Below, in pieces: positions 1 to 54,028 of a DNA stretch of 54,028 nucleotides. The stretch is taken from positions 1-54,028 of the forward strand of contig NZ_CAINTR010000051.1 in NCBI RefSeq assembly GCF_903853455.1, given 5' to 3'. Each line of letters begins with the position of its first letter. The first letter of the stretch is position 1. The DNA comes from an uncultured Magnetospirillum sp. Its GTDB lineage: Bacteria > Pseudomonadota > Alphaproteobacteria > Rhodospirillales > Magnetospirillaceae. Position numbers and translations under genes: made by a program. The notes beneath the pieces are model-generated. The model was given only the letters and a program-made list of their open reading frames with translations, was not told where the DNA came from and did not search any database.

Positions 1-133
1 ACAATTACCGTAATTGTCGCTGCACTTCCTTATTGCTGAGCAATGCTTGCTTGTGATAGCGGTATAGGTGCTACTCGACGGTGTCTCATACCGGTCATCC
101 TAATTGTCGCTGACCGGCCACCGTAATTGTCGC
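1..133. repeat. Tandem 23-bp repeats, probable transposase-binding sites
   Basis: TAATTGTCGC occurs at 11-20, 101-110 and 124-133. The last two are the ends of adjacent 23-bp units (88-110 and 111-133) that agree at 18 of 23 positions. At the window edge ACAATTA-CCG-TAATTGT (1-17) is a short palindrome. Such 20-23-bp tandem units are typical of the ends of elements with Mu/Tn7/IS21-type transposases. The units point the same way as those at 3929-3988, so they do not look like the opposite end of the same Tn7-like element. They may be the end of another insertion sequence continuing left of the window. Confidence 0.5.
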
Positions 134-606
134 GCGCCACCATAGAGGGCCTTCTCCCAACGTGAGCAAAGCTTGACATCTTGCTCAAGCAGTCGGCGGT
201 GTTTGACGAAGAATTCCTCGTCGTCCTCGGTGAAGTCGGAGCGACGCTCTCGCGACTTCAAATCCTCCAAGAGCTTACGGCCCTCGGCGTCAAGCGAATT
301 TTCCTGGTCGCAGTCATGATCGAAGAAGCGCACCGTCGCATTGGCCAATCCAAGCTGCTTCTCCTTGGGCTTGTCGAAGGCAAGGCAGACCCCGTCTGCC
401 TCCCATTCGAACTGGGCCAGGGCGGACGCCGCTTCCTGGTCACTCGCAGGGGCGGCGGCGAAGGCGTCGAGCGCCAGGCGCGCGGTTTCGGCGATCTCCG
501 CCGCGTTGGCCTCAATGCGCTCGTTCAACTCCTCCGGATCCAGCGGCTGGCCGTTCTGGCGCAGCTTCTTGAGCAACGGCGCGCGTTGCATGAAGAGCTT
601 GGTGAA
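100..606 (-). pseudogene. C-terminal fragment of an unrecognised protein
   Basis: An open frame reads leftward with an acidic, helical composition rich in E, K, D and A. The first in-frame ATG is at 591, but the frame is open further upstream to the junction with the tnsC fragment, so the true N-terminus appears lost. The last dozen residues are encoded by the repeats at 88-133, which suggests the original C-terminus was also replaced when an element inserted there. I do not recognise the family: no nucleotide-binding or catalytic motif is visible. It is most likely a broken cargo gene of the Tn7-like element or part of an older neighbour. Confidence 0.4.
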
Positions 607-860
607 CCCTGCCGGATCAGGACGGACAGGACCGTTTCCAGTCGTAGATGTTGATCCAGAGGCAGGAAATAATTGTTCAGGCGTTGAATGCAGTGGACCC
701 GCATTTCGTCGGGGAAGCTGCGCTCCCGTTCATGAAATGCCGGCGGCGCATTGAGCGCCTTTACCGCCGCAGCCATGGACAGAATGGGCGGCAGATTGGC
801 GATGAATGGGTTGCCGCTGTATTCGGGCAGTTGGAATTCCTGGGGCTCATTTGTCGTCAT
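607..860 (-). pseudogene. tnsC: Truncated tnsC (Tn7-like AAA+ regulator), N-terminus only
   Basis: The ATG at 860 overlaps the end of tnsB by 14 bp, as expected for a tnsABC operon. About 85 residues (MTTNEPQEFQLPEY... to ...LIRQG) resemble the N-terminus of TnsC/TniB-type transposition ATPases. TnsC normally runs to several hundred residues with Walker A and B motifs. Here the frame runs out of TnsC-like sequence near 607 and stops at 525 after about 26 unrelated codons, before any Walker A motif. The loss of the ATPase core should make the element unable to transpose on its own. The junction position is approximate. Confidence 0.7.
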
Positions 861-2997
861 CGCCGTCCTCCCCCAGGCTGCGCAGGATCTCGGTGATGTC
901 GGGCTCGCTGGTGTCGTCGGTCCGGTTGCCTGGGAACGGCAGCACTCTGGCCGATTGCTGTTCCGGCTTGGCGAAGCGGAAGGCTTCCTCCGGTCGATTT
1001 GCCGCCTTTTCCTCCGCCCGATTCTTGCGAACACCCTTGGTGCGCTGGCTGTCGCTCTCGGTGTTGAAGGCCCGCGCCGCCTCGGTCTTCTTCTCCGCTC
1101 GGGCGATGGCGCCCTTGATGGCCTCGTTCAGATTGATGCGGCCTTCCAACTGGTCGGGGGACCGGGCGGCAATCTGGCGTCGCCCCTCTGCGCGCAATTG
1201 TTCGATTTCCCAAAGGGACTTACCGCGGTAATCGGCGCTGGCATCGGTCAAAGAGCAGGAAACGTACTGCGTCCCGATGGCATCCTCGTGAACATAGATG
1301 TCGTCCATCAAACGGGGATCGTAGGAAACCCGAATCTTCCACTTTCCCTTCTGTCTGGCACGTTCGAACCAGTGCTCCTCCAACGCCTTCGAGCAGCTAT
1401 AAAAACAGCCCCAGAAGCGAATTCCTTGGGCGGTCACCGTGGCGTCCTCACTTGGAAGCAGCGACATCCGTACGCGGTCCGGCGGATACGAGCGCAACAA
1501 CCCGCTGCGCCGTGTGATTCCCCAATGCCACATCTCGCTGGGAACCGGCGGCACTTCGTCGGCGACCATCTCGGGAGGACGCGGGTAATCCTTCAAGACG
1601 TGGTGATTGTTGTAATAGAGGACGCAACGCAGGAAGATTTCGGTGAAGTCGTCAAGATCGAGGCTGCCGTCCAGCCGATAGTCCGGCCCGCCCCGTTCCT
1701 GGAAGTCTGGAGCGACATAGCCCGGCACATACGGCTTCAGGGCGGCCGGAATCATATGGAATCGCTGTTCCACGATACCCTTCCAATCTGGCCGGTACGG
1801 TGCTGCAACTTCTCCTCCGACCCACAGGGACTTGACCAGACCTTCCGGGTTTCGGCTGGCCATCTCGCCACGGTCACCAAGGAGCTTGTCCGGCAATGCT
1901 GCACAGGGCCAGTCGCCGTCCTCGATCATGATGTCGAAGCGCCGGCAGTACTCGGCCTTGGGGGAAGTGGCGTTGGCCAGCGCCATCATCGCACCTACCC
2001 AGGACGGGCCTTCCAGCCCGATATAAACGCCTGTGATCATGCGGCTGAACACATCGACGACAATGTACACCACCGGCCGTCCGATGATCTTGTTGCGGTC
2101 GAGGCGGGACACCAGATAGACGTCGCCGATGGTGGCATCAATCTGATAGCGGAAGCCAGGCCCGATGGTCTCGGCGGTCGAGGAACCGATGATCGCCCGC
2201 ATGTCCTTGTCGTAGACCCTGGGTGTGCGGCGCAGGCGGTCGATCATGAAGACGTCGTTGTCTTTTTCGTACCAGTACCGGAATTGCCGGACGCTCGGAT
2301 AAGGCATGCGGGTAACCAGTTCCGTCGCTCCTGTCCGCTCGTTGACCACCCGATCCGAGAAATGATCGGCGATTACCTCGTTGTAGCAAGAGCGCAGATC
2401 CAGAGACCGCTTGCGGGCGAAGCGGCGGGTTATAGCCGCACGGAAAATTTCCCTGATTCCCGGCGTTATCACTGAGTTGTAGGCGCCATCTGCTGCCCGC
2501 TTGCGGCGCTTTTCCTCGGAGACCCGTCGGCTCTGTTTTGGCGACCCACAGCGCGCGAAATCGGGCAGCAAGGCATTCGGGACCATGCCGCGCTGCCAGT
2601 AACGGCGCAGTAGGCGATAGATAGTCTGCTTGGTCGCCTTGCCTGCGCTGACCAAGTCTTTCACGGCCTTGCCACGAACGCTGGGTTTGAAGATTTCGGG
2701 ACTGTTCAGGGCCATGGGTGCAATTAAGTCCCAGGCCTCATCCCGCTTCACCCGATAATGGCCCGGAAGATGGGTGTCCACCAACGGCGCCAGCCAGCGG
2801 TCCGTTTCGCTTACACGCGCACTGCCGTCTTCGATCAGGATGGCAAGTTCGCCAGAGGCTCGGAAGACCGGAAAGGCAGTGTCAGATTGGACATCGATGA
2901 CCTGATAGCCGCGCCCCAGGGGATCGACCCAAAGAATGCGAAGGACCACGCCTTCTGCGGGGATTTCCACCAGCTGATTGGTGAGAAGATCGGTCAC
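847..2997 (-). CDS. tnsB: Tn7-like transposase subunit TnsB (DDE integrase)
   Basis: The 716-residue protein carries a retroviral-integrase-type catalytic core. A D-D-E triad is visible at about D287 (YQIDATIG), D375 (LLGDRGEM) and E410 (WKGIVEQRF). The N-terminal part holds helix-turn-helix-like DNA-binding segments. The C-terminal tail is charged and acidic and would be expected to contact TnsC. TnsB binds the end repeats and performs 3'-end strand transfer, with TnsA cutting the 5' ends. The GTG start at 2997 overlaps the tnsA stop by 4 bp (GTGA), indicating translational coupling. The gene appears full length although its partner tnsC is broken. Confidence 0.9.
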   Translation of the reverse strand: MTDLLTNQLVEIPAEGVVLRILWVDPLGRGYQVIDVQSDTAFPVFRASGELAILIEDGSARVSETDRWLAPLVDTHLPGHYRVKRDEAWDLIAPMALNSPEIFKPSVRGKAVKDLVSAGKATKQTIYRLLRRYWQRGMVPNALLPDFARCGSPKQSRRVSEEKRRKRAADGAYNSVITPGIREIFRAAITRRFARKRSLDLRSCYNEVIADHFSDRVVNERTGATELVTRMPYPSVRQFRYWYEKDNDVFMIDRLRRTPRVYDKDMRAIIGSSTAETIGPGFRYQIDATIGDVYLVSRLDRNKIIGRPVVYIVVDVFSRMITGVYIGLEGPSWVGAMMALANATSPKAEYCRRFDIMIEDGDWPCAALPDKLLGDRGEMASRNPEGLVKSLWVGGEVAAPYRPDWKGIVEQRFHMIPAALKPYVPGYVAPDFQERGGPDYRLDGSLDLDDFTEIFLRCVLYYNNHHVLKDYPRPPEMVADEVPPVPSEMWHWGITRRSGLLRSYPPDRVRMSLLPSEDATVTAQGIRFWGCFYSCSKALEEHWFERARQKGKWKIRVSYDPRLMDDIYVHEDAIGTQYVSCSLTDASADYRGKSLWEIEQLRAEGRRQIAARSPDQLEGRINLNEAIKGAIARAEKKTEAARAFNTESDSQRTKGVRKNRAEEKAANRPEEAFRFAKPEQQSARVLPFPGNRTDDTSEPDITEILRSLGEDGDDDK

Positions 2998-3833
2998 CCC
3001 AGCCTCCCCACCTTTTGAACCGGTGCCGCCACATGAAAGCGGCTTACCGGGGCGGAATCGTCCAGCGGTAGGGTCATATCGCAGAGCAACCGCTTGCAGG
3101 CGATCAGGTGCCGCACGAGCAGCAGGGCCGTGCCCGTCTGCATGGCGAAACGCAAATCCAACCCCTGGCAGGCCTGCCGTAGCGAGGCGTCCTGCCAGAA
3201 TGGCCAGTCCATAAGCATCAGTTCCGCTTTTTCGGCCAAGTACCCCGGATAGGGCTGATTGAAGTCCTCGATATCACGGTAGGAATGAACCCAGGAAATG
3301 TTTCGAACCAGGGGCTTGGAGATTTCTCCTTCCGTCACGATCCCCCAGGGCACCCCTTTACCCAGCCAATAAAGTCGCTCGATCTCCAGCTTTTCGGCAG
3401 TTCGCACATTGGCCAGGGCTTTCGACGGCTTCACCGCATAGGCGACCTGCCGCGCAGAACCATCGATAGAGACGTCCACCAGGAAGTCCGTGGTCATGAC
3501 CAACGGCACGCGGGTATGGCGATCTACGGGGTAACCCACCGCCAGCTGCCTCGCGATCTCCTGCGTCTCGTCACGGTCCAACGGGAATTGCTCACGGATG
3601 TCGCTTACCGCGTCATGCCAGTCCAGCACGTAGAACAGCGCGACTTCGATGTCCGATAGAAAGTGATGAACGCGCCCGGTCTTGGCCCCGCGCAAGCGAT
3701 GGGAACGCCCCTGCGAAGGGACATCCCCAATTTCCAGCCATGGCAAGTAATCAAAGCCAATGCCTGTCCCGCGCCCCTCCTTGCGGTAGCGGGCGATCAA
3801 CGCTTCATCCACGGAATACTTCCGCCGCGCCAT
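2994..3833 (-). CDS. tnsA: Tn7-like transposase endonuclease subunit TnsA
   Basis: The protein has about 279 residues from the ATG at 3833, which has a GAGGG ribosome-binding site seven bases upstream. An in-frame start at 3866 is possible but lacks a clear site. TnsA is a restriction-enzyme-like nuclease. With the 3833 start the candidate active-site residues are E63 (SDIEVAL), D116 (TTDFLVDV) and K135 (YAVKPSKA), very close to E63/D114/K132 of Tn7 TnsA. It is the first gene inside the right end, transcribed away from glmS, exactly as in Tn7. Its promoter should lie within the TnsB-site array at 3929-3988, as in Tn7, where TnsB represses it. Confidence 0.88.
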   Translation of the reverse strand: MARRKYSVDEALIARYRKEGRGTGIGFDYLPWLEIGDVPSQGRSHRLRGAKTGRVHHFLSDIEVALFYVLDWHDAVSDIREQFPLDRDETQEIARQLAVGYPVDRHTRVPLVMTTDFLVDVSIDGSARQVAYAVKPSKALANVRTAEKLEIERLYWLGKGVPWGIVTEGEISKPLVRNISWVHSYRDIEDFNQPYPGYLAEKAELMLMDWPFWQDASLRQACQGLDLRFAMQTGTALLLVRHLIACKRLLCDMTLPLDDSAPVSRFHVAAPVQKVGRLG

Positions 3834-3928
3834 CGGGACACCCTCGGCCGATCGGCCCATCCGCACAAGGATAGGCGTCTCAACTGAAAGTGCAAGGGGT
3901 GCCCCCAGATCTCTCTGTCAGGCGCCTT

Positions 3929-3988
3929 GGTATGAATGATTAACGTCGAGTATGATACATTAACGTCGAGTATGATTGTTTAGCGTCG
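3929..3988. repeat. Three tandem 20-bp repeats at the Tn7-like right end (TnsB sites)
   Basis: The units 3929-3948, 3949-3968 and 3969-3988 each end in TTAACGTCG or TTAGCGTCG and share a TATGAT core. The last two begin AGTATGAT. The array starts seven bases inside the predicted element terminus and stands between that terminus and tnsA. Closely packed 20-22-bp sites are the hallmark of the Tn7 right end, where TnsB binds. The array probably also covers the tnsA promoter. Confidence 0.8.
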
Positions 3989-4022
3989 CCGCACAATTCC
4001 GTTGTCATGAACCGTTACTTAA
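3989..4022. other. Predicted Tn7-like element terminus and attTn7 target site
   Basis: Reading toward glmS the element appears to finish with ...CCGCACA at 3995, a canonical ACA end (TGT on the other strand). The next five bases, ATTCC at 3996-4000, would be the target duplication. Their centre, 3998, is 25 bp past the last base of the glmS stop codon (4023), the position used by Tn7. The partner copy of ATTCC lies outside the window or has been deleted, so the duplication itself cannot be confirmed here. Confidence 0.7.
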
Positions 4023-5846
4023 CTATTCGACGGTGACGCTTTTCGCCAGATTTCGGGGCTGATCCACGTCGGTTCCCTTGGCGACGGCGACGTGATAGGC
4101 CAGCAACTGGACCGGAATGGCGTAGAGGATGGGGGCGACGAAGGAATCGGCTTCCGGCAGTTCGATGGTGGCGGCGACCTTGACCGACAGCCGGGCGATG
4201 CCGGCCTTGTCGGACAGGAAGATCACCCGGCCGCCGCGGGCTACCACTTCCTGGACGTTGGAGGCGGTCTTGTCGTACAGCTCGTCGCTGGGGCAGACCA
4301 CGATCACCGGCACCGAATCGTCGATCAGGGCGATGGGGCCATGCTTCAGCTCGCCGGCGGCATAGGCCTCGGCGTGGATATAGCTGATCTCCTTCAGCTT
4401 CAGGGCGCCTTCGAGGGCGATGGGATAGCTGGTGCCGCGGCCGAGATACAGAACGTCGCGGGCCTCGGCCACGCTGGGGGCGATGGCGTGGATGGCGTCT
4501 TCGTTGCGCAGCACCTCGGCGACGCGGGCGGGAACCTCGGCCATGGCCTGGCAGAGGCGGGCCTCGGTCTCGGCGTCGATGGCCTTGCGGGCACGGCCGA
4601 GCGCGATGGCCAGGCAGGCCAGCACGGTCAGCTGGGTCGTGAAGGCCTTGGTGGAGGCGACGCCGATCTCGGGACCGGCCAGGGTTGACAGCACCACCTC
4701 GGATTCGCGGGCGATGGTGCTTTCCGGCACGTTGACCAGCGACAGGATGCGCTGGCCGTGGTCGCGGCAATAGCGCAGTGCCGCCAGGGTGTCGGCGGTC
4801 TCGCCCGACTGGGAGATGAAGATGGCCAACCCGCCGGGAGAAAGCGCCGGCGAGCGGTAGCGGAACTCCGAGGCGATGTCCACCTCGACGCTGACGCGCG
4901 CCAGCTTCTCGATCCAGTAGCGCGCCACCATGCCGGCGTAATACGAGGTGCCGCAGGCGATAATGGTGACGTGGCTGATGTCGCCCAGCTCGAACGGCAG
5001 ATGCTGGAGCGTGATGGTCCGGGTCGCCGGGTTCAGCATGGTGTTCAACGTGCCGCCGATCACTTCCGGCTGCTCGAAGATTTCCTTGTGCATGAAGTGG
5101 CGATGCTGGCCCTTGCCCATCAGGGCGCCGGAGAACTGGGTCTGGGTCACCGCGCGGGTGACGGTGGCACCGGTGGCGTCGCGGATGACGACGCTGTCGG
5201 CGGTCAGCACCGCCCAGTCGCCGTCGGAGAGATAGCTGATCTTCTGGGTCAGCGGCGCCAGCGCCATGGCGTCGGAGCCCAGATACATCTCGCCGTCGCC
5301 ATAGCCCAGCGCCAGGGGCGAGCCCCGGCGGGCGGCGATCATGATGTCGGGGCGGCCGGCGAAGATGATGCCCAGCGCGAAGGCGCCCTGGAGCCGGTTC
5401 AGCGCTGTGCCGGTGGCCTCGACCGGGTCGATGCCCTGGCCCAGATACCAGTCGATCAGTTGCGCCACCGCCTCGGTGTCGGTGTCGCTTTCGAAATGCT
5501 GGCCGGCGGCGGTCAGTTCCGCCTTCAGCTCCTGGAAGTTCTCGATAATGCCGTTATGGACCACCGCGACGCGGGCGGTGGCGTGCGGATGGGCATTGCG
5601 CTCGTTGGGCACGCCGTGGGTCGCCCAGCGGGTATGGCCGATGCCGATGCGGCCGCTGACGGGATGCGCCTCCAGCAGCTTGGCCAGGTTGTTGAGCTTG
5701 CCTTCGGCGCGGCGGCGCTCGATGCGGCCATCCACCAGGGTGGCGATGCCGGCGCTGTCATAGCCGCGATATTCCAGCCGTCGCAGGCTGTCAACCAACA
5801 GCGATGCCACGTCCTGTTTGCCGATGATGCCGACGATGCCGCACAT
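4023..5846 (-). CDS. glmS: Glutamine--fructose-6-phosphate aminotransferase (isomerizing)
   Basis: The 607-residue enzyme makes glucosamine-6-phosphate from fructose-6-phosphate and glutamine, the first step toward UDP-GlcNAc for peptidoglycan and lipopolysaccharide. The N-terminal glutaminase (class II amidotransferase) domain begins MCGIVGIIG, with Cys2 as nucleophile. Two SIS sugar-isomerase domains follow (IFISQSGETADT; LGRGTSYPIALEGALKLKE), and the C-terminus ends in the typical PRNLAKSVTVE, which is the region recognised by TnsD in attTn7 sites. The gene starts six bases after the glmU stop, forming a glmU-glmS operon. Length matches the family. Confidence 0.97.
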   Translation of the reverse strand: MCGIVGIIGKQDVASLLVDSLRRLEYRGYDSAGIATLVDGRIERRRAEGKLNNLAKLLEAHPVSGRIGIGHTRWATHGVPNERNAHPHATARVAVVHNGIIENFQELKAELTAAGQHFESDTDTEAVAQLIDWYLGQGIDPVEATGTALNRLQGAFALGIIFAGRPDIMIAARRGSPLALGYGDGEMYLGSDAMALAPLTQKISYLSDGDWAVLTADSVVIRDATGATVTRAVTQTQFSGALMGKGQHRHFMHKEIFEQPEVIGGTLNTMLNPATRTITLQHLPFELGDISHVTIIACGTSYYAGMVARYWIEKLARVSVEVDIASEFRYRSPALSPGGLAIFISQSGETADTLAALRYCRDHGQRILSLVNVPESTIARESEVVLSTLAGPEIGVASTKAFTTQLTVLACLAIALGRARKAIDAETEARLCQAMAEVPARVAEVLRNEDAIHAIAPSVAEARDVLYLGRGTSYPIALEGALKLKEISYIHAEAYAAGELKHGPIALIDDSVPVIVVCPSDELYDKTASNVQEVVARGGRVIFLSDKAGIARLSVKVAATIELPEADSFVAPILYAIPVQLLAYHVAVAKGTDVDQPRNLAKSVTVE

Positions 5847-5852
5847 ATGCGC

Positions 5853-7193
5853 TCAGCCTTCCGTTTTGTGATGCTGGGCCCGGAAACGGTCGGCCCAGCC
5901 CTTCAATTCCATCTGCGAGCCCCGGGCCACCGCCAGCGAGCCGGGACTGACCTCCTTGGTGATGACCGAGCCGGCGCCGATCACCGCACCGTCGCCGATG
6001 GTCACCGGCGCCACCAGGGCGGTGTTGGAGCCGATGAAGGCGCCTTTGCCGATATCGGTGAACGACTTGTTGAAGCCGTCGTAATTACAGGTGATGGTTC
6101 CGGCCCCCACATTGGCGCCGGCGCCGACGCGGGCATCGCCCACATAGGCCAGATGATTGATCTTGGCGCCGGTCTCGACCACCGCTTTCTTGACCTCGAC
6201 GAAGTTGCCGATATGGGCGGCCTCGCCGATCTCGGCGCCGGGACGCAGCCGGGCGAAGGGGCCGAGGATGGCGCCGTCTTCCACGGTGCAGCCCTCGAAA
6301 TGGCAGAAGCCCTTGATTTCCACATTGTCGCCGATGGTCACGCCGGGGCCGAACACCACATGCGGCCAGACGGTGACGTCCTGGCCGAGCTTAGTATCCC
6401 ACGAGAAGCAGACGGTTTCGGGAGCGACCAGGGTGGCGCCGGCCTCCATGGCCCGGTCGCGCAACTGGCGCTGGACCACGTCTTCGGCGACGGCCTGTTC
6501 CAAGCGGGAGTTGACCCCCAGCAATTCCATGGGGGAGCCTTCCACATGGGCGCAACAGGCGCCGTCGGCGCGGGCCAGGGCCACCACGTCGGTCAGGTAG
6601 TACTCGCCCTTGGCGTTCTTGTTGTCGATGCGCTCGATCAGGCTCCACAGCCGCTTGCCGTCGATGGCCAGCACGCCGGAATTGCACAGCGGGATCTTGC
6701 GCTGGTCGTCGGTGGCCTCGCGGTACTCGACAATGGCTTTCAGCCCCTCGGCGCCCACCACCAGACGGCCGTACTGGCCGGGGTCGTCGGGCCTGAAGCC
6801 CAGCACCACCACCGCCGGATCGCGCGGACCGCGGCGTTCGGCCAGCAGGCGCTCCAGGGTGGCCCGGGTGATCAGCGGCGTGTCGCCGTACAGCACCAGC
6901 ACGTCGCCGTCGAAATCGGCCAGCGCCGCGCGGGCTTGGGCGACGGCATGGCCGGTGCCCAGGCGTTCGACCTGCACCACGGTGGGGGTGGGGGCGACGG
7001 AGGCGGTGATCCGCTCCATCTCGGGACCGACCACCACGACGACGTGGTCGGGGTCGAGGCCCGACACCGTATCCATCAGGTGGTGAATCATGGGACGCCC
7101 GGCGATGGGGTGCATGACCTTCGGCAGGGCCGACTTCATGCGGGTGCCCATGCCGGCGGCAAGGAGAATGACGGCAAGCTTGCGAGAGGCCAT
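5853..7193 (-). CDS. glmU: Bifunctional UDP-GlcNAc pyrophosphorylase / GlcN-1-P acetyltransferase
   Basis: The enzyme acetylates glucosamine-1-phosphate and then couples it to UTP, giving UDP-GlcNAc. The N-terminal nucleotidyltransferase motif LAAGMGTRMKSALPKV lies within the first 25 residues. The C-terminal half shows the hexapeptide repeats of a left-handed beta-helix (IGDNVEIKGFCHFEG, AHIGNFVEVKKAVV, GAGTITCNYDG). I prefer the ATG at 7193 (MASRKLAV) because the upstream GTG at 7208 adds only five non-conserved residues. It is the first gene of the glmU-glmS operon and diverges from gph. Confidence 0.95.
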   Translation of the reverse strand: MASRKLAVILLAAGMGTRMKSALPKVMHPIAGRPMIHHLMDTVSGLDPDHVVVVVGPEMERITASVAPTPTVVQVERLGTGHAVAQARAALADFDGDVLVLYGDTPLITRATLERLLAERRGPRDPAVVVLGFRPDDPGQYGRLVVGAEGLKAIVEYREATDDQRKIPLCNSGVLAIDGKRLWSLIERIDNKNAKGEYYLTDVVALARADGACCAHVEGSPMELLGVNSRLEQAVAEDVVQRQLRDRAMEAGATLVAPETVCFSWDTKLGQDVTVWPHVVFGPGVTIGDNVEIKGFCHFEGCTVEDGAILGPFARLRPGAEIGEAAHIGNFVEVKKAVVETGAKINHLAYVGDARVGAGANVGAGTITCNYDGFNKSFTDIGKGAFIGSNTALVAPVTIGDGAVIGAGSVITKEVSPGSLAVARGSQMELKGWADRFRAQHHKTEG

Positions 7194-7288
7194 GTTGGAC
7201 GCCAACACTCAATCTGTTGCGGCTGCGTCGCGAAGGTGACACAAAAGGGCGGTCTCGGCCAAATCAATTAGTGTTTCGGACGGTTTCA

Positions 7289-7954
7289 ATGGGCGAAGAG
7301 TTGCGCGCGGTGCTGTTCGATCTCGACGGCACCCTGATTCACAGCCTTCCCGACCTGGTGGCGGCGGTCAACCGTATGCTGGCCGGCGAGGGCCGGGGAC
7401 CGCTGGAGTCCGAGGCGGTCAAGGCCATGGTCGGCGACGGCGCCGACGCCCTGGTCGAGCGCGCCTTCGCCGCGGCGGGCGGCTTGCCGGGGCCGGATGT
7501 GGCGCCTTTTCTCGACGGATTCCTGGCTGATTACGAGCCGCGTTCGGCCGAGACCACCGTGCCGTGGCCGGGGGTGGTCGAAACCCTGGCCGTACTGAAG
7601 AACCAGGGGCTGGCGCTGGCGGTCTGCACCAACAAGCCCAGCAAGGCCACGGCGGAAGTTCTGGCCTCGCTCGATCTCGGCCGCTTCTTCGACGTGGTGG
7701 TGGGCGCCGACGACGCCCCCGCCCTGAAGCCCGATCCCGCCCATGTTTTGGTGATCCTGGATCGCCTTGGCGTCACCGCCGCCCAGGCGGTGATGGTGGG
7801 CGATTCCCACAACGACGTGCTGGCGGCGCGCCGCGCGGGGGTGCGCAGCGTGGTGCTGTCGTTCGGCTATGCTCACGGGCCGGTGGCGGAGCTGGGGGCC
7901 GACGCGGTCATCGATCATTTCGGCGATCTCCCAGAGGTATTGAGGCGGGTGTGA
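7289..7954 (+). CDS. gph: Phosphoglycolate phosphatase (HAD superfamily)
   Basis: The roughly 221-residue HAD hydrolase carries motif I FDLDGTLIHS near its N-terminus (nucleophile Asp and acid/base Asp), motif II TNKPSKAT, and motifs III/IV LKPDPAHV and MVGDSHNDVLAARRAGV. It dephosphorylates 2-phosphoglycolate from oxygenase side reactions or DNA repair. I chose the ATG at 7289 because HAD proteins start just before motif I; an upstream frame from 7217 adds 24 unconserved residues. It is divergent from glmU. The substrate assignment rests on family resemblance only, and other HAD phosphatases look similar. Confidence 0.8.
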   Translation: MGEELRAVLFDLDGTLIHSLPDLVAAVNRMLAGEGRGPLESEAVKAMVGDGADALVERAFAAAGGLPGPDVAPFLDGFLADYEPRSAETTVPWPGVVETLAVLKNQGLALAVCTNKPSKATAEVLASLDLGRFFDVVVGADDAPALKPDPAHVLVILDRLGVTAAQAVMVGDSHNDVLAARRAGVRSVVLSFGYAHGPVAELGADAVIDHFGDLPEVLRRV

Positions 7955-8019
7955 CTCTTGCGCCACGGCCCGTTCCCCGGCATGCTGGCTGACCGGTGAA
8001 GCACCTTGTGGGAGGGACT

Positions 8020-10494
8020 GTGTCCGAGCGGCAAGGGGTGGATTTGCATCGTAGGGTCGAGGAGCTGTCCCGGCGGGTGGACGAGCTTTCCTTGTATCAG
8101 GCGGTCTTCGATCACGCGTTCGAAGGCATGTTCGCCACCGATGGGAACAATCGGATCATCGCCATCAACCCGGCCTTCACCGCCATCACCGGCTATGGCG
8201 CCGAGGAGGCGATCGGCCAGTTTCCCAATCTGCTGAAGTCCGGTTTGCAGGATGCCGGCTTCTACGCCGAAATGTGGGCGACGCTGACCGAGAGCGGCTT
8301 GTGGCAGGGCGAGTTGATCGACCGCCGCAAGGATGGCCGGTTGATTCGCATCTGGCTGTCCATCTCGACCCAGCGTGACGAGGCGGGCAAGGCGGTTCGC
8401 CGCATCGCCGTGTTCCGCGACGTCACCGAGGCGCGCGAGACCGCCGAGCAACTGTGGCGGCGCGACAATTTCGATCCGTTGACCGAGCTTCCCAACCGCA
8501 GTCTTTTCCTCGACCGGCTGTTGCAGGCGCTGGTGATGGCGGGGCGGGAAGACTCGCGGGTGGCGTTGCTGTTCATCGGCCTCGACGGGTTCAAGAACAT
8601 CAACGACTCGCTGGGGCACTGGATCGGCGACAAGGTCTTGCAGGAGGCGGCGCGCCGCTTCCAGAACAGCCTGCGCAAGGGCGACACCGCTGCCCGCTTC
8701 GGCGGCGACGAATACACCGTGGTGCTGTCCGGCATCCGCGCCCTGGAAGAGGTCGAGGCCGTGCTGCGCGCCGTGCTGGAAGCGTTGCAGGAGCCGTTCA
8801 TCATCGAGCAGCATCAGGTGCTGATCTCGTGCTCCATCGGCATCTGCCTGTGGCCCGGCGACGGCGACGACGTGGAAGCGCTGATGCGCAACGCCACCGC
8901 CGCCCTGCAGCAGGCCAAGCAGGCCGGGCGCAACACCTTCCGCTTCTTCACCCCCGCCATGGATGCCCGCGCCCAGGCGCGGTCGCGTCTGGCCGACGAG
9001 TTGGCCGGCGCCCTGGGCCAGGGGGAATTCCACCTGGTGTTCCAGCCCTTGGTCGACGTCAGGAGCGGCGACGTGGTCGCCGCCGAGGCGCTGCTGCGCT
9101 GGCACAACCGCTATCTCGGCGTGGTCAGTCCCGAGCAGTTCGTTCCCCTGGCCGAGGAACTGGGCCTGATTCGGCCCATCGGCGAATGGCTGCTGGGGGC
9201 CGCCTGCCGCGAGGCCTTGTCCTGGCAGAACATGGGGCTGGGCGAGATCAACATCGCGGTCAACATGTCGCCGCGCCAGTTCCAGCAGGGCGACATCCTC
9301 GGCATCATCGAGCGGGCGCTGAGCGAGAGCGGGCTGCCGCCCCGGCTGCTGACCGTGGAAATCACCGAGGGGCTGCTGCTGGCCAACAGCGAGGAGGTTC
9401 TGACCAAGCTGGACAGCCTCCGCGCCATGGGCGTCACCTTGTCGGTGGACGATTTCGGTACCGGCTACTCGTCGCTGTCCTATCTCAAGACCCTGCCGGT
9501 CGATGTCCTGAAGATCGACCGCTCGTTCATCTCCGACATGCTGGACAACGCCGACGACGCCACCCTGGTGAACGCCATCATCGCGCTGGGCCACAGCATG
9601 CGCCTGGAAGTGGTCGCCGAGGGGGTGGAGACGCCGGCGCAGTTGGCCTATCTCACCGAGCATGGCTGCGACACGGTCCAGGGCTACCATTTCAGCCCGC
9701 CGCTGAGCCCGGCCCGTTTCCGCGACTTCGTCCTGGGGCGGGGCGGCGGCGCGCCGGTCGCCGCCGTGGAGCTCTCCAACGGGCGGCACGGCTCGGCGCC
9801 CAGCGGCATCCGGGTTCTGTTCGCCGACGACATGGAACTGGGCCGGCTGGTGTTTCGCGATTTCCTCGAAGGCACCGGCTGCGAGATCGAGGAGGCCGCC
9901 GACGGTGCCGAGGCCATCGCCAAGGCGGTCGGGGTGGCCATTCCCTACAATCTCGTGGTGCTGGACCTCTACATGCCGGGGACCGACGGCTTCAAGGCCG
10001 CCGCCGCCATCCGCGCCGACGAGGCGGCGCGGGGGCTGCCCCGGGTGCCGATCCTGGCGCTGACCGCCGGCCACAGCGAGGAGGAGCGCTGGCGGGCCAA
10101 GGATGCCGGCTTCGACCGCTTCCTGTCCAAGCCCATCGCGCGGGCGGATCTGCTGGAAGCCATGGCCGAGATGCTGCCGCCGGAACAGACCAACGCGGCG
10201 CCGCCGGTGGAAACCCTGGCTGGTCTCAACATTCCGTCGGGGCTGGAGCATCTGTTGCCGGCTTTCCTCGAGGAGATGGTCAAGGATCAGCAGCGGCTGC
10301 GGCTGCTGGCCGAGGGGATCGACCGCGTCGCCTTGGCCGAGCATGTCCACGCCATGCGCGGCAAATGCGGCATGTTCGGAGAGGAGGTCCTGTTCGAGTT
10401 GCTTACCCGGCTGGAAGACCTGGCGCCCAAGGGCAAGCCGATGGAAATTACCGCCCTGGTGGCAAAGGTCGTTGAACGGGTCGGACGACTGTAG
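8020..10494 (+). CDS. PAS-GGDEF-EAL-REC-HPt hybrid c-di-GMP signalling protein
   Basis: This is a cytoplasmic protein of about 824 residues without membrane segments. In order it has a PAS sensor (about 25-140); a GGDEF diguanylate cyclase domain with active-site variant GGDEY and an intact RxxD inhibitory site (RKGD) five residues before it; an EAL phosphodiesterase domain ([30 protein letters not shown]); a receiver with phospho-acceptor in VLDLYMPG; and a C-terminal HPt module ([14 protein letters not shown], with the phospho-His). Both c-di-GMP domains look active. The GTG at 8020 follows GGAGGG; an in-frame GTG at 7996 is also possible. No histidine kinase is encoded beside it, so its phosphate donor is elsewhere. 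Confidence 0.88.
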
Positions 10495-10530
10495 CACCAT
10501 GGTTGAAAGTCTAGGAATTCCGTCAAGCCA

Positions 10531-10917
10531 ATGAAGATTACCCAGTTCACCGACTATTCGTTCCGGCTGCTGCTGTATTTATCGCGATCGCGGGATCGGG
10601 TCGCGACGGTGCGCGAGGTGGCGGATTATTACGGCATCTCCTCCGAGCATCTGAAGAAGATCGTCCGCAGCCTGTCGGATGCGGGGCACGTCCAGACCGT
10701 GCGTGGCAAGCATGGCGGCCTCCGGCTGGCCCGTGAACCGTCGGAGATCAATCTCGGCCGCCTGATCCGCGATCAGGAGAACCTCGCCCTGCTGCCCTGC
10801 CACGAGCCTTGCGACACCTGCCCGGTGCTGGACTGCAAACTTCGGGTTCTGGTGGACGCGGCGCTGGCCGCCTTCCTCGAAAAGTTCGACGGCCAGACCC
10901 TGGCGGATATTATTTAG
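10531..10917 (+). CDS. Rrf2-family regulator, NsrR-like
   Basis: The 128-residue protein has an N-terminal winged helix (MKITQFTDYSFRLLLYLS, YYGISSEHLKKIVRSL, VRGKHGGLRLA) typical of Rrf2 regulators. Four cysteines follow in the C-terminal third (PCHEPCDTCPVLDC), where NsrR and IscR hold an iron-sulfur cluster. Overall similarity is greatest to NsrR, the nitric-oxide-sensing repressor, including the ending ...TLADII. It is convergent with epmA, overlapping its 3' end by 8 bp. Which cofactor it binds cannot be decided from sequence. Confidence 0.8.
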   Translation: MKITQFTDYSFRLLLYLSRSRDRVATVREVADYYGISSEHLKKIVRSLSDAGHVQTVRGKHGGLRLAREPSEINLGRLIRDQENLALLPCHEPCDTCPVLDCKLRVLVDAALAAFLEKFDGQTLADII

Positions 10918-11974
10918 CCGTCTCTCCCCCCGCCACCGGCGCCCACAGCACCTCCTCGATGGTGGCGGCACCGGTCAGCAGCATGACCAAGCGGTCGAAA
11001 CCCAGCGCGATGCCGGCGGCTTCGGGCATGCCGAAGTCCAGCGCCGCCAGGAAATCCTCGTCCACCGGATGGCGCACACCGTAGAGCTCCTGCTTCAGCG
11101 CCATGTCGGCCTCGAAGCGGCGGCGTTGCTCGGTGGAATCGGTCAACTCGCCGAAGGCGTTGGCCAGTTCCACTCCCAGGGCGTAGGCCTCGAACCGCTC
11201 GGCGATCCGAGGGTCGCGAGGGCTGGGGCGGGACAGCGCCGCCATGGACACCGGATAGGAGTGCAGGAACACCGGCACGCCGTCATGGCCCAGATGGGGC
11301 TCGATGCGGTCCAGCATGATCTTGAAGAAGATGTCGTCCCAGCGGTCGGTGCGGCTGACCGAGATGCCGATACGGCCGGCCTCGACCGCCAGCAGGGCGC
11401 GGTCGGGGGCATGGGGATCGGGGGCGGTGGCCAGGATGTCGATGTCGGCGTAGTCCCGGAAGGCCTCGGCCACCGACAGCCGACGCCAGGGGACGAAGGG
11501 GTCGCAGGCGGCGCCGTCGCGGCGCAGCAGGGCGGTGCCGGCGACGGTGCAGCAGGCGCGCACCAGCGCCTCGGTATCCTCCATCAACTCGGCCAGCCCG
11601 GCCCCGGCCCGGTACCATTCCAGCATGGTGAATTCGGGGTGGTGGGTGGGCGAGCGCTCGGCGTTGCGGAACACCCGGGCGAGTTGATAGAGGCGCGGCA
11701 TCCCGGCCACCAGCAGCTTTTTCATGGCGAATTCCGGGCTGGTGTGCAGCGCCAGCTCCTGGTCCGGCCCGCCATAGGGATCGACCAGGGCGGTGGTGAA
11801 GGCCTTGAGATGGGGCTCCATGCCGGGCGACACTTGCAGGCAGGGGGTCTCGACCTCGGCGAAGTCGCGGGCGGCGAAAAAGGCGCGGGTGGCGGCGACG
11901 ACCTTGGCGCGGATGGCGAGATTGTTTTTTCGGCTGGCAAAAATCTCGGGACGCCACCACTCTTTACCAGACAT
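10910..11974 (-). CDS. epmA: EF-P--(R)-beta-lysine ligase (EpmA/PoxA/GenX)
   Basis: The 354-residue protein resembles the catalytic core of class II lysyl-tRNA synthetase without the anticodon-binding domain. Motif 1 region is VETPCLQVSPGMEPHL, motif 2 is RVFRNAERSPTHHPEF and motif 3 is GIALGFDRLVMLLTG. It attaches beta-lysine to elongation factor P, which relieves ribosome stalling at proline runs. Length fits EpmA. EpmB and efp are not in the window. Confidence 0.9.
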   Translation of the reverse strand: MSGKEWWRPEIFASRKNNLAIRAKVVAATRAFFAARDFAEVETPCLQVSPGMEPHLKAFTTALVDPYGGPDQELALHTSPEFAMKKLLVAGMPRLYQLARVFRNAERSPTHHPEFTMLEWYRAGAGLAELMEDTEALVRACCTVAGTALLRRDGAACDPFVPWRRLSVAEAFRDYADIDILATAPDPHAPDRALLAVEAGRIGISVSRTDRWDDIFFKIMLDRIEPHLGHDGVPVFLHSYPVSMAALSRPSPRDPRIAERFEAYALGVELANAFGELTDSTEQRRRFEADMALKQELYGVRHPVDEDFLAALDFGMPEAAGIALGFDRLVMLLTGAATIEEVLWAPVAGGETAK

Positions 11975-12006
11975 CGCATTTCCCTTCCTGAACCGGGAGA
12001 GGTTCC

Positions 12007-12705
12007 ATGATCGAGCTTTATTACTGGACCACCCCCAACGGCCACAAGATCACCGTCTTCCTGGAGGAAGCCGGTCTGGCCTATCGGCTGTTTCCGGTCA
12101 ATATCAGCCAGGGCGAGCAGTTCAAGCCCGATTTTCTTAAGATATCGCCCAACAACCGCATTCCCGCCATCGTCGATCTTGATCCCGCCGAGGCGGGGGC
12201 GCCGGTCAGCGTGTTCGAATCGGGCGCCATCTTGCTGTATCTGGCGGAAAAGACCGGCCAGTTCATTCCCGCCGACCTGCGCGGCCGGGTCGAAGTGCTG
12301 CAATGGCTGTTCTGGCAGATGGGCGGCCTTGGCCCCATGGCGGGGCAGAACCACCACTTCGCCCTCTACGCCCCGGAAAAGATCCCTTACGCCATCGAGC
12401 GCTACGTCAAGGAGACCAGCCGCCTCTACGCCGTGCTCGACAAGCGCCTGGCCGACCGCGAATTCGTCGCCGGCGCCTATTCCATCGCCGACATGGCGGC
12501 CTATCCTTGGGTGGTGCCGTGGGAGCGCCAGGGCCAGAAGCTGGACGACTTCCCCAACCTGAAGCGCTGGTTCGACGCCATCGCCGCCCGCCCGGCGGTG
12601 CAACGCGCCTATGCGCGCGCCGCCGAGGTCAATACCGAAAGGGTGGTTTCCGACGAGGCCAAGAAGATCCTGTTCGGCCAGGGTGCCGACACGGTCCGGC
12701 GCTGA
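12007..12705 (+). CDS. Glutathione S-transferase-like disulfide oxidoreductase (YfcG/YghU type)
   Basis: The 232-residue protein has an N-terminal thioredoxin-like domain beginning IELYYWTTPNGHKITVFLEEAGL, with the TTPN motif of nu-class enzymes such as YfcG in place of a catalytic Cys/Tyr. The glutathione-binding segment NNRIPAIVD...SVFESGAILLYLAEKTG and an all-helical C-terminal domain follow (YSIADMAAYPWV). Family members reduce disulfides using two glutathiones. The gene starts a few tens of bases from epmA on the opposite strand, so the two share a short divergent promoter region. Confidence 0.85.
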   Translation: MIELYYWTTPNGHKITVFLEEAGLAYRLFPVNISQGEQFKPDFLKISPNNRIPAIVDLDPAEAGAPVSVFESGAILLYLAEKTGQFIPADLRGRVEVLQWLFWQMGGLGPMAGQNHHFALYAPEKIPYAIERYVKETSRLYAVLDKRLADREFVAGAYSIADMAAYPWVVPWERQGQKLDDFPNLKRWFDAIAARPAVQRAYARAAEVNTERVVSDEAKKILFGQGADTVRR

Positions 12706-12886
12706 GGCCATGCGGTCAGCGGATCAACAAGGACTTGACTAAATCGGCATTCCTATACCAATTTAGTCGGACGAGGGTGCGAACTAAAAAATAAGCACCC
12801 CGTCAGGGATGGAAGCGCAGTCGCACTGACGCTTTGGATCGTGTTGCGGTCCGGGACGTTTTAGCTCTGGTCCAGGGAGGCTGCCC
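12706..12886. other. Intergenic region with nested AT-rich inverted repeats
   Basis: GACTAAAT (12737-12744) pairs with ATTTAGTC (12761-12768) across 16 bases, and the right arm can also pair with a nearby ACTAAA. This may act as the terminator of the upstream transferase gene. AGGGAGG at 12874-12880 is the ribosome-binding site for the chemoreceptor that follows. No gene is seen here. Confidence 0.4.
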
Positions 12887-14566
12887 GTGCTTGGTCGCAT
12901 TGCCAATGCTCGTATCGCTATCAAGATTTTCATCGCGCCGCTGCTTCTGGTAGTGTGCGTCGTGGTGCTGGGTGTCGTCTTCCACTTGGCCATGGGCCGT
13001 CAGGGCGACGCCATGGAACGCATGGTCACCGTCTCGTTCGCCAACAGCCGGGCCACCGCCGAGCTGGACGGCGTGGCGGCCAGCATCCAGTCCAATATCT
13101 ATCGCTTGCTCGGCTGGCAGGCCGCGCGCGAGGACAAGGACAAGATCAAGGCGCTGGACGATGTGATCCGCAAGGACCTCAAGTCGCTGGGCGACAAGGC
13201 CGGCACCCTGCTGCAGGCGCTGAACGCCGAGCCGGCCGCCGCCAAGCAGATCAAGGACTACACCTTCGCGGTGGGTGACGTGCTGGACATCTATTCGTCC
13301 GACCATATCACCGCCCTGTCCATGATGGGGGCCACCGAGGTCGAGTATGACGCGACGCACAAGCTGCTGAGCGGGTTGTCCGAGCAGGCGGTGGCCAAGG
13401 CGGCCGACGATTATCGCGACACCACCGCCCTGGGCCGTTCGACCGAGGCCGAGTATTTCGGAGTGCTGCTCGCCTCGCTGGTGCTGGGCACCGTCGTCAC
13501 CCTGGCCATGGTGCGGCTGATCGCCGGGCCGGTGACCGGCCTGACCGGTATCATGGGGCGGCTGGCCGATGGCAGCACCGAGGTCACCATTCCCTCCCTC
13601 GACAACCGCGACGAAATCGGCGCCATGGCGCGCGCCGTGGCGGTGTTCCGCGACGGCATGGAAAGGGCTGCGCGGCTGGAAGCCGAACAGCGGCGGCAGC
13701 GCGATCAGCAGACCCAGGTCATCGCCCGGCGCGACGAGCTGATCGCCCGCTTCAACACTGCCATGGAGCAGATCCTCGCCACCGTGGTGGGCTCCATCGA
13801 CCACGTCCATCAGGCGTCCAGCTCGCTGCAGGCCACCGCCCAGCAGACCAGCCAGCAGGGCGCCGCCGTGGCCTCCGCCGCCGAGCATTCCGCCGCCAAT
13901 GTGGCCACCGTCGCCACCGCCGCCGAGCAGTTGGGATGCTCGGTGCAGGAGATCAGCCGTCAGGTGGCGGAGACCTCGGCCATCACCGCCGAGGCGGTGA
14001 ACGGAATTCATACCGCCAACGGCACCATGGACGGGCTGACCTCCGCTGCGGCCAAGATCGGCGAAGTGGTGACCCTGATCAACGACATCGCCGGCCAGAC
14101 CAACCTGTTGGCCTTGAACGCCACGATTGAAGCGGCCAGGGCGGGCGAGGCCGGCAAGGGTTTCGCCGTGGTCGCCAGCGAAGTCAAGACCCTGGCCAAC
14201 CAGACCGCCAAGGCCACCGACGAGATCGCCCAGCAGATCGCCGGCATCCAGTCCATCAGCAAGGAGGCGGTGGACACCATCCGCTCGGTGGGTCAGACCA
14301 TCGACCGGGTCAACCAGGTGGTGGGCTCCATCGCCGCCGCGGTGGAACAGCAAAGCGCCGCCACCAACGAGATCGTGCGCAGCGTTCAGCAGGCGTCCGA
14401 CGGCAACGCCGAGATCACCCGCAACATCGCCGACGTCTCCAAGGCCGCCGACGCCACCGGCAAGATGGCGGCGGGAATGTTCAAGGCCGCCGACGAGTTG
14501 GTGGAGGAGGCCGGCGCCCTGCGCGGCGAGGTCGGGACCTTCCTGACGGCGATGAAGACGGGCTGA
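12887..14566 (+). CDS. Methyl-accepting chemotaxis protein
   Basis: The 559-residue chemoreceptor starts at a GTG six bases after AGGGAGG. TM1 covers about residues 10-34, followed by a periplasmic helical domain of about 150 residues (four-helix-bundle type; ligand unknown). TM2 lies around 185-208, followed by HAMP ([17 protein letters not shown]). The cytoplasmic tip has the conserved hairpin [28 protein letters not shown]. Adaptation regions are rich in Q, E and A. No CheR/CheB pentapeptide tether is visible at the C-terminus. It lies tail to tail with a receiver gene only four bases away. Confidence 0.93.
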
Positions 14567-14569
14567 GCC

Positions 14570-15028
14570 TTACCTTTTGGGATTGTGGACCGGCGGCTTG
14601 CGCACCACGCCGAACCAGTAGTCCTGGACGCCGTGGATGGCCGAGAACAGCTGTTCGATGTCGATGGGCTTGGTGACGAAGCCCGAGGCGCCGAGGTCGT
14701 AGGACTGGAAGACATCGCGCTCGGCATCCGAAGTGGTCAGCACCACCACCGGAATCCGCGCCAGCTTCGGGTCATGCTGCATGGCCTTGAGGACGTCGTA
14801 GCCGTTCATTTTCGGCATGTTGAGGTCGAGAAGAACCAGGTCGGGGGTGACGGCGTCGGAATGCTCCGGCGCGTCCTTGTGCAGGAACGCCATCGCCTCG
14901 ATGCCGTTTCCCGCCACGGAGGTGCGGCAGATGAATCGCCCCTCGACGATGGCCGAGCGGATCAGCTCCACGTCCCCCGGCTCGTCATCGACGATCAGAA
15001 TCTCGAAGGGTTCCACGGCGCTTTGCAT
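14570..15028 (-). CDS. Single-domain response regulator, Rcp1-like
   Basis: A stand-alone receiver of 152 residues. Acidic pocket residues are in VDDEPGDVELI, the phospho-acceptor Asp in LLDLNMPKMNG, then VVLTTSD and the conserved lysine in TKPIDIEQL. The VDDEPGDVEL motif and insertion pattern match Rcp1-type partners of phytochrome-like or hybrid kinases. I start at the ATG at 15028, preceded by GGAGAGAAGG; the longer upstream frame has no receiver-like content. There is no output domain, so it acts through protein contacts or a phosphorelay. Confidence 0.88.
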   Translation of the reverse strand: MQSAVEPFEILIVDDEPGDVELIRSAIVEGRFICRTSVAGNGIEAMAFLHKDAPEHSDAVTPDLVLLDLNMPKMNGYDVLKAMQHDPKLARIPVVVLTTSDAERDVFQSYDLGASGFVTKPIDIEQLFSAIHGVQDYWFGVVRKPPVHNPKR

Positions 15029-15221
15029 CGACCTTCTCTCCCCATCCACGCTGGGTGCCGAGTTTAGTCGAAAGCGACGCCATGCGCACATGCTGAGTTG
15101 GTCGGGCCGGCCATGTCGCCATGGGGGATGAAATTCCCGTGACAAAATCCTAGCCGCAGCCAGCGTGGCGGCGGCGTGATATGATCGCCCATCGATAACT
15201 GATCCGTGGCCCGCGACCGCC

Positions 15222-16028
15222 GTGACTCCGTCCGAATCCCTCATTTCCGCCGCTTCCCCCATCGGTGTCCAGATCCTGCTGCTGGGCGAGCGTCTCGACA
15301 CCCGTCGTCTGGAAGAAGGGGTGGTGCTGGCCACCGCGCCGCTGATCATTCGCGCCGGCCGCGCCGGTTACGCGGTGCTGTTCCGCTATGGGGTGGTGGT
15401 GCTGTTCGCCCTCGATCCCATGGAGGAGGCCATCTTCCTGGCCTCGCTCAGCAAGCTGGTGGCCGATCCCCTGCCGGTCCAGGGGCGCGAGGCGATCACG
15501 GTGGTGATCGATCCCGATGGCGAGGATCGCATCGACACGGGCGGACGGGTCTTCCTCACCGATTCATGCCCCGAGCGCCTGCAACTGGTCGCCGAGGTCG
15601 TGGCCCGCGAACTGGTGCTGGAGCATTACGAAACCCGCATCGCCAAGGTGTTCGATTCCATCGAGCCGCTGGCGGCCTCGCTCAGCCGGGGCAGCCTGCG
15701 CAAGCTCAAGACCAAGGATCTGTTGATCCAGATCGGCGAGGTGCTGCTGGCCGAGCATCGCATGGTGGGGCGCGTCGAACTGCTGGAAAGCCCGGAAGTG
15801 CTGTGGATCAAGCCCGAGCTGGAGCGGCTGTTCGTCCGCCTCGAGCGTGAATACGACCTGACCGCCCGCAACCGGGCGCTCGACCGCAAGCTGGAGGTGA
15901 TCTCCGACACCGCCGAAACCCTGCTGGACCTCATCCAGACCCGCAGCAGCATGAAGGTCGAGTGGTATATCGTCGCCCTGATCGTGTTCGAGTGCCTGCT
16001 GACCATCTACCAACTGGTCTGGCGGTAG
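15222..16028 (+). CDS. RMD1/DUF155 family protein with C-terminal membrane anchor
   Basis: The 268-residue protein matches the RMD1/YagE (DUF155) family, named from yeast Rmd1 and mitochondrial RMND1: GYAVLFRYGVVVLFALDPMEE near the N-terminus, then a long helical region with LEREYDLTARNRALDRKLEVI, and a C-terminal hydrophobic helix (VEWYIVALIVFECLLTIYQL) that should anchor it in the inner membrane. Bacterial members have no established biochemical role; eukaryotic ones support mitochondrial translation. The start is a GTG at 15222 without a clear ribosome-binding site. Confidence 0.8.
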   Translation: MTPSESLISAASPIGVQILLLGERLDTRRLEEGVVLATAPLIIRAGRAGYAVLFRYGVVVLFALDPMEEAIFLASLSKLVADPLPVQGREAITVVIDPDGEDRIDTGGRVFLTDSCPERLQLVAEVVARELVLEHYETRIAKVFDSIEPLAASLSRGSLRKLKTKDLLIQIGEVLLAEHRMVGRVELLESPEVLWIKPELERLFVRLEREYDLTARNRALDRKLEVISDTAETLLDLIQTRSSMKVEWYIVALIVFECLLTIYQLVWR

Positions 16029-16030
16029 TT

Positions 16031-16172
16031 ATACCAAAGCCCGATGAGAGCAACTCATCGGGCTTTGGTTAGGAGCAACGCGACGCGCGGCCCATGCCGC
16101 GGAAGGCAAGGGCGCTCGCGCCCGCCCGCCGCTTGGGCGCCGCTGATCGGTTCCGATCAGCGGGATACGGGA
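16031..16172. repeat. Structured dispersed repeat, copy A
   Basis: After the leader ATACC comes a perfect 15-bp hairpin (16034-16048 with 16054-16068), then GGTTAGGAGCAACGCG. Further stems follow: 16086-16091 with 16096-16101 around the loop CCAT, GGGCGC/GCGCCC at 16110-16123, and a perfect 11-bp stem at 16140-16150 with 16153-16163. It sits between convergent genes and may end transcription from both. Related copies are at 22607, 38322 and 49526. Confidence 0.75.
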
Positions 16173-16583
16173 TTAGCTCTCCATGAGACGCTTCAACGCC
16201 GCCATCAGACTCTCGCGCGAGAACGGCTTGGCGATGTAGCCGTCCACCCCCTTGCTCTTGGCCAATTCCATGTCGGCGACCTCGGTCTTGGCGGTCAGCA
16301 TCACGAACTTGGTCAAGGGAAAGCGGATCTTGGCCGCTTCCAAAAGGGTGATGCCGTCCATGCCCGGCATGACCCAATCGCAGACGATGATGTCCGGGGC
16401 GGTTTCGGCCAGCCGTAGTTTGCCCAGGGCGTCGTTGCCGTCGGTGGCGACCACCACCTTGTGGGCGCCCAGGCTGCGCAGCAAACCCGCTTCCAGCAGA
16501 CGCGAACTGGTCATGTCCTCGACCACCATGAAGGTCTTGTCGGAAATCCAATGATTGAAGGCTTCGTCTTCCCGGCTGATCAT
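16173..16583 (-). CDS. Single-domain CheY-like response regulator
   Basis: A 136-residue receiver domain with the acidic pair in MVVEDMTSSR, the phospho-acceptor Asp in IIVCDWVMPGMDG, the switch Thr in VMLTAKTE and the conserved Lys in IAKPFSRESL. It has an N-terminal extension of about 15 residues and no output domain. Its 3' end abuts repeat copy A. The target is unknown; it could be a chemotaxis or phosphorelay component given the chemoreceptor and second receiver gene nearby. Confidence 0.88.
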   Translation of the reverse strand: MISREDEAFNHWISDKTFMVVEDMTSSRLLEAGLLRSLGAHKVVVATDGNDALGKLRLAETAPDIIVCDWVMPGMDGITLLEAAKIRFPLTKFVMLTAKTEVADMELAKSKGVDGYIAKPFSRESLMAALKRLMES

Positions 16584-16698
16584 GGACGCGTCCCCTGATG
16601 AATTGCGCCGGGCTCGACCATTCGTCCAGTCGATACCGGGACTTTAGTTTGGGTCAAAGCGTGGCGTTTGTCACCCCCCTCACCTGGGCGGCCCCATA

Positions 16699-16725
16699 GA
16701 AAAGGGCCCGACGGGGGCCCTTTTC
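16699..16725 (-). terminator. Rho-independent terminator downstream of ppdK
   Basis: A perfect 11-bp GC-rich stem (16699-16709 with 16715-16725) has a five-base loop and carries A4 on one side and T4 on the other, so it can act in both directions. It lies about 80 bp past the ppdK stop. Confidence 0.8.
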
Positions 16726-16750
16726 AACCTCGTGCGCATGACAATTATAC

Positions 16751-16786
16751 CTCCGGGCGAATGGAGCGCGATCCATTCGCCCGGAG
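16751..16786 (-). terminator. Second strong hairpin downstream of ppdK
   Basis: A perfect 15-bp stem (16751-16765 with 16772-16786) encloses a six-base loop. It is the first structure past the ppdK stop codon. It has no clear U tract, so it may protect the mRNA 3' end while the hairpin at 16699 terminates transcription. Confidence 0.6.
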
Positions 16787-16807
16787 CTTAAAGACCAAGG
16801 CGGGAGT

Positions 16808-19492
<2,685 letters not shown>

Positions 19493-19578
19493 GGTCAGTC
19501 CTCGTCCCCAAGAGTGGCCAAAACGCAACGTTCGTATAATGCTCCGTCCCAGGCGGAATGCCTAGGGGAGGAGTTTGC

Positions 19579-21636
19579 TCATCCCTCGACCTTCGAGAAG
19601 TCGGCCAGCCGGCCCATGGCGCTGACGATCAGGGCCAGCAGGCGCAGGCGGTTGACGCGCAAGGCCGGCTCGTCGGCATTGACCGTCACCTTGTCGAAAA
19701 AGGCGTCCAGCGGCCGGCGCAGCGTGGCCAGGGCGGCCATGGCGGCGGCGAAGTCCTCGGTGGCCAAAGCATTCTTTACCGCTTGGTCGACATCTCTCAA
19801 GGCGAACTCAAGCGCCTTCTCTTCGTCCTGGTGCAGCAACTGAATGTCCGGCCAGCCGTCCACCGGCTTGCCGTCCTTCTTCTCTTCGATGCGCACGATA
19901 TTGGCGGCGCGGCGATAGGCCACCAGCAGATTGGCGCCGTCGTCCGATGCCAGGAAGGCGCCCAGCGCCTCGACCCGCGCCAGCAGCCGCACCAGATCGT
20001 CCTCTCCCCCCAGGCTGAAGATGGCGTTGATCAGGTCGTGGCGGACGCCCTTCTCCTTCAAGGCTACCGTCAGGCGGTCGGCGAAGAAGGACAAGAGGTC
20101 GGCGCCATCGCCATCGCCCTCCAACCCCTCATAGCTTTTGCGGGCGGTCGCGAAGATCCCCAGCAGCGGCAGCCGCAACCCGTTCTCCACCACCAGCCGG
20201 ATGACGCCGAGGGCGGCGCGGCGGAGGGCGAAGGGGTCCTTGGAGCCGGTGGGTTTTTCGTTGATGGCGAAGAAGCCGACCAGGGAGTCGATCTTGTCGG
20301 CCAGCGACACCGCCACCGACACCAGGGCGGTGGGGCAGGAATCGTTGGGGCCCAGGGGGGAATAATGCTCGGCGATGGCATTGGCCACCTCGGGCGGCAG
20401 GCCGTCGTTGAGGGCGTAGTAGCGGCCCATGATGCCTTGGAGTTCGGGGAACTCGCCCACCATCTCCGCCGACAGGTCGGCCTTGCACAGGGTGGCGGCC
20501 ACCAGGGCGTGGGTCTTCGCCTCCAACTCCAGGAAGGGCATGGCGCCGACTAGGTTCTGGATGCGGATCACCTTGTCGGCCAGGGTGCCGAGCTTGGCGT
20601 AGAACAGCCGCTCGTCCAGCTTGCCCAGGCGGCTTTGCAGGGAGTGCTTGCGGTCGGTGTCCCAGAAAAACTTGGCGTCGGACAGCCGCGCCCGCAGCAC
20701 CCGCTGATTGCCGGCGACGACGGCCTTGCCGCCGTCCAAGGCCTCCATGTTGGAGATGACGACGAAGCGCGGCGCCAGGGTGCCGTCGGCCTTCAGCAGG
20801 GAGAAGTATTTCTGATGGCTGCGCATGGAGGTGATCAGCACCTCGGCCGGCACGTCCATGAAACTGTCGTCGATGGAACCGATCAGCGGCACCGGCCATT
20901 CCACCAGACCGGTGACCTCGGCCAGCAAGCCGTCATCGGCTTTGAGCGTCAACCCCTCGGCGGCGGCCAGGGATTCGGCCCCCGACAGGATGGCGTGGCG
21001 GCGCTCGACCGGGTCGAGCATCACCTTGGCATGGCGCAGCTTGGCGAGGTAGTCGGCGAAGTCCTTGACGCGGAAGGTCTCGGGGGCGAGGAAGCGGTGG
21101 CCGGCGGTCAGATCACCGGCGGCGACCGGGCCGAAGCTCACCGGCACCACCGCGCCGTCCAGCAGGCAGAGGATCGACTGCACCGGGCGCACCCAGCGGA
21201 CGCTGTTGCTTCCCCAGCGCATGGATTTGGGCCAAGGGAAACCGGCCATGGTCTCCTCGATGACCTCCTTCAGCACGGCGTCGGTGGGGCGGCCCTTGCG
21301 GTTGATGACCGCGAAGTAGAACACGCCCTTGCCGGTGTCGCGCTGTTCCAACTGATCCACGGCCATGCCGGTGGACTTGAGGAAACCGTCCATGGCCTGG
21401 GCGGGCGAGCCGACGCGGGGGCCGCGCTTTTCCTCGGACACGTCGGGACCGGCCAGCGGCAGCCCCTCGATCACCAGCACCAGCCGGCGCGGCGTCACAT
21501 AGGACCGCGCCGCCTCGAAGGTGATGCCGTTCTTGGCCAAGCCATCGGACACCAGCTTGTGGAGGTCCTCGGCGGCGCGCGCCTGCATGCGGGCGGGGAT
21601 TTCCTCGCTGTTAATTTCCAGCAGCAACTCGGCCAT
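19579..21636 (-). CDS. glyS: Glycyl-tRNA synthetase beta subunit
   Basis: The 685-residue subunit of the bacterial alpha2beta2 glycyl-tRNA synthetase begins [17 protein letters not shown], the conserved GlyS start, and contains an HD-like region and a C-terminal anticodon-binding domain ending [22 protein letters not shown]. It is needed for tRNA-Gly binding and aminoacylation together with GlyQ. It starts three bases after the glyQ stop, so the two are translationally coupled. Confidence 0.96.
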
Positions 21637-21639
21637 GAT

Positions 21640-22521
21640 CTAAGCCACCTTGGGAGAACGAGACGCCAGCCAGCCTTCGCAGCAGGCTTTGGCCAGGGCG
21701 CGGACGCGGCCGATATAGGCTTGACGCTCGGTGACCGAGATCACGCCGCGCGCGTCCAGCAGGTTGAAGCGGTGGCTGGCCTTGATGCACTGGTCATAGG
21801 CGGGCAGGGCCAGCTTGGCCTCCAGCAGGCTTTGACACTCCTTCTCGGCGTCGAGGAAGTGTTGCAGCAGCATCTCGGTATTGGCGTACTCGAAATTGTG
21901 GGCCGAGTATTCCTTCTCGGCCTGGAGGAACACCTCGCCGTAAGACACGCCGTCGCCGTTGAAGTCCAGGTCGTAGACGTTCTCGACGCCTTGGATATAC
22001 ATGGCAAGGCGCTCCAGCCCGTAGGTCAGTTCCACCGCCACCGGGTCGCATTCGATGCCGCCGACCTGCTGGAAATAGGTGAACTGGGTCACCTCCATGC
22101 CGTCGCACCACACTTCCCAACCCAGGCCCCAGGCCCCCAGCGTCGGGCTTTCCCAGTCGTCCTCGACGAAGCGGATGTCGTGGGCCAGCGGGTCGATGCC
22201 GAGGCGGCGCAAGGACTCCAGATACAGCTCCTGGGCATTCTGCGGGCTGGGCTTCAGCAGCGCCTGGAACTGGTAGTAATGCTGGAGGCGGTTGGGGTTC
22301 TCGCCATAGCGGCCGTCCTTGGGCCGGCGCGACGGCTGGACATAGGCGCATTTCCACTTGTCCGGCCCCAACGCCCTGAGCGTGGTGGCGGGATGGAAGG
22401 TGCCAGCCCCGACTTCCATGTCGTAGGGCTGGAGAATCAGGCAGCCCTGCTCGGCCCAGAAGGCCTGCAAGGTAAGAATCAGGCTTTGGAAGCTGGGCTT
22501 CTTGGCGCCGCTTATGCCCAT
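21640..22521 (-). CDS. glyQ: Glycyl-tRNA synthetase alpha subunit
   Basis: The 293-residue catalytic subunit (class II aminoacyl-tRNA synthetase) contains [35 protein letters not shown], the R-rich motif 2 region [19 protein letters not shown], and the [18 protein letters not shown] motif 3 region. I place the start at the ATG at 22521 (MGISGAKK). The frame stays open upstream for 67 codons, but that part is partly encoded by repeat copy D and has no GlyQ homology. It is the first gene of glyQ-glyS-ppdK. Confidence 0.95.
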
Positions 22522-22606
22522 GGGAATCCGCCGTTCGGAAGGGGGTCGCAACAAAACTGCCGCAACCCTAACGGCGGGGTCGGAGCCGGTCAAGGGGAGG
22601 AGAGTC

Positions 22607-22716
22607 TGTTTGTCCCTCAGTCGCCGGGCGCCCTGCATTTGCAGGGCTTGGCTTTCGCCGCATGAGCGGCGCCGGGCTTTGCCCGCAACTCCGAGCGAAT
22701 AAAATTCGCTCGTCGG
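22607..22716. repeat. Structured dispersed repeat, copy D (reverse orientation)
   Basis: Read on the minus strand this copy has the order seen elsewhere: a first stem (22692-22700 with 22704-22712), a stem around a CAT loop (22656-22661 with 22666-22671), a third stem (22631-22636 with 22641-22646), then CGCCCGGCGACTGAGGGAC, which is shared with copy C. Stem sequences differ from the other copies while pairing is kept. It lies between the CoA-transferase stop and glyQ. Confidence 0.7.
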
Positions 22717-22718
22717 AA

Positions 22719-23939
22719 TCACACCACTCCGCTTCGACGCAATGCCGCCACCGCGTCGGAGTCCAGCCCCAGCATCTGTCCTAGAACCTCCTCGGTGTGC
22801 TGGCCCAGCAGCGGCGGACCGCGGTCATAGGTCACCGGCGAGGCCGACAGGCGCAAGGGACTGGCCACGGTGGGCAGGGTTCCGGTCAGCGGGTGGGGGA
22901 CGTCCTGGCGGATGGCGCGGGCCTGGACCTGGGGGTCTTCGAACACCTTGTCCACGGTGTTGATGGGGCCGCAGGGCACTTGGCGGGCCTCCAAGGTGGC
23001 CAGCAGGGCGGCGCTGGCGAAGCGGCGGGTCTCGGCCTCGATCAGCGGAATCAGGATGGCGCGGTTGACCACGCGCGCCCGGTTGGTGGCGAAGCGCTCG
23101 TCCTCGGCCCATTCCGGGTGGCCCAGCTCTTCGGCCAGCTTGGCGAACTGGCCGTCATTGCCCACCGCGATGATCAGATGGCCGTCGGCGGTGGGGACGC
23201 TCTGATAGGGCACGATGGCGGCATGGCCGTTGCCGGCCCGGCCGGGCGCGGTGCCGCTGACCAGGTAGGTCTGGGCCTGATTGGCCAGCACCGAGACCTG
23301 CACGTCCAGCAGCGCCATGTCGATATGCTGGCCCTTGCCGGTGCGGTGGCGCTGCATCAGCGCCGCCTCGACGGCGATGACCGCGTGCAGGCCGGTGACC
23401 AGATCGGCCACGGCGATGCCGGCCTTCTGGGGGCCGCCGCCGGGGCGGTCGTCGCGCTCGCCGGTGACGCTCATCAGCCCGCCCATGGCCTGGATCATGA
23501 AGTCGTAGCCGGCGCGTGGGGCATAGGGGCCGGTCTGGCCGAAGCCGGTGATGGAGCAGTAGACCAGGCGCGGATTGATCGCCGCCAGCGAATCGTAGTC
23601 GAGGCCGAACTTCCTAAGACCGCCCAGCTTGTAGTTCTCCACCAGCACGTCGGCCTTGGCCGCCAGCCGGCGCAGGATGTCCTGGCCCTCCGGCGTCGCC
23701 ATATCGACGGTGATGGAGCGCTTGCCACGATTGGCCGCCAGGTAATAGGCGGAATCGCCGCGCTCTCCCGTGACCGGATCGGCGAGGAAGGGAGGCCCCC
23801 AGCCACGGGTGTCGTCGCCTTCTCCGGGCTTTTCCACCTTGATGACGTCGGCCCCCAGATCGGCCAGCATCTGGGTGCACCACGGCCCCGCCAGCACCCG
23901 GCTGAGATCGAGGACGAGAATATCGTCGAGCGCCCGCAT
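22719..23939 (-). CDS. CaiB/BaiF-type class III CoA-transferase
   Basis: The 406-residue protein shows family III features: [36 protein letters not shown] at the N-terminus, [11 protein letters not shown], the catalytic aspartate in [16 protein letters not shown], and [10 protein letters not shown]. It moves CoA between acyl groups such as formyl/oxalate, succinyl/dicarboxylate or carnitine-type substrates; the substrate cannot be read from sequence. The ATG at 23939 follows GGGGGAGAG. It is the last gene of the minus-strand catabolic block and separated from it by a MITE-like repeat, so it may have its own promoter. Confidence 0.88.
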
Positions 23940-23986
23940 GGTCTTTATCTCTCCCCCAACAGACCGCAAAATCCGCCACCCTTCTC

Positions 23987-24095
23987 GTCGTCATTCCCGC
24001 GGAAGCGGGAATCCATGTGTCGGGAGGCTTATCTTCCGTGGCTCACATCAAACTTCGACCCACCATGGCCCCCCGCCTGCGCGGGGGTGACGACG
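23987..24095. repeat. MITE-like palindromic element with 8-bp terminal inverted repeats
   Basis: The ends CGTCGTCA (23987-23994) and TGACGACG (24088-24095) are inverted repeats. Next to each end is a hairpin: ATTCCCGC-GGAA-GCGGGAAT (23993-24012) and CCCCCGC-CTGC-GCGGGGG (24070-24087). Elements of this type (TCATTCCCGC...GCGGGGGTGACG) are widespread as non-autonomous intergenic repeats in proteobacteria. It fills the gap between the CoA-transferase start and the permease stop. Confidence 0.75.
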
Positions 24096-24106
24096 GAAAC
24101 AAGGCG

Positions 24107-25522
24107 CTAGCGCATCGCAAGAGTCAGGGCTGTCAGCCATCCCCCCTGCGCCACGAAGCAGGCCAGGGTGAACCAGCCGTTCCAGCCCAGCACGATGGTC
24201 TTGGCCGGCTTGCCCACCAGCTCGCCCAGCAGCATGGCCGAGGCGGTCAGGGTCGAGGAGTTGATGGACATGGACCAGCCGGCGATCAGCCCCAGCGCCA
24301 GCGATTCGGTGGCGATGGGAAGGTGGGGGGCGCTGTGCAGCGCCGAGGCCAGGATGGTGACGCTGACGATGGGGTTGATGCCGGCCAGCGCCGGCACCAC
24401 CACCGCGAACATGGCCAGGGCCGGCAGCACGACCGGCGGCAGGAAGGGGGCGGTGATGATGTTGCCCAGCACCTCCGGCGGCACCAGGGCGGAGAACAGG
24501 GTGCCGATGAAGCCGGCGCTGGACAGGATGGCGATTTCGGTGCGGTAGTTGGGGAAGGTCTCGGCCGCCTTGCGCACCACCCGCCGCCCCACCAGCAAGG
24601 ACCCGCGCTTGGTTCCCCAGTCCACGTACTGGCGGCCCAGCCAGACCAGCCCCACCAGCGGCGTCGACACCAGCATGGCCCGGCTGAGGGGAACCCCCAG
24701 CACGACTTCGAAGGCCATGGCGGTGAAGAACACCAGCAGCACCAGCCCGGTCACGCCCAACAGCGCCGCCACGTCGCGGGTCGGCTCGTGCGGCGGCACC
24801 AGATGGGCCAGGTGGGTCGGCGCGGTCAGCTTGTCCTCCAGCCAGCCCAGGCCGAGGATGATGATGCCGGTGGCGATGCCCAGCGGCAGCATGGAACTCC
24901 AGTGCAATTCGGGCAGGGCGGTCAGCAGCACCGCCAGCGAGATGGACAGCGGCGAGGCCAGCGGGGTGATGGAAAAGCCGCGCAGCAGGGCCAGCACCAT
25001 GCGGCGCTCGCGGATGTCGCGGATCTGGGCGTTGCCGCCGGCGCTGGCCAGTGAGTTGCGCTGCTTGATCATGATGCCGAGCAGGCTGAGCACGCCGATA
25101 TTGAGGATGATGCCGAACAGATAGCCGCCCAGGGTCAGCAGGGCGTAGCGCCGCCCCGGCCGCTGGTTGACGAAGAAGGCCGAACATCGGCTGACCAGCT
25201 TGGAGGTGCGCGCCGCCTCGCGCAGGAAGAACTGGTTGGCGAAGAAGGTGGCGAAGAAGGCGCCGGTGTCCAGCGACGACGCCACCACCTTGGTGGTGTC
25301 GCCGATCCCCGCCACCGCCGCCCAGACGGTGAGAAGTGCCGCGAGTCCGACCATGACGCGGGCGTTGTTGGCGATGCGGCTCCATTCCGCCGCGATATAG
25401 CCGATCAGCAGCAGCCGCGACACCCAGCGCAGCGCCTCCCACGGCACCAGCACATAGACCAGGACGCAGGCGATCATCCCCAGCAGGATCAGGGCGCTGA
25501 GACGGCTGCGGCGGAGCGTCAT
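24107..25522 (-). CDS. Polytopic membrane protein, putative permease
   Basis: The 471-residue protein has about ten to twelve hydrophobic segments (for example ALILLGMIACVLVYVLVPW, YLFGIILNIGVLSLLGIMI, PPVVLPALAMFAVVVPALAGINPIV). I cannot assign it to a named transporter family; the repeated small-residue segments GINPIVSVTILASAL and SMSINSSTLTASAML resemble substrate-binding loops of ion-transporter-superfamily carriers. Its start overlaps the nitronate monooxygenase stop by 4 bp (ATGA), so it is translationally coupled to that gene and probably works in the same pathway, for instance exporting or importing a related anion. Confidence 0.7.
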   Translation of the reverse strand: MTLRRSRLSALILLGMIACVLVYVLVPWEALRWVSRLLLIGYIAAEWSRIANNARVMVGLAALLTVWAAVAGIGDTTKVVASSLDTGAFFATFFANQFFLREAARTSKLVSRCSAFFVNQRPGRRYALLTLGGYLFGIILNIGVLSLLGIMIKQRNSLASAGGNAQIRDIRERRMVLALLRGFSITPLASPLSISLAVLLTALPELHWSSMLPLGIATGIIILGLGWLEDKLTAPTHLAHLVPPHEPTRDVAALLGVTGLVLLVFFTAMAFEVVLGVPLSRAMLVSTPLVGLVWLGRQYVDWGTKRGSLLVGRRVVRKAAETFPNYRTEIAILSSAGFIGTLFSALVPPEVLGNIITAPFLPPVVLPALAMFAVVVPALAGINPIVSVTILASALHSAPHLPIATESLALGLIAGWSMSINSSTLTASAMLLGELVGKPAKTIVLGWNGWFTLACFVAQGGWLTALTLAMR

Positions 25523-26502
25523 GGCGCCTCCAGGCGGGCGAGGCGGGCCAGGGCCGCGTCGGCCTCGGCTTCGAAGCGGCGGATGATGGCGGCCAGCGGC
25601 TCGACGCGGTCGGCGAAGGCCACCGCCTGGCCCACCGACAGGGCGGCCGTGCTCCAGTCGCCGGTTTCGTAGGCCTTGCGGCCGACCTTGCCGCTGATAT
25701 GGGGCAGCAGGGCCTCGATGCCGGCGCCGTCCTTCTCCAGCGCCTGCACCGTCTCGGTAGTGGCGTTGCGCAGCACCCGGGCGGTATTGCGCAGCGATTG
25801 CAGGATCAGGGTGGTTCCGGTCTCGTCGGATTCGATCAGCCGCTGCTTGTAGCCGTCATGGGCCCAGATCTCCTCGGCCACCAGGAAGCGGGTGCCGACC
25901 ACCACCCCGTCGGCACCCAGCGCCAGGGCGGCGACCAGATGGGCGCCGGTGCCGATGCCGCCGCCCACCAGCAGCGGAATGGACAGCTTGGATGCCGCCA
26001 CATTGGCCTGAACCATGGTGCCGACCATCTCCATGCCGGGATGGCCGCCGCATTCGGCCCCCACCACCGCCACCGCATCGACGCCGACGGCCTGGGCCTT
26101 GAGGGCGTATTTGACCGCCGGCACCTTGTGCACCACGGTGATGCCGGCGGCCTTCAGCGCCGGCAGGAAGGCTTCGGGGTTGCGGCCGGAGGTCTCGACG
26201 AAGCGCACCCCCTCGGCGACGATCAGGTCGAACACGCCTTGAGTCCGCTCGCCCGCCACCAGCTTGGGCAGCATGGAGACGTTGACTCCGAACGGCTTGC
26301 CCTCGGCCAGGTCGCGGCAGCGCCGGATGGCGTCGCGCAGATCCGCTTCCTCGGGGTAGCTGGCGGCGGTGATGAAGCCGCAGATGCCGGCCCGCGCCGC
26401 CGCCGCCACATAGTCGGGCGTCGCCAGCCATTGCAGCCCGCCGGCCAGCACCGGCAGGTCGATGCCGAACAACTCGGTGATTCGAGTGCGGAACCTAGGC
26501 AT
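25519..26502 (-). CDS. Nitronate monooxygenase-family FMN oxidoreductase
   Basis: The 327-residue TIM-barrel flavoprotein shows LPVLAGGLQWLATPDYVAAAARAG at the N-terminus, the catalytic His region GAECGGHPGMEMVGTM, and the FMN phosphate-binding LLVGGGIGTGAHL...ADGVVVGTRFL. The family oxidises alkyl nitronates, but close relatives act as 2-enoyl reductases or unknown oxidoreductases, so the substrate is open. It overlaps livF upstream by 8 bp and the permease downstream by 4 bp, inside one long operon with CoA-ester enzymes. Confidence 0.85.
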   Translation of the reverse strand: MPRFRTRITELFGIDLPVLAGGLQWLATPDYVAAAARAGICGFITAASYPEEADLRDAIRRCRDLAEGKPFGVNVSMLPKLVAGERTQGVFDLIVAEGVRFVETSGRNPEAFLPALKAAGITVVHKVPAVKYALKAQAVGVDAVAVVGAECGGHPGMEMVGTMVQANVAASKLSIPLLVGGGIGTGAHLVAALALGADGVVVGTRFLVAEEIWAHDGYKQRLIESDETGTTLILQSLRNTARVLRNATTETVQALEKDGAGIEALLPHISGKVGRKAYETGDWSTAALSVGQAVAFADRVEPLAAIIRRFEAEADAALARLARLEAP

Positions 26503-27203
26503 TCAGCGTATCCCGGGCGAAATAGAGATCATGCAGGTGGTGCAGGTCCACCGCCGCGGCGGCTTCCGATAGCACGACCTTGCCGCCCCTGACCAGATAG
26601 ACATGGTCGGCGATCTTCAGCGCCTTGTTGGTGTTCTGCTCCACCAGCACGATGGTGCGGCCTTCGTGGCGCAGACGGGCGAGGATGGCCATGACCTCGT
26701 CCACCACCACCGGCGCCAGACCCAGCGACGGCTCGTCCACCAGGATCAGCTCGGGCTCCTCCATGATGCCGCGTCCCATGGCCAGCATCTGGGCCTCGCC
26801 GCCCGACAGCGCGCCGGCCATCTGGTCGCGGCGCTCGTAGAGGCGGGGGAACATGTCGTAGACCAGTTTGAGGTTGGCTCCCGACCGCGCCCGGCATTTG
26901 GGCGGGAAGGCGCCCATCAGCAGGTTGTCGGCCACGCTCATGTCGCGGAACACCATGCGGCCCTCGGGGATCATGGCGATGCCGTTGCGGACCATGGTCC
27001 AGGTGGGCACATTGGTGGAGTCGACGCCCCGGTAGCGGACGCTGCCCGCGTCGGTCTTCACCAGCCCCATGATGGCGCGCAGCAAGGTGGTCTTGCCGCC
27101 GCCATTGGGGCCGAGGATGCAGGTGAGCTTGCCCTCCGCCACGGTCAGCGAGAGGTCCCACAGCACGTTGATCGAGCCATACCCGGCTCGCAGGGATTCG
27201 ACC

Positions 27204-27220
<17 letters not shown>
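26495..27220 (-). CDS. livF: Branched-chain-type ABC transporter ATPase LivF
   Basis: The 241-residue ATPase has Walker A GPNGGGKTTLL, signature LSGGEAQMLAMGR, Walker B LILVDEPSLGL and the switch His region VLVEQNT. The order LivK, H, M, G, F is that of high-affinity hydrophobic amino-acid and amide/aromatic-acid importers. It overlaps livG by 17 bp. Confidence 0.93.
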
Positions 27221-27909
<689 letters not shown>

Positions 27910-27920
<11 letters not shown>

Positions 27921-28875
27921 GGGAGGCCTCCTTGCGGGTGAATTTGGCGACCAGCAGCGGCATCAGGCCGCCGGGGCTGAACAGGATCATGGCGCCCAGC
28001 AGCACGCCCAGCACGATCTGATGCCCCTGGGGCAGGATCGCCTTGAACAGCAGTTGATCCACCAGATAGACCACCACCGCGCCCAGCAGCGGCCCGGTGA
28101 CGGTGCGGTAGCCGCCGAAGATGGCCGAGACGATGGCCAGGGTGGTCCACAACCCGGCGAAGGCGTAGTCCGGCTCCAGGAAGTTGATGTAATGGGCGTT
28201 GAAGGCCCCCACCACCCCGGTGATGAAGGCCGACACCATCAGCATCCAGGCCTTCAGCATGGTGGAGTTGACTCCCACCACCTTGGTGGCATCCTCGCTG
28301 TCGTGCATGGCCTTCAGGGCCAGGCCGTAGGGGCTGCGGCGGATCAGCTGATAGCCCGTCATGGCCAGCAGGACGATGGTCAGGATGACGAAATAGCCGC
28401 CCAGCTTGGAGCCGAAATCGATCCCCAGCACCATGGGCAGGCGCGGAATCGACAGCAGGCCGGCGGCACCGCCGGTGACGCTTTTCAACTCGGTGGCCAG
28501 GATGCGGAAGATCTCGGCATAGGCCAGGATGGCCAGGGCGAAGTAGGGGCCGCGCAGGCGCAGCGCCGGCATGGTGGCGACCGAGGCGATGGCGGCGCCC
28601 ACGCCCGCCGCCAGCATGGCGGGGAAGACCGGCCAGCCGGCGCGCATGGTCAGCAGCGCCGACACATAGGCTCCCACCCCGAAGAAGGCGGCATGGCCGA
28701 AGCTGACCATGCCTCCCAGATTGCCCAGCAGCGCCCAGGCGACGCTGATGCCGCCGATGGTCAGCGAGGCGACGATCAGCCCGATCACATAGGGGTTGCC
28801 GCCCAGCGCCAGCGGCACCGCGCCATAGGCCAGGACGAGAAAGATTGCGAGCTTGATGGCGTTGGTCATGATCAT
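27910..28875 (-). CDS. livM: Branched-chain-type ABC transporter permease LivM
   Basis: The permease of about 321 residues has the LivM pattern: NLGGMVSFGHAAFFGVGAYVSALL, LRLRGPYFALAILAYAEIFRIL, TGGAAGL, then the cytoplasmic loop RRSPYGLALKAMHDSEDATKVVGVN, which contacts the ATPase. I start at the ATG at 28875, which overlaps the livH stop (ATGA); a second ATG at 28869 is equally possible. The frame upstream of this start lies on livH and is not part of the gene. Confidence 0.92.
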
Positions 28876-29747
28876 CCCCGCCGCTTGGCGCGGCCGAACA
28901 GGCCGGACGGCATCAACAACAGAACCACCAGGAACAGCACCATGCCGGCCAGTTCCTGGAGGGCGGAGGAGGCGATGGTCACCGTCAGGCTTTCCACCAC
29001 TCCCAGCAGCACCGCCCCCAGCAGCACGCCGGGCACCGAGCCGATGCCGGCCAGGACGGTGATGATGAAGGCCTTGACCGTCAGGTTGTGGCCCAGCGAG
29101 GGCTGGATCACCTTGGCGGTGTAAAGCGCCAGCCCCGACACGGTGGCCAGCAGCCCCGCCACCGCGAAGGACAGGATCTCGGTCAGCCGGGGATCGACCC
29201 CCATCAGCTTGGCGGCGTCGCGGTTGGAGGCCACCGCGCGAAGGGCGCGGCCGTACCAGGTCTTTTCCAGCCACCACCAGACCGCCCCCACCAGCACCAC
29301 CCCGGCCCCGGCGAACACCAGCTCCGCCTGCATGGCGAACAGGGTGTCGAACAGGATGACGGCGTCGTGATACCACGGCGTGGTGGCGGAATGGATGTCG
29401 GCCGACCAGATCATCAGCATGGCGTTGGTCAGGATGACGCCGATGCCGAAGGTGAGGATCAGCGAGTTCAGCTCGCGGTCCTTCTTGATCAGGCTGATCA
29501 GATAGTAGACCACCATATTGGCGGCGATCACCACCATCAGGGCCAGCGGCAGCGAGGCCAGCGGATCGAGTCCCAGCCGCTCCTCGGCGGTATAGCTGAC
29601 ATAGGCGCCCAGCAGGACAAGCTCGCCATGGGCGAGGTTGATCACCCGCATGGTTCCGAACACCAGCGCCAGCCCGAGGGCGATCAGCGCGTAATAGGCG
29701 CCGGACAGGAGTCCCGAGAACAGGGACTGGGCGATAAGGTCGATCAT
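28872..29747 (-). CDS. livH: Branched-chain-type ABC transporter permease LivH
   Basis: The 291-residue permease shows GLLSGAYYALIALGLALVFGTMRVINLAHGELVLLGAY, the conserved LivH N-terminus, and AVASNRDAAKLMGVDPRLTEILSFAVAGLLA with the EAA-like loop. It is separated from livK by a 186-bp MITE-like palindrome (29773-29958), which is unusual for a tightly packed transport operon and may act as an mRNA stabiliser or attenuator. Confidence 0.92.
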   Translation of the reverse strand: MIDLIAQSLFSGLLSGAYYALIALGLALVFGTMRVINLAHGELVLLGAYVSYTAEERLGLDPLASLPLALMVVIAANMVVYYLISLIKKDRELNSLILTFGIGVILTNAMLMIWSADIHSATTPWYHDAVILFDTLFAMQAELVFAGAGVVLVGAVWWWLEKTWYGRALRAVASNRDAAKLMGVDPRLTEILSFAVAGLLATVSGLALYTAKVIQPSLGHNLTVKAFIITVLAGIGSVPGVLLGAVLLGVVESLTVTIASSALQELAGMVLFLVVLLLMPSGLFGRAKRRG

Positions 29748-29772
29748 CGGACGGTTACCGGAGATAGGGATT

Positions 29773-29958
29773 CCCTCGCCCGCTTGCGGGAGAGGGGGGA
29801 CCCGTCGCGACAGCGACGGGTGGGTGAGGGCGGCGCACCGCGAGGTGCGCCTCGTTTCGGCAAAGACGTTTGCGGAGGCAGGTCATGGGCGCGCCGACGC
29901 GCGCCGCCCTCACCCCGGCTCACTGCGTTCGCTCCCCTCTCCCGCAAGCGGGCGAGGG
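29773..29958. repeat. Nested palindromic MITE-like element between livK and livH
   Basis: A perfect 24-bp inverted repeat bounds the element (29773-29796 and 29935-29958). Inside it lie another 15-bp inverted pair (29822-29836 with 29901-29915) and two short hairpins (29800-29821 and 29833-29850). Repeats built on CCCTCGCCCGCTTGCGGGAG are widespread intergenic elements in proteobacteria. As RNA the whole unit could fold into one long rod directly after livK. Confidence 0.8.
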
Positions 29959-29976
29959 GCTCAAATGCGGCGAGGC

Positions 29977-31143
29977 TCACCACGGCAGGCCCGGATACTT
30001 GATCTTGCCGGTGGCGGCATCGGCCGGCCAGACCAGCACCACCTTGCCGCCCTGATGCTGGCCCATGCGGTGGGTGAATTCCGGGTTGTCGCCGTTTTGG
30101 TCGAAGCGGACCTTGCCGATCACCGTGTCGGTCACCGTCTTGCGCAGTTCGGTGGCGATGCCGCCCTTGTCCAGGGTGCCGGCATCGGCGGCGCGGGCCG
30201 CCGCGTCGAACAGCAGCTTGGACTGGACATAGCCGAAGATGCCGAGATAGTCGGGGGCCTTGTTGAACATCTTCTGATAGGTCTCGGCGAAGTCCTTGGC
30301 TTCCTGGGTGGTGAACTCGGCCGGATAGGACAGGGTCGAGGTGCCCGAGACGTTTTCCATCAAATCGGGGAATTCCTGCGCCATCTTGGAGGTGGCCAGC
30401 GACCACACTCCGGTGATGGTCTTGATGTCGGGCTTCAGGATCTTGGCGGCGCGCAGGATGCCGACATAATCGTTCTCGTAGCCGATCATGGCGATGGCCT
30501 CGGGGCGATCCTGCAACTTGATCTTGTGGATGATCGGCTTGAAGTCGTTGGTGGCGGGGTCGAAGGCGTGCATGGTCACCTTGACGCCCTTGGCCCCCAG
30601 GCCGGTCTCCAGCATCTTGGCCACTTCCTCGGTGGCTTCCTTGGTGGAGTAGATCACCGCCACCGACTTGATCCCCAGCTCGCCGTAAAGCCCCATCAGG
30701 GCACGGGCATAGCCTTCCGAGCTGTTGATGCGAAAGAAGGTCTTGAGGCCGCGCTTGGTCAGTTCCGAGGCGACGCCGCCCGAGGTCATGTAGACCTTGC
30801 CCAGCTTCTCGGCGGCTTCCGAGGCCGGCCCGATGATATTGGAGCCGTAGCCGCCGGTAAAGGCCACGGCGCCGTCGGCCGCCAGCTTCTCCACCGCGCC
30901 CACCGCCTTGGCCGGCGAGGATTCGTCGTCCATGGTGATGATCTTGACGGTGTGCTTGCCGTTCTTCTTGTTGAACATCTCGGTGGCGACCTGGATGCCC
31001 TCGTTCATGGCGCCGCCGACCCGGGCGAGGCTGCCGCTCAAGGGGATCTCGGCGCCGATCTTGAGTTCGGCGGCCCGGACCGGCGCGGCGGCCAGCAGGG
31101 CGGCCAGCGCGATCATCGACACGGTGATCTTGGTGCTCGACAT
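29977..31143 (-). CDS. livK: ABC transporter periplasmic substrate-binding protein (LivK family)
   Basis: The 388-residue protein has a signal peptide (MSSTKITVSMIALAALLAAAPVRA) and a type I periplasmic binding fold (LKIGAEIPLSGSLARVGGAMNEGIQVA). The start at 31143 follows TGGGAGGA. Family members bind branched-chain amino acids, amides, urea or aromatic acids. The neighbours, CoA ligase and beta-oxidation enzymes rather than amino-acid enzymes, suggest an organic acid as ligand. It is the first of five transport genes and follows the ligase gene by 20 bp. Confidence 0.92.
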   Translation of the reverse strand: MSSTKITVSMIALAALLAAAPVRAAELKIGAEIPLSGSLARVGGAMNEGIQVATEMFNKKNGKHTVKIITMDDESSPAKAVGAVEKLAADGAVAFTGGYGSNIIGPASEAAEKLGKVYMTSGGVASELTKRGLKTFFRINSSEGYARALMGLYGELGIKSVAVIYSTKEATEEVAKMLETGLGAKGVKVTMHAFDPATNDFKPIIHKIKLQDRPEAIAMIGYENDYVGILRAAKILKPDIKTITGVWSLATSKMAQEFPDLMENVSGTSTLSYPAEFTTQEAKDFAETYQKMFNKAPDYLGIFGYVQSKLLFDAAARAADAGTLDKGGIATELRKTVTDTVIGKVRFDQNGDNPEFTHRMGQHQGGKVVLVWPADAATGKIKYPGLPW

Positions 31144-31163
31144 GTGTGTTCCTCCCAAATGAT

Positions 31164-32732
31164 TTAGTTGGTCTGCGTCTGGTCGTAGGCGTGGTCGCGG
31201 GCCATTTCCGCCAGACGGTTCTTCAGGATCTTGCCGGTCGCTCCCGCCGGCAGGTGCTCGACCACCACCACTTCGGTGGGGCGTTTGTAGGGGGCCAGTC
31301 GGCTTGCGGCGAAATCCATCAATTCGACGGCCTCGACCGAGGTTCCGGGAGCCACCTGGACGAAGGCTACCACCTCTTCGTTGCCGCCCGCCACGGTGCG
31401 TCCCACCACCGCCGACTGAGTCACCAGCGGATGGGCGTTCAGCACCGCCTCGACCTCGGCCGGATAGACGTTGAAGCCCGAGCGGATGATCAGCTCCTTG
31501 GAGCGGCCGACGATGAACACGGCCCCGTCCGCGCCTTGCCGCGCGAAGTCGCCGGTGTTCAGCCAGCCGCCCTGGTCGATCACCGCTTCGGTCATCCGGG
31601 CGGCGCGGTAATAGCCCGTCATGACGCCGGGACCGCGCGCCCACAGCTCGCCGACCTCGCCGGGCCGCATGTCGCGGCCGCTGGGGCCGATGATGCGGGT
31701 CTCGACGCCGGGCAGGGCGAGGCCGACCGAACAGTCGGCGCGGGGCTGGTCCAGCCGGGTCTGGGTGATGGTGGGGCCTGCTTCGGTCAGGCCGTAGCCG
31801 TTGTTGAGGACCAGCCCGAACAGTGCCTCGGTCTCCGCCTTGACGGCGGGGTCCAGCGGCGAGCCGCCGGCCGACAGGAAGCGCAAGCGAGGAGCTTCGA
31901 TGGTGGCGCCGGTCTGCTTGAGGTGCTCCAGCAGCTTGGCGAACATGGCCGGCACGCCGTTGAACATGGTCAGGCCGGATTTAAGGTCGGCCAGCACCTG
32001 GGCGGGGGCGAAGCGGGGCTGCACCAGCAGGCAGGCGCCGCCATAGAGGGCTCCCACGAACACCGAGGCCAGCCCGAACACATGGGAGATGGGCAGCACC
32101 CCGTAGACCACGTCGCCGGCGGCGATGTCGCGCAGCAAGCCGCCCGACACCGCGCCGACGAACATGATGTTGCGGTGGGTCAGCATCACCCCCTTGGGGG
32201 TGCCGGTGGTGCCCGAGGTGTAGATCAGCGCCGCCACCTGGGCCTCGTTGCCGGCTTCCACCGGCTCGGGGCTACAGTCCGCGTCGAGGCCACCGATGGC
32301 GAGGCGCCCCAACAGGGGAATGTGGCGGACTTCCGCCTGATGGCGCTGGCCGTGCGCCTCGGCATCCCGGGAGACCTCCAGGGTGTAGATGACGCGGCGC
32401 GGGGCGCAATGGTCGCGGATGGTGTCGATCTCGCGGGCCGACAGGCGGGCGTTGACGATGGCGGCCCAGGCGTCCAGGTCGCCGGCCGCCAGGATCAGGG
32501 CGCACAGGGCGAGACAATTCTCGTTGACCAGCATCACCCGGTCGCCCGGCCGCACCCCCAGCTCCACCAGCAGGGCCTTGGCGGCGCGCACCGCCTCGGC
32601 CAGCCGGGCATAGCTCCAGCAGGTCTCGCCCTGGATCATGGCCGGCGCGTCCGGAGTCCGCCGCTCCCATTGCCACAGCAGATGCGACAGGCGGGGCGGC
32701 AGCTCGTCGAGAATCTCCGTCACTGACCGCAT
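31164..32732 (-). CDS. AMP-forming acyl-CoA synthetase (ligase)
   Basis: The 522-residue member of the ANL superfamily has the P-loop-like motif LIYTSGTTGTPKGVML, the A5 motif NNGYGLTEAGPT, the A7 region WLNTGDFARQGADGAVFIVGRSKELI and the C-terminal catalytic lysine in PAGATGKILKNRL. It activates a carboxylic acid with ATP and CoA; the acid is unknown. Its ATG overlaps the stop of the upstream acyl-CoA dehydrogenase by one base (TGATG). With LivK directly downstream it probably activates the imported acid. Confidence 0.9.
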   Translation of the reverse strand: MRSVTEILDELPPRLSHLLWQWERRTPDAPAMIQGETCWSYARLAEAVRAAKALLVELGVRPGDRVMLVNENCLALCALILAAGDLDAWAAIVNARLSAREIDTIRDHCAPRRVIYTLEVSRDAEAHGQRHQAEVRHIPLLGRLAIGGLDADCSPEPVEAGNEAQVAALIYTSGTTGTPKGVMLTHRNIMFVGAVSGGLLRDIAAGDVVYGVLPISHVFGLASVFVGALYGGACLLVQPRFAPAQVLADLKSGLTMFNGVPAMFAKLLEHLKQTGATIEAPRLRFLSAGGSPLDPAVKAETEALFGLVLNNGYGLTEAGPTITQTRLDQPRADCSVGLALPGVETRIIGPSGRDMRPGEVGELWARGPGVMTGYYRAARMTEAVIDQGGWLNTGDFARQGADGAVFIVGRSKELIIRSGFNVYPAEVEAVLNAHPLVTQSAVVGRTVAGGNEEVVAFVQVAPGTSVEAVELMDFAASRLAPYKRPTEVVVVEHLPAGATGKILKNRLAEMARDHAYDQTQTN

Positions 32733-33883
32733 CAGGCGATTTCTTTCAGCATGTTGCGGGCGATGACCAATTGCTGGATCTGGGTGGTGCCCTCATAGAT
32801 GCGGAACAGCCGCACATCGCGGTAGAAGCGCTCGATGCCGTAATCGGCGATGTAGCCGGCGCCGCCATGGATCTGGACGGCGCGGTCGGCGATGCGGCCC
32901 ACCGCCTCCGAGGCGAACAGCTTGCAGCACGCGGCCTCGGTGGAGATGGCCTCGCCCAGATCCTTGCGCCGTGCCGCGTCCAGCACCATGCAGCGGGCGG
33001 CGTAGGCCTCCATGCGGGAATCGGCCAGCATGGCCTGGACCAGTTGGAATTCGCCGATGGGCTTGCCGAACTGGATGCGCTCGGCGGCGTATTTGACGCT
33101 GTCGCGGATCAGGCGCTCGGAGACGCCGACGCAGGTGGCCGAGATGTGCAGCCGGCCGCGATCCAGCACTTTCATGGCGGTCTTGAAGCCCATGCCCTCG
33201 ACCCCGCCGATGATGTTGGCGGCGGGCACCGGGCAATCCTCGAAGATGACGTCGCAGGTATGGGCGCCCTTCTGGCCCATCTTCTTGTCGATCTTGCCCA
33301 GGCTGAGGCCGGGCGAGTCCTTCTCGACGATGAAGGCGGAAATGCCGCCGGCGCCCTTGTCGTCGGGGTTGGTCCGCGCCATCAGGGTGAAGATGGACGC
33401 TTCCGGCGCATTGGTGATGAAGCGCTTGGTGCCGTTGATGAGGTAGTGGTCGCCGTTCTTGCGCGCCGTGGTGCGCAAGCTGGCGGCGTCGGAGCCGGCA
33501 TTGGGCTCCGTCAGGGCGAAGGAGGCGATCATCTCGCCGGTGGCCAGCTTGGGCAGGTAGTAGGCCTTCTGCTCGGGCGTGCCATCCATGATGATGCCCT
33601 GCGAGCCGATGCCGTTATTGGTGCCGAAGATGGAGCGGAAGGCCGGCGAGGTCTGGCCGATCTCGAAGGCGCACAGCACCTCCTCCTCCATGGTCAGGCC
33701 AAGCCCGCCGTATTCCTCGGGGATGGACAGGCCGAACAGGCCCAACTCCTTCATCTCGGCGACGATCTCGGCCGGGATGGCATCATCCTCGGCGATGCGC
33801 TCCTCGTTGGGCACCAGACGCTCGCGCACGAAGCGCGAAACGGTGTCGAGCAACTGATTGAGCGTTTCCTGGTCCCTGATCAT
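32732..33883 (-). CDS. Acyl-CoA dehydrogenase
   Basis: The 383-residue flavoprotein has the family signatures ALTEPNAGSDAASLRTTARK (FAD/acyl binding) and QIHGGAGYIADYGIERFYRDVRLFRIYEGTTQIQ. The residue corresponding to the catalytic base is Glu in YEGTTQ. It oxidises an acyl-CoA to the 2-enoyl-CoA and passes electrons to ETF. It is the first gene of the minus-strand operon after iclR and would supply the substrate for the divergently encoded enoyl-CoA hydratase. Confidence 0.92.
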   Translation of the reverse strand: MIRDQETLNQLLDTVSRFVRERLVPNEERIAEDDAIPAEIVAEMKELGLFGLSIPEEYGGLGLTMEEEVLCAFEIGQTSPAFRSIFGTNNGIGSQGIIMDGTPEQKAYYLPKLATGEMIASFALTEPNAGSDAASLRTTARKNGDHYLINGTKRFITNAPEASIFTLMARTNPDDKGAGGISAFIVEKDSPGLSLGKIDKKMGQKGAHTCDVIFEDCPVPAANIIGGVEGMGFKTAMKVLDRGRLHISATCVGVSERLIRDSVKYAAERIQFGKPIGEFQLVQAMLADSRMEAYAARCMVLDAARRKDLGEAISTEAACCKLFASEAVGRIADRAVQIHGGAGYIADYGIERFYRDVRLFRIYEGTTQIQQLVIARNMLKEIA

Positions 33884-33914
33884 GGTTTCCGACCCTGTCT
33901 TGTGATTTTGGAAT

Positions 33915-34709
33915 TCAGCGGCGGCCCAGGGCCGCCTCCATCTTGCGCGCCACCTGGACCAGGCGCGGCCCCAGATCGCCTTCCAGCCGTTCGCGCGGCA
34001 GCAGGAAGGCGGCGCCGCCGCAGTTCAGCCCCATCACCGTGCCGGTGGCGGGCTGGGTCACCGCGACGCCGACGGCGTGGACGTCGCTTTGCCATTCGCC
34101 CACCGACATGGTGAAGCCGCGCTTGGCGTAGTCGATGACGGCGCGCTCCACCCCGGCCTTGATGCGCGGCCATTCGGCCGGGTGGCGGGCGCGGACCTCG
34201 TCGAGGATGATGGCGCGCTGGGCGTCGGGCAGGGCGGCCAGGAAGGCGCGGCCCATGGCGGTGGTGGCCACCGGAATGCGCGAGCCGACGGTGAGGCGGA
34301 TGGTCAACGCTCCCTTGCCGCGACAGGACTCGATATAGATCATGCTGGTGTGGTCGTGGCTGCCCAGCGACACCGCCACGTCGGAGTAGTCGGCCAGTTC
34401 CTGCATCAGCGGCCGCGCCACTTCGCGGATGTCCATGCCGGCCAGGGCGGTATAGCCCAGCGACAGCACGGCGGTGCCCAACTGGTACTTGGAATAGCGC
34501 TCCACATAGGTGAGGTAGCCCAGCTTGGTCAGGGTGTAGGTCAGGCGCGACACGGTGGGCTTGGGCAGGCTGGTTCGGGCCGCGATCTCCTGGTTGCCCA
34601 GCATGGACTCATTGGCGCGGAAGCAGCGCAGGACGTCGAGCCCACGCGACAGGGCGACCACGAACTGGCGGTCATGAACCTCTTCCGAAACGTCGTCGTC
34701 TGTGGTCAC
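33915..34709 (-). CDS. IclR-family transcriptional regulator
   Basis: The protein of about 264 residues has an N-terminal winged helix (VVALSRGLDVLRCF, NQEIAARTSLPKPTVSRLTYTLTKLGYL) and a C-terminal effector domain (RLTVGSRIPVATTAMGRAFLAAL, with AVTQPATGTVMGLNCGG). I start at the GTG at 34709, preceded by AAGGA; the longer frame begins at a TTG at 34748 without a ribosome-binding site. It is divergent from the hydratase operon and heads the minus-strand block, so it most likely controls both sides in response to an aromatic or dicarboxylic acid or its CoA ester. Confidence 0.87.
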   Translation of the reverse strand: MTTDDDVSEEVHDRQFVVALSRGLDVLRCFRANESMLGNQEIAARTSLPKPTVSRLTYTLTKLGYLTYVERYSKYQLGTAVLSLGYTALAGMDIREVARPLMQELADYSDVAVSLGSHDHTSMIYIESCRGKGALTIRLTVGSRIPVATTAMGRAFLAALPDAQRAIILDEVRARHPAEWPRIKAGVERAVIDYAKRGFTMSVGEWQSDVHAVGVAVTQPATGTVMGLNCGGAAFLLPRERLEGDLGPRLVQVARKMEAALGRR

Positions 34710-34748
34710 CAGAGATCCTTGGGCGGGAGCGCAAAATTTGTTTGCCAA

Positions 34749-34807
34749 GTGACGTAATCACGACCTAGGCTCGGGCGTCAACAAAATGTGAAATGCTATT
34801 TCGCACA
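34749..34807. promoter_or_regulatory. Divergent promoter region with two candidate operators
   Basis: Between iclR and the hydratase gene lie the palindrome GTGA-CGTAA-TCAC (34749-34761) and an imperfect palindrome at 34787-34807 with outer TGTG/CACA and inner AAAT/ATTT arms. The second ends 19 bases before the hydratase start and would block its transcription. IclR proteins bind such short dyads. Confidence 0.5.
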
Positions 34808-34825
34808 GCGAAACATGAGGCGTCC

Positions 34826-35596
34826 ATGACCGAAGTCCTGTTGGAAAGCCCCCTGGAGTCCGTGGCTCTCCTGCGCATCAACCGGCCCGAGGCCAAGAAT
34901 GCGCTGAACGGCGAAGTGCGCCGCCAACTGGCGGAACACATGGCGCAATTGGGAGCCGACGCGTCCGTTCGCGCCATCGTGATGACCGGCAACGCGGAGG
35001 CGTTCGCCGCCGGAGCCGACATCAAGGACATGGCCGAGGTCGGCGCCATCGAGTTGATGCTGCGCAACAACCACTTGCTGTGGCGGACCATCGCCCAGTG
35101 CTCCAAGCCGGTCATCGCGGCGGTCAACGGCTACGCCTGGGGCGGCGGCTGCGAACTGGTGATGCATGCCGACATCATCGTGGCGGGAGAGAACGCCAGC
35201 TTCTCCCAGCCCGAGGTCAAGGTCGGCATCATGCCGGGAGCCGGCGGCACCCAGCGGCTGACCCGCGCGGTGGGCAAATACAAGGCCATGCTTCTTGCCA
35301 TGACCGGTCAGTCTATCACCGGCGTCGAGGCCGGGCAGATGGGACTGGCCAGCGTGGTGGTGCCCGACGGCGAGGTTCTGGCCAAGGCGCTGGACATCGC
35401 CAAGACCATTTCACGCATGCCGCCCCTGGCCATCGCCCAGATCAAGGAAGTGCTGCTGGCCGGCCAGGACGCCTCGCTGGACACGGCGCTGATGCTGGAG
35501 CGCAAGGCCTTCCAACTGCTGTTCGCCAGCAAGGATCAGAAGGAGGGCATGAAGGCCTTCCTGGAAAAGCGCAAGCCTTCCTACGAGGGACAATAG
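34826..35596 (+). CDS. Enoyl-CoA hydratase/isomerase (crotonase family)
   Basis: The 256-residue crotonase shows RINRPEAKNALNGEV, the oxyanion-hole region FAAGADIKDMAE and GYAWGGGCELVMHADI with the first catalytic Glu, and the second Glu in SQPEVKVGIMPGAGGTQRL. Both glutamates indicate a true hydratase. The ATG at 34826 has GAGG five bases upstream; an in-frame ATG at 34793 lies within the candidate operator and is unlikely. It is first in a three-gene operon with hydroxyacyl-CoA dehydrogenase and thiolase and resembles PaaF/PaaG-type enzymes. Confidence 0.92.
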   Translation: MTEVLLESPLESVALLRINRPEAKNALNGEVRRQLAEHMAQLGADASVRAIVMTGNAEAFAAGADIKDMAEVGAIELMLRNNHLLWRTIAQCSKPVIAAVNGYAWGGGCELVMHADIIVAGENASFSQPEVKVGIMPGAGGTQRLTRAVGKYKAMLLAMTGQSITGVEAGQMGLASVVVPDGEVLAKALDIAKTISRMPPLAIAQIKEVLLAGQDASLDTALMLERKAFQLLFASKDQKEGMKAFLEKRKPSYEGQ

Positions 35597-35598
35597 CC

Positions 35599-37119
35599 AT
35601 GACACTCGACGCCAATCGTTCGGATCTCGTTTTCGGCATGGTCGGAACCGGCGCCATGGGGCGCGGCATCGCCCAGATCGCCGCCGCCGCCGGCTGCACC
35701 GTCATCCTGGTGGATTCCCGCGCGGGGGCCGCTGCCGAGGCCCGCGACCATGTGGCCAAGATGCTGGGCCGGCTGGCCGAGAAGGGCAAGCTGACGCCGG
35801 AGGCCTGCGCCGCCGCTATCGACCGCCTCAAGGTCGCCTCCGGCATGGCCGATCTCGCCGGTGCCCATGTGGTGGTGGAAGCCATCGTCGAGGACATCGC
35901 GGTCAAGCAGGCATTGATGAAAGAGTTGGAGGCCATCGTCTCCGACGAGTGCCTGATCGCGTCCAACACCTCGTCGCTGTCGGTGACCTCCATCGCTGCC
36001 GCTTGCCGGCTGCCGGGACGGGTGGGGGGGTTCCACTTCTTCAACCCGGTGCCGCTGATGAAGGTGGTCGAGGTCATCGACGGGGTTCTGACCGAGGACT
36101 GGGTGGGCGAAGCGCTGACCGTCCTGGCGCGGCGCCTGGGCCATACTCCGGTCAAGGCCAAGGACACCCCCGGCTTCATCGTCAACCATGCCGGGCGCGG
36201 CTATGGCACCGAGGCGCTGAAGCTGGTGGGCGAAGGTGTCGCCGACTTCGCCGATGTGGACCGGGTGCTGCGGGACGCCGCCGGTTTTCGCATGGGGCCA
36301 TTCGAGCTGCTGGACCTCACCGCCCTTGACGTCTCCCACCCGGTCATGGAAAGCATCTACGACCAGTATTATCAGGAACCTCGCTTCCGCCCGTCGCCCA
36401 TCACCCGGAGCCGCCTCGCCGCCGGCCTGTTGGGGCGCAAGACCGGACGCGGCTTCTATGTCTACGAGGGCGACCGGGCCATCGTGCCGCCGCCGAAACC
36501 AAGTCCCGGGGGGTGGGCGGGTTCGGTGTGGGTCGCTCCCGGCGAGGGCGGACTAGCGGTAGCCGCCCTCGCAACCCAACTCGGCGCGACCGTGGAAACC
36601 GGCGAGCGTCCCGGCACCGAGGCATTGTGCCTGGTGGCGCCGTTGGGCGAGGACTGCACCAGCGCCGCGTTGCGTCATGGCCTCGATCCCCGCCGCACCC
36701 TGGCGGTGGACCCGCTGTTCGGGCTGGACAGCCACCGCACCCTGATGACCAATCCGGTGACCGAGACGGCATGGCGTGACGCCGCCCACGGCCTGTTGGC
36801 CAGCGACGGCAAGCCGGTGACGGTGATCCATGACAGCCCCGGCTTCATCGCCCAGCGGGTGGTCGCCGCCATCATCAATGTGGGCTGCGACATCGCCCAG
36901 CAGCGCATCGCCACCCCCGACGACATCGACCGGGCGGTGACCCTGGGCCTCGGCTATCCCAACGGCCCGCTGGCCTGGGGCGACAAGCTGGGCGCGGGCA
37001 AGGTGCTGGCGGTGCTTCAGGCCATGCTGGAGATCACCGGCGACCCCCGCTATCGCCCCAGCCTGTGGCTGAAGCGCCGCGCCCTGCTGGGCGTCTCCCT
37101 GCTGACTCCGGAGTCCTGA
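35599..37119 (+). CDS. 3-hydroxyacyl-CoA dehydrogenase, two-domain (PaaH-like)
   Basis: The 506-residue protein has an NAD-binding Rossmann motif VGTGAMGRGIAQIAAAAG, the HFFNPVPLMKVVEV catalytic His region, and the DTPGFIVNHAGRGYGTEAL dimerisation segment. A second, shorter copy of the C-terminal domain follows (HDSPGFIAQRVVAAIINVGCDIAQQ). This duplicated-domain build and length match PaaH of phenylacetate degradation rather than the 280-residue short form. It starts three bases after the hydratase stop. It oxidises 3-hydroxyacyl-CoA to the 3-keto form with NAD. Confidence 0.92.
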   Translation: MTLDANRSDLVFGMVGTGAMGRGIAQIAAAAGCTVILVDSRAGAAAEARDHVAKMLGRLAEKGKLTPEACAAAIDRLKVASGMADLAGAHVVVEAIVEDIAVKQALMKELEAIVSDECLIASNTSSLSVTSIAAACRLPGRVGGFHFFNPVPLMKVVEVIDGVLTEDWVGEALTVLARRLGHTPVKAKDTPGFIVNHAGRGYGTEALKLVGEGVADFADVDRVLRDAAGFRMGPFELLDLTALDVSHPVMESIYDQYYQEPRFRPSPITRSRLAAGLLGRKTGRGFYVYEGDRAIVPPPKPSPGGWAGSVWVAPGEGGLAVAALATQLGATVETGERPGTEALCLVAPLGEDCTSAALRHGLDPRRTLAVDPLFGLDSHRTLMTNPVTETAWRDAAHGLLASDGKPVTVIHDSPGFIAQRVVAAIINVGCDIAQQRIATPDDIDRAVTLGLGYPNGPLAWGDKLGAGKVLAVLQAMLEITGDPRYRPSLWLKRRALLGVSLLTPES

Positions 37120-37122
37120 GCC

Positions 37123-38319
37123 ATGCTCGACGCCTATCTCTATGACGGTCTGCGCTCTCCCATCGCCCGCCATGCCGGCGCCCTGGCCTCGGTGCGGCCC
37201 GACGATCTGGTGGCCGAGGTGATCCGCGCCTTGCTGGCCCGCTCCGCCTTCAAGCCCGAGCAGATCGAGGACGTCATCCTCGGCTGCACCAATCAGGCGG
37301 GAGAGGACAGCCGCAACGTCGCCCGCCACGCCGCCCTGCTGTCCGGCTTGCCGGTGGAGGTGGCGGGCCAGACCGTCAACCGCCTCTGCGCCTCGGGTCT
37401 GGCGGCGGTGCTGGACGCGGCCCGCAGCGTCACCTGCGGCGAGGGCGCGCTGTTCGTGGCCGGCGGGGTCGAAAGCATGAGCCGGGCGCCCTTCGTGCTG
37501 GCCAAGGCGGAAAGCGCCTATTCCCGCGACGCCAAGATCTTCGACACCACCATCGGGGCGCGTTTCGCCAATCCCAAGGTGGTGAAGGGATTCGGCAACC
37601 ATTCCATGCCCGAGACCGCCGACAACATCGCCGCCGACCTGGGCATCGGCCGCGATGCCTGCGATGCCTTCGCCCTGGCGTCACAGGCCAAATATGCCGC
37701 CGCCAAGGCCGCCGGCTTCTATGACGGCGAGATCCACCCCATCACCATCGCGGGGCGCAAGGGCGACACGGTGGTATCCGAGGACGAGCATCCCCGCCCC
37801 GAGACCGACGCCGCCATGCTGGCCAAGCTGCGGCCGCTGTTCGAGGGTGGCGTGGTCACCGCCGGCAACGCGTCCGGCATCAACGACGGCGCTTGCGCCC
37901 TGCTGATCGGCAGCCGTAAGGCTGGCGAGGCGGCGGGGCTCAAGCCCATGGCCCGCATCGTCGCCGGAGCCTGCGCCGGTGTGCCGCCGCGCGTCATGGG
38001 GCTGGGGCCGGTGCCGGCCATCCATAAGGTGCTGGAGCGGGCCGGCCTGACCCTCAAGGATCTCGACCTGATCGAGATCAACGAAGCCTTCGCGGTGCAG
38101 GTGCTGGGGTGTGTCCAGCAGTTGGGCCTTGCCGGCGACGATTCGCGGCTCAATCCCAATGGCGGCGCCATCGCGCTGGGCCATCCCCTGGGTTGCTCCG
38201 GGGCGCGTCTGGCCTTGACGGCGGCGCGCCAGCTTCAGCGGACCGGCGGGCGCCATGCCCTGGTCAGCTTGTGCATCGGCGTCGGCCACGGCCTCGCCGC
38301 CGTGATCGAGAGGGTTTAA
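37123..38319 (+). CDS. Acetyl-CoA C-acyltransferase, 3-oxoadipyl-CoA thiolase-like
   Basis: The 398-residue thiolase has the nucleophilic Cys in VNRLCASGLAAV, NEAFAVQVL, HPLGCSGARLAL and CIGVGHG (the second Cys). The N-terminus (YDGLRSPIARHAGALASVRPDDL) and IFDTTIGARFANP are like PaaJ/PcaF, which cleave 3-oxoadipyl-CoA to succinyl-CoA and acetyl-CoA. This makes a dicarboxylyl- or aromatic-derived CoA ester the likely pathway intermediate. It starts three bases after the dehydrogenase gene. GH replaces the more common GQ in the last motif. Confidence 0.9.
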   Translation: MLDAYLYDGLRSPIARHAGALASVRPDDLVAEVIRALLARSAFKPEQIEDVILGCTNQAGEDSRNVARHAALLSGLPVEVAGQTVNRLCASGLAAVLDAARSVTCGEGALFVAGGVESMSRAPFVLAKAESAYSRDAKIFDTTIGARFANPKVVKGFGNHSMPETADNIAADLGIGRDACDAFALASQAKYAAAKAAGFYDGEIHPITIAGRKGDTVVSEDEHPRPETDAAMLAKLRPLFEGGVVTAGNASGINDGACALLIGSRKAGEAAGLKPMARIVAGACAGVPPRVMGLGPVPAIHKVLERAGLTLKDLDLIEINEAFAVQVLGCVQQLGLAGDDSRLNPNGGAIALGHPLGCSGARLALTAARQLQRTGGRHALVSLCIGVGHGLAAVIERV

Positions 38320-38321
38320 TA

Positions 38322-38495
38322 CAGATCCTGACTCATCGAGATCTGGTTAGGCGCAACGCGCCGCGCGGCCCATGCCGCGGAAGGCAAGGCCGCTCGCGCC
38401 CGCCAGCTTCGCTGGCAAACATATGATTGCACGCCTACGCGTGCCCGCCGCTTGAGGGCGTCGCTGATCGGGTACGATCAGCGAGACACGGCATA
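38322..38495. repeat. Structured dispersed repeat, copy B with a 40-bp insertion
   Basis: It is nearly identical to copy A from GGTTAGG(A/C)GCAACGCG through the CCAT-loop stem to CGCTCGCGCCCGCC. About 40 extra bases containing two small hairpins (AGCttcGCT; GCACGCctacGCGTGC) precede the shared CCGCCGCTTG. The terminal stem 38462-38470 with 38475-38483 has one base pair changed in the flanks relative to copy A. The first stem is weaker (CAGATC/GATCTG). It lies between the thiolase stop and the convergent flaG-like gene. Confidence 0.7.
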
Positions 38496-38515
38496 AGCCG
38501 CCGCCCGCCAGTTCC

Positions 38516-38848
38516 CTATCCGACTTCATCCGAGCCGACGGGCTTCACGCCGGTCGGGCGGGTCTGGGCCGTCTGATACTGCAAAGCCGTCTTGCTGGGA
38601 TACTGGTACAAGGCCTCGCCGGTATTCTCGTCCCGGAAGGACAGCACCAACGCACCAGTGGTCGAATCGGAAGCGATGACCGGACTGGTGAAGGGCAGCA
38701 GGTTGGAAGGACTTGGGGCGCTGGCCTTGTCCTCACTCGCCTTCGCAGCCTGAAATCCGGGCGCGTTGGCGGGCGCCGCCGCAGATGATACCGGCGCCTT
38801 CGGCTCCACGGCCGGCGGCCCCTGTCTTGTAAAATTGACCGTGTCCAT
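38516..38848 (-). CDS. Small protein, possibly FlaG-like
   Basis: The 110-residue protein has a disordered Ala/Pro/Ser-rich N-terminal half and a short folded C-terminal segment LVLSFRDENTGEALYQYPSKTALQYQ. That segment resembles the FlaG core (a D-x-x-TGE strand followed by xQxP), a flagellar filament-length protein, but is too short for a firm call. No flagellar genes surround it. It is convergent with the thiolase operon. Confidence 0.5.
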   Translation of the reverse strand: MDTVNFTRQGPPAVEPKAPVSSAAAPANAPGFQAAKASEDKASAPSPSNLLPFTSPVIASDSTTGALVLSFRDENTGEALYQYPSKTALQYQTAQTRPTGVKPVGSDEVG

Positions 38849-38933
38849 GACACGCCTCCCTCTCGGATCGGACGAATTGATCCATCGGCCTCAGCAATCA
38901 CCAAGCATCCCGCGACGGGACGTCCCGGTACCG

Positions 38934-39140
38934 CTATGCTGAGATGTTGAGGTTACGGCCCCGATTGGGATCGACCGGCAGAGACTGCGCGGTTGAGCCG
39001 CTTTCCTGGGCCTTGGCGGCCTTGGATTCGGTGGCGTCCTTATCCTTGTCGCCATCCCTGTCGCGCACGACCGGTTGGGCCTGCTGCGGCGGCTGGACCG
39101 GCGGAGCGGGGGGATTGTTCGAGATCGAACTGGTGGACAT
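38934..39140 (-). CDS. Small hypothetical hydrophilic protein
   Basis: The 68-residue reading frame has a strong ribosome-binding site (AAGGAGAT six bases before the ATG at 39140). It is Pro/Gln-rich at the N-terminus and highly charged (RDRDGDKDKDATESKAAKAQ) in the middle, with no membrane or signal segment. It is probably intrinsically disordered. Its direction and 85-bp spacing suggest co-transcription with the FlaG-like gene downstream. I do not recognise a family. Confidence 0.5.
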   Translation of the reverse strand: MSTSSISNNPPAPPVQPPQQAQPVVRDRDGDKDKDATESKAAKAQESGSTAQSLPVDPNRGRNLNISA

Positions 39141-39371
39141 ATTCTATCTCCTTACCATGCGCGTTCTTGCACATTGGTTAATAATCCATGAATCGCACGA
39201 ACAATGCAAGCGTTCCCACGGATCGCGTGGCCGTTCGGGCGCGAACCTACCTTCCCGGGTGGGCATGGGGGTGGGGCATGCAAAGCCGACGATTGCATTT
39301 CCCGGCATCCTCGGCTATGCGAGGGCTAACGAGAAGCGTCGCAAACGACGCCTCCAACAAGGGGGAACTTC

Positions 39372-39554
39372 ATGGCAACGGGTGGACCAACAGCCCTCGC
39401 AAGAGGTGCCTTTGCCAAGGAAGCAGTAAGAAATGTCCCAATTATCCCAGATTACCCTCGACGCCGCCCAGGCCGCCCGGCCCAAGCTCGGCAATCCGGC
39501 GGTGGTCGGTCTGGCCGGTTTCGGCATGACCACCCTGCTGCTGCAGTTGCATAA
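39372..39554 (+). CDS. Possible leader ORF overlapping satP
   Basis: An ATG at 39372 has a stronger ribosome-binding site (GGGGGAA four bases upstream) than satP itself. Its 60-codon frame runs through the satP start region in another phase. The first 20 codons look protein-like and the rest is Pro/Arg-rich, as expected for out-of-frame reading of satP. It could couple translation to satP, or simply be chance. Confidence 0.25.
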   Translation: MATGGPTALARGAFAKEAVRNVPIIPDYPRRRPGRPAQARQSGGGRSGRFRHDHPAAAVA

Positions 39555-40032
39555 TGTCGGCCTCGCCGGCATCGGTCCGGTGGTGTATGTCGGTCTGATC
39601 TTCGGCGGCCTGGCCCAGATGGTCGCCGGGTTGCAGGAGCAGAAGTGCGGCAATAATTTCGGCTACACCGCCTTCACCTCCTATGGCTGTTTCTGGATCT
39701 CGCTGTGCGGCATCCTGCTCGGCAACAAATACGACGTGTTCAAGACCTCGCCCACCGATCTCGGCTGGTTCCTGGTGGCCTGGACCTTGTTCTCCAGCAT
39801 CCTGTGGGTGGGTTCGCTGCGCATCAGCAAGGCCATGTTCGCCTGTTTCACCACCCTGATGATCGGCTTCGTCCTGCTTGACCTCGCCCATTTCGGCTTC
39901 CCCGAGCTGACCTTCTACGCCGGGCTCGACCTCATTGTCTGTGCCCTCCTCGCCTGGTACATGATGGCCCATCTGGTGCTGGCCGACCTCTTCGGCCGCG
40001 ATGTGCTGCCGGTGGGCAAGCCCATCCTCTGA
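39433..40032 (+). CDS. satP: Acetate/succinate uptake transporter, SatP (GPR1/FUN34/YaaH) family
   Basis: The 199-residue inner-membrane protein has six predicted helices and begins with the family motif region GNPAVVGLAGFGMTTLLLQLHNVG (usually NPAPLGL). FGGLAQMVAGLQEQKCGNNFGYTAFTSYGCFWISL follows, which is diagnostic for AceTr channels/symporters of acetate and succinate. The central AP-to-VV change in the NPAPLGL motif is worth noting because those residues line the pore. The gene stands alone and is followed by a strong terminator. Confidence 0.9.
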   Translation: MSQLSQITLDAAQAARPKLGNPAVVGLAGFGMTTLLLQLHNVGLAGIGPVVYVGLIFGGLAQMVAGLQEQKCGNNFGYTAFTSYGCFWISLCGILLGNKYDVFKTSPTDLGWFLVAWTLFSSILWVGSLRISKAMFACFTTLMIGFVLLDLAHFGFPELTFYAGLDLIVCALLAWYMMAHLVLADLFGRDVLPVGKPIL

Positions 40033-40055
40033 CGCCCCCACCTTCTGACGCCATG

Positions 40056-40085
40056 GAGGCCGGGAGAGCGCTTTCTCCCGGCCTC
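40056..40085 (+). terminator. Terminator of satP
   Basis: A perfect 12-bp GC-rich stem (40056-40067 with 40074-40085) has a six-base loop and is followed by ATTTG. It starts about 23 bp past the satP stop. The U tract is short. Confidence 0.7.
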
Positions 40086-40204
40086 ATTTGCCCCCACGAG
40101 GTTGACGGAACGTCCTTCAATACCCATATGGATATGATCGTCGATAGCGTTTCCGGGCATCGACGGCTGAGAGAGGCCTGCACTCCCGCCTGATCCAAGA
40201 AGGG

Positions 40205-43200
40205 GTGCGCCATGGCTTCGTCGGCTGTTCCGCCAATCGTCCGTCCCATTTGTCGCGGTGCAGTGACCGTCGCGCGCCTTCCGCGTCGCGCTGCCACGTG
40301 AGTAGGCACGCGAGAGCCAACGACTGCGAAGCCGAACGCGCCGGATCGGGCTTCAAGGATCTCGTTCGCCGCGCCCTCGGACGCCCGAGACGCAAGTCGC
40401 CCTGGAACAGCACCGCCCCCATCCGGGGCGAACTCTTCAGTGTCGAGCGCATCGAGGAACATGCGCGCAGCTTGGCCCATGCCCAGCCGGTAACGCCAAG
40501 GCCGACCAAGGGCCGTCTGCTGGCGGGCCGGCTGGCCGAAAACGCCGCCGTGCTGCTGGTCTCGCATCGCACCATCGCCAAGGCTATCGACGAGGGCAGC
40601 ACGACCACCCCGGCGGCGGAATGGCTGGTGGACAACTACCATCTCGTCGAGCGGCAGATCCAGGACATCCTGTCCGACCTGCCGCCCCACTATTACCGGC
40701 AGTTGCCCAAGCTTGCCGACGGACCGTTCAGCGGATATCCAAGGGTACTCGGCGTGGCCTGGGCCTTCGTCGCCCACACCGACAGCCGCTTCACCCCCGA
40801 GATGCTGTGCCGCTACGTCCGGGCCTACCAGGACGTCCAGCCGCTGACCATCGGCGAGTTGTGGGCCCTGGCCATCACCTTGAAGATCGTGCTTATCGAG
40901 AACCTGCGGCGCCTCGCCGAGGAGCTGGTGCGCAATCGTTCCGCCCGACAGAGGGCGGACGCGGTCGCCGACCGACTGCTGGGATCCGGCGACCACGCCG
41001 CCGAGCCCGTTCCCGCCGTGCTGACGGATCACGAGCAGGCGCCGCTGGCGGATGCCTTCGCGGTTCAGCTGGTGTACCGGCTGCGGGATCAGGACCCTCG
41101 GGTGACTCCGGCGCTGACTTGGCTTGACCATCGTCTGACGGCGCAGGAAACCACGGTCGACGCGGTGGTCCGGGACGAACACCAGCGGCAGGGCGCCGCC
41201 AGCGTCACCGTCCGCAACATCATCACCAGCATGCGTCTGATCTCCGACGTCGATTGGACCGAACTGGTCGAGCGCATCAGCCTCGTCGACGACGTGCTGG
41301 CCACCGGCAGCACATTTTCCGGCATGGATTTCCCGACCCGCAATCTCTATCGCAGCGCCATCGAGTCCTTGGCGCGGGGGTCGAACCAAACCGAGATCGA
41401 CATCGCGCGCGCCGCCGTCGCCGCCGCGACCGCCGCGATTCCGGCCGAGCCGAGCCCAGCCGACATCCGTCTGGGCGATTCCGGCTACTATCTCCTCGCC
41501 GGAGGACGGCGCGCCTTCGAAGCCATGATCGGCTACCGGCCGTCGGCGCGCGCCTGGCCCGGACGCCTGAACCGTGCCTGCGGCATCGGCGGCTATGTGG
41601 CGGCCGTCACCGTCGTCACCGCCATCCTTCTCGCCGCCCCGTTGTTCGCCCTCACGGCGGCCGGGCTCGGCCACGCCTGGATCGGCCTGCTCGGCGTCCT
41701 CGGCGCGATCCCCGCCGTCGACGTGGCGGTAGCGCTGGTCAACCTCGGCGCCATGCGGGGCTTTGGAGCGGCGCTGATGCCCGCCCTGGAGCTTCGCGAC
41801 GGCATCCCCTCCCATCTCCGTACCCTGGTCGCGGTGCCGACGCTTCTGACCACCCCGGAAGCGATCGAGGAGCAGATCGAGCGCCTTGAAGTTCATTATC
41901 TCGCCTGTCCGGAAGGCGACCTTGTTTTCGCCCTGCTCTCCGATTGGCTCGACGCCACCAGCCAACAGGCGGAGGGCGACGAGGCTCTCCTCGCGGCGGC
42001 GGCGGCGGGCATCGCCCGCCTCAACCAGCGCCACGGCCCCGCTCCGGGTGGCGAGCGCTTCGTGCTGCTTCATCGCCGCCGGGTCTGGAACGAGGGCGAA
42101 AGGCGGTGGCTGGGATGGGAGCGCAAGCGCGGCAAGCTGCACGAGCTGAACCGGCTGCTGCGCGGCGCCACCGACACCACCTTCGTAAGCATCGATGGAC
42201 AGCCGCCCGTGCTGCCCGAGGATGTTCGCTACGTCGTGACCCTGGACGCCGACACCAGACTGCCCCGCGACACGGTGCGCCGTCTGATCGGCAAGATGGC
42301 ACACCCCCTCAACCGGCCCCGGTTCGACGCCACGGTCGGCCGGGTGGTGGAAGGCTACGCGGTGATGCAGCCGCGGGTCACGCCATCGCTGCCGGTCGGC
42401 CGGGAAGGCTCGCTGTTCCAGCGCACCTTCTCCAGCATGAACGGCATTGATCCCTATGCCTCCGCCGTTTCCGACGTGTATCAGGATCTGTTCGGCGAAG
42501 GCTCCTACACCGGCAAGGGCATCTACGACGTGGACGCCTTCGAGGCCGCCCTCGCCGGTCGCGTCCCGGATTCGACGCTGCTCAGCCACGATCTGTTCGA
42601 GGGCGTGTTCGCCCGTGCCGGCCTCGCCTCCGACATCGAGGTCGTCGAGGAGTTCCCCGCCCGCTACGACGTGGCCGCGCTTCGCCACCATCGCTGGGCG
42701 CGCGGCGATTGGCAGTTGCTGCCGTGGCTGCTGGGCCTGAGGTCGCCGAAGGGCATGGAACGGGCGTGCCGCGCCATTCCCGCCATCGGCCGCTGGAAGA
42801 TGCTCGACAATCTGCGCCGCACCCTCTCGGCGCCGGCGGCGATCCTGGCGTTTCTGGCGGGATGGACCTTTCCGTTCCAAGACGCGCTGATCTGGACCTC
42901 CTTCATCCTGGCGACACTCGTGCTGCCGCCCCTGATTCCGGTGGTGGGCGCGATCATCCCGCGCCGGGGCGGGATTACGCCGGACAGCCATCTGCGCGCC
43001 CTCGGCTGCGACATCCGTCTGGCGCTGACCGTCTCGGTCATGCAGGTCGCCTTCCTGGCCCATCAGGCGTGGCTGATGACCGACGCCATCGGACGAACCC
43101 TCACCCGGTTGTTCGTCACCCACCGCCATCTGCTCGAATGGGTGACGGCGGCCCAGGCGTCCATCGGCGCCCGCCTCGATCTTTTCGGCTTCACCCGCCG

Positions 43201-46200
43201 CATGGCCAGCGCGCTGGTCATCGGCGTCCTGGCCCTGGTCGTCGCCGGGTTCTCCCGGCATGGCACTTGGCCGCTGGCGGCGGTCTTCGCGGCGCTGTGG
43301 ATCGCGTCGCCGGCCATCGCGCGGCTTGCCAGCCTGTCCCCCCTCGTCGCCGGCCGGCTGCCCATATCGGCTGCCGACGCCCACGCCTTGCGGCTGACCG
43401 CGCGCCGAACCTGGCGGTTCTTCGAGAGCTTCGTGACGGCGGCCGACAACATGCTGCCACCGGACAATTTCCAGGAAGACCCGCTGCCGGTCCTGGCCCA
43501 TCGGACCTCCCCCACCAATATGGGCCTCTATCTCCTGTCGACGGCGACCGCCCGCGATTTCGGGTGGACGGGATCGACCGAGGCGACCGAACGGCTGGAA
43601 GCGACCTTCGCCACCATGGGCCGCCTCGCCCGCTTCCGTGGCCACTTCTACAACTGGTACGACACGCAGGATTTGCGACCGCTCGACCCCTGTTACATCT
43701 CCTCGGTCGATAGCGGCAATTTGGCTGGACACCTGATCGCCCTGGCCAACACGTTCCTGGAGTGGAGCGATCAGCCCCTCGCCGATGCGACGCGCCTGGC
43801 CGGCATCGCCGACGCGCTCGAGCTTGCCCGCGAGGAAGCCGCCCGCCTGAACGACGGACGGCGGACCCAGACGGTGACCTGGCACCAGCTCGACGACGCG
43901 CTCGCCGCCGTGGCGGCCGACGTCGAACGGGCGCCTCTGCACGGCGAGACCATCGCCGAACGCCTGTCGGGACTGGCCGCCCAGGCCGAGACCACGGCCG
44001 ACATCGCCCGCGCCTTGGCCAGCGAACGGGACGACGACGTCGGCGACGACATGCTGTTCTGGGTGGAGGCCACCCGGCGTTGCATCGAGAGCCACCGCGC
44101 CGACCTCCGGCCGCCGGCGGACGCCGCCTCGGGGCTGGAGGCCCGCCTGTCGGCCCTGGAAGCGACCGCGCGGGCGACCGCGCTCGGCATGGAATTCGGC
44201 TTCATGCTCGACCCCGACCGCAAGCTGCTGTCGATCGGGTACCTGATGACCGAGGGAACGCTCGACCCGAGCTGTTATGACCTGCTCGCCTCCGAGGCAC
44301 GGCTGGCCAGCTTCATGGCCATCGCCAAGGGCGACATTCCGGCGCGCCACTGGTTCCGGCTCGGCCGTACCGTCACACCCATCGCCCACGGCGCGGCGCT
44401 GATCTCGTGGTCGGGATCCATGTTCGAATACCTGATGCCGTCGCTGGTCATGCGCGCGCCGCTGGGAAGCCTGATCGAACAGACCAATCGTCTGATCGTA
44501 CGGCGCCAGATGGATTACGGGCAGACCCTCGGGGTGCCGTGGGGCATTTCGGAATCGGCCTACAACGCCCGCGACCTGGAATTCACCTACCAATATTCCA
44601 ACTTCGGCGTCCCCGGTCTCGGGTTGAAGCGCGGCCTCGGCGACAATGCCGTCATCGCGCCCTACGCTACGGCGCTGGCAACCATGGTCGATCCGCTGGC
44701 GGCGGCCCGGAATCTTGATCGCCTCGCCGAGATCGGCGCACGCGGCCGCTACGGCTTCTACGAGGCCCTCGACTACACGCCGGCCCGGGTGCAGGCGAAC
44801 AATGGCGTCGCGGTGGTCCGCGCCTTCATGGCGCACCATCAGGGCATGACCATCGTCGCCATCGCCAATGCGCTGCTGGACGGGGTGATGCGGACACGGT
44901 TCCATGCCGAGCCCATCGTCCAGGCGACGGAATTGCTGTTGCAAGAGCGCACGCCGCGCGACGTGGCGGTCGCCCGCCCCCTGGTCGCGGAGGCAAGGAC
45001 GACCACCAAGGTCCAGGAGATCGAGGCGCCCGGCGGCCGGCGGCTGACCACCGCCCATGGCGCGACCCCCGCCACCCACCTGCTTTCCAACGGACAATAC
45101 ACGGTGATGCTGACCGCCGCCGGCTCGGGCTACAGCCGCTGGCGGGATCTGGCGGTGACCCGGTGGCGCGAGGATGCCACCTGCGACGACTGGGGCTCCT
45201 ACATCTTCCTGAGAGACGTCCATGGCGGCGGCGTATGGTCGGCGGGGTTCCAGCCGAGTGGTGCCGAGCCCGAGTCCTACGAGGTCGTCTTCGACGAGGA
45301 CCGCGCCGAATTCATCCGCCACGACGGAACCCTGACCACCACCATGGACGTGGTGGTCTCGACGGAATACGCCGGCGAGGTTCGCCGCGTCTCGGTGGTG
45401 AATTCGGGCAACCGCATGCGCGAGATCGAGATCACCTCCTACGCCGAGCTGGTCCTGGCCCCCCAGGCCGGCGACATGGCGCATCCAGCCTTTTCCAAGC
45501 TGTTCGTCGAGACCGAATATCTCGCCGATGTGGGCGTCATCCTGGCGACGCGGCGGCGACGGACGCCGAACGAGCCCGAGATCTGGGCCGCGCATCTGGC
45601 CGTCGTCGATGGCGAAGCGGTGGGCAAGCCGGAGATCGAGACCGACCGGGCCCGTTTCCTCGGCCGTGGCAGCGGGATCCGAACCCCCATCGCCATGATC
45701 GACGGCCGGCCGCTGTCGCAGACCGTCGGCACGGTGCTCGATCCGATCTTCGCCCTGCGCCGCCGCGTGCGCGTCGCGCCGGGGGCCATGGTCCGCGTCT
45801 CCTTCTGGACCATGGTTGCGCCGACCCGCGAGGCGGTGCTCGACCTCGCCGACAAGCATCGCGACGTCACCGGCTACGAACGGGCTGCCATGCTCGCCTG
45901 GACCCAGGCGCAGGTGCAGCTTCACCACCTCGGCATCGACCGGGGCGAAGCCAGCCTGTTCCAGCGCCTTGCCGGGCACGTCCTCTATGCCGCCCCCACC
46001 TTGCGCTCGTCGTCCGAGACCATCCGGCGCGGTGGCGGCAGCCAGCCGGGACTCTGGCCACAAGGCATTTCCGGCGACCTGCCCATCGTGCTGCTGCGCA
46101 TCTCCGACACCGAAAACCTCGCGGTGGCGCGGCAATTGGTCCAGGCTCATGAATACTGGCGGATGAAGCAGCTTGCCGTCGATGTCGTCATCTTGAATGA

Positions 46201-48916
46201 TCGCGCCTCCTCCTATGTCCAGGACCTTCAGACCGCGCTGGAAACCCTGGTCCGCCTGAACCAGTCCCGGCGGCGGGTTCAGGTGGAGGGGGGGCAGGCA
46301 GGCCGAATCTTCATCCTCCGGGCCGATCTGATTTCGGCGGATATGCGCGCCCTGTTGTTGTCGGTGGCACGGGTGGTGCTGATCGGCCAACGCGGGCGGC
46401 TGTCCGACCAGCTCGACCAGGCCCCGGAAGCCAAGTCCCCGATCCGGTTCCCGACGCGACGCATGTTCGCCGGGCCACAGCTGCAGGTCCCGTTCCCCCT
46501 GCCGACGCTCGAATTTTTCAACGGACTTGGCGGCTTCGCCGATTCCGGGCGTGAATATGTGACGGTTCTGCGCCCCGGCCAATCAACGCCGGCCCCCTGG
46601 ATCAACGTCGTCGCCAACCCGGTGTTCGGCTTCCAGGTCGCCACCGAGGGAAGCGGCTACACCTGGTCCGGCAACAGCCGCGAGCATCAGCTTACCCCCT
46701 GGTCCAACGACCCGGTCGCCGACCGTCCGGGCGAGGCGTTCTATGTGCGCGACGACGACACCGGCGACCTGTGGAGCCCCACCGCCCTGCCGATCAGGGA
46801 CGAAACCGCCACCTATATCGCTCGCCACGGCCGCGGCTACAGCCGGTTCGAACTGGCGGCGCACGGGATCGAATTCGCGCTTCTCCAATATGTGCCTTTG
46901 GAAGACCCCATCAAGATCTCGCGGCTCAAGCTCCGCAACACATCGGGCCGCACTCGCCATCTTTCGGTGACCGCCTATGTGGAATGGGTGCTTGGCCCGT
47001 CCCGGTCGGCGTCGGCGCCGTTCGTGACCACCGAGATCGATTCCGACACCGGGGCGATGTTCGCCCGCAACCCGTGGAATTCGTCGTTCGGGTCGCGCGT
47101 CGCCTTCATGGATTTCGGCGGCCGCCAGACAAGTTGCACCGCCGACCGGCGGGAGTTCATCGGCCGCAATGGAACCCTGGCGCGGCCGGCGGCGCTGGCC
47201 GGCACGGCGCGGCTGTCGAACAGGGTTGGGGCGGGCCTCGATCCCTGCGGCGCGCTGCGGACCACGGTTGAGCTTCCGGCCAACGCCGTCATGGAGGTCG
47301 TCGTCTTCCTCGGCGAAGCGGAAACCGCCGAAGGCGCGCGGATCTTGATCGAACGTTACCGCACCGCCGATCTCGACGCGGTCCGGGCCGATGTCGAGCG
47401 GTACTGGGACAAGATCCTGGGTGCCGTCCAGGTGAAGACGCCCGACCGGTCCATGGACATCATGCTGAACGGCTGGCTGCTCTACCAGACGCTGGTCTGC
47501 CGGATCTGGGCCCGCTCGGCGTTTTATCAGGCCAGCGGAGCCTATGGTTTCCGCGACCAGCTTCAAGACGGAATGGCGATGGCCACGTCGAGCCCCGAGA
47601 CCACCCGCGCCCATCTGCTGCGGGCGGCGGCACGACAATTCGTCGAGGGCGACGTCCAGCATTGGTGGCTGCCCCATTCCGGCCAGGGAGTGCGGACCCG
47701 CATCTCCGACGACCGCATCTGGCTCCCCTACGCGGTGGCGCATTATGTCGAGACGGTCGGCGACGCCGTCGTCCTCGACACCGCGATCCCCTTCCTGGAA
47801 GGCGAGTGGCTGGCGGCCGGCCAGCACGACAGCTTCTTCCTGGCGCCGGTTTCCGACGAGACCGCCACCTTGTTCGAGCACTGCGCCCGCGGCCTCGACC
47901 AAAGCCTCCTGCTCGGACTCCATGGGCTGCCGCTGATGGGAACCGGCGACTGGAACGACGGGATGAACCGGGTCGGAGAGGGCGGCCAGGGCGAGAGCGT
48001 CTGGCTCGGCTGGTTGCTCTACGCGACCTTGACCGCCTTCGCTCCCCTCGCCGACGCCCGCCACGAGACGGTCCGCGCCACCACATGGCGCGCCCATGCC
48101 GCCGTGCTGCGGGCATCGCTGGACCGCGAGGCTTGGGACGGCGACTGGTACCGGCGCGGCTGGTTCGACGACGGCACCCCGCTCGGCTCGGCCGTGAGCG
48201 AGGAATGCCGGATCGACTCCATCGCCCAGTCCTGGGCGGTGCTGTCGGGTGGAGCGGAGCCCGAACGGGCCGGCCGCGCCATGGCGGCGGTGGAGCGGGA
48301 GTTGATCCGGCCCCAGGACGGGCTGGCGCTGCTGTTCGCGCCACCATTCGACAAGACCTCCCTGGATCCCGGCTACATCAAGGGCTATCCGCCCGGCATC
48401 CGCGAGAACGGCGGCCAATACACCCATGCCGCCTTGTGGTCGGTCATGGCCTTCGCGGCACTGGGCGAGGGCGACAAGGCGGCCGCCCTGTTTTCGCTGC
48501 TCAACCCCATCAATCATGCCCGCACGCGGGCGGGGGTACACCGCTACAAGGTGGAACCCTATGTGGTCGCCGCCGACGTCTACGCGACGGCGCCCCATCT
48601 GGGGCGCGGCGGCTGGACCTGGTACACCGGCTCGTCGGGATGGATGCAGCGCGCCGGGGTGGAGAGTGTTCTCGGGCTGCGGCTGCACGGCGGGATCCTG
48701 CATCTTGATCCCTGCATCCCCACGGCATGGCCGGGCTTCGAGATCACGCTGCGACACGGTTCGGCGCGATACGAAATTCTGGTCGAAAATCCCACCGGCG
48801 CAGGGCGAGGCGTCGCCTTCGCCGCCATGGACGGCGCGGAGGTCTTGGAGCGTCCGTTGCGCCTGCGGCTCGCCGACGACGGCGCCCCCCACCGGTTGCA
48901 GGTGCGGCTCGGATAA
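40205..48916 (+). CDS. Cyclic beta-1,2-glucan synthase (NdvB/ChvB type)
   Basis: This giant inner-membrane enzyme of about 2900 residues builds cyclic beta-1,2-glucan from UDP-glucose. Membrane segments are near residues 463-520, 877-918 and 998-1040. The GT84 glycosyltransferase has LDADTRLPRDTV (about 678) and HHRWARGDWQ (about 830). Glycoamylase-like regions follow (NWYDTQDLRPLDPCYISSVDSGN, about 1165; PWGISESAYN, about 1450). The C-terminal GH94-like part with TGDWNDGMNRVG (about 2580) sets chain length. Length is close to rhizobial and Brucella homologues. The GTG at 40205 is tentative: the first 60 codons are Cys/Arg/Ser-rich and atypical, and no ribosome-binding site stands out. No transporter gene (ndvA) is adjacent. 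Confidence 0.93.
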   Translation: MRHGFVGCSANRPSHLSRCSDRRAPSASRCHVSRHARANDCEAERAGSGFKDLVRRALGRPRRKSPWNSTAPIRGELFSVERIEEHARSLAHAQPVTPRPTKGRLLAGRLAENAAVLLVSHRTIAKAIDEGSTTTPAAEWLVDNYHLVERQIQDILSDLPPHYYRQLPKLADGPFSGYPRVLGVAWAFVAHTDSRFTPEMLCRYVRAYQDVQPLTIGELWALAITLKIVLIENLRRLAEELVRNRSARQRADAVADRLLGSGDHAAEPVPAVLTDHEQAPLADAFAVQLVYRLRDQDPRVTPALTWLDHRLTAQETTVDAVVRDEHQRQGAASVTVRNIITSMRLISDVDWTELVERISLVDDVLATGSTFSGMDFPTRNLYRSAIESLARGSNQTEIDIARAAVAAATAAIPAEPSPADIRLGDSGYYLLAGGRRAFEAMIGYRPSARAWPGRLNRACGIGGYVAAVTVVTAILLAAPLFALTAAGLGHAWIGLLGVLGAIPAVDVAVALVNLGAMRGFGAALMPALELRDGIPSHLRTLVAVPTLLTTPEAIEEQIERLEVHYLACPEGDLVFALLSDWLDATSQQAEGDEALLAAAAAGIARLNQRHGPAPGGERFVLLHRRRVWNEGERRWLGWERKRGKLHELNRLLRGATDTTFVSIDGQPPVLPEDVRYVVTLDADTRLPRDTVRRLIGKMAHPLNRPRFDATVGRVVEGYAVMQPRVTPSLPVGREGSLFQRTFSSMNGIDPYASAVSDVYQDLFGEGSYTGKGIYDVDAFEAALAGRVPDSTLLSHDLFEGVFARAGLASDIEVVEEFPARYDVAALRHHRWARGDWQLLPWLLGLRSPKGMERACRAIPAIGRWKMLDNLRRTLSAPAAILAFLAGWTFPFQDALIWTSFILATLVLPPLIPVVGAIIPRRGGITPDSHLRALGCDIRLALTVSVMQVAFLAHQAWLMTDAIGRTLTRLFVTHRHLLEWVTAAQASIGARLDLFGFTRRMASALVIGVLALVVAGFSRHGTWPLAAVFAALWIASPAIARLASLSPLVAGRLPISAADAHALRLTARRTWRFFESFVTAADNMLPPDNFQEDPLPVLAHRTSPTNMGLYLLSTATARDFGWTGSTEATERLEATFATMGRLARFRGHFYNWYDTQDLRPLDPCYISSVDSGNLAGHLIALANTFLEWSDQPLADATRLAGIADALELAREEAARLNDGRRTQTVTWHQLDDALAAVAADVERAPLHGETIAERLSGLAAQAETTADIARALASERDDDVGDDMLFWVEATRRCIESHRADLRPPADAASGLEARLSALEATARATALGMEFGFMLDPDRKLLSIGYLMTEGTLDPSCYDLLASEARLASFMAIAKGDIPARHWFRLGRTVTPIAHGAALISWSGSMFEYLMPSLVMRAPLGSLIEQTNRLIVRRQMDYGQTLGVPWGISESAYNARDLEFTYQYSNFGVPGLGLKRGLGDNAVIAPYATALATMVDPLAAARNLDRLAEIGARGRYGFYEALDYTPARVQANNGVAVVRAFMAHHQGMTIVAIANALLDGVMRTRFHAEPIVQATELLLQERTPRDVAVARPLVAEARTTTKVQEIEAPGGRRLTTAHGATPATHLLSNGQYTVMLTAAGSGYSRWRDLAVTRWREDATCDDWGSYIFLRDVHGGGVWSAGFQPSGAEPESYEVVFDEDRAEFIRHDGTLTTTMDVVVSTEYAGEVRRVSVVNSGNRMREIEITSYAELVLAPQAGDMAHPAFSKLFVETEYLADVGVILATRRRRTPNEPEIWAAHLAVVDGEAVGKPEIETDRARFLGRGSGIRTPIAMIDGRPLSQTVGTVLDPIFALRRRVRVAPGAMVRVSFWTMVAPTREAVLDLADKHRDVTGYERAAMLAWTQAQVQLHHLGIDRGEASLFQRLAGHVLYAAPTLRSSSETIRRGGGSQPGLWPQGISGDLPIVLLRISDTENLAVARQLVQAHEYWRMKQLAVDVVILNDRASSYVQDLQTALETLVRLNQSRRRVQVEGGQAGRIFILRADLISADMRALLLSVARVVLIGQRGRLSDQLDQAPEAKSPIRFPTRRMFAGPQLQVPFPLPTLEFFNGLGGFADSGREYVTVLRPGQSTPAPWINVVANPVFGFQVATEGSGYTWSGNSREHQLTPWSNDPVADRPGEAFYVRDDDTGDLWSPTALPIRDETATYIARHGRGYSRFELAAHGIEFALLQYVPLEDPIKISRLKLRNTSGRTRHLSVTAYVEWVLGPSRSASAPFVTTEIDSDTGAMFARNPWNSSFGSRVAFMDFGGRQTSCTADRREFIGRNGTLARPAALAGTARLSNRVGAGLDPCGALRTTVELPANAVMEVVVFLGEAETAEGARILIERYRTADLDAVRADVERYWDKILGAVQVKTPDRSMDIMLNGWLLYQTLVCRIWARSAFYQASGAYGFRDQLQDGMAMATSSPETTRAHLLRAAARQFVEGDVQHWWLPHSGQGVRTRISDDRIWLPYAVAHYVETVGDAVVLDTAIPFLEGEWLAAGQHDSFFLAPVSDETATLFEHCARGLDQSLLLGLHGLPLMGTGDWNDGMNRVGEGGQGESVWLGWLLYATLTAFAPLADARHETVRATTWRAHAAVLRASLDREAWDGDWYRRGWFDDGTPLGSAVSEECRIDSIAQSWAVLSGGAEPERAGRAMAAVERELIRPQDGLALLFAPPFDKTSLDPGYIKGYPPGIRENGGQYTHAALWSVMAFAALGEGDKAAALFSLLNPINHARTRAGVHRYKVEPYVVAADVYATAPHLGRGGWTWYTGSSGWMQRAGVESVLGLRLHGGILHLDPCIPTAWPGFEITLRHGSARYEILVENPTGAGRGVAFAAMDGAEVLERPLRLRLADDGAPHRLQVRLG

Positions 48917-48935
48917 CCGGCGGCGCGCCGCCGCA

Positions 48936-49006
48936 TGCTGCAACGCAACATACCGCTTGCGTCTTCGCTGGATTCGCCTATTATGCCGCGATGTTGCGTT
49001 GCAGCA
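48936..49006 (+). promoter_or_regulatory. Phasin promoter bracketed by a 16-bp inverted repeat, probable PhaR operators
   Basis: TGCTGCAACGCAACAT (48936-48951) and its exact reverse complement (48991-49006) flank a sigma-70-like promoter: TTGCGT (48957-48962) and TATTAT (48979-48984), spacer 16. Each arm contains TGC-AAC-GCA, matching the TGC-N3-GCA motif known for PhaR, the polyhydroxyalkanoate-sensing repressor of phasin genes. The right arm should overlap the transcription start. Confidence 0.75.
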
Positions 49007-49044
49007 ATCGCTACGACCAAACCCCTCGCCAAGGAACGTCCGTC

Positions 49045-49392
49045 ATGACCAACGCCACCGTCGATCAGATCACCGCCGCCACCAAAGCCAATGCCGAAGC
49101 CCTGACCAAGAGCGGCAACGCCGCCATCGCCGGCTTCCAGGAGCTCGCCAAGGCCTATCAGGCGCTGGCCACCAAGAATGCCGAGAAGCTGACCGCTTCG
49201 ATCCAGGCGCTGGCCTCGGTCAAGAGCCCGACCGAGTTCGTCGAGCTGCAGCAGAAGCTGATCCAGGAAGGCGTCGATGCCGCCGTCAGCGACAGCCGCA
49301 ACATCGCCGACCTGACCACCGCCGTGTTCACCGCCGCTTTCGAGCCGGTGAAGAAGCAGGTCGAAGCGGTGCAGAAGGCCGTGAAGGTCTAA
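49045..49392 (+). CDS. Phasin family protein (polyhydroxyalkanoate granule coat)
   Basis: The 115-residue protein is almost entirely amphipathic helix, rich in Ala, Lys, Gln and Glu (NAAIAGFQELAKAYQALATKNAEKL, EFVELQQKLIQEGVDAAVSDSRNIADL), the pattern of short phasins that coat polyhydroxybutyrate granules. The start is the ATG at 49045 with AAGGA ten bases upstream. The promoter arrangement suggests repression by PhaR until polymer accumulates. No pha synthesis gene is in the window. Confidence 0.9.
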   Translation: MTNATVDQITAATKANAEALTKSGNAAIAGFQELAKAYQALATKNAEKLTASIQALASVKSPTEFVELQQKLIQEGVDAAVSDSRNIADLTTAVFTAAFEPVKKQVEAVQKAVKV

Positions 49393-49424
49393 GCTGCCTG
49401 GCCTCTTCGGCCATCGCTGCTGCT

Positions 49425-49454
49425 AAAGCCGCGCCCCTCGCCGGGCGCGGCTTT
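49425..49454 (+). terminator. Rho-independent terminator of the phasin gene
   Basis: A perfect 12-bp stem (49425-49436 with 49443-49454) has a CTCGCC loop and is followed by a T run. It starts 33 bp after the phasin stop codon. Confidence 0.88.
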
Positions 49455-49525
49455 TTCGTGTGACGACGGCGTAGCCTGGTTCCGGCCGAGATGTCATAGT
49501 CATCGAACCGGCGGCAACACGTTTG

Positions 49526-49673
49526 ATACCGTCTCACCCTCGAACTGACTTTTCAGTTCGAGGGTGAGACGGCAAGGGCGAAGCCCGCCGCGCCCCATGG
49601 CGCGAGAGCCAAGCGCGAGCGCCCGGCGACTGAGGGACAACAAGACGAGTCACGATAGTGGCTCGTCGGTATG
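49526..49673. repeat. Structured dispersed repeat, copy C with ATACC/GGTAT ends
   Basis: ATACC (49526-49530) and GGTAT (49669-49673) bound this copy. A perfect 20-bp hairpin (49529-49548 with 49553-49572) comes first, then the CCAT-loop stem (49589-49594 with 49599-49604), AGAGCCAAGCG, CGCCCGGCGACTGAGGGAC, and a final hairpin GACGAGTCAC/GTGGCTCGTC. It is between the phasin terminator and the EF-hand gene. Confidence 0.75.
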
Positions 49674-49690
49674 AGAGCGCACGCGATCCC

Positions 49691-50284
49691 ATGAAGACAC
49701 AGACCTTGTTCGTGGTGACCTGGACCCTGGCCGTCACCCTGTCGGCCTGCGCGCAACTGGATTTCGGCAAGCACCCGGCCCACGCGTCGGACGACCGCCG
49801 GCATGATGCGACGCCCGCGTTGCTGTTCAGCCCCAATGGCGAACCGCTGAGCGGCGGCGTGCCGTGCGGCGACGCCATGAGCCAGTGGTTCGGCCGCGTC
49901 GATGGCAACCACGACGACAGAATCGACCGCACGGAATTCTTGGCCGACGCCCGCGTCCAGTTCGAGCGAATGGACCTCGATCACAACGGCTTCGTCACCG
50001 CCGACGAACTCACCGCCTTCCGGATCCCGTTCTTGAACAAGTCGCGGTCCGACGATGACGTCGCCGAGGCGCCTCGCCACCGCTCCCGAGGCGAGGAAGA
50101 CGGCGTACGGCCGGCGAGCGGAACCGACCCCGTCATGTCGGCCGACACCAATCTCGACTTCAAGGTCAGCCTCGACGAGTTCCTCAAGCAGGCCGCCAGC
50201 ATCTTCGATCATCTGGACACCGACCACGATGGAGCCCTCAGCCCCGCGGAAGTCCATGGGTTCTGCCCCGTCGCCCCTCAATAA
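49691..50284 (+). CDS. EF-hand calcium-binding lipoprotein
   Basis: The 197-residue protein has a lipoprotein signal peptide ending in the lipobox LSAC (about residue 20), so it should be lipid-anchored on the periplasmic side. Four EF-hand loops are visible: DGNHDDRIDRTEF, DLDHNGFVTADEL, DTNLDFKVSLDEF and DTDHDGALSPAEV, arranged as two pairs with an acidic/His/Arg linker. This is calmodulin-like spacing, but the function is unknown. The start at 49691 is chosen because the signal peptide begins there (MKTQTLF). Confidence 0.83.
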   Translation: MKTQTLFVVTWTLAVTLSACAQLDFGKHPAHASDDRRHDATPALLFSPNGEPLSGGVPCGDAMSQWFGRVDGNHDDRIDRTEFLADARVQFERMDLDHNGFVTADELTAFRIPFLNKSRSDDDVAEAPRHRSRGEEDGVRPASGTDPVMSADTNLDFKVSLDEFLKQAASIFDHLDTDHDGALSPAEVHGFCPVAPQ

Positions 50285-50398
50285 AAGGGACCGAAGGGGC
50301 GTCGTCGCCGGTTCACAGACGGGCACGATGGAGCTATAACCTCTCTAAGAACAAGCGGTGGTCAGGCCTTGCGGAGTTCCCGAGGGAGCGCGGTTTCG

Positions 50399-51871
50399 AT
50401 GCTTTTGCCGATTACTATCGACAAGCTGAGCTCCGTGTCGTTTCAGGAGCAGATCGCAGAGCAGCTTCGGCGCTTTATCCTGGAAGGGTTGCTGGTGCCC
50501 GGCACGCGCGTGCCCACATCGCGCGAACTGGCACGCCAGGCCGGCCTGTCCCGCAACACCGTCACCTTGGCCTATGAGCGCCTGATCGGCGAAGGCTATC
50601 TCCAGACCCGCCCGGCCTCGGGCACGTTCGTCGCCGAGGTGTTTTCCAACCCCGACCTGGCGCTTCCGGCGGCGGCACGGCCTGAGGCCAGCCTCGGCGG
50701 CATCCCCCGGCGACCGGTGGTGTTCAGCGGCCAGGCATGGCCCCGCCTGACGGCCAAGCCCGAGTTCGACTGCAGACTGTTCTCCGCCGACCCATCCATA
50801 TTCCCCACCCGGGAGTGGCGCCGCCACATCCTGTCGGCGCTCGAACACCACGGCGGCCGCATGGGCAACACGCCGCCGCCGGCGGGCGAGCAGAAGTTGC
50901 GGCACGCCATCGCCCGCTGGCTGAGCGCATCCCGCGGGATCACCGCCACCGCCGACGACGTGCTGGTGGTCGCGGGTCGGCAGCAGGCCTACAACATCGC
51001 GGCCCAACTGCTGCTGCGCCCCGGAGACGGCGTGGTGGTGGAGGCCCCTTGCAACTTGAACGCCGCCCTCGTTTTCGAGGCGGCCCAAGCCAATCTGCTG
51101 CCGGTGCCGGTGGACGAGCGGGGAATCCGCCCCGACCTGCTCCCGTCCGGGCCGGCGCTCGCCTACCTCACCCCATCCCATCAAAGTCCGGTGGGCGGCA
51201 CGCTGCCGTTGGATCGGCGCGAGGCGGTCCTCGCCTGGGCCCGCGCCAACGGCACCTACCTGTTCGAGGACGACATCGGCTGCGAATTTCATTACGACGG
51301 ATGGCAGCCGCCGTCGCTCAAGAGCATGGACCGGAATGGGCTGGTGATCTATTGCGGCAGTTTCACCCTGACGCTGGGCGCGGGGCTGCGCCTGGGCTAC
51401 ATGGTGCTGCCGCCGGAACTGGCGTCCGCCGCCCTGGCCGCCAAGACGCTGCTCGACAACGGCTGCCCCTGGCTGGAGCAGGCGGCCTTGGCCAACCTCA
51501 TGGAAACCGGCAACTTCGCCCGCCACGTCCTCGGCACCAAGAAGCTCTATCAGGAGCGCCGGGATCGTCTCGTCGAAGCCCTCCTGCAACGGTTCGGCGC
51601 CGCCACGGTCATCGGCTTCGAGGCCGGAACGCATGTGGGCCTGCGCCTGCCCGAGGGCTTCCCCGACGCGGCGACGATCCAGCAGAGCGGCGCCGAGCAG
51701 GGGATCGCCATCCATGCCGCCCCCGCCTGCTCGTTCGATGCCGCCGCCGACCACCGCTATCGCCAGCGCACCCTTTATCTGGGCTACGGCGCCCTACCCG
51801 TCGAGCGGATTCCGGCCGCCGTCGACCAACTTGTCGCCGTGATAGAAAACTTGGCTCCAGCCTTCGCGTAG
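50399..51871 (+). CDS. MocR-family (GntR-aminotransferase) regulator lacking the PLP lysine
   Basis: The 490-residue protein has an N-terminal GntR winged helix (FQEQIAEQLRRFILEGLL, PTSRELARQAGLSRNTVTLAYERL) and a fold-type I aminotransferase domain. The stretch normally reading GSFSKTL, whose Lys binds PLP, is GSFTLTL here: Leu324. The EDDYD motif is EDDIG, so the Tyr contacting PLP is Ile293. Thus the effector domain probably cannot form an internal aldimine. The rest (LTPSHQSPVGGTL, GLRLGYMV) is well kept, so it is not a decayed gene. The ATG at 50399 follows CGAGGGAG. It stands directly upstream of the cytochrome cluster and probably regulates it. Confidence 0.85.
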   Translation: MLLPITIDKLSSVSFQEQIAEQLRRFILEGLLVPGTRVPTSRELARQAGLSRNTVTLAYERLIGEGYLQTRPASGTFVAEVFSNPDLALPAAARPEASLGGIPRRPVVFSGQAWPRLTAKPEFDCRLFSADPSIFPTREWRRHILSALEHHGGRMGNTPPPAGEQKLRHAIARWLSASRGITATADDVLVVAGRQQAYNIAAQLLLRPGDGVVVEAPCNLNAALVFEAAQANLLPVPVDERGIRPDLLPSGPALAYLTPSHQSPVGGTLPLDRREAVLAWARANGTYLFEDDIGCEFHYDGWQPPSLKSMDRNGLVIYCGSFTLTLGAGLRLGYMVLPPELASAALAAKTLLDNGCPWLEQAALANLMETGNFARHVLGTKKLYQERRDRLVEALLQRFGAATVIGFEAGTHVGLRLPEGFPDAATIQQSGAEQGIAIHAAPACSFDAAADHRYRQRTLYLGYGALPVERIPAAVDQLVAVIENLAPAFA

Positions 51872-51923
51872 CGACCCGAAACAGGGCAACTGGCTCCATT
51901 AAATTTCTGTCATCTGGCTCTAC
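51850..51923 (+). promoter_or_regulatory. Direct repeats CTGGCTC upstream of the cytochrome cluster
   Basis: CTTGGCTCCAG (51850), ACTGGCTCCAT (51889) and TCTGGCTCTAC (51913) are direct repeats 39 and 24 bp apart, ending 67 bp before the tetrahaem cytochrome start. The first lies in the end of mocR. MocR regulators usually bind direct repeats of this size. ATGGAGCTA (50328-50336), before mocR, is a one-mismatch inverse copy. Confidence 0.45.
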
Positions 51924-51989
51924 CGCAGCCCAGCCCAGGCAGGTAATGTCCCCATACTTAGAGGTAGTACTCGGACCTGGGGGAAAATT

Positions 51990-52601
51990 ATGCAAAATTC
52001 CGGTTCCACGCCGTGCCGGGGCAAAGTGATGGGAATGATTCTCTGTCACAAAGCCAAGATTCTTTGTGCCGCCGGCTTCTTCATCGCCGGCATTATTTTT
52101 TGGGGTGGCTTCAACACGGCAATGGAAGCGACCAATACGCTGGAATTCTGCATCTCCTGCCATGAGATGAAGGACACGGTGTACCAGGAGTATACCAAGA
52201 CTATTCACTACTCGAACCGCACCGGCGTCCGCGCCGTCTGCTCCGACTGCCATGTGCCGAAGTCTTGGATCTACAAGATGATTCGTAAGGTCCAGGCCAG
52301 CAACGAGGTCTACCACAAGCTCCTGGGGACCGTGGACACGGTGGAGAAGTTCGACGCGCACCGCCTGGAACTGGCGACCCATGTCTGGGAAACCATGAAG
52401 CGCACCGACTCGCGTGAGTGCCGCAACTGCCACTCCTTCCAAGGCATGAATGCCGAGATGCAGCGGCCCCGTGCCCGCGCTCAGCATGAAGACGCGCAGA
52501 AGACCGGCCAGACCTGCATCGATTGCCACAAGGGCATCGCTCACAAACCCGTACACAAGCTTCTGGAGGCCCCGGCCCCCACCAGCTTCGACATTCAATA
52601 A
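51990..52601 (+). CDS. Tetrahaem c-type cytochrome, NapC/NirT/CymA family
   Basis: The 203-residue protein has one N-terminal membrane anchor (about 22-41) and four CXXCH sites: CISCH (54-58, followed by EM as in NapC/NrfH/CymA), CSDCH (84-88), CRNCH (144-148) and CIDCH (176-180). The family takes electrons from membrane quinol and hands them to periplasmic partners. The ATG at 51990 has GGGGGA six bases upstream; a second ATG at 52029 is less likely. It is followed after 17 bp by a haem-binding protein and then by a decahaem cytochrome, so it is likely the quinol-side entry (or exit) of that chain. Confidence 0.92.
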   Translation: MQNSGSTPCRGKVMGMILCHKAKILCAAGFFIAGIIFWGGFNTAMEATNTLEFCISCHEMKDTVYQEYTKTIHYSNRTGVRAVCSDCHVPKSWIYKMIRKVQASNEVYHKLLGTVDTVEKFDAHRLELATHVWETMKRTDSRECRNCHSFQGMNAEMQRPRARAQHEDAQKTGQTCIDCHKGIAHKPVHKLLEAPAPTSFDIQ

Positions 52602-52618
52602 GATTGGAGGATTCGATA

Positions 52619-53548
52619 GTGAGAGCCTCGACCGCCGCCACCGTCCTGATTGGGCTTCTGGCCGCCACCCCCGCCTTCGCCGTCGACTGGGCCAAGGTGC
52701 CCGGCAAGGACGTCACGCTGATGTATCCGGGTCAGTCCTCGTACGAGTGGGTTCTGACTCCCTCCGAGCATTCCGGTGGGTTCAAGATCCGCGAGGGCAA
52801 GAATTGCCACGAGTGCCACACCGGTGAAGAAGACACCATGGGCAACCTGCTGGTGTCCGGTAAGAAGAACGAGCCGGCCCCCATCGCCGGCAAGCCCGGC
52901 TTCGTGAAGGCTTCCGTCAAGTTCGCCCACGACGACAAGAACATGTACGTCCACCTGGACTTCGCCCCGGGCACCCAGCCCGACGCCAAGATGGATGCCG
53001 CCAACGAGACCAAGGTCACCATGATCATCAACGACGGCGGCGTCGCTGAATCGAACCGGTTCGGCTGCTGGGCCGCCTGCCACGACGACGCGGCGACCAT
53101 GCCGAGCGCCGCCGGGGCCGAGCGGACCAAGTATCTGCTGAAGACCCACGCCAAGGTCGGCCGCCAGGGTGGCGGCGACGAGCTGAAGCCGGCCGACGAG
53201 TTGGCCAAGCTGAAGGCCGCCGGCTACGAGCTCGAATACTGGCAGGCTCGCCTCAACCCCGGCGCCAAGGCCGTGGCTGTGGCCGGCACCATCTTCGACA
53301 AGCGCGAAGAGCTGAAGACCTCGGCCGTGACCGCCGACGCCACCTTCGCCGGCGGCGCCTGGTCGGTGACGCTGACCCGGCCGCTGGTGGCCGGTGCGCC
53401 CTACAAGGATCTGGTGGCGGGCAAGACCTACACCATCGGCTTTGCCATCCATGCCGGCCACACCGCGCGCCGGTTCCACTACGTGTCGTTCGAACGCACC
53501 TTGGTCCTCGACCAGGGCGCCGGAGATTTCGTCGCGACCAAGCAGTAG
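52619..53548 (+). CDS. Periplasmic haem protein with ethylbenzene-dehydrogenase-gamma-like domain
   Basis: The 309-residue protein starts at GTG 52619 after GGAGG and has a signal peptide cleaved near residue 21 (PAFA-VDW). A classical haem site CHECH is at 63-67. The body is a beta-sandwich haem-binding domain of the EBDH-gamma/DMSO-reductase-associated type, with VKFAHDDKNMYVHLDF and FGCWAACHDDAATMP. The second cysteine motif is CWAACH (150-155), that is CX3CH, an unusual spacing. It probably shuttles electrons in the periplasm between the tetrahaem and decahaem proteins. No catalytic molybdenum subunit is visible here. Confidence 0.82.
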   Translation: MRASTAATVLIGLLAATPAFAVDWAKVPGKDVTLMYPGQSSYEWVLTPSEHSGGFKIREGKNCHECHTGEEDTMGNLLVSGKKNEPAPIAGKPGFVKASVKFAHDDKNMYVHLDFAPGTQPDAKMDAANETKVTMIINDGGVAESNRFGCWAACHDDAATMPSAAGAERTKYLLKTHAKVGRQGGGDELKPADELAKLKAAGYELEYWQARLNPGAKAVAVAGTIFDKREELKTSAVTADATFAGGAWSVTLTRPLVAGAPYKDLVAGKTYTIGFAIHAGHTARRFHYVSFERTLVLDQGAGDFVATKQ

Positions 53549-53560
53549 AGTTTGACCATT

Positions 53561-53605
53561 GCGGGGCCCGGGGAATGGGCCCCGCATTCGGCCATCTGGC
53601 CGAAT
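53561..53605 (+). terminator. Two adjacent perfect hairpins between cytochrome genes
   Basis: GCGGGGCCC (53561-53569) pairs with 53577-53585, and immediately after it ATTCGGCCA (53586-53594) pairs with 53597-53605. Neither has a U tract. They may be a partial terminator or an mRNA-processing site that sets different levels for the two cytochromes. Confidence 0.55.
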
Positions 53606-53623
53606 AACGAGGGGGTAAGATTG

Positions 53624-54028
53624 ATGAAAGCACGAACCTGGCTCTTGAGCCTTGTGTGCTGCGCTGCGTTCCTTTTTTCGGGAATCATCGCCGCTGACGC
53701 AGCCGATACTCCGACGGCGCCAGCAACAGGGACGGCCGCCGTTTCTGATGAAGCGGCACCGACAGCCGAGCCGGTCTATGCCGCGCGCGGCGCAGACTCT
53801 TGCATGCGTTGTCATGACAAGGGCACGCCGCTGAACATTCTGAAGACCGTGCATGCGATGACGGGCGACGCGCGTACGCCGTTCGCGCAGCACGCCTGCG
53901 AAACCTGCCACGGCGCCAGCCCCACCCATATGGGCACCCCGCCGTCTCCCGGCGGACGTCGCGTTTCGCCGACCGTGGTGTTCAAGGGCGACCGCAAATC
54001 GTCGCCCGAGGCCATCAACAAGGTGTGC
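53624..54028 (+). CDS. MtrA/DmsE-family multihaem cytochrome, 5' part (runs off window)
   Basis: The first 135 codons are present, with an ATG at 53624 and GAGGGGG upstream. A signal peptide (MKARTWLLSLVCCAAFLFSGIIAADA) precedes an Ala/Pro/Thr-rich linker. Then come haem sites CMRCH (60-64) and CETCH (92-96); the last residue in the window is Cys135, probably starting a third site. The spacing and wording (ILKTVHAMTGDARTPFA...ACETCHGASPTHMG) match DmsE/MtrA/PioA-type decahaem proteins, which sit in an outer-membrane porin and carry electrons across it. A porin gene (mtrB/dmsF type) would be expected next. Confidence 0.85.
   Translation, partial: MKARTWLLSLVCCAAFLFSGIIAADAADTPTAPATGTAAVSDEAAPTAEPVYAARGADSCMRCHDKGTPLNILKTVHAMTGDARTPFAQHACETCHGASPTHMGTPPSPGGRRVSPTVVFKGDRKSSPEAINKVC

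Follow-up and report, generated by a model that had tools for sequence, protein, structure and literature searches.

A NirT–NirB-type haem module next to mtrA: the probable inner half of an MtrC-less MtrAB conduit in an uncultured Magnetospirillum sp.

The window analysed here is a 54,028-nucleotide stretch of an uncultured Magnetospirillum sp., and its last 2 kb carry three haem-protein genes in a row, all on the plus strand, as an earlier note on this DNA had pointed out (Table 1). They encode a NirT/CymA-like tetrahaem protein, a protein of the EB_dh family (EBc) and the first part of an MtrA. The most probable reading is that they form, on the inner-membrane and periplasmic side, one half of an MtrAB conduit that has no MtrC, takes its electrons from a quinol module of the NirT–NirB type and sends them outward. 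An MtrAB conduit with EBc as its periplasmic linker is, in our view, likely; given such a conduit, outward flow is reasonably probable. Electrons would pass from quinol in the inner membrane to the NirT/CymA-like protein, from there to EBc acting as a NirB-type c-552 carrier in the periplasm, then to a decahaem MtrA seated inside the MtrB porin, and lastly to a presumed acceptor at the surface, either Fe(III), humics or some other oxidant outside the cell. This proposal builds on protein families, haem motifs, gene order, a porin on both candidate continuations of the contig and conservation of the arrangement, all directly visible in the sequences. The odd middle protein is related to a cytochrome of nitrite respiration and seems to have been recruited to the conduit.

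Table 1. Features at the end of the window
Feature	Coordinates	Strand	Details
MocR-type regulator (GntR helix-turn-helix + aminotransferase domain)	50369..51871	+	PF00392 1.5e-15, PF00155 7.5e-18; directly upstream of the cymA/nirT-like gene
Three direct repeats TGGCTC[CT]A, possible MocR sites	51852..51922 (starts 51852, 51891, 51915)	+	Motif chosen after the fact
NirT/CymA-like tetrahaem quinol dehydrogenase	51990..52601	+	203 aa, 4 CXXCH, Pfam Cytochrom_NNT PF03264 E=8e-72
EBc, NirB/cytochrome c-552-type, EB_dh domain	52619..53548	+	309 aa, GTG start after GGAGG
mtrA 5' part (DmsE/MtrA-family decahaem cytochrome)	53624..54028	+	135 codons, cut by contig end
141-bp exact repeat common to the ends of C51 and C53	53888..54028	+	Assembly break point

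The haem genes and the continuation of mtrA

Window ORFs of at least 100 aa contain seven CXXCH motifs, four in the cymA/nirT-like gene, two in the mtrA part and one (CHECH) in EBc; since the three genes account for every one of them, chance occurrence was rejected. The PF03264 domain and four CXXCH motifs place the first protein in the NapC/NirT family, in line with the CymA/NapC-type identity given earlier. It has a hydrophobic stretch at the N-terminus (judged by eye) and matches TIGR02161 at E=7.1e-80, under the model cut-off, as are its matches to the NapC and TorC models. The napC of the genome's nap operon is a separate copy on contig C41 (63% identical), and that identity was rejected for the tetrahaem gene.

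The window ends where contig C51 ends, and the contig most likely breaks within mtrA at an assembly repeat. C51 and contig C53 end in the same 141 bp, and C53 and contig C159 begin with an identical stretch of that length. C53 and C159, each beginning within mtrA, are therefore the two candidate continuations, and the mtrA–mtrB join is predicted from the 141-bp repeat. The 5' part of mtrA covers positions 1-73 of 258 of TIGR03508 (E=1.5e-12, below cut-off as a fragment) and is 52.6% identical to residues 1-134 of the intact MtrA of locus L038; its first haem lies near residue 60, without a long N-terminal extension. The 3' parts on C53 and C159 cover positions 107-257 over cut-off (E 4.2e-60 and 4.6e-60), while in a control of 14 named genomes three matched the model and none over cut-off. 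Each 3' part has six CXXCH, and the gap between the mtrA pieces corresponds to 33 residues of the L038 protein (334 aa, 10 CXXCH). With two motifs in the window, six beyond it and two inferred in the gap, ten haems are expected, in agreement with the MtrA/DmsE-type gene of the earlier note and not the count far below ten that it had named as contrary evidence. The L038 MtrA matches chain A of 6r2q at 3.1e-74 (the chain carries another molecule name in the database copy), and excerpts of PMC10654088 give 6R2Q as MtrAB of Shewanella baltica.

The earlier note had proposed looking beyond position 54,028 for an MtrB/PioB-type porin and a surface cytochrome or DmsA-type reductase. An MtrB_PioB porin gene directly follows mtrA on both C53 and C159 (PF11854, E=1.5e-93 and 4.3e-94; in the control 2 of 14 named genomes matched, 0 over cut-off), so the next gene is not a reductase lacking a porin, and the C159 porin is also over cut-off for TIGR03509. 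The surface cytochrome was not borne out: with the TIGR03507 model alone, no MtrC/OmcA match in the genome was over cut-off, the sole match, a sub-threshold one at E=3.8e-4, falling within the MtrA part encoded on C159. Nor was the DmsA-type molybdopterin reductase that stands beside the conduit in DmsEFAB recognised by eye among the ORFs after mtrB on C159 or in the filtered C53 ORF list. For a 117-aa secreted protein encoded after mtrB, Pfam returned nothing at 0.01 and NCBIfam a single match at chance level.

At the end of C53 lies an mtrA piece truncated at its 5' side, in which a stop codon terminates the frame immediately ahead of the 141-bp repeat. Together with integrase-like genes seen by eye on C53 and an interrupted EBc frame in the related genome G008, this could point to a rearranged locus in partial decay, with a broken copy on C53 and perhaps no working conduit. 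We consider this improbable, as both mtrA 3' parts, both mtrB genes and the window genes are all open, and an open mtrA–mtrB pair is therefore expected whichever contig follows C51. A tRNA scan of C53 and C159 found none, so no integration site was read. ORF calls were mechanical, and other neighbours, such as cytochrome-maturation and integrase genes, were named by eye.

Upstream of the haem genes, 17 of 35 Mtr-type loci have a member of the BLAST cluster to which the MocR-position gene of L085, the nearest relative, belongs, counting members that were not individually checked and are not all directly upstream, with the window protein outside the clustering. The relaxed repeat motif occurs six times in 3.9 kb 5' of cymA from 13 relatives (1.5 per kb vs 0.16 per kb background) and is present in only five of the 13, a weak hint that the repeats might be MocR sites.

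EBc as a NirB-type cytochrome

EBc matches Pfam EB_dh (PF09459, E=6.7e-33, scored on a slightly longer ORF from 52595) and carries a CXXCH at residues 63-67 and a CX3CH at residues 150-155. Both motifs are invariant in 54 of 54 aligned sequences, namely the window and 53 loci hand-picked from 80 (27 left out), the 80 being the best 80 of 191. Its AF2 model (pLDDT 87) found 2ivf_C as the best Foldseek match (E=1.3e-9, TM 0.42/0.58) and 7b04_C next (1.4e-6); EBDH gamma and nitrite oxidoreductase subunit C thus have the EB_dh fold in common with EBc at moderate similarity (TM 0.38-0.58). The earlier description as EBDH-gamma-like holds for the domain and fails for the haem-b gamma identity. EBDH gamma is the haem-b subunit of a molybdenum enzyme, whereas EBc has c-type motifs and no molybdenum enzyme was recognised adjacent; the score was 22.7 bits against the 169.85 needed for TIGR03477 (type II DMSO reductase gamma) and 22.7 against 400 for the ebdC model.

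With its two putative covalent-haem motifs, EBc is instead best placed, from its sequence features, with NirB/cytochrome c-552, known from nirS–nirT–nirB nitrite respiration. The family's EB_dh domain, two c-haem motifs, upstream NirT and homologues fused to NirT are all found, the comparison being with the sequences and loci of relatives. Its relatives form two clades, one with NirT and cd1 nitrite reductase and the other with MtrA–MtrB, and we therefore call EBc a NirB-type cytochrome c-552. NirT and NirB are partners of which natural fusions occur, according to excerpts of PMC13086519, and the pairs of nirS clusters (Stutzerimonas; fused in Halomonas) resemble the pair here in that a dihaem partner comes after a tetrahaem protein of the NapC/NirT family. 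EBc has its EB_dh family and haem motifs in common with the nirS-linked loci of this comparison, and Stutzerimonas NirB is likened by description. Those pairs stand in a nirS setting, whereas this one lies beside mtrAB on C51 and the nirS homologue (66% identity to L053 nirS) is on C57. Among 72,556 plasmid records, a search with EBc matched 5 (36-41% identity), each annotated as a NapC/NirT protein and so of the fused type; a search with a NirT–EBc fused protein gave mostly NapC.

Distribution of the arrangement and the place of EBc

Neighbouring genes in the loci of relatives were labelled by their BLAST matches to a set of reference genes chosen for this analysis. Among the best 35 relatives (L058-L092), MtrA was found in 26 loci, MtrB in 24 and a NirT-like gene in 23; NirT, EBc, MtrA and MtrB stand in this order on one strand in 17, and none of the 35 Mtr-type loci gave a nirS-family match. 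Another ORF call lies between NirT and EBc in L067, and L091 has two EBc. The other 45 loci (L093-L137) had no MtrA or MtrB; 39 gave a nirS-family match (nirS or paralogues), one nirS matching cd1 nitrite reductases at 2.5e-218, and 30 had an ORF joining NirT and EBc. EBc–MtrA–MtrB was found in 25 of 43 MtrB-bearing genomes of the host's order vs 1 of 30 sampled MtrB-bearing genomes outside it, omitting seven weak or fragment rows and scoring G008 as present and the window's own genome as absent.

In the EBc tree (54 sequences), one branch with support 99 separates 26 Mtr-linked from 17 nir-type rows with a single state change (row L115 being labelled nir on a NirT fusion alone), and the Mtr label against all other rows needs five changes. 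In the MtrA tree, built without four duplicate rows and from mtrA genes at most 400 bp from mtrB on one strand, the EBc label needs nine changes, at least three of them forced by starred branches. With its deepest forks weak, a single clean MtrA clade for EBc-type loci was rejected. The five and nine changes indicate that the partnership of EBc and MtrA changed more than once.

Excerpts of Gagen et al. 2019 (PMC6933298) report c-552–MtrA–MtrB from a Telmatospirillum MAG with a goethite-reducing enrichment and propose the c-552, which a localisation program placed outside the cell, as an extracellular terminal reductase; EBc would then substitute for MtrC on the outer face of MtrAB. The order EBc–MtrA–MtrB mirrors mtrC–mtrA–mtrB, no MtrC is over cut-off in this genome, and six loci have EBc directly before MtrA with no NirT-like gene called in the sequence covered (L063, L076, L080, L089, L138 and L183; upstream sequence short in some). 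The gene order and these several loci lacking NirT speak for an extracellular c-552, and L048, L077 and L140, with a heptahaem gene in place of the NirT-like one, would also suit an MtrC-like EBc. In 72 MtrA rows, a set partly chosen for EBc, EBc stands together with a large multihaem neighbour (at least 400 aa and at least eight haems, within 6 kb) only once (L059, 435-aa protein); EBc alone is found in 29, the large neighbour alone in 16 and neither in 26.

Against this, relatives of EBc are fused to NirT, whose haem domain faces the periplasm. MtrC and OmcA are lipoproteins, whereas 47 EBc N-termini (duplicates included) have plain secretion signals; a lipobox pattern occurs in three of them, in no case at the cleavage site as judged by eye. 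In six loci EBc is found elsewhere than directly before MtrA, and each time its neighbour belongs to the quinol side or is a multihaem gene: NirT in L084, L173 and L174, a heptahaem gene in L142, and a tetrahaem–FeS–NrfD set in L060/L139 and, by sizes, L061. Of 12 genomes with an EBc locus lacking MtrA/MtrB, nine gave no MtrB match, genome completeness not being given; nine of the 12 fall within the Mtr side of the EBc tree or next to it, seven of these without an MtrB match, including three Rhodopila MAGs in which EBc adjoins NirT. Because of the NirT fusions, the secretion signals, the loci with EBc apart from MtrA and the genomes without MtrB, we favour a periplasmic EBc and regard the extracellular placement as unlikely.

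More broadly, one might tentatively see a separate class of MtrC-less conduit, in which NirB-type c-552 with CX3CH is the hub in the periplasm that links MtrAB to exchangeable quinol oxidoreductases of NirT type, tetrahaem/FeS/NrfD type and perhaps heptahaem type.

Direction of flow and relation to known systems

Like Shewanella CymA/MtrCAB, the locus combines a CymA-like quinol dehydrogenase with MtrA and MtrB; Shewanella has MtrC, whereas here EBc occupies that operon place. It also resembles MtoAB–CymA and PioABC in its MtrAB-type pair without MtrC, and Mto in its CymA; it differs from both in the presence of EBc, and its MtrA lacks the long N-terminal extension that Rhodopseudomonas PioA has. 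Flow could thus be inward, as has been proposed for the Mto and Pio systems: MtrA–MtrB would accept electrons from Fe(II) or a different outside donor, and EBc and the NirT-like protein would relay them into the quinone pool. The system in which CymA has been cast as a quinone reductase is presumably that of Sideroxydans. That role is proposed in excerpts of PMC6295460, those of PMC8805035 describe the Fe(II)-oxidising MtoAB and PioAB as MtrAB without MtrC, and those of PMC10654088 list Magnetospirillum with pio/mto components. However, the NirT–NirB relatives serve nitrite reduction, an outward, quinol-oxidising use, and the one phenotype noted in print for a locus of this type is that of an enrichment reducing Fe(III) (PMC6933298, excerpts). 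We hold inward flow to be doubtful and retain the outward direction.

The earlier note had suspected a variant pathway. EBc does stand beside MtrAB, but the variant is not wholly unreported, because c-552–MtrA–MtrB is in print for Telmatospirillum; excerpts of that paper (PMC6933298) also name MtrA/MtrB homologues in Magnetospirillum magneticum and Skermanella stibiiresistens. The Telmatospirillum operon, likewise alphaproteobacterial, has a dihaem c-552 (likened to EBc by description), MtrA and MtrB in a row without MtrC/OmcA. In Telmatospirillum the NirT/CymA homologue is encoded in an operon for nitrate reduction, whereas here the NirT-like gene is directly upstream, and the c-552 proposed there as extracellular is here favoured as a periplasmic carrier. 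As excerpted, a survey of MtrCAB required mtrC in the cluster (PMC8805035) and so would have passed over the EBc–MtrA–MtrB type; PMC9732548 contained no terms matching an EBc/c-552–MtrAB arrangement.

If correct, our proposal would define an extracellular-respiration route for a group of Alphaproteobacteria (Paramagnetospirillum-like, Telmatospirillum, Acetobacteraceae), and the place of c-552 in the periplasm or at the surface, so far a published proposal, would become directly testable with one protein. Should the hub reading hold, this type would rank as the principal MtrAB system in this Rhodospirillales-like order, the published idea of c-552 as a surface reductase would be overturned in this order, and one carrier family might serve both nitrite respiration and extracellular respiration.

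Cytochrome genes at the contig end and their continuation

The window genome comprises 5.18 Mb in 223 contigs, of which the window is contig C51. As the earlier note had claimed, a NapC/NirT tetrahaem gene, an EB_dh-type gene (EBc) and an MtrA/DmsE gene stand in a row within the last 2 kb. They lie on one strand, and the seven CXXCH motifs in window ORFs of at least 100 aa are all explained by these three genes. Outside the finding, a 2903-aa open frame at 40205-48916 appears by eye to be cyclic beta-glucan synthase-like.

Genes at the end of the window
Feature	Position	Placement	Basis
MocR-type regulator	50369-51871	upstream of tetrahaem gene	domain matches
NapC/NirT-family tetrahaem gene	51990-52601	same strand as EBc and mtrA	family matches
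EBc, EB_dh-domain gene	52619-53548	same strand as tetrahaem gene and mtrA	domain match
mtrA start, MtrA/DmsE-family	53624-54028	same strand as tetrahaem gene and EBc	family match

The mtrA gene is cut by the end of C51, whose last 141 bp are identical to the last 141 bp of contig C53, while C53 and contig C159 share the same first 141 bp; an assembler k-mer of 141 (MEGAHIT) would explain these identities. Both C53 and C159 open with a 3' part of mtrA containing six CXXCH motifs, followed by the MtrB_PioB porin that the earlier note had proposed to seek beyond position 54028 (E=1.5e-93 and 4.3e-94, respectively) and then by a small secreted-looking protein. A protein of this kind follows mtrB in L035 (2786-3136) and L038 (8606-8950) and occurs in the nearest relative as well; a Pfam search with that of L035 gave no match. 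When the pieces are set against the intact MtrA of L038 from genome G002 (334 aa, 10 CXXCH), residues 1-134 fall in the window part and residues 168-334 in the C53 and C159 parts, with 33 residues missing between. Two motifs seen in the window and six on C53/C159, with two inferred in the gap, lead us to expect ten haems from the sequence.

Two joins are possible: C51 runs on into C53, whose end with a 5'-truncated mtrA leads into C159, or C51 is followed by C159 and the two ends of C53 join each other. Under both options an open mtrA-mtrB pair would come after the window genes. The mtrA-mtrB genes are present in two copies (C53, 27171 bp; C159, 6648 bp), and the two mtrA 3' ends, identical over the first 141 bp, are 86% alike over 959 bp. 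Together with the 5'-truncated mtrA at its end, genes on C53 that by eye resemble those for integrase, ParA, primase and Rpn suggest an island or circular element with a conduit copy.

The surface cytochrome that was also sought did not emerge, no MtrC/OmcA scoring over the TIGR03507 cut-off in the window genome search. This genome has one EBc copy; its nap operon on C41 contains a napC distinct from the tetrahaem gene on C51, and a nirS homologue lies on C57, apart from EBc.

Identity and relatives of EBc

The best structural match of the EBc AF2 model (pLDDT 87.1, pTM 0.85) is the EBDH gamma chain 2ivf_C (E=1.3e-9, TM 0.42/0.58), followed by nitrite oxidoreductase subunit C, 7b04_C (1.4e-6). 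The EBDH-gamma-like character first noticed holds for the predicted EB_dh fold, but EBc is not an ethylbenzene dehydrogenase gamma subunit: with the model for the gamma subunit of type II DMSO reductases it scores 22.7 bits, where the cut-off is 169.85. CXXCH, CX3CH, H278, R285 and H287 are invariant in 54/54 aligned sequences (the window EBc and 53 of the 80 loci kept below), and EBc probably binds two c haems.

A scan of genome contigs for EBc relatives was performed, and the best 80 of 191 were kept. Among the 35 closest of these (L058-L092), MtrA was found in 26/35, MtrB in 24/35, a NirT-like gene in 23/35 and the order NirT-EBc-MtrA-MtrB in 17/35, with a nirS-family match and a NirT-EBc fusion each in 0/35. 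The other 45 loci (L093-L137) showed a nirS-family match in 39/45, a NirT-EBc fusion in 30/45 and MtrA or MtrB in 0/45; for one representative nirS, the match to solved cd1 nitrite reductases (2.5e-218) identifies it as such an enzyme. In a tree of 54 EBc rows, one branch with support 99 parts 26 Mtr-linked from 17 nir-type rows, with one change between the two states. The Mtr label against all other rows takes five changes, because the Mtr side includes three rows beside a two-CXXCH cytochrome and five with neither partner seen. The available text of PMC13086519 describes NirT as a tetrahaem and NirB as a dihaem cytochrome, encoded beside nirS, and a fused NirTB in Halomonas. Based on this arrangement and on the neighbourhoods and tree of the relatives, we identify EBc, by sequence, as a putative NirB-type cytochrome c-552, set beside Stutzerimonas NirB by description.

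In L041, L062, L065, L072 and further Magnetospirillum-like genomes, an Mtr-side EBc adjoins a two-CXXCH cytochrome in divergent orientation, and three such genomes examined (L062, L065, L072) gave no MtrB match. In the complete relative G008 (4,967,148 bp; L048, C1:3259074-3260004), the EBc frame is interrupted before open MtrA and MtrB genes. In L058, L070, L073, L074, L079 and L081, the surroundings of the conduit include genes that, judged by eye, resemble cytochrome c maturation factors (CcmF and CcmG, with CcmI in part of these loci). In the gammaproteobacterial loci L091 and L090, the gene run includes an additional EBc-like protein of greater length (456 and 509 aa, respectively), for which Pfam showed EB_dh in L091 alone.

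Frequency among MtrB-bearing genomes

At E 1e-10 or better, MtrB was present in 43/317 genomes of the Rhodospirillales-like order, 6/385 sampled from the class and 26/398 sampled from the phylum, all three counts including the window genome, and in 0/14 control genomes. EBc was then sought in the 73 distinct MtrB-bearing genomes. Within the order, 25/43 carry it 0.6-1.6 kb upstream of MtrB in the same orientation, and 29/43 have it no more than 8 kb away; the window genome, with its locus divided over more than one contig, is for that reason scored as a miss. Outside the order, the arrangement occurs in 1/30.

In the accessible parts of the literature, Magnetospirillum and Telmatospirillum appear in lists with pio/mto components (PMC10654088), and an MtrCAB survey demanded mtrC within the cluster (PMC8805035). 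Our search, mostly without subscription papers, found no statement equating the MtrAB-side c-552 with NirB of NirT-NirB, nor one describing c-552-MtrAB as the form typical of this order.

Periplasmic or extracellular placement of EBc

A c-552-MtrA-MtrB cluster is already in print for a goethite-reducing Telmatospirillum MAG by Gagen et al. 2019, who, in the part of the paper available, propose an extracellular c-552 replacing MtrC on a localisation prediction (PMC6933298). The position of EBc in the gene order agrees with this placement, as do six loci in which EBc precedes MtrA and a NirT gene was not called (L063, L076, L080, L089, L138, L183) and the occurrence of large multihaem neighbours in just 1/30 EBc-linked MtrA rows, a set chosen partly for EBc. 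However, EBc homologues are fused to NirT, and the 47 N-termini (duplicates included) carry plain secretion signals, with a lipobox pattern in three that, on visual inspection, in no case falls at the cleavage site. Moreover, where EBc is not directly before MtrA (six loci), it adjoins quinol-side or multihaem genes: NirT in L084, L173 and L174, a tetrahaem-FeS-NrfD set in L060/L139 (Pfam for L139 alone) and, by sizes, L061, and a heptahaem gene in L142. Among 12 genomes (completeness unstated) whose EBc locus is without MtrA/MtrB, 9/12 have no MtrB match; three (L111, L132, L133) group with the nir-type rows in the tree, and 7/9 of the remainder (L069 outside the tree) are without a match. 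An extracellular c-552 is thus less likely than a periplasmic carrier.

In L139 (5892-8762; by sizes, L061 too), the tetrahaem, FeS and NrfD-type membrane proteins occupy the usual NirT place, and the set beside EBc in L139 is a swapped quinol module.

Together, EBc is more likely a periplasmic carrier, and the NirTB-like pair, linked to the conduit by position, could serve nirS too.
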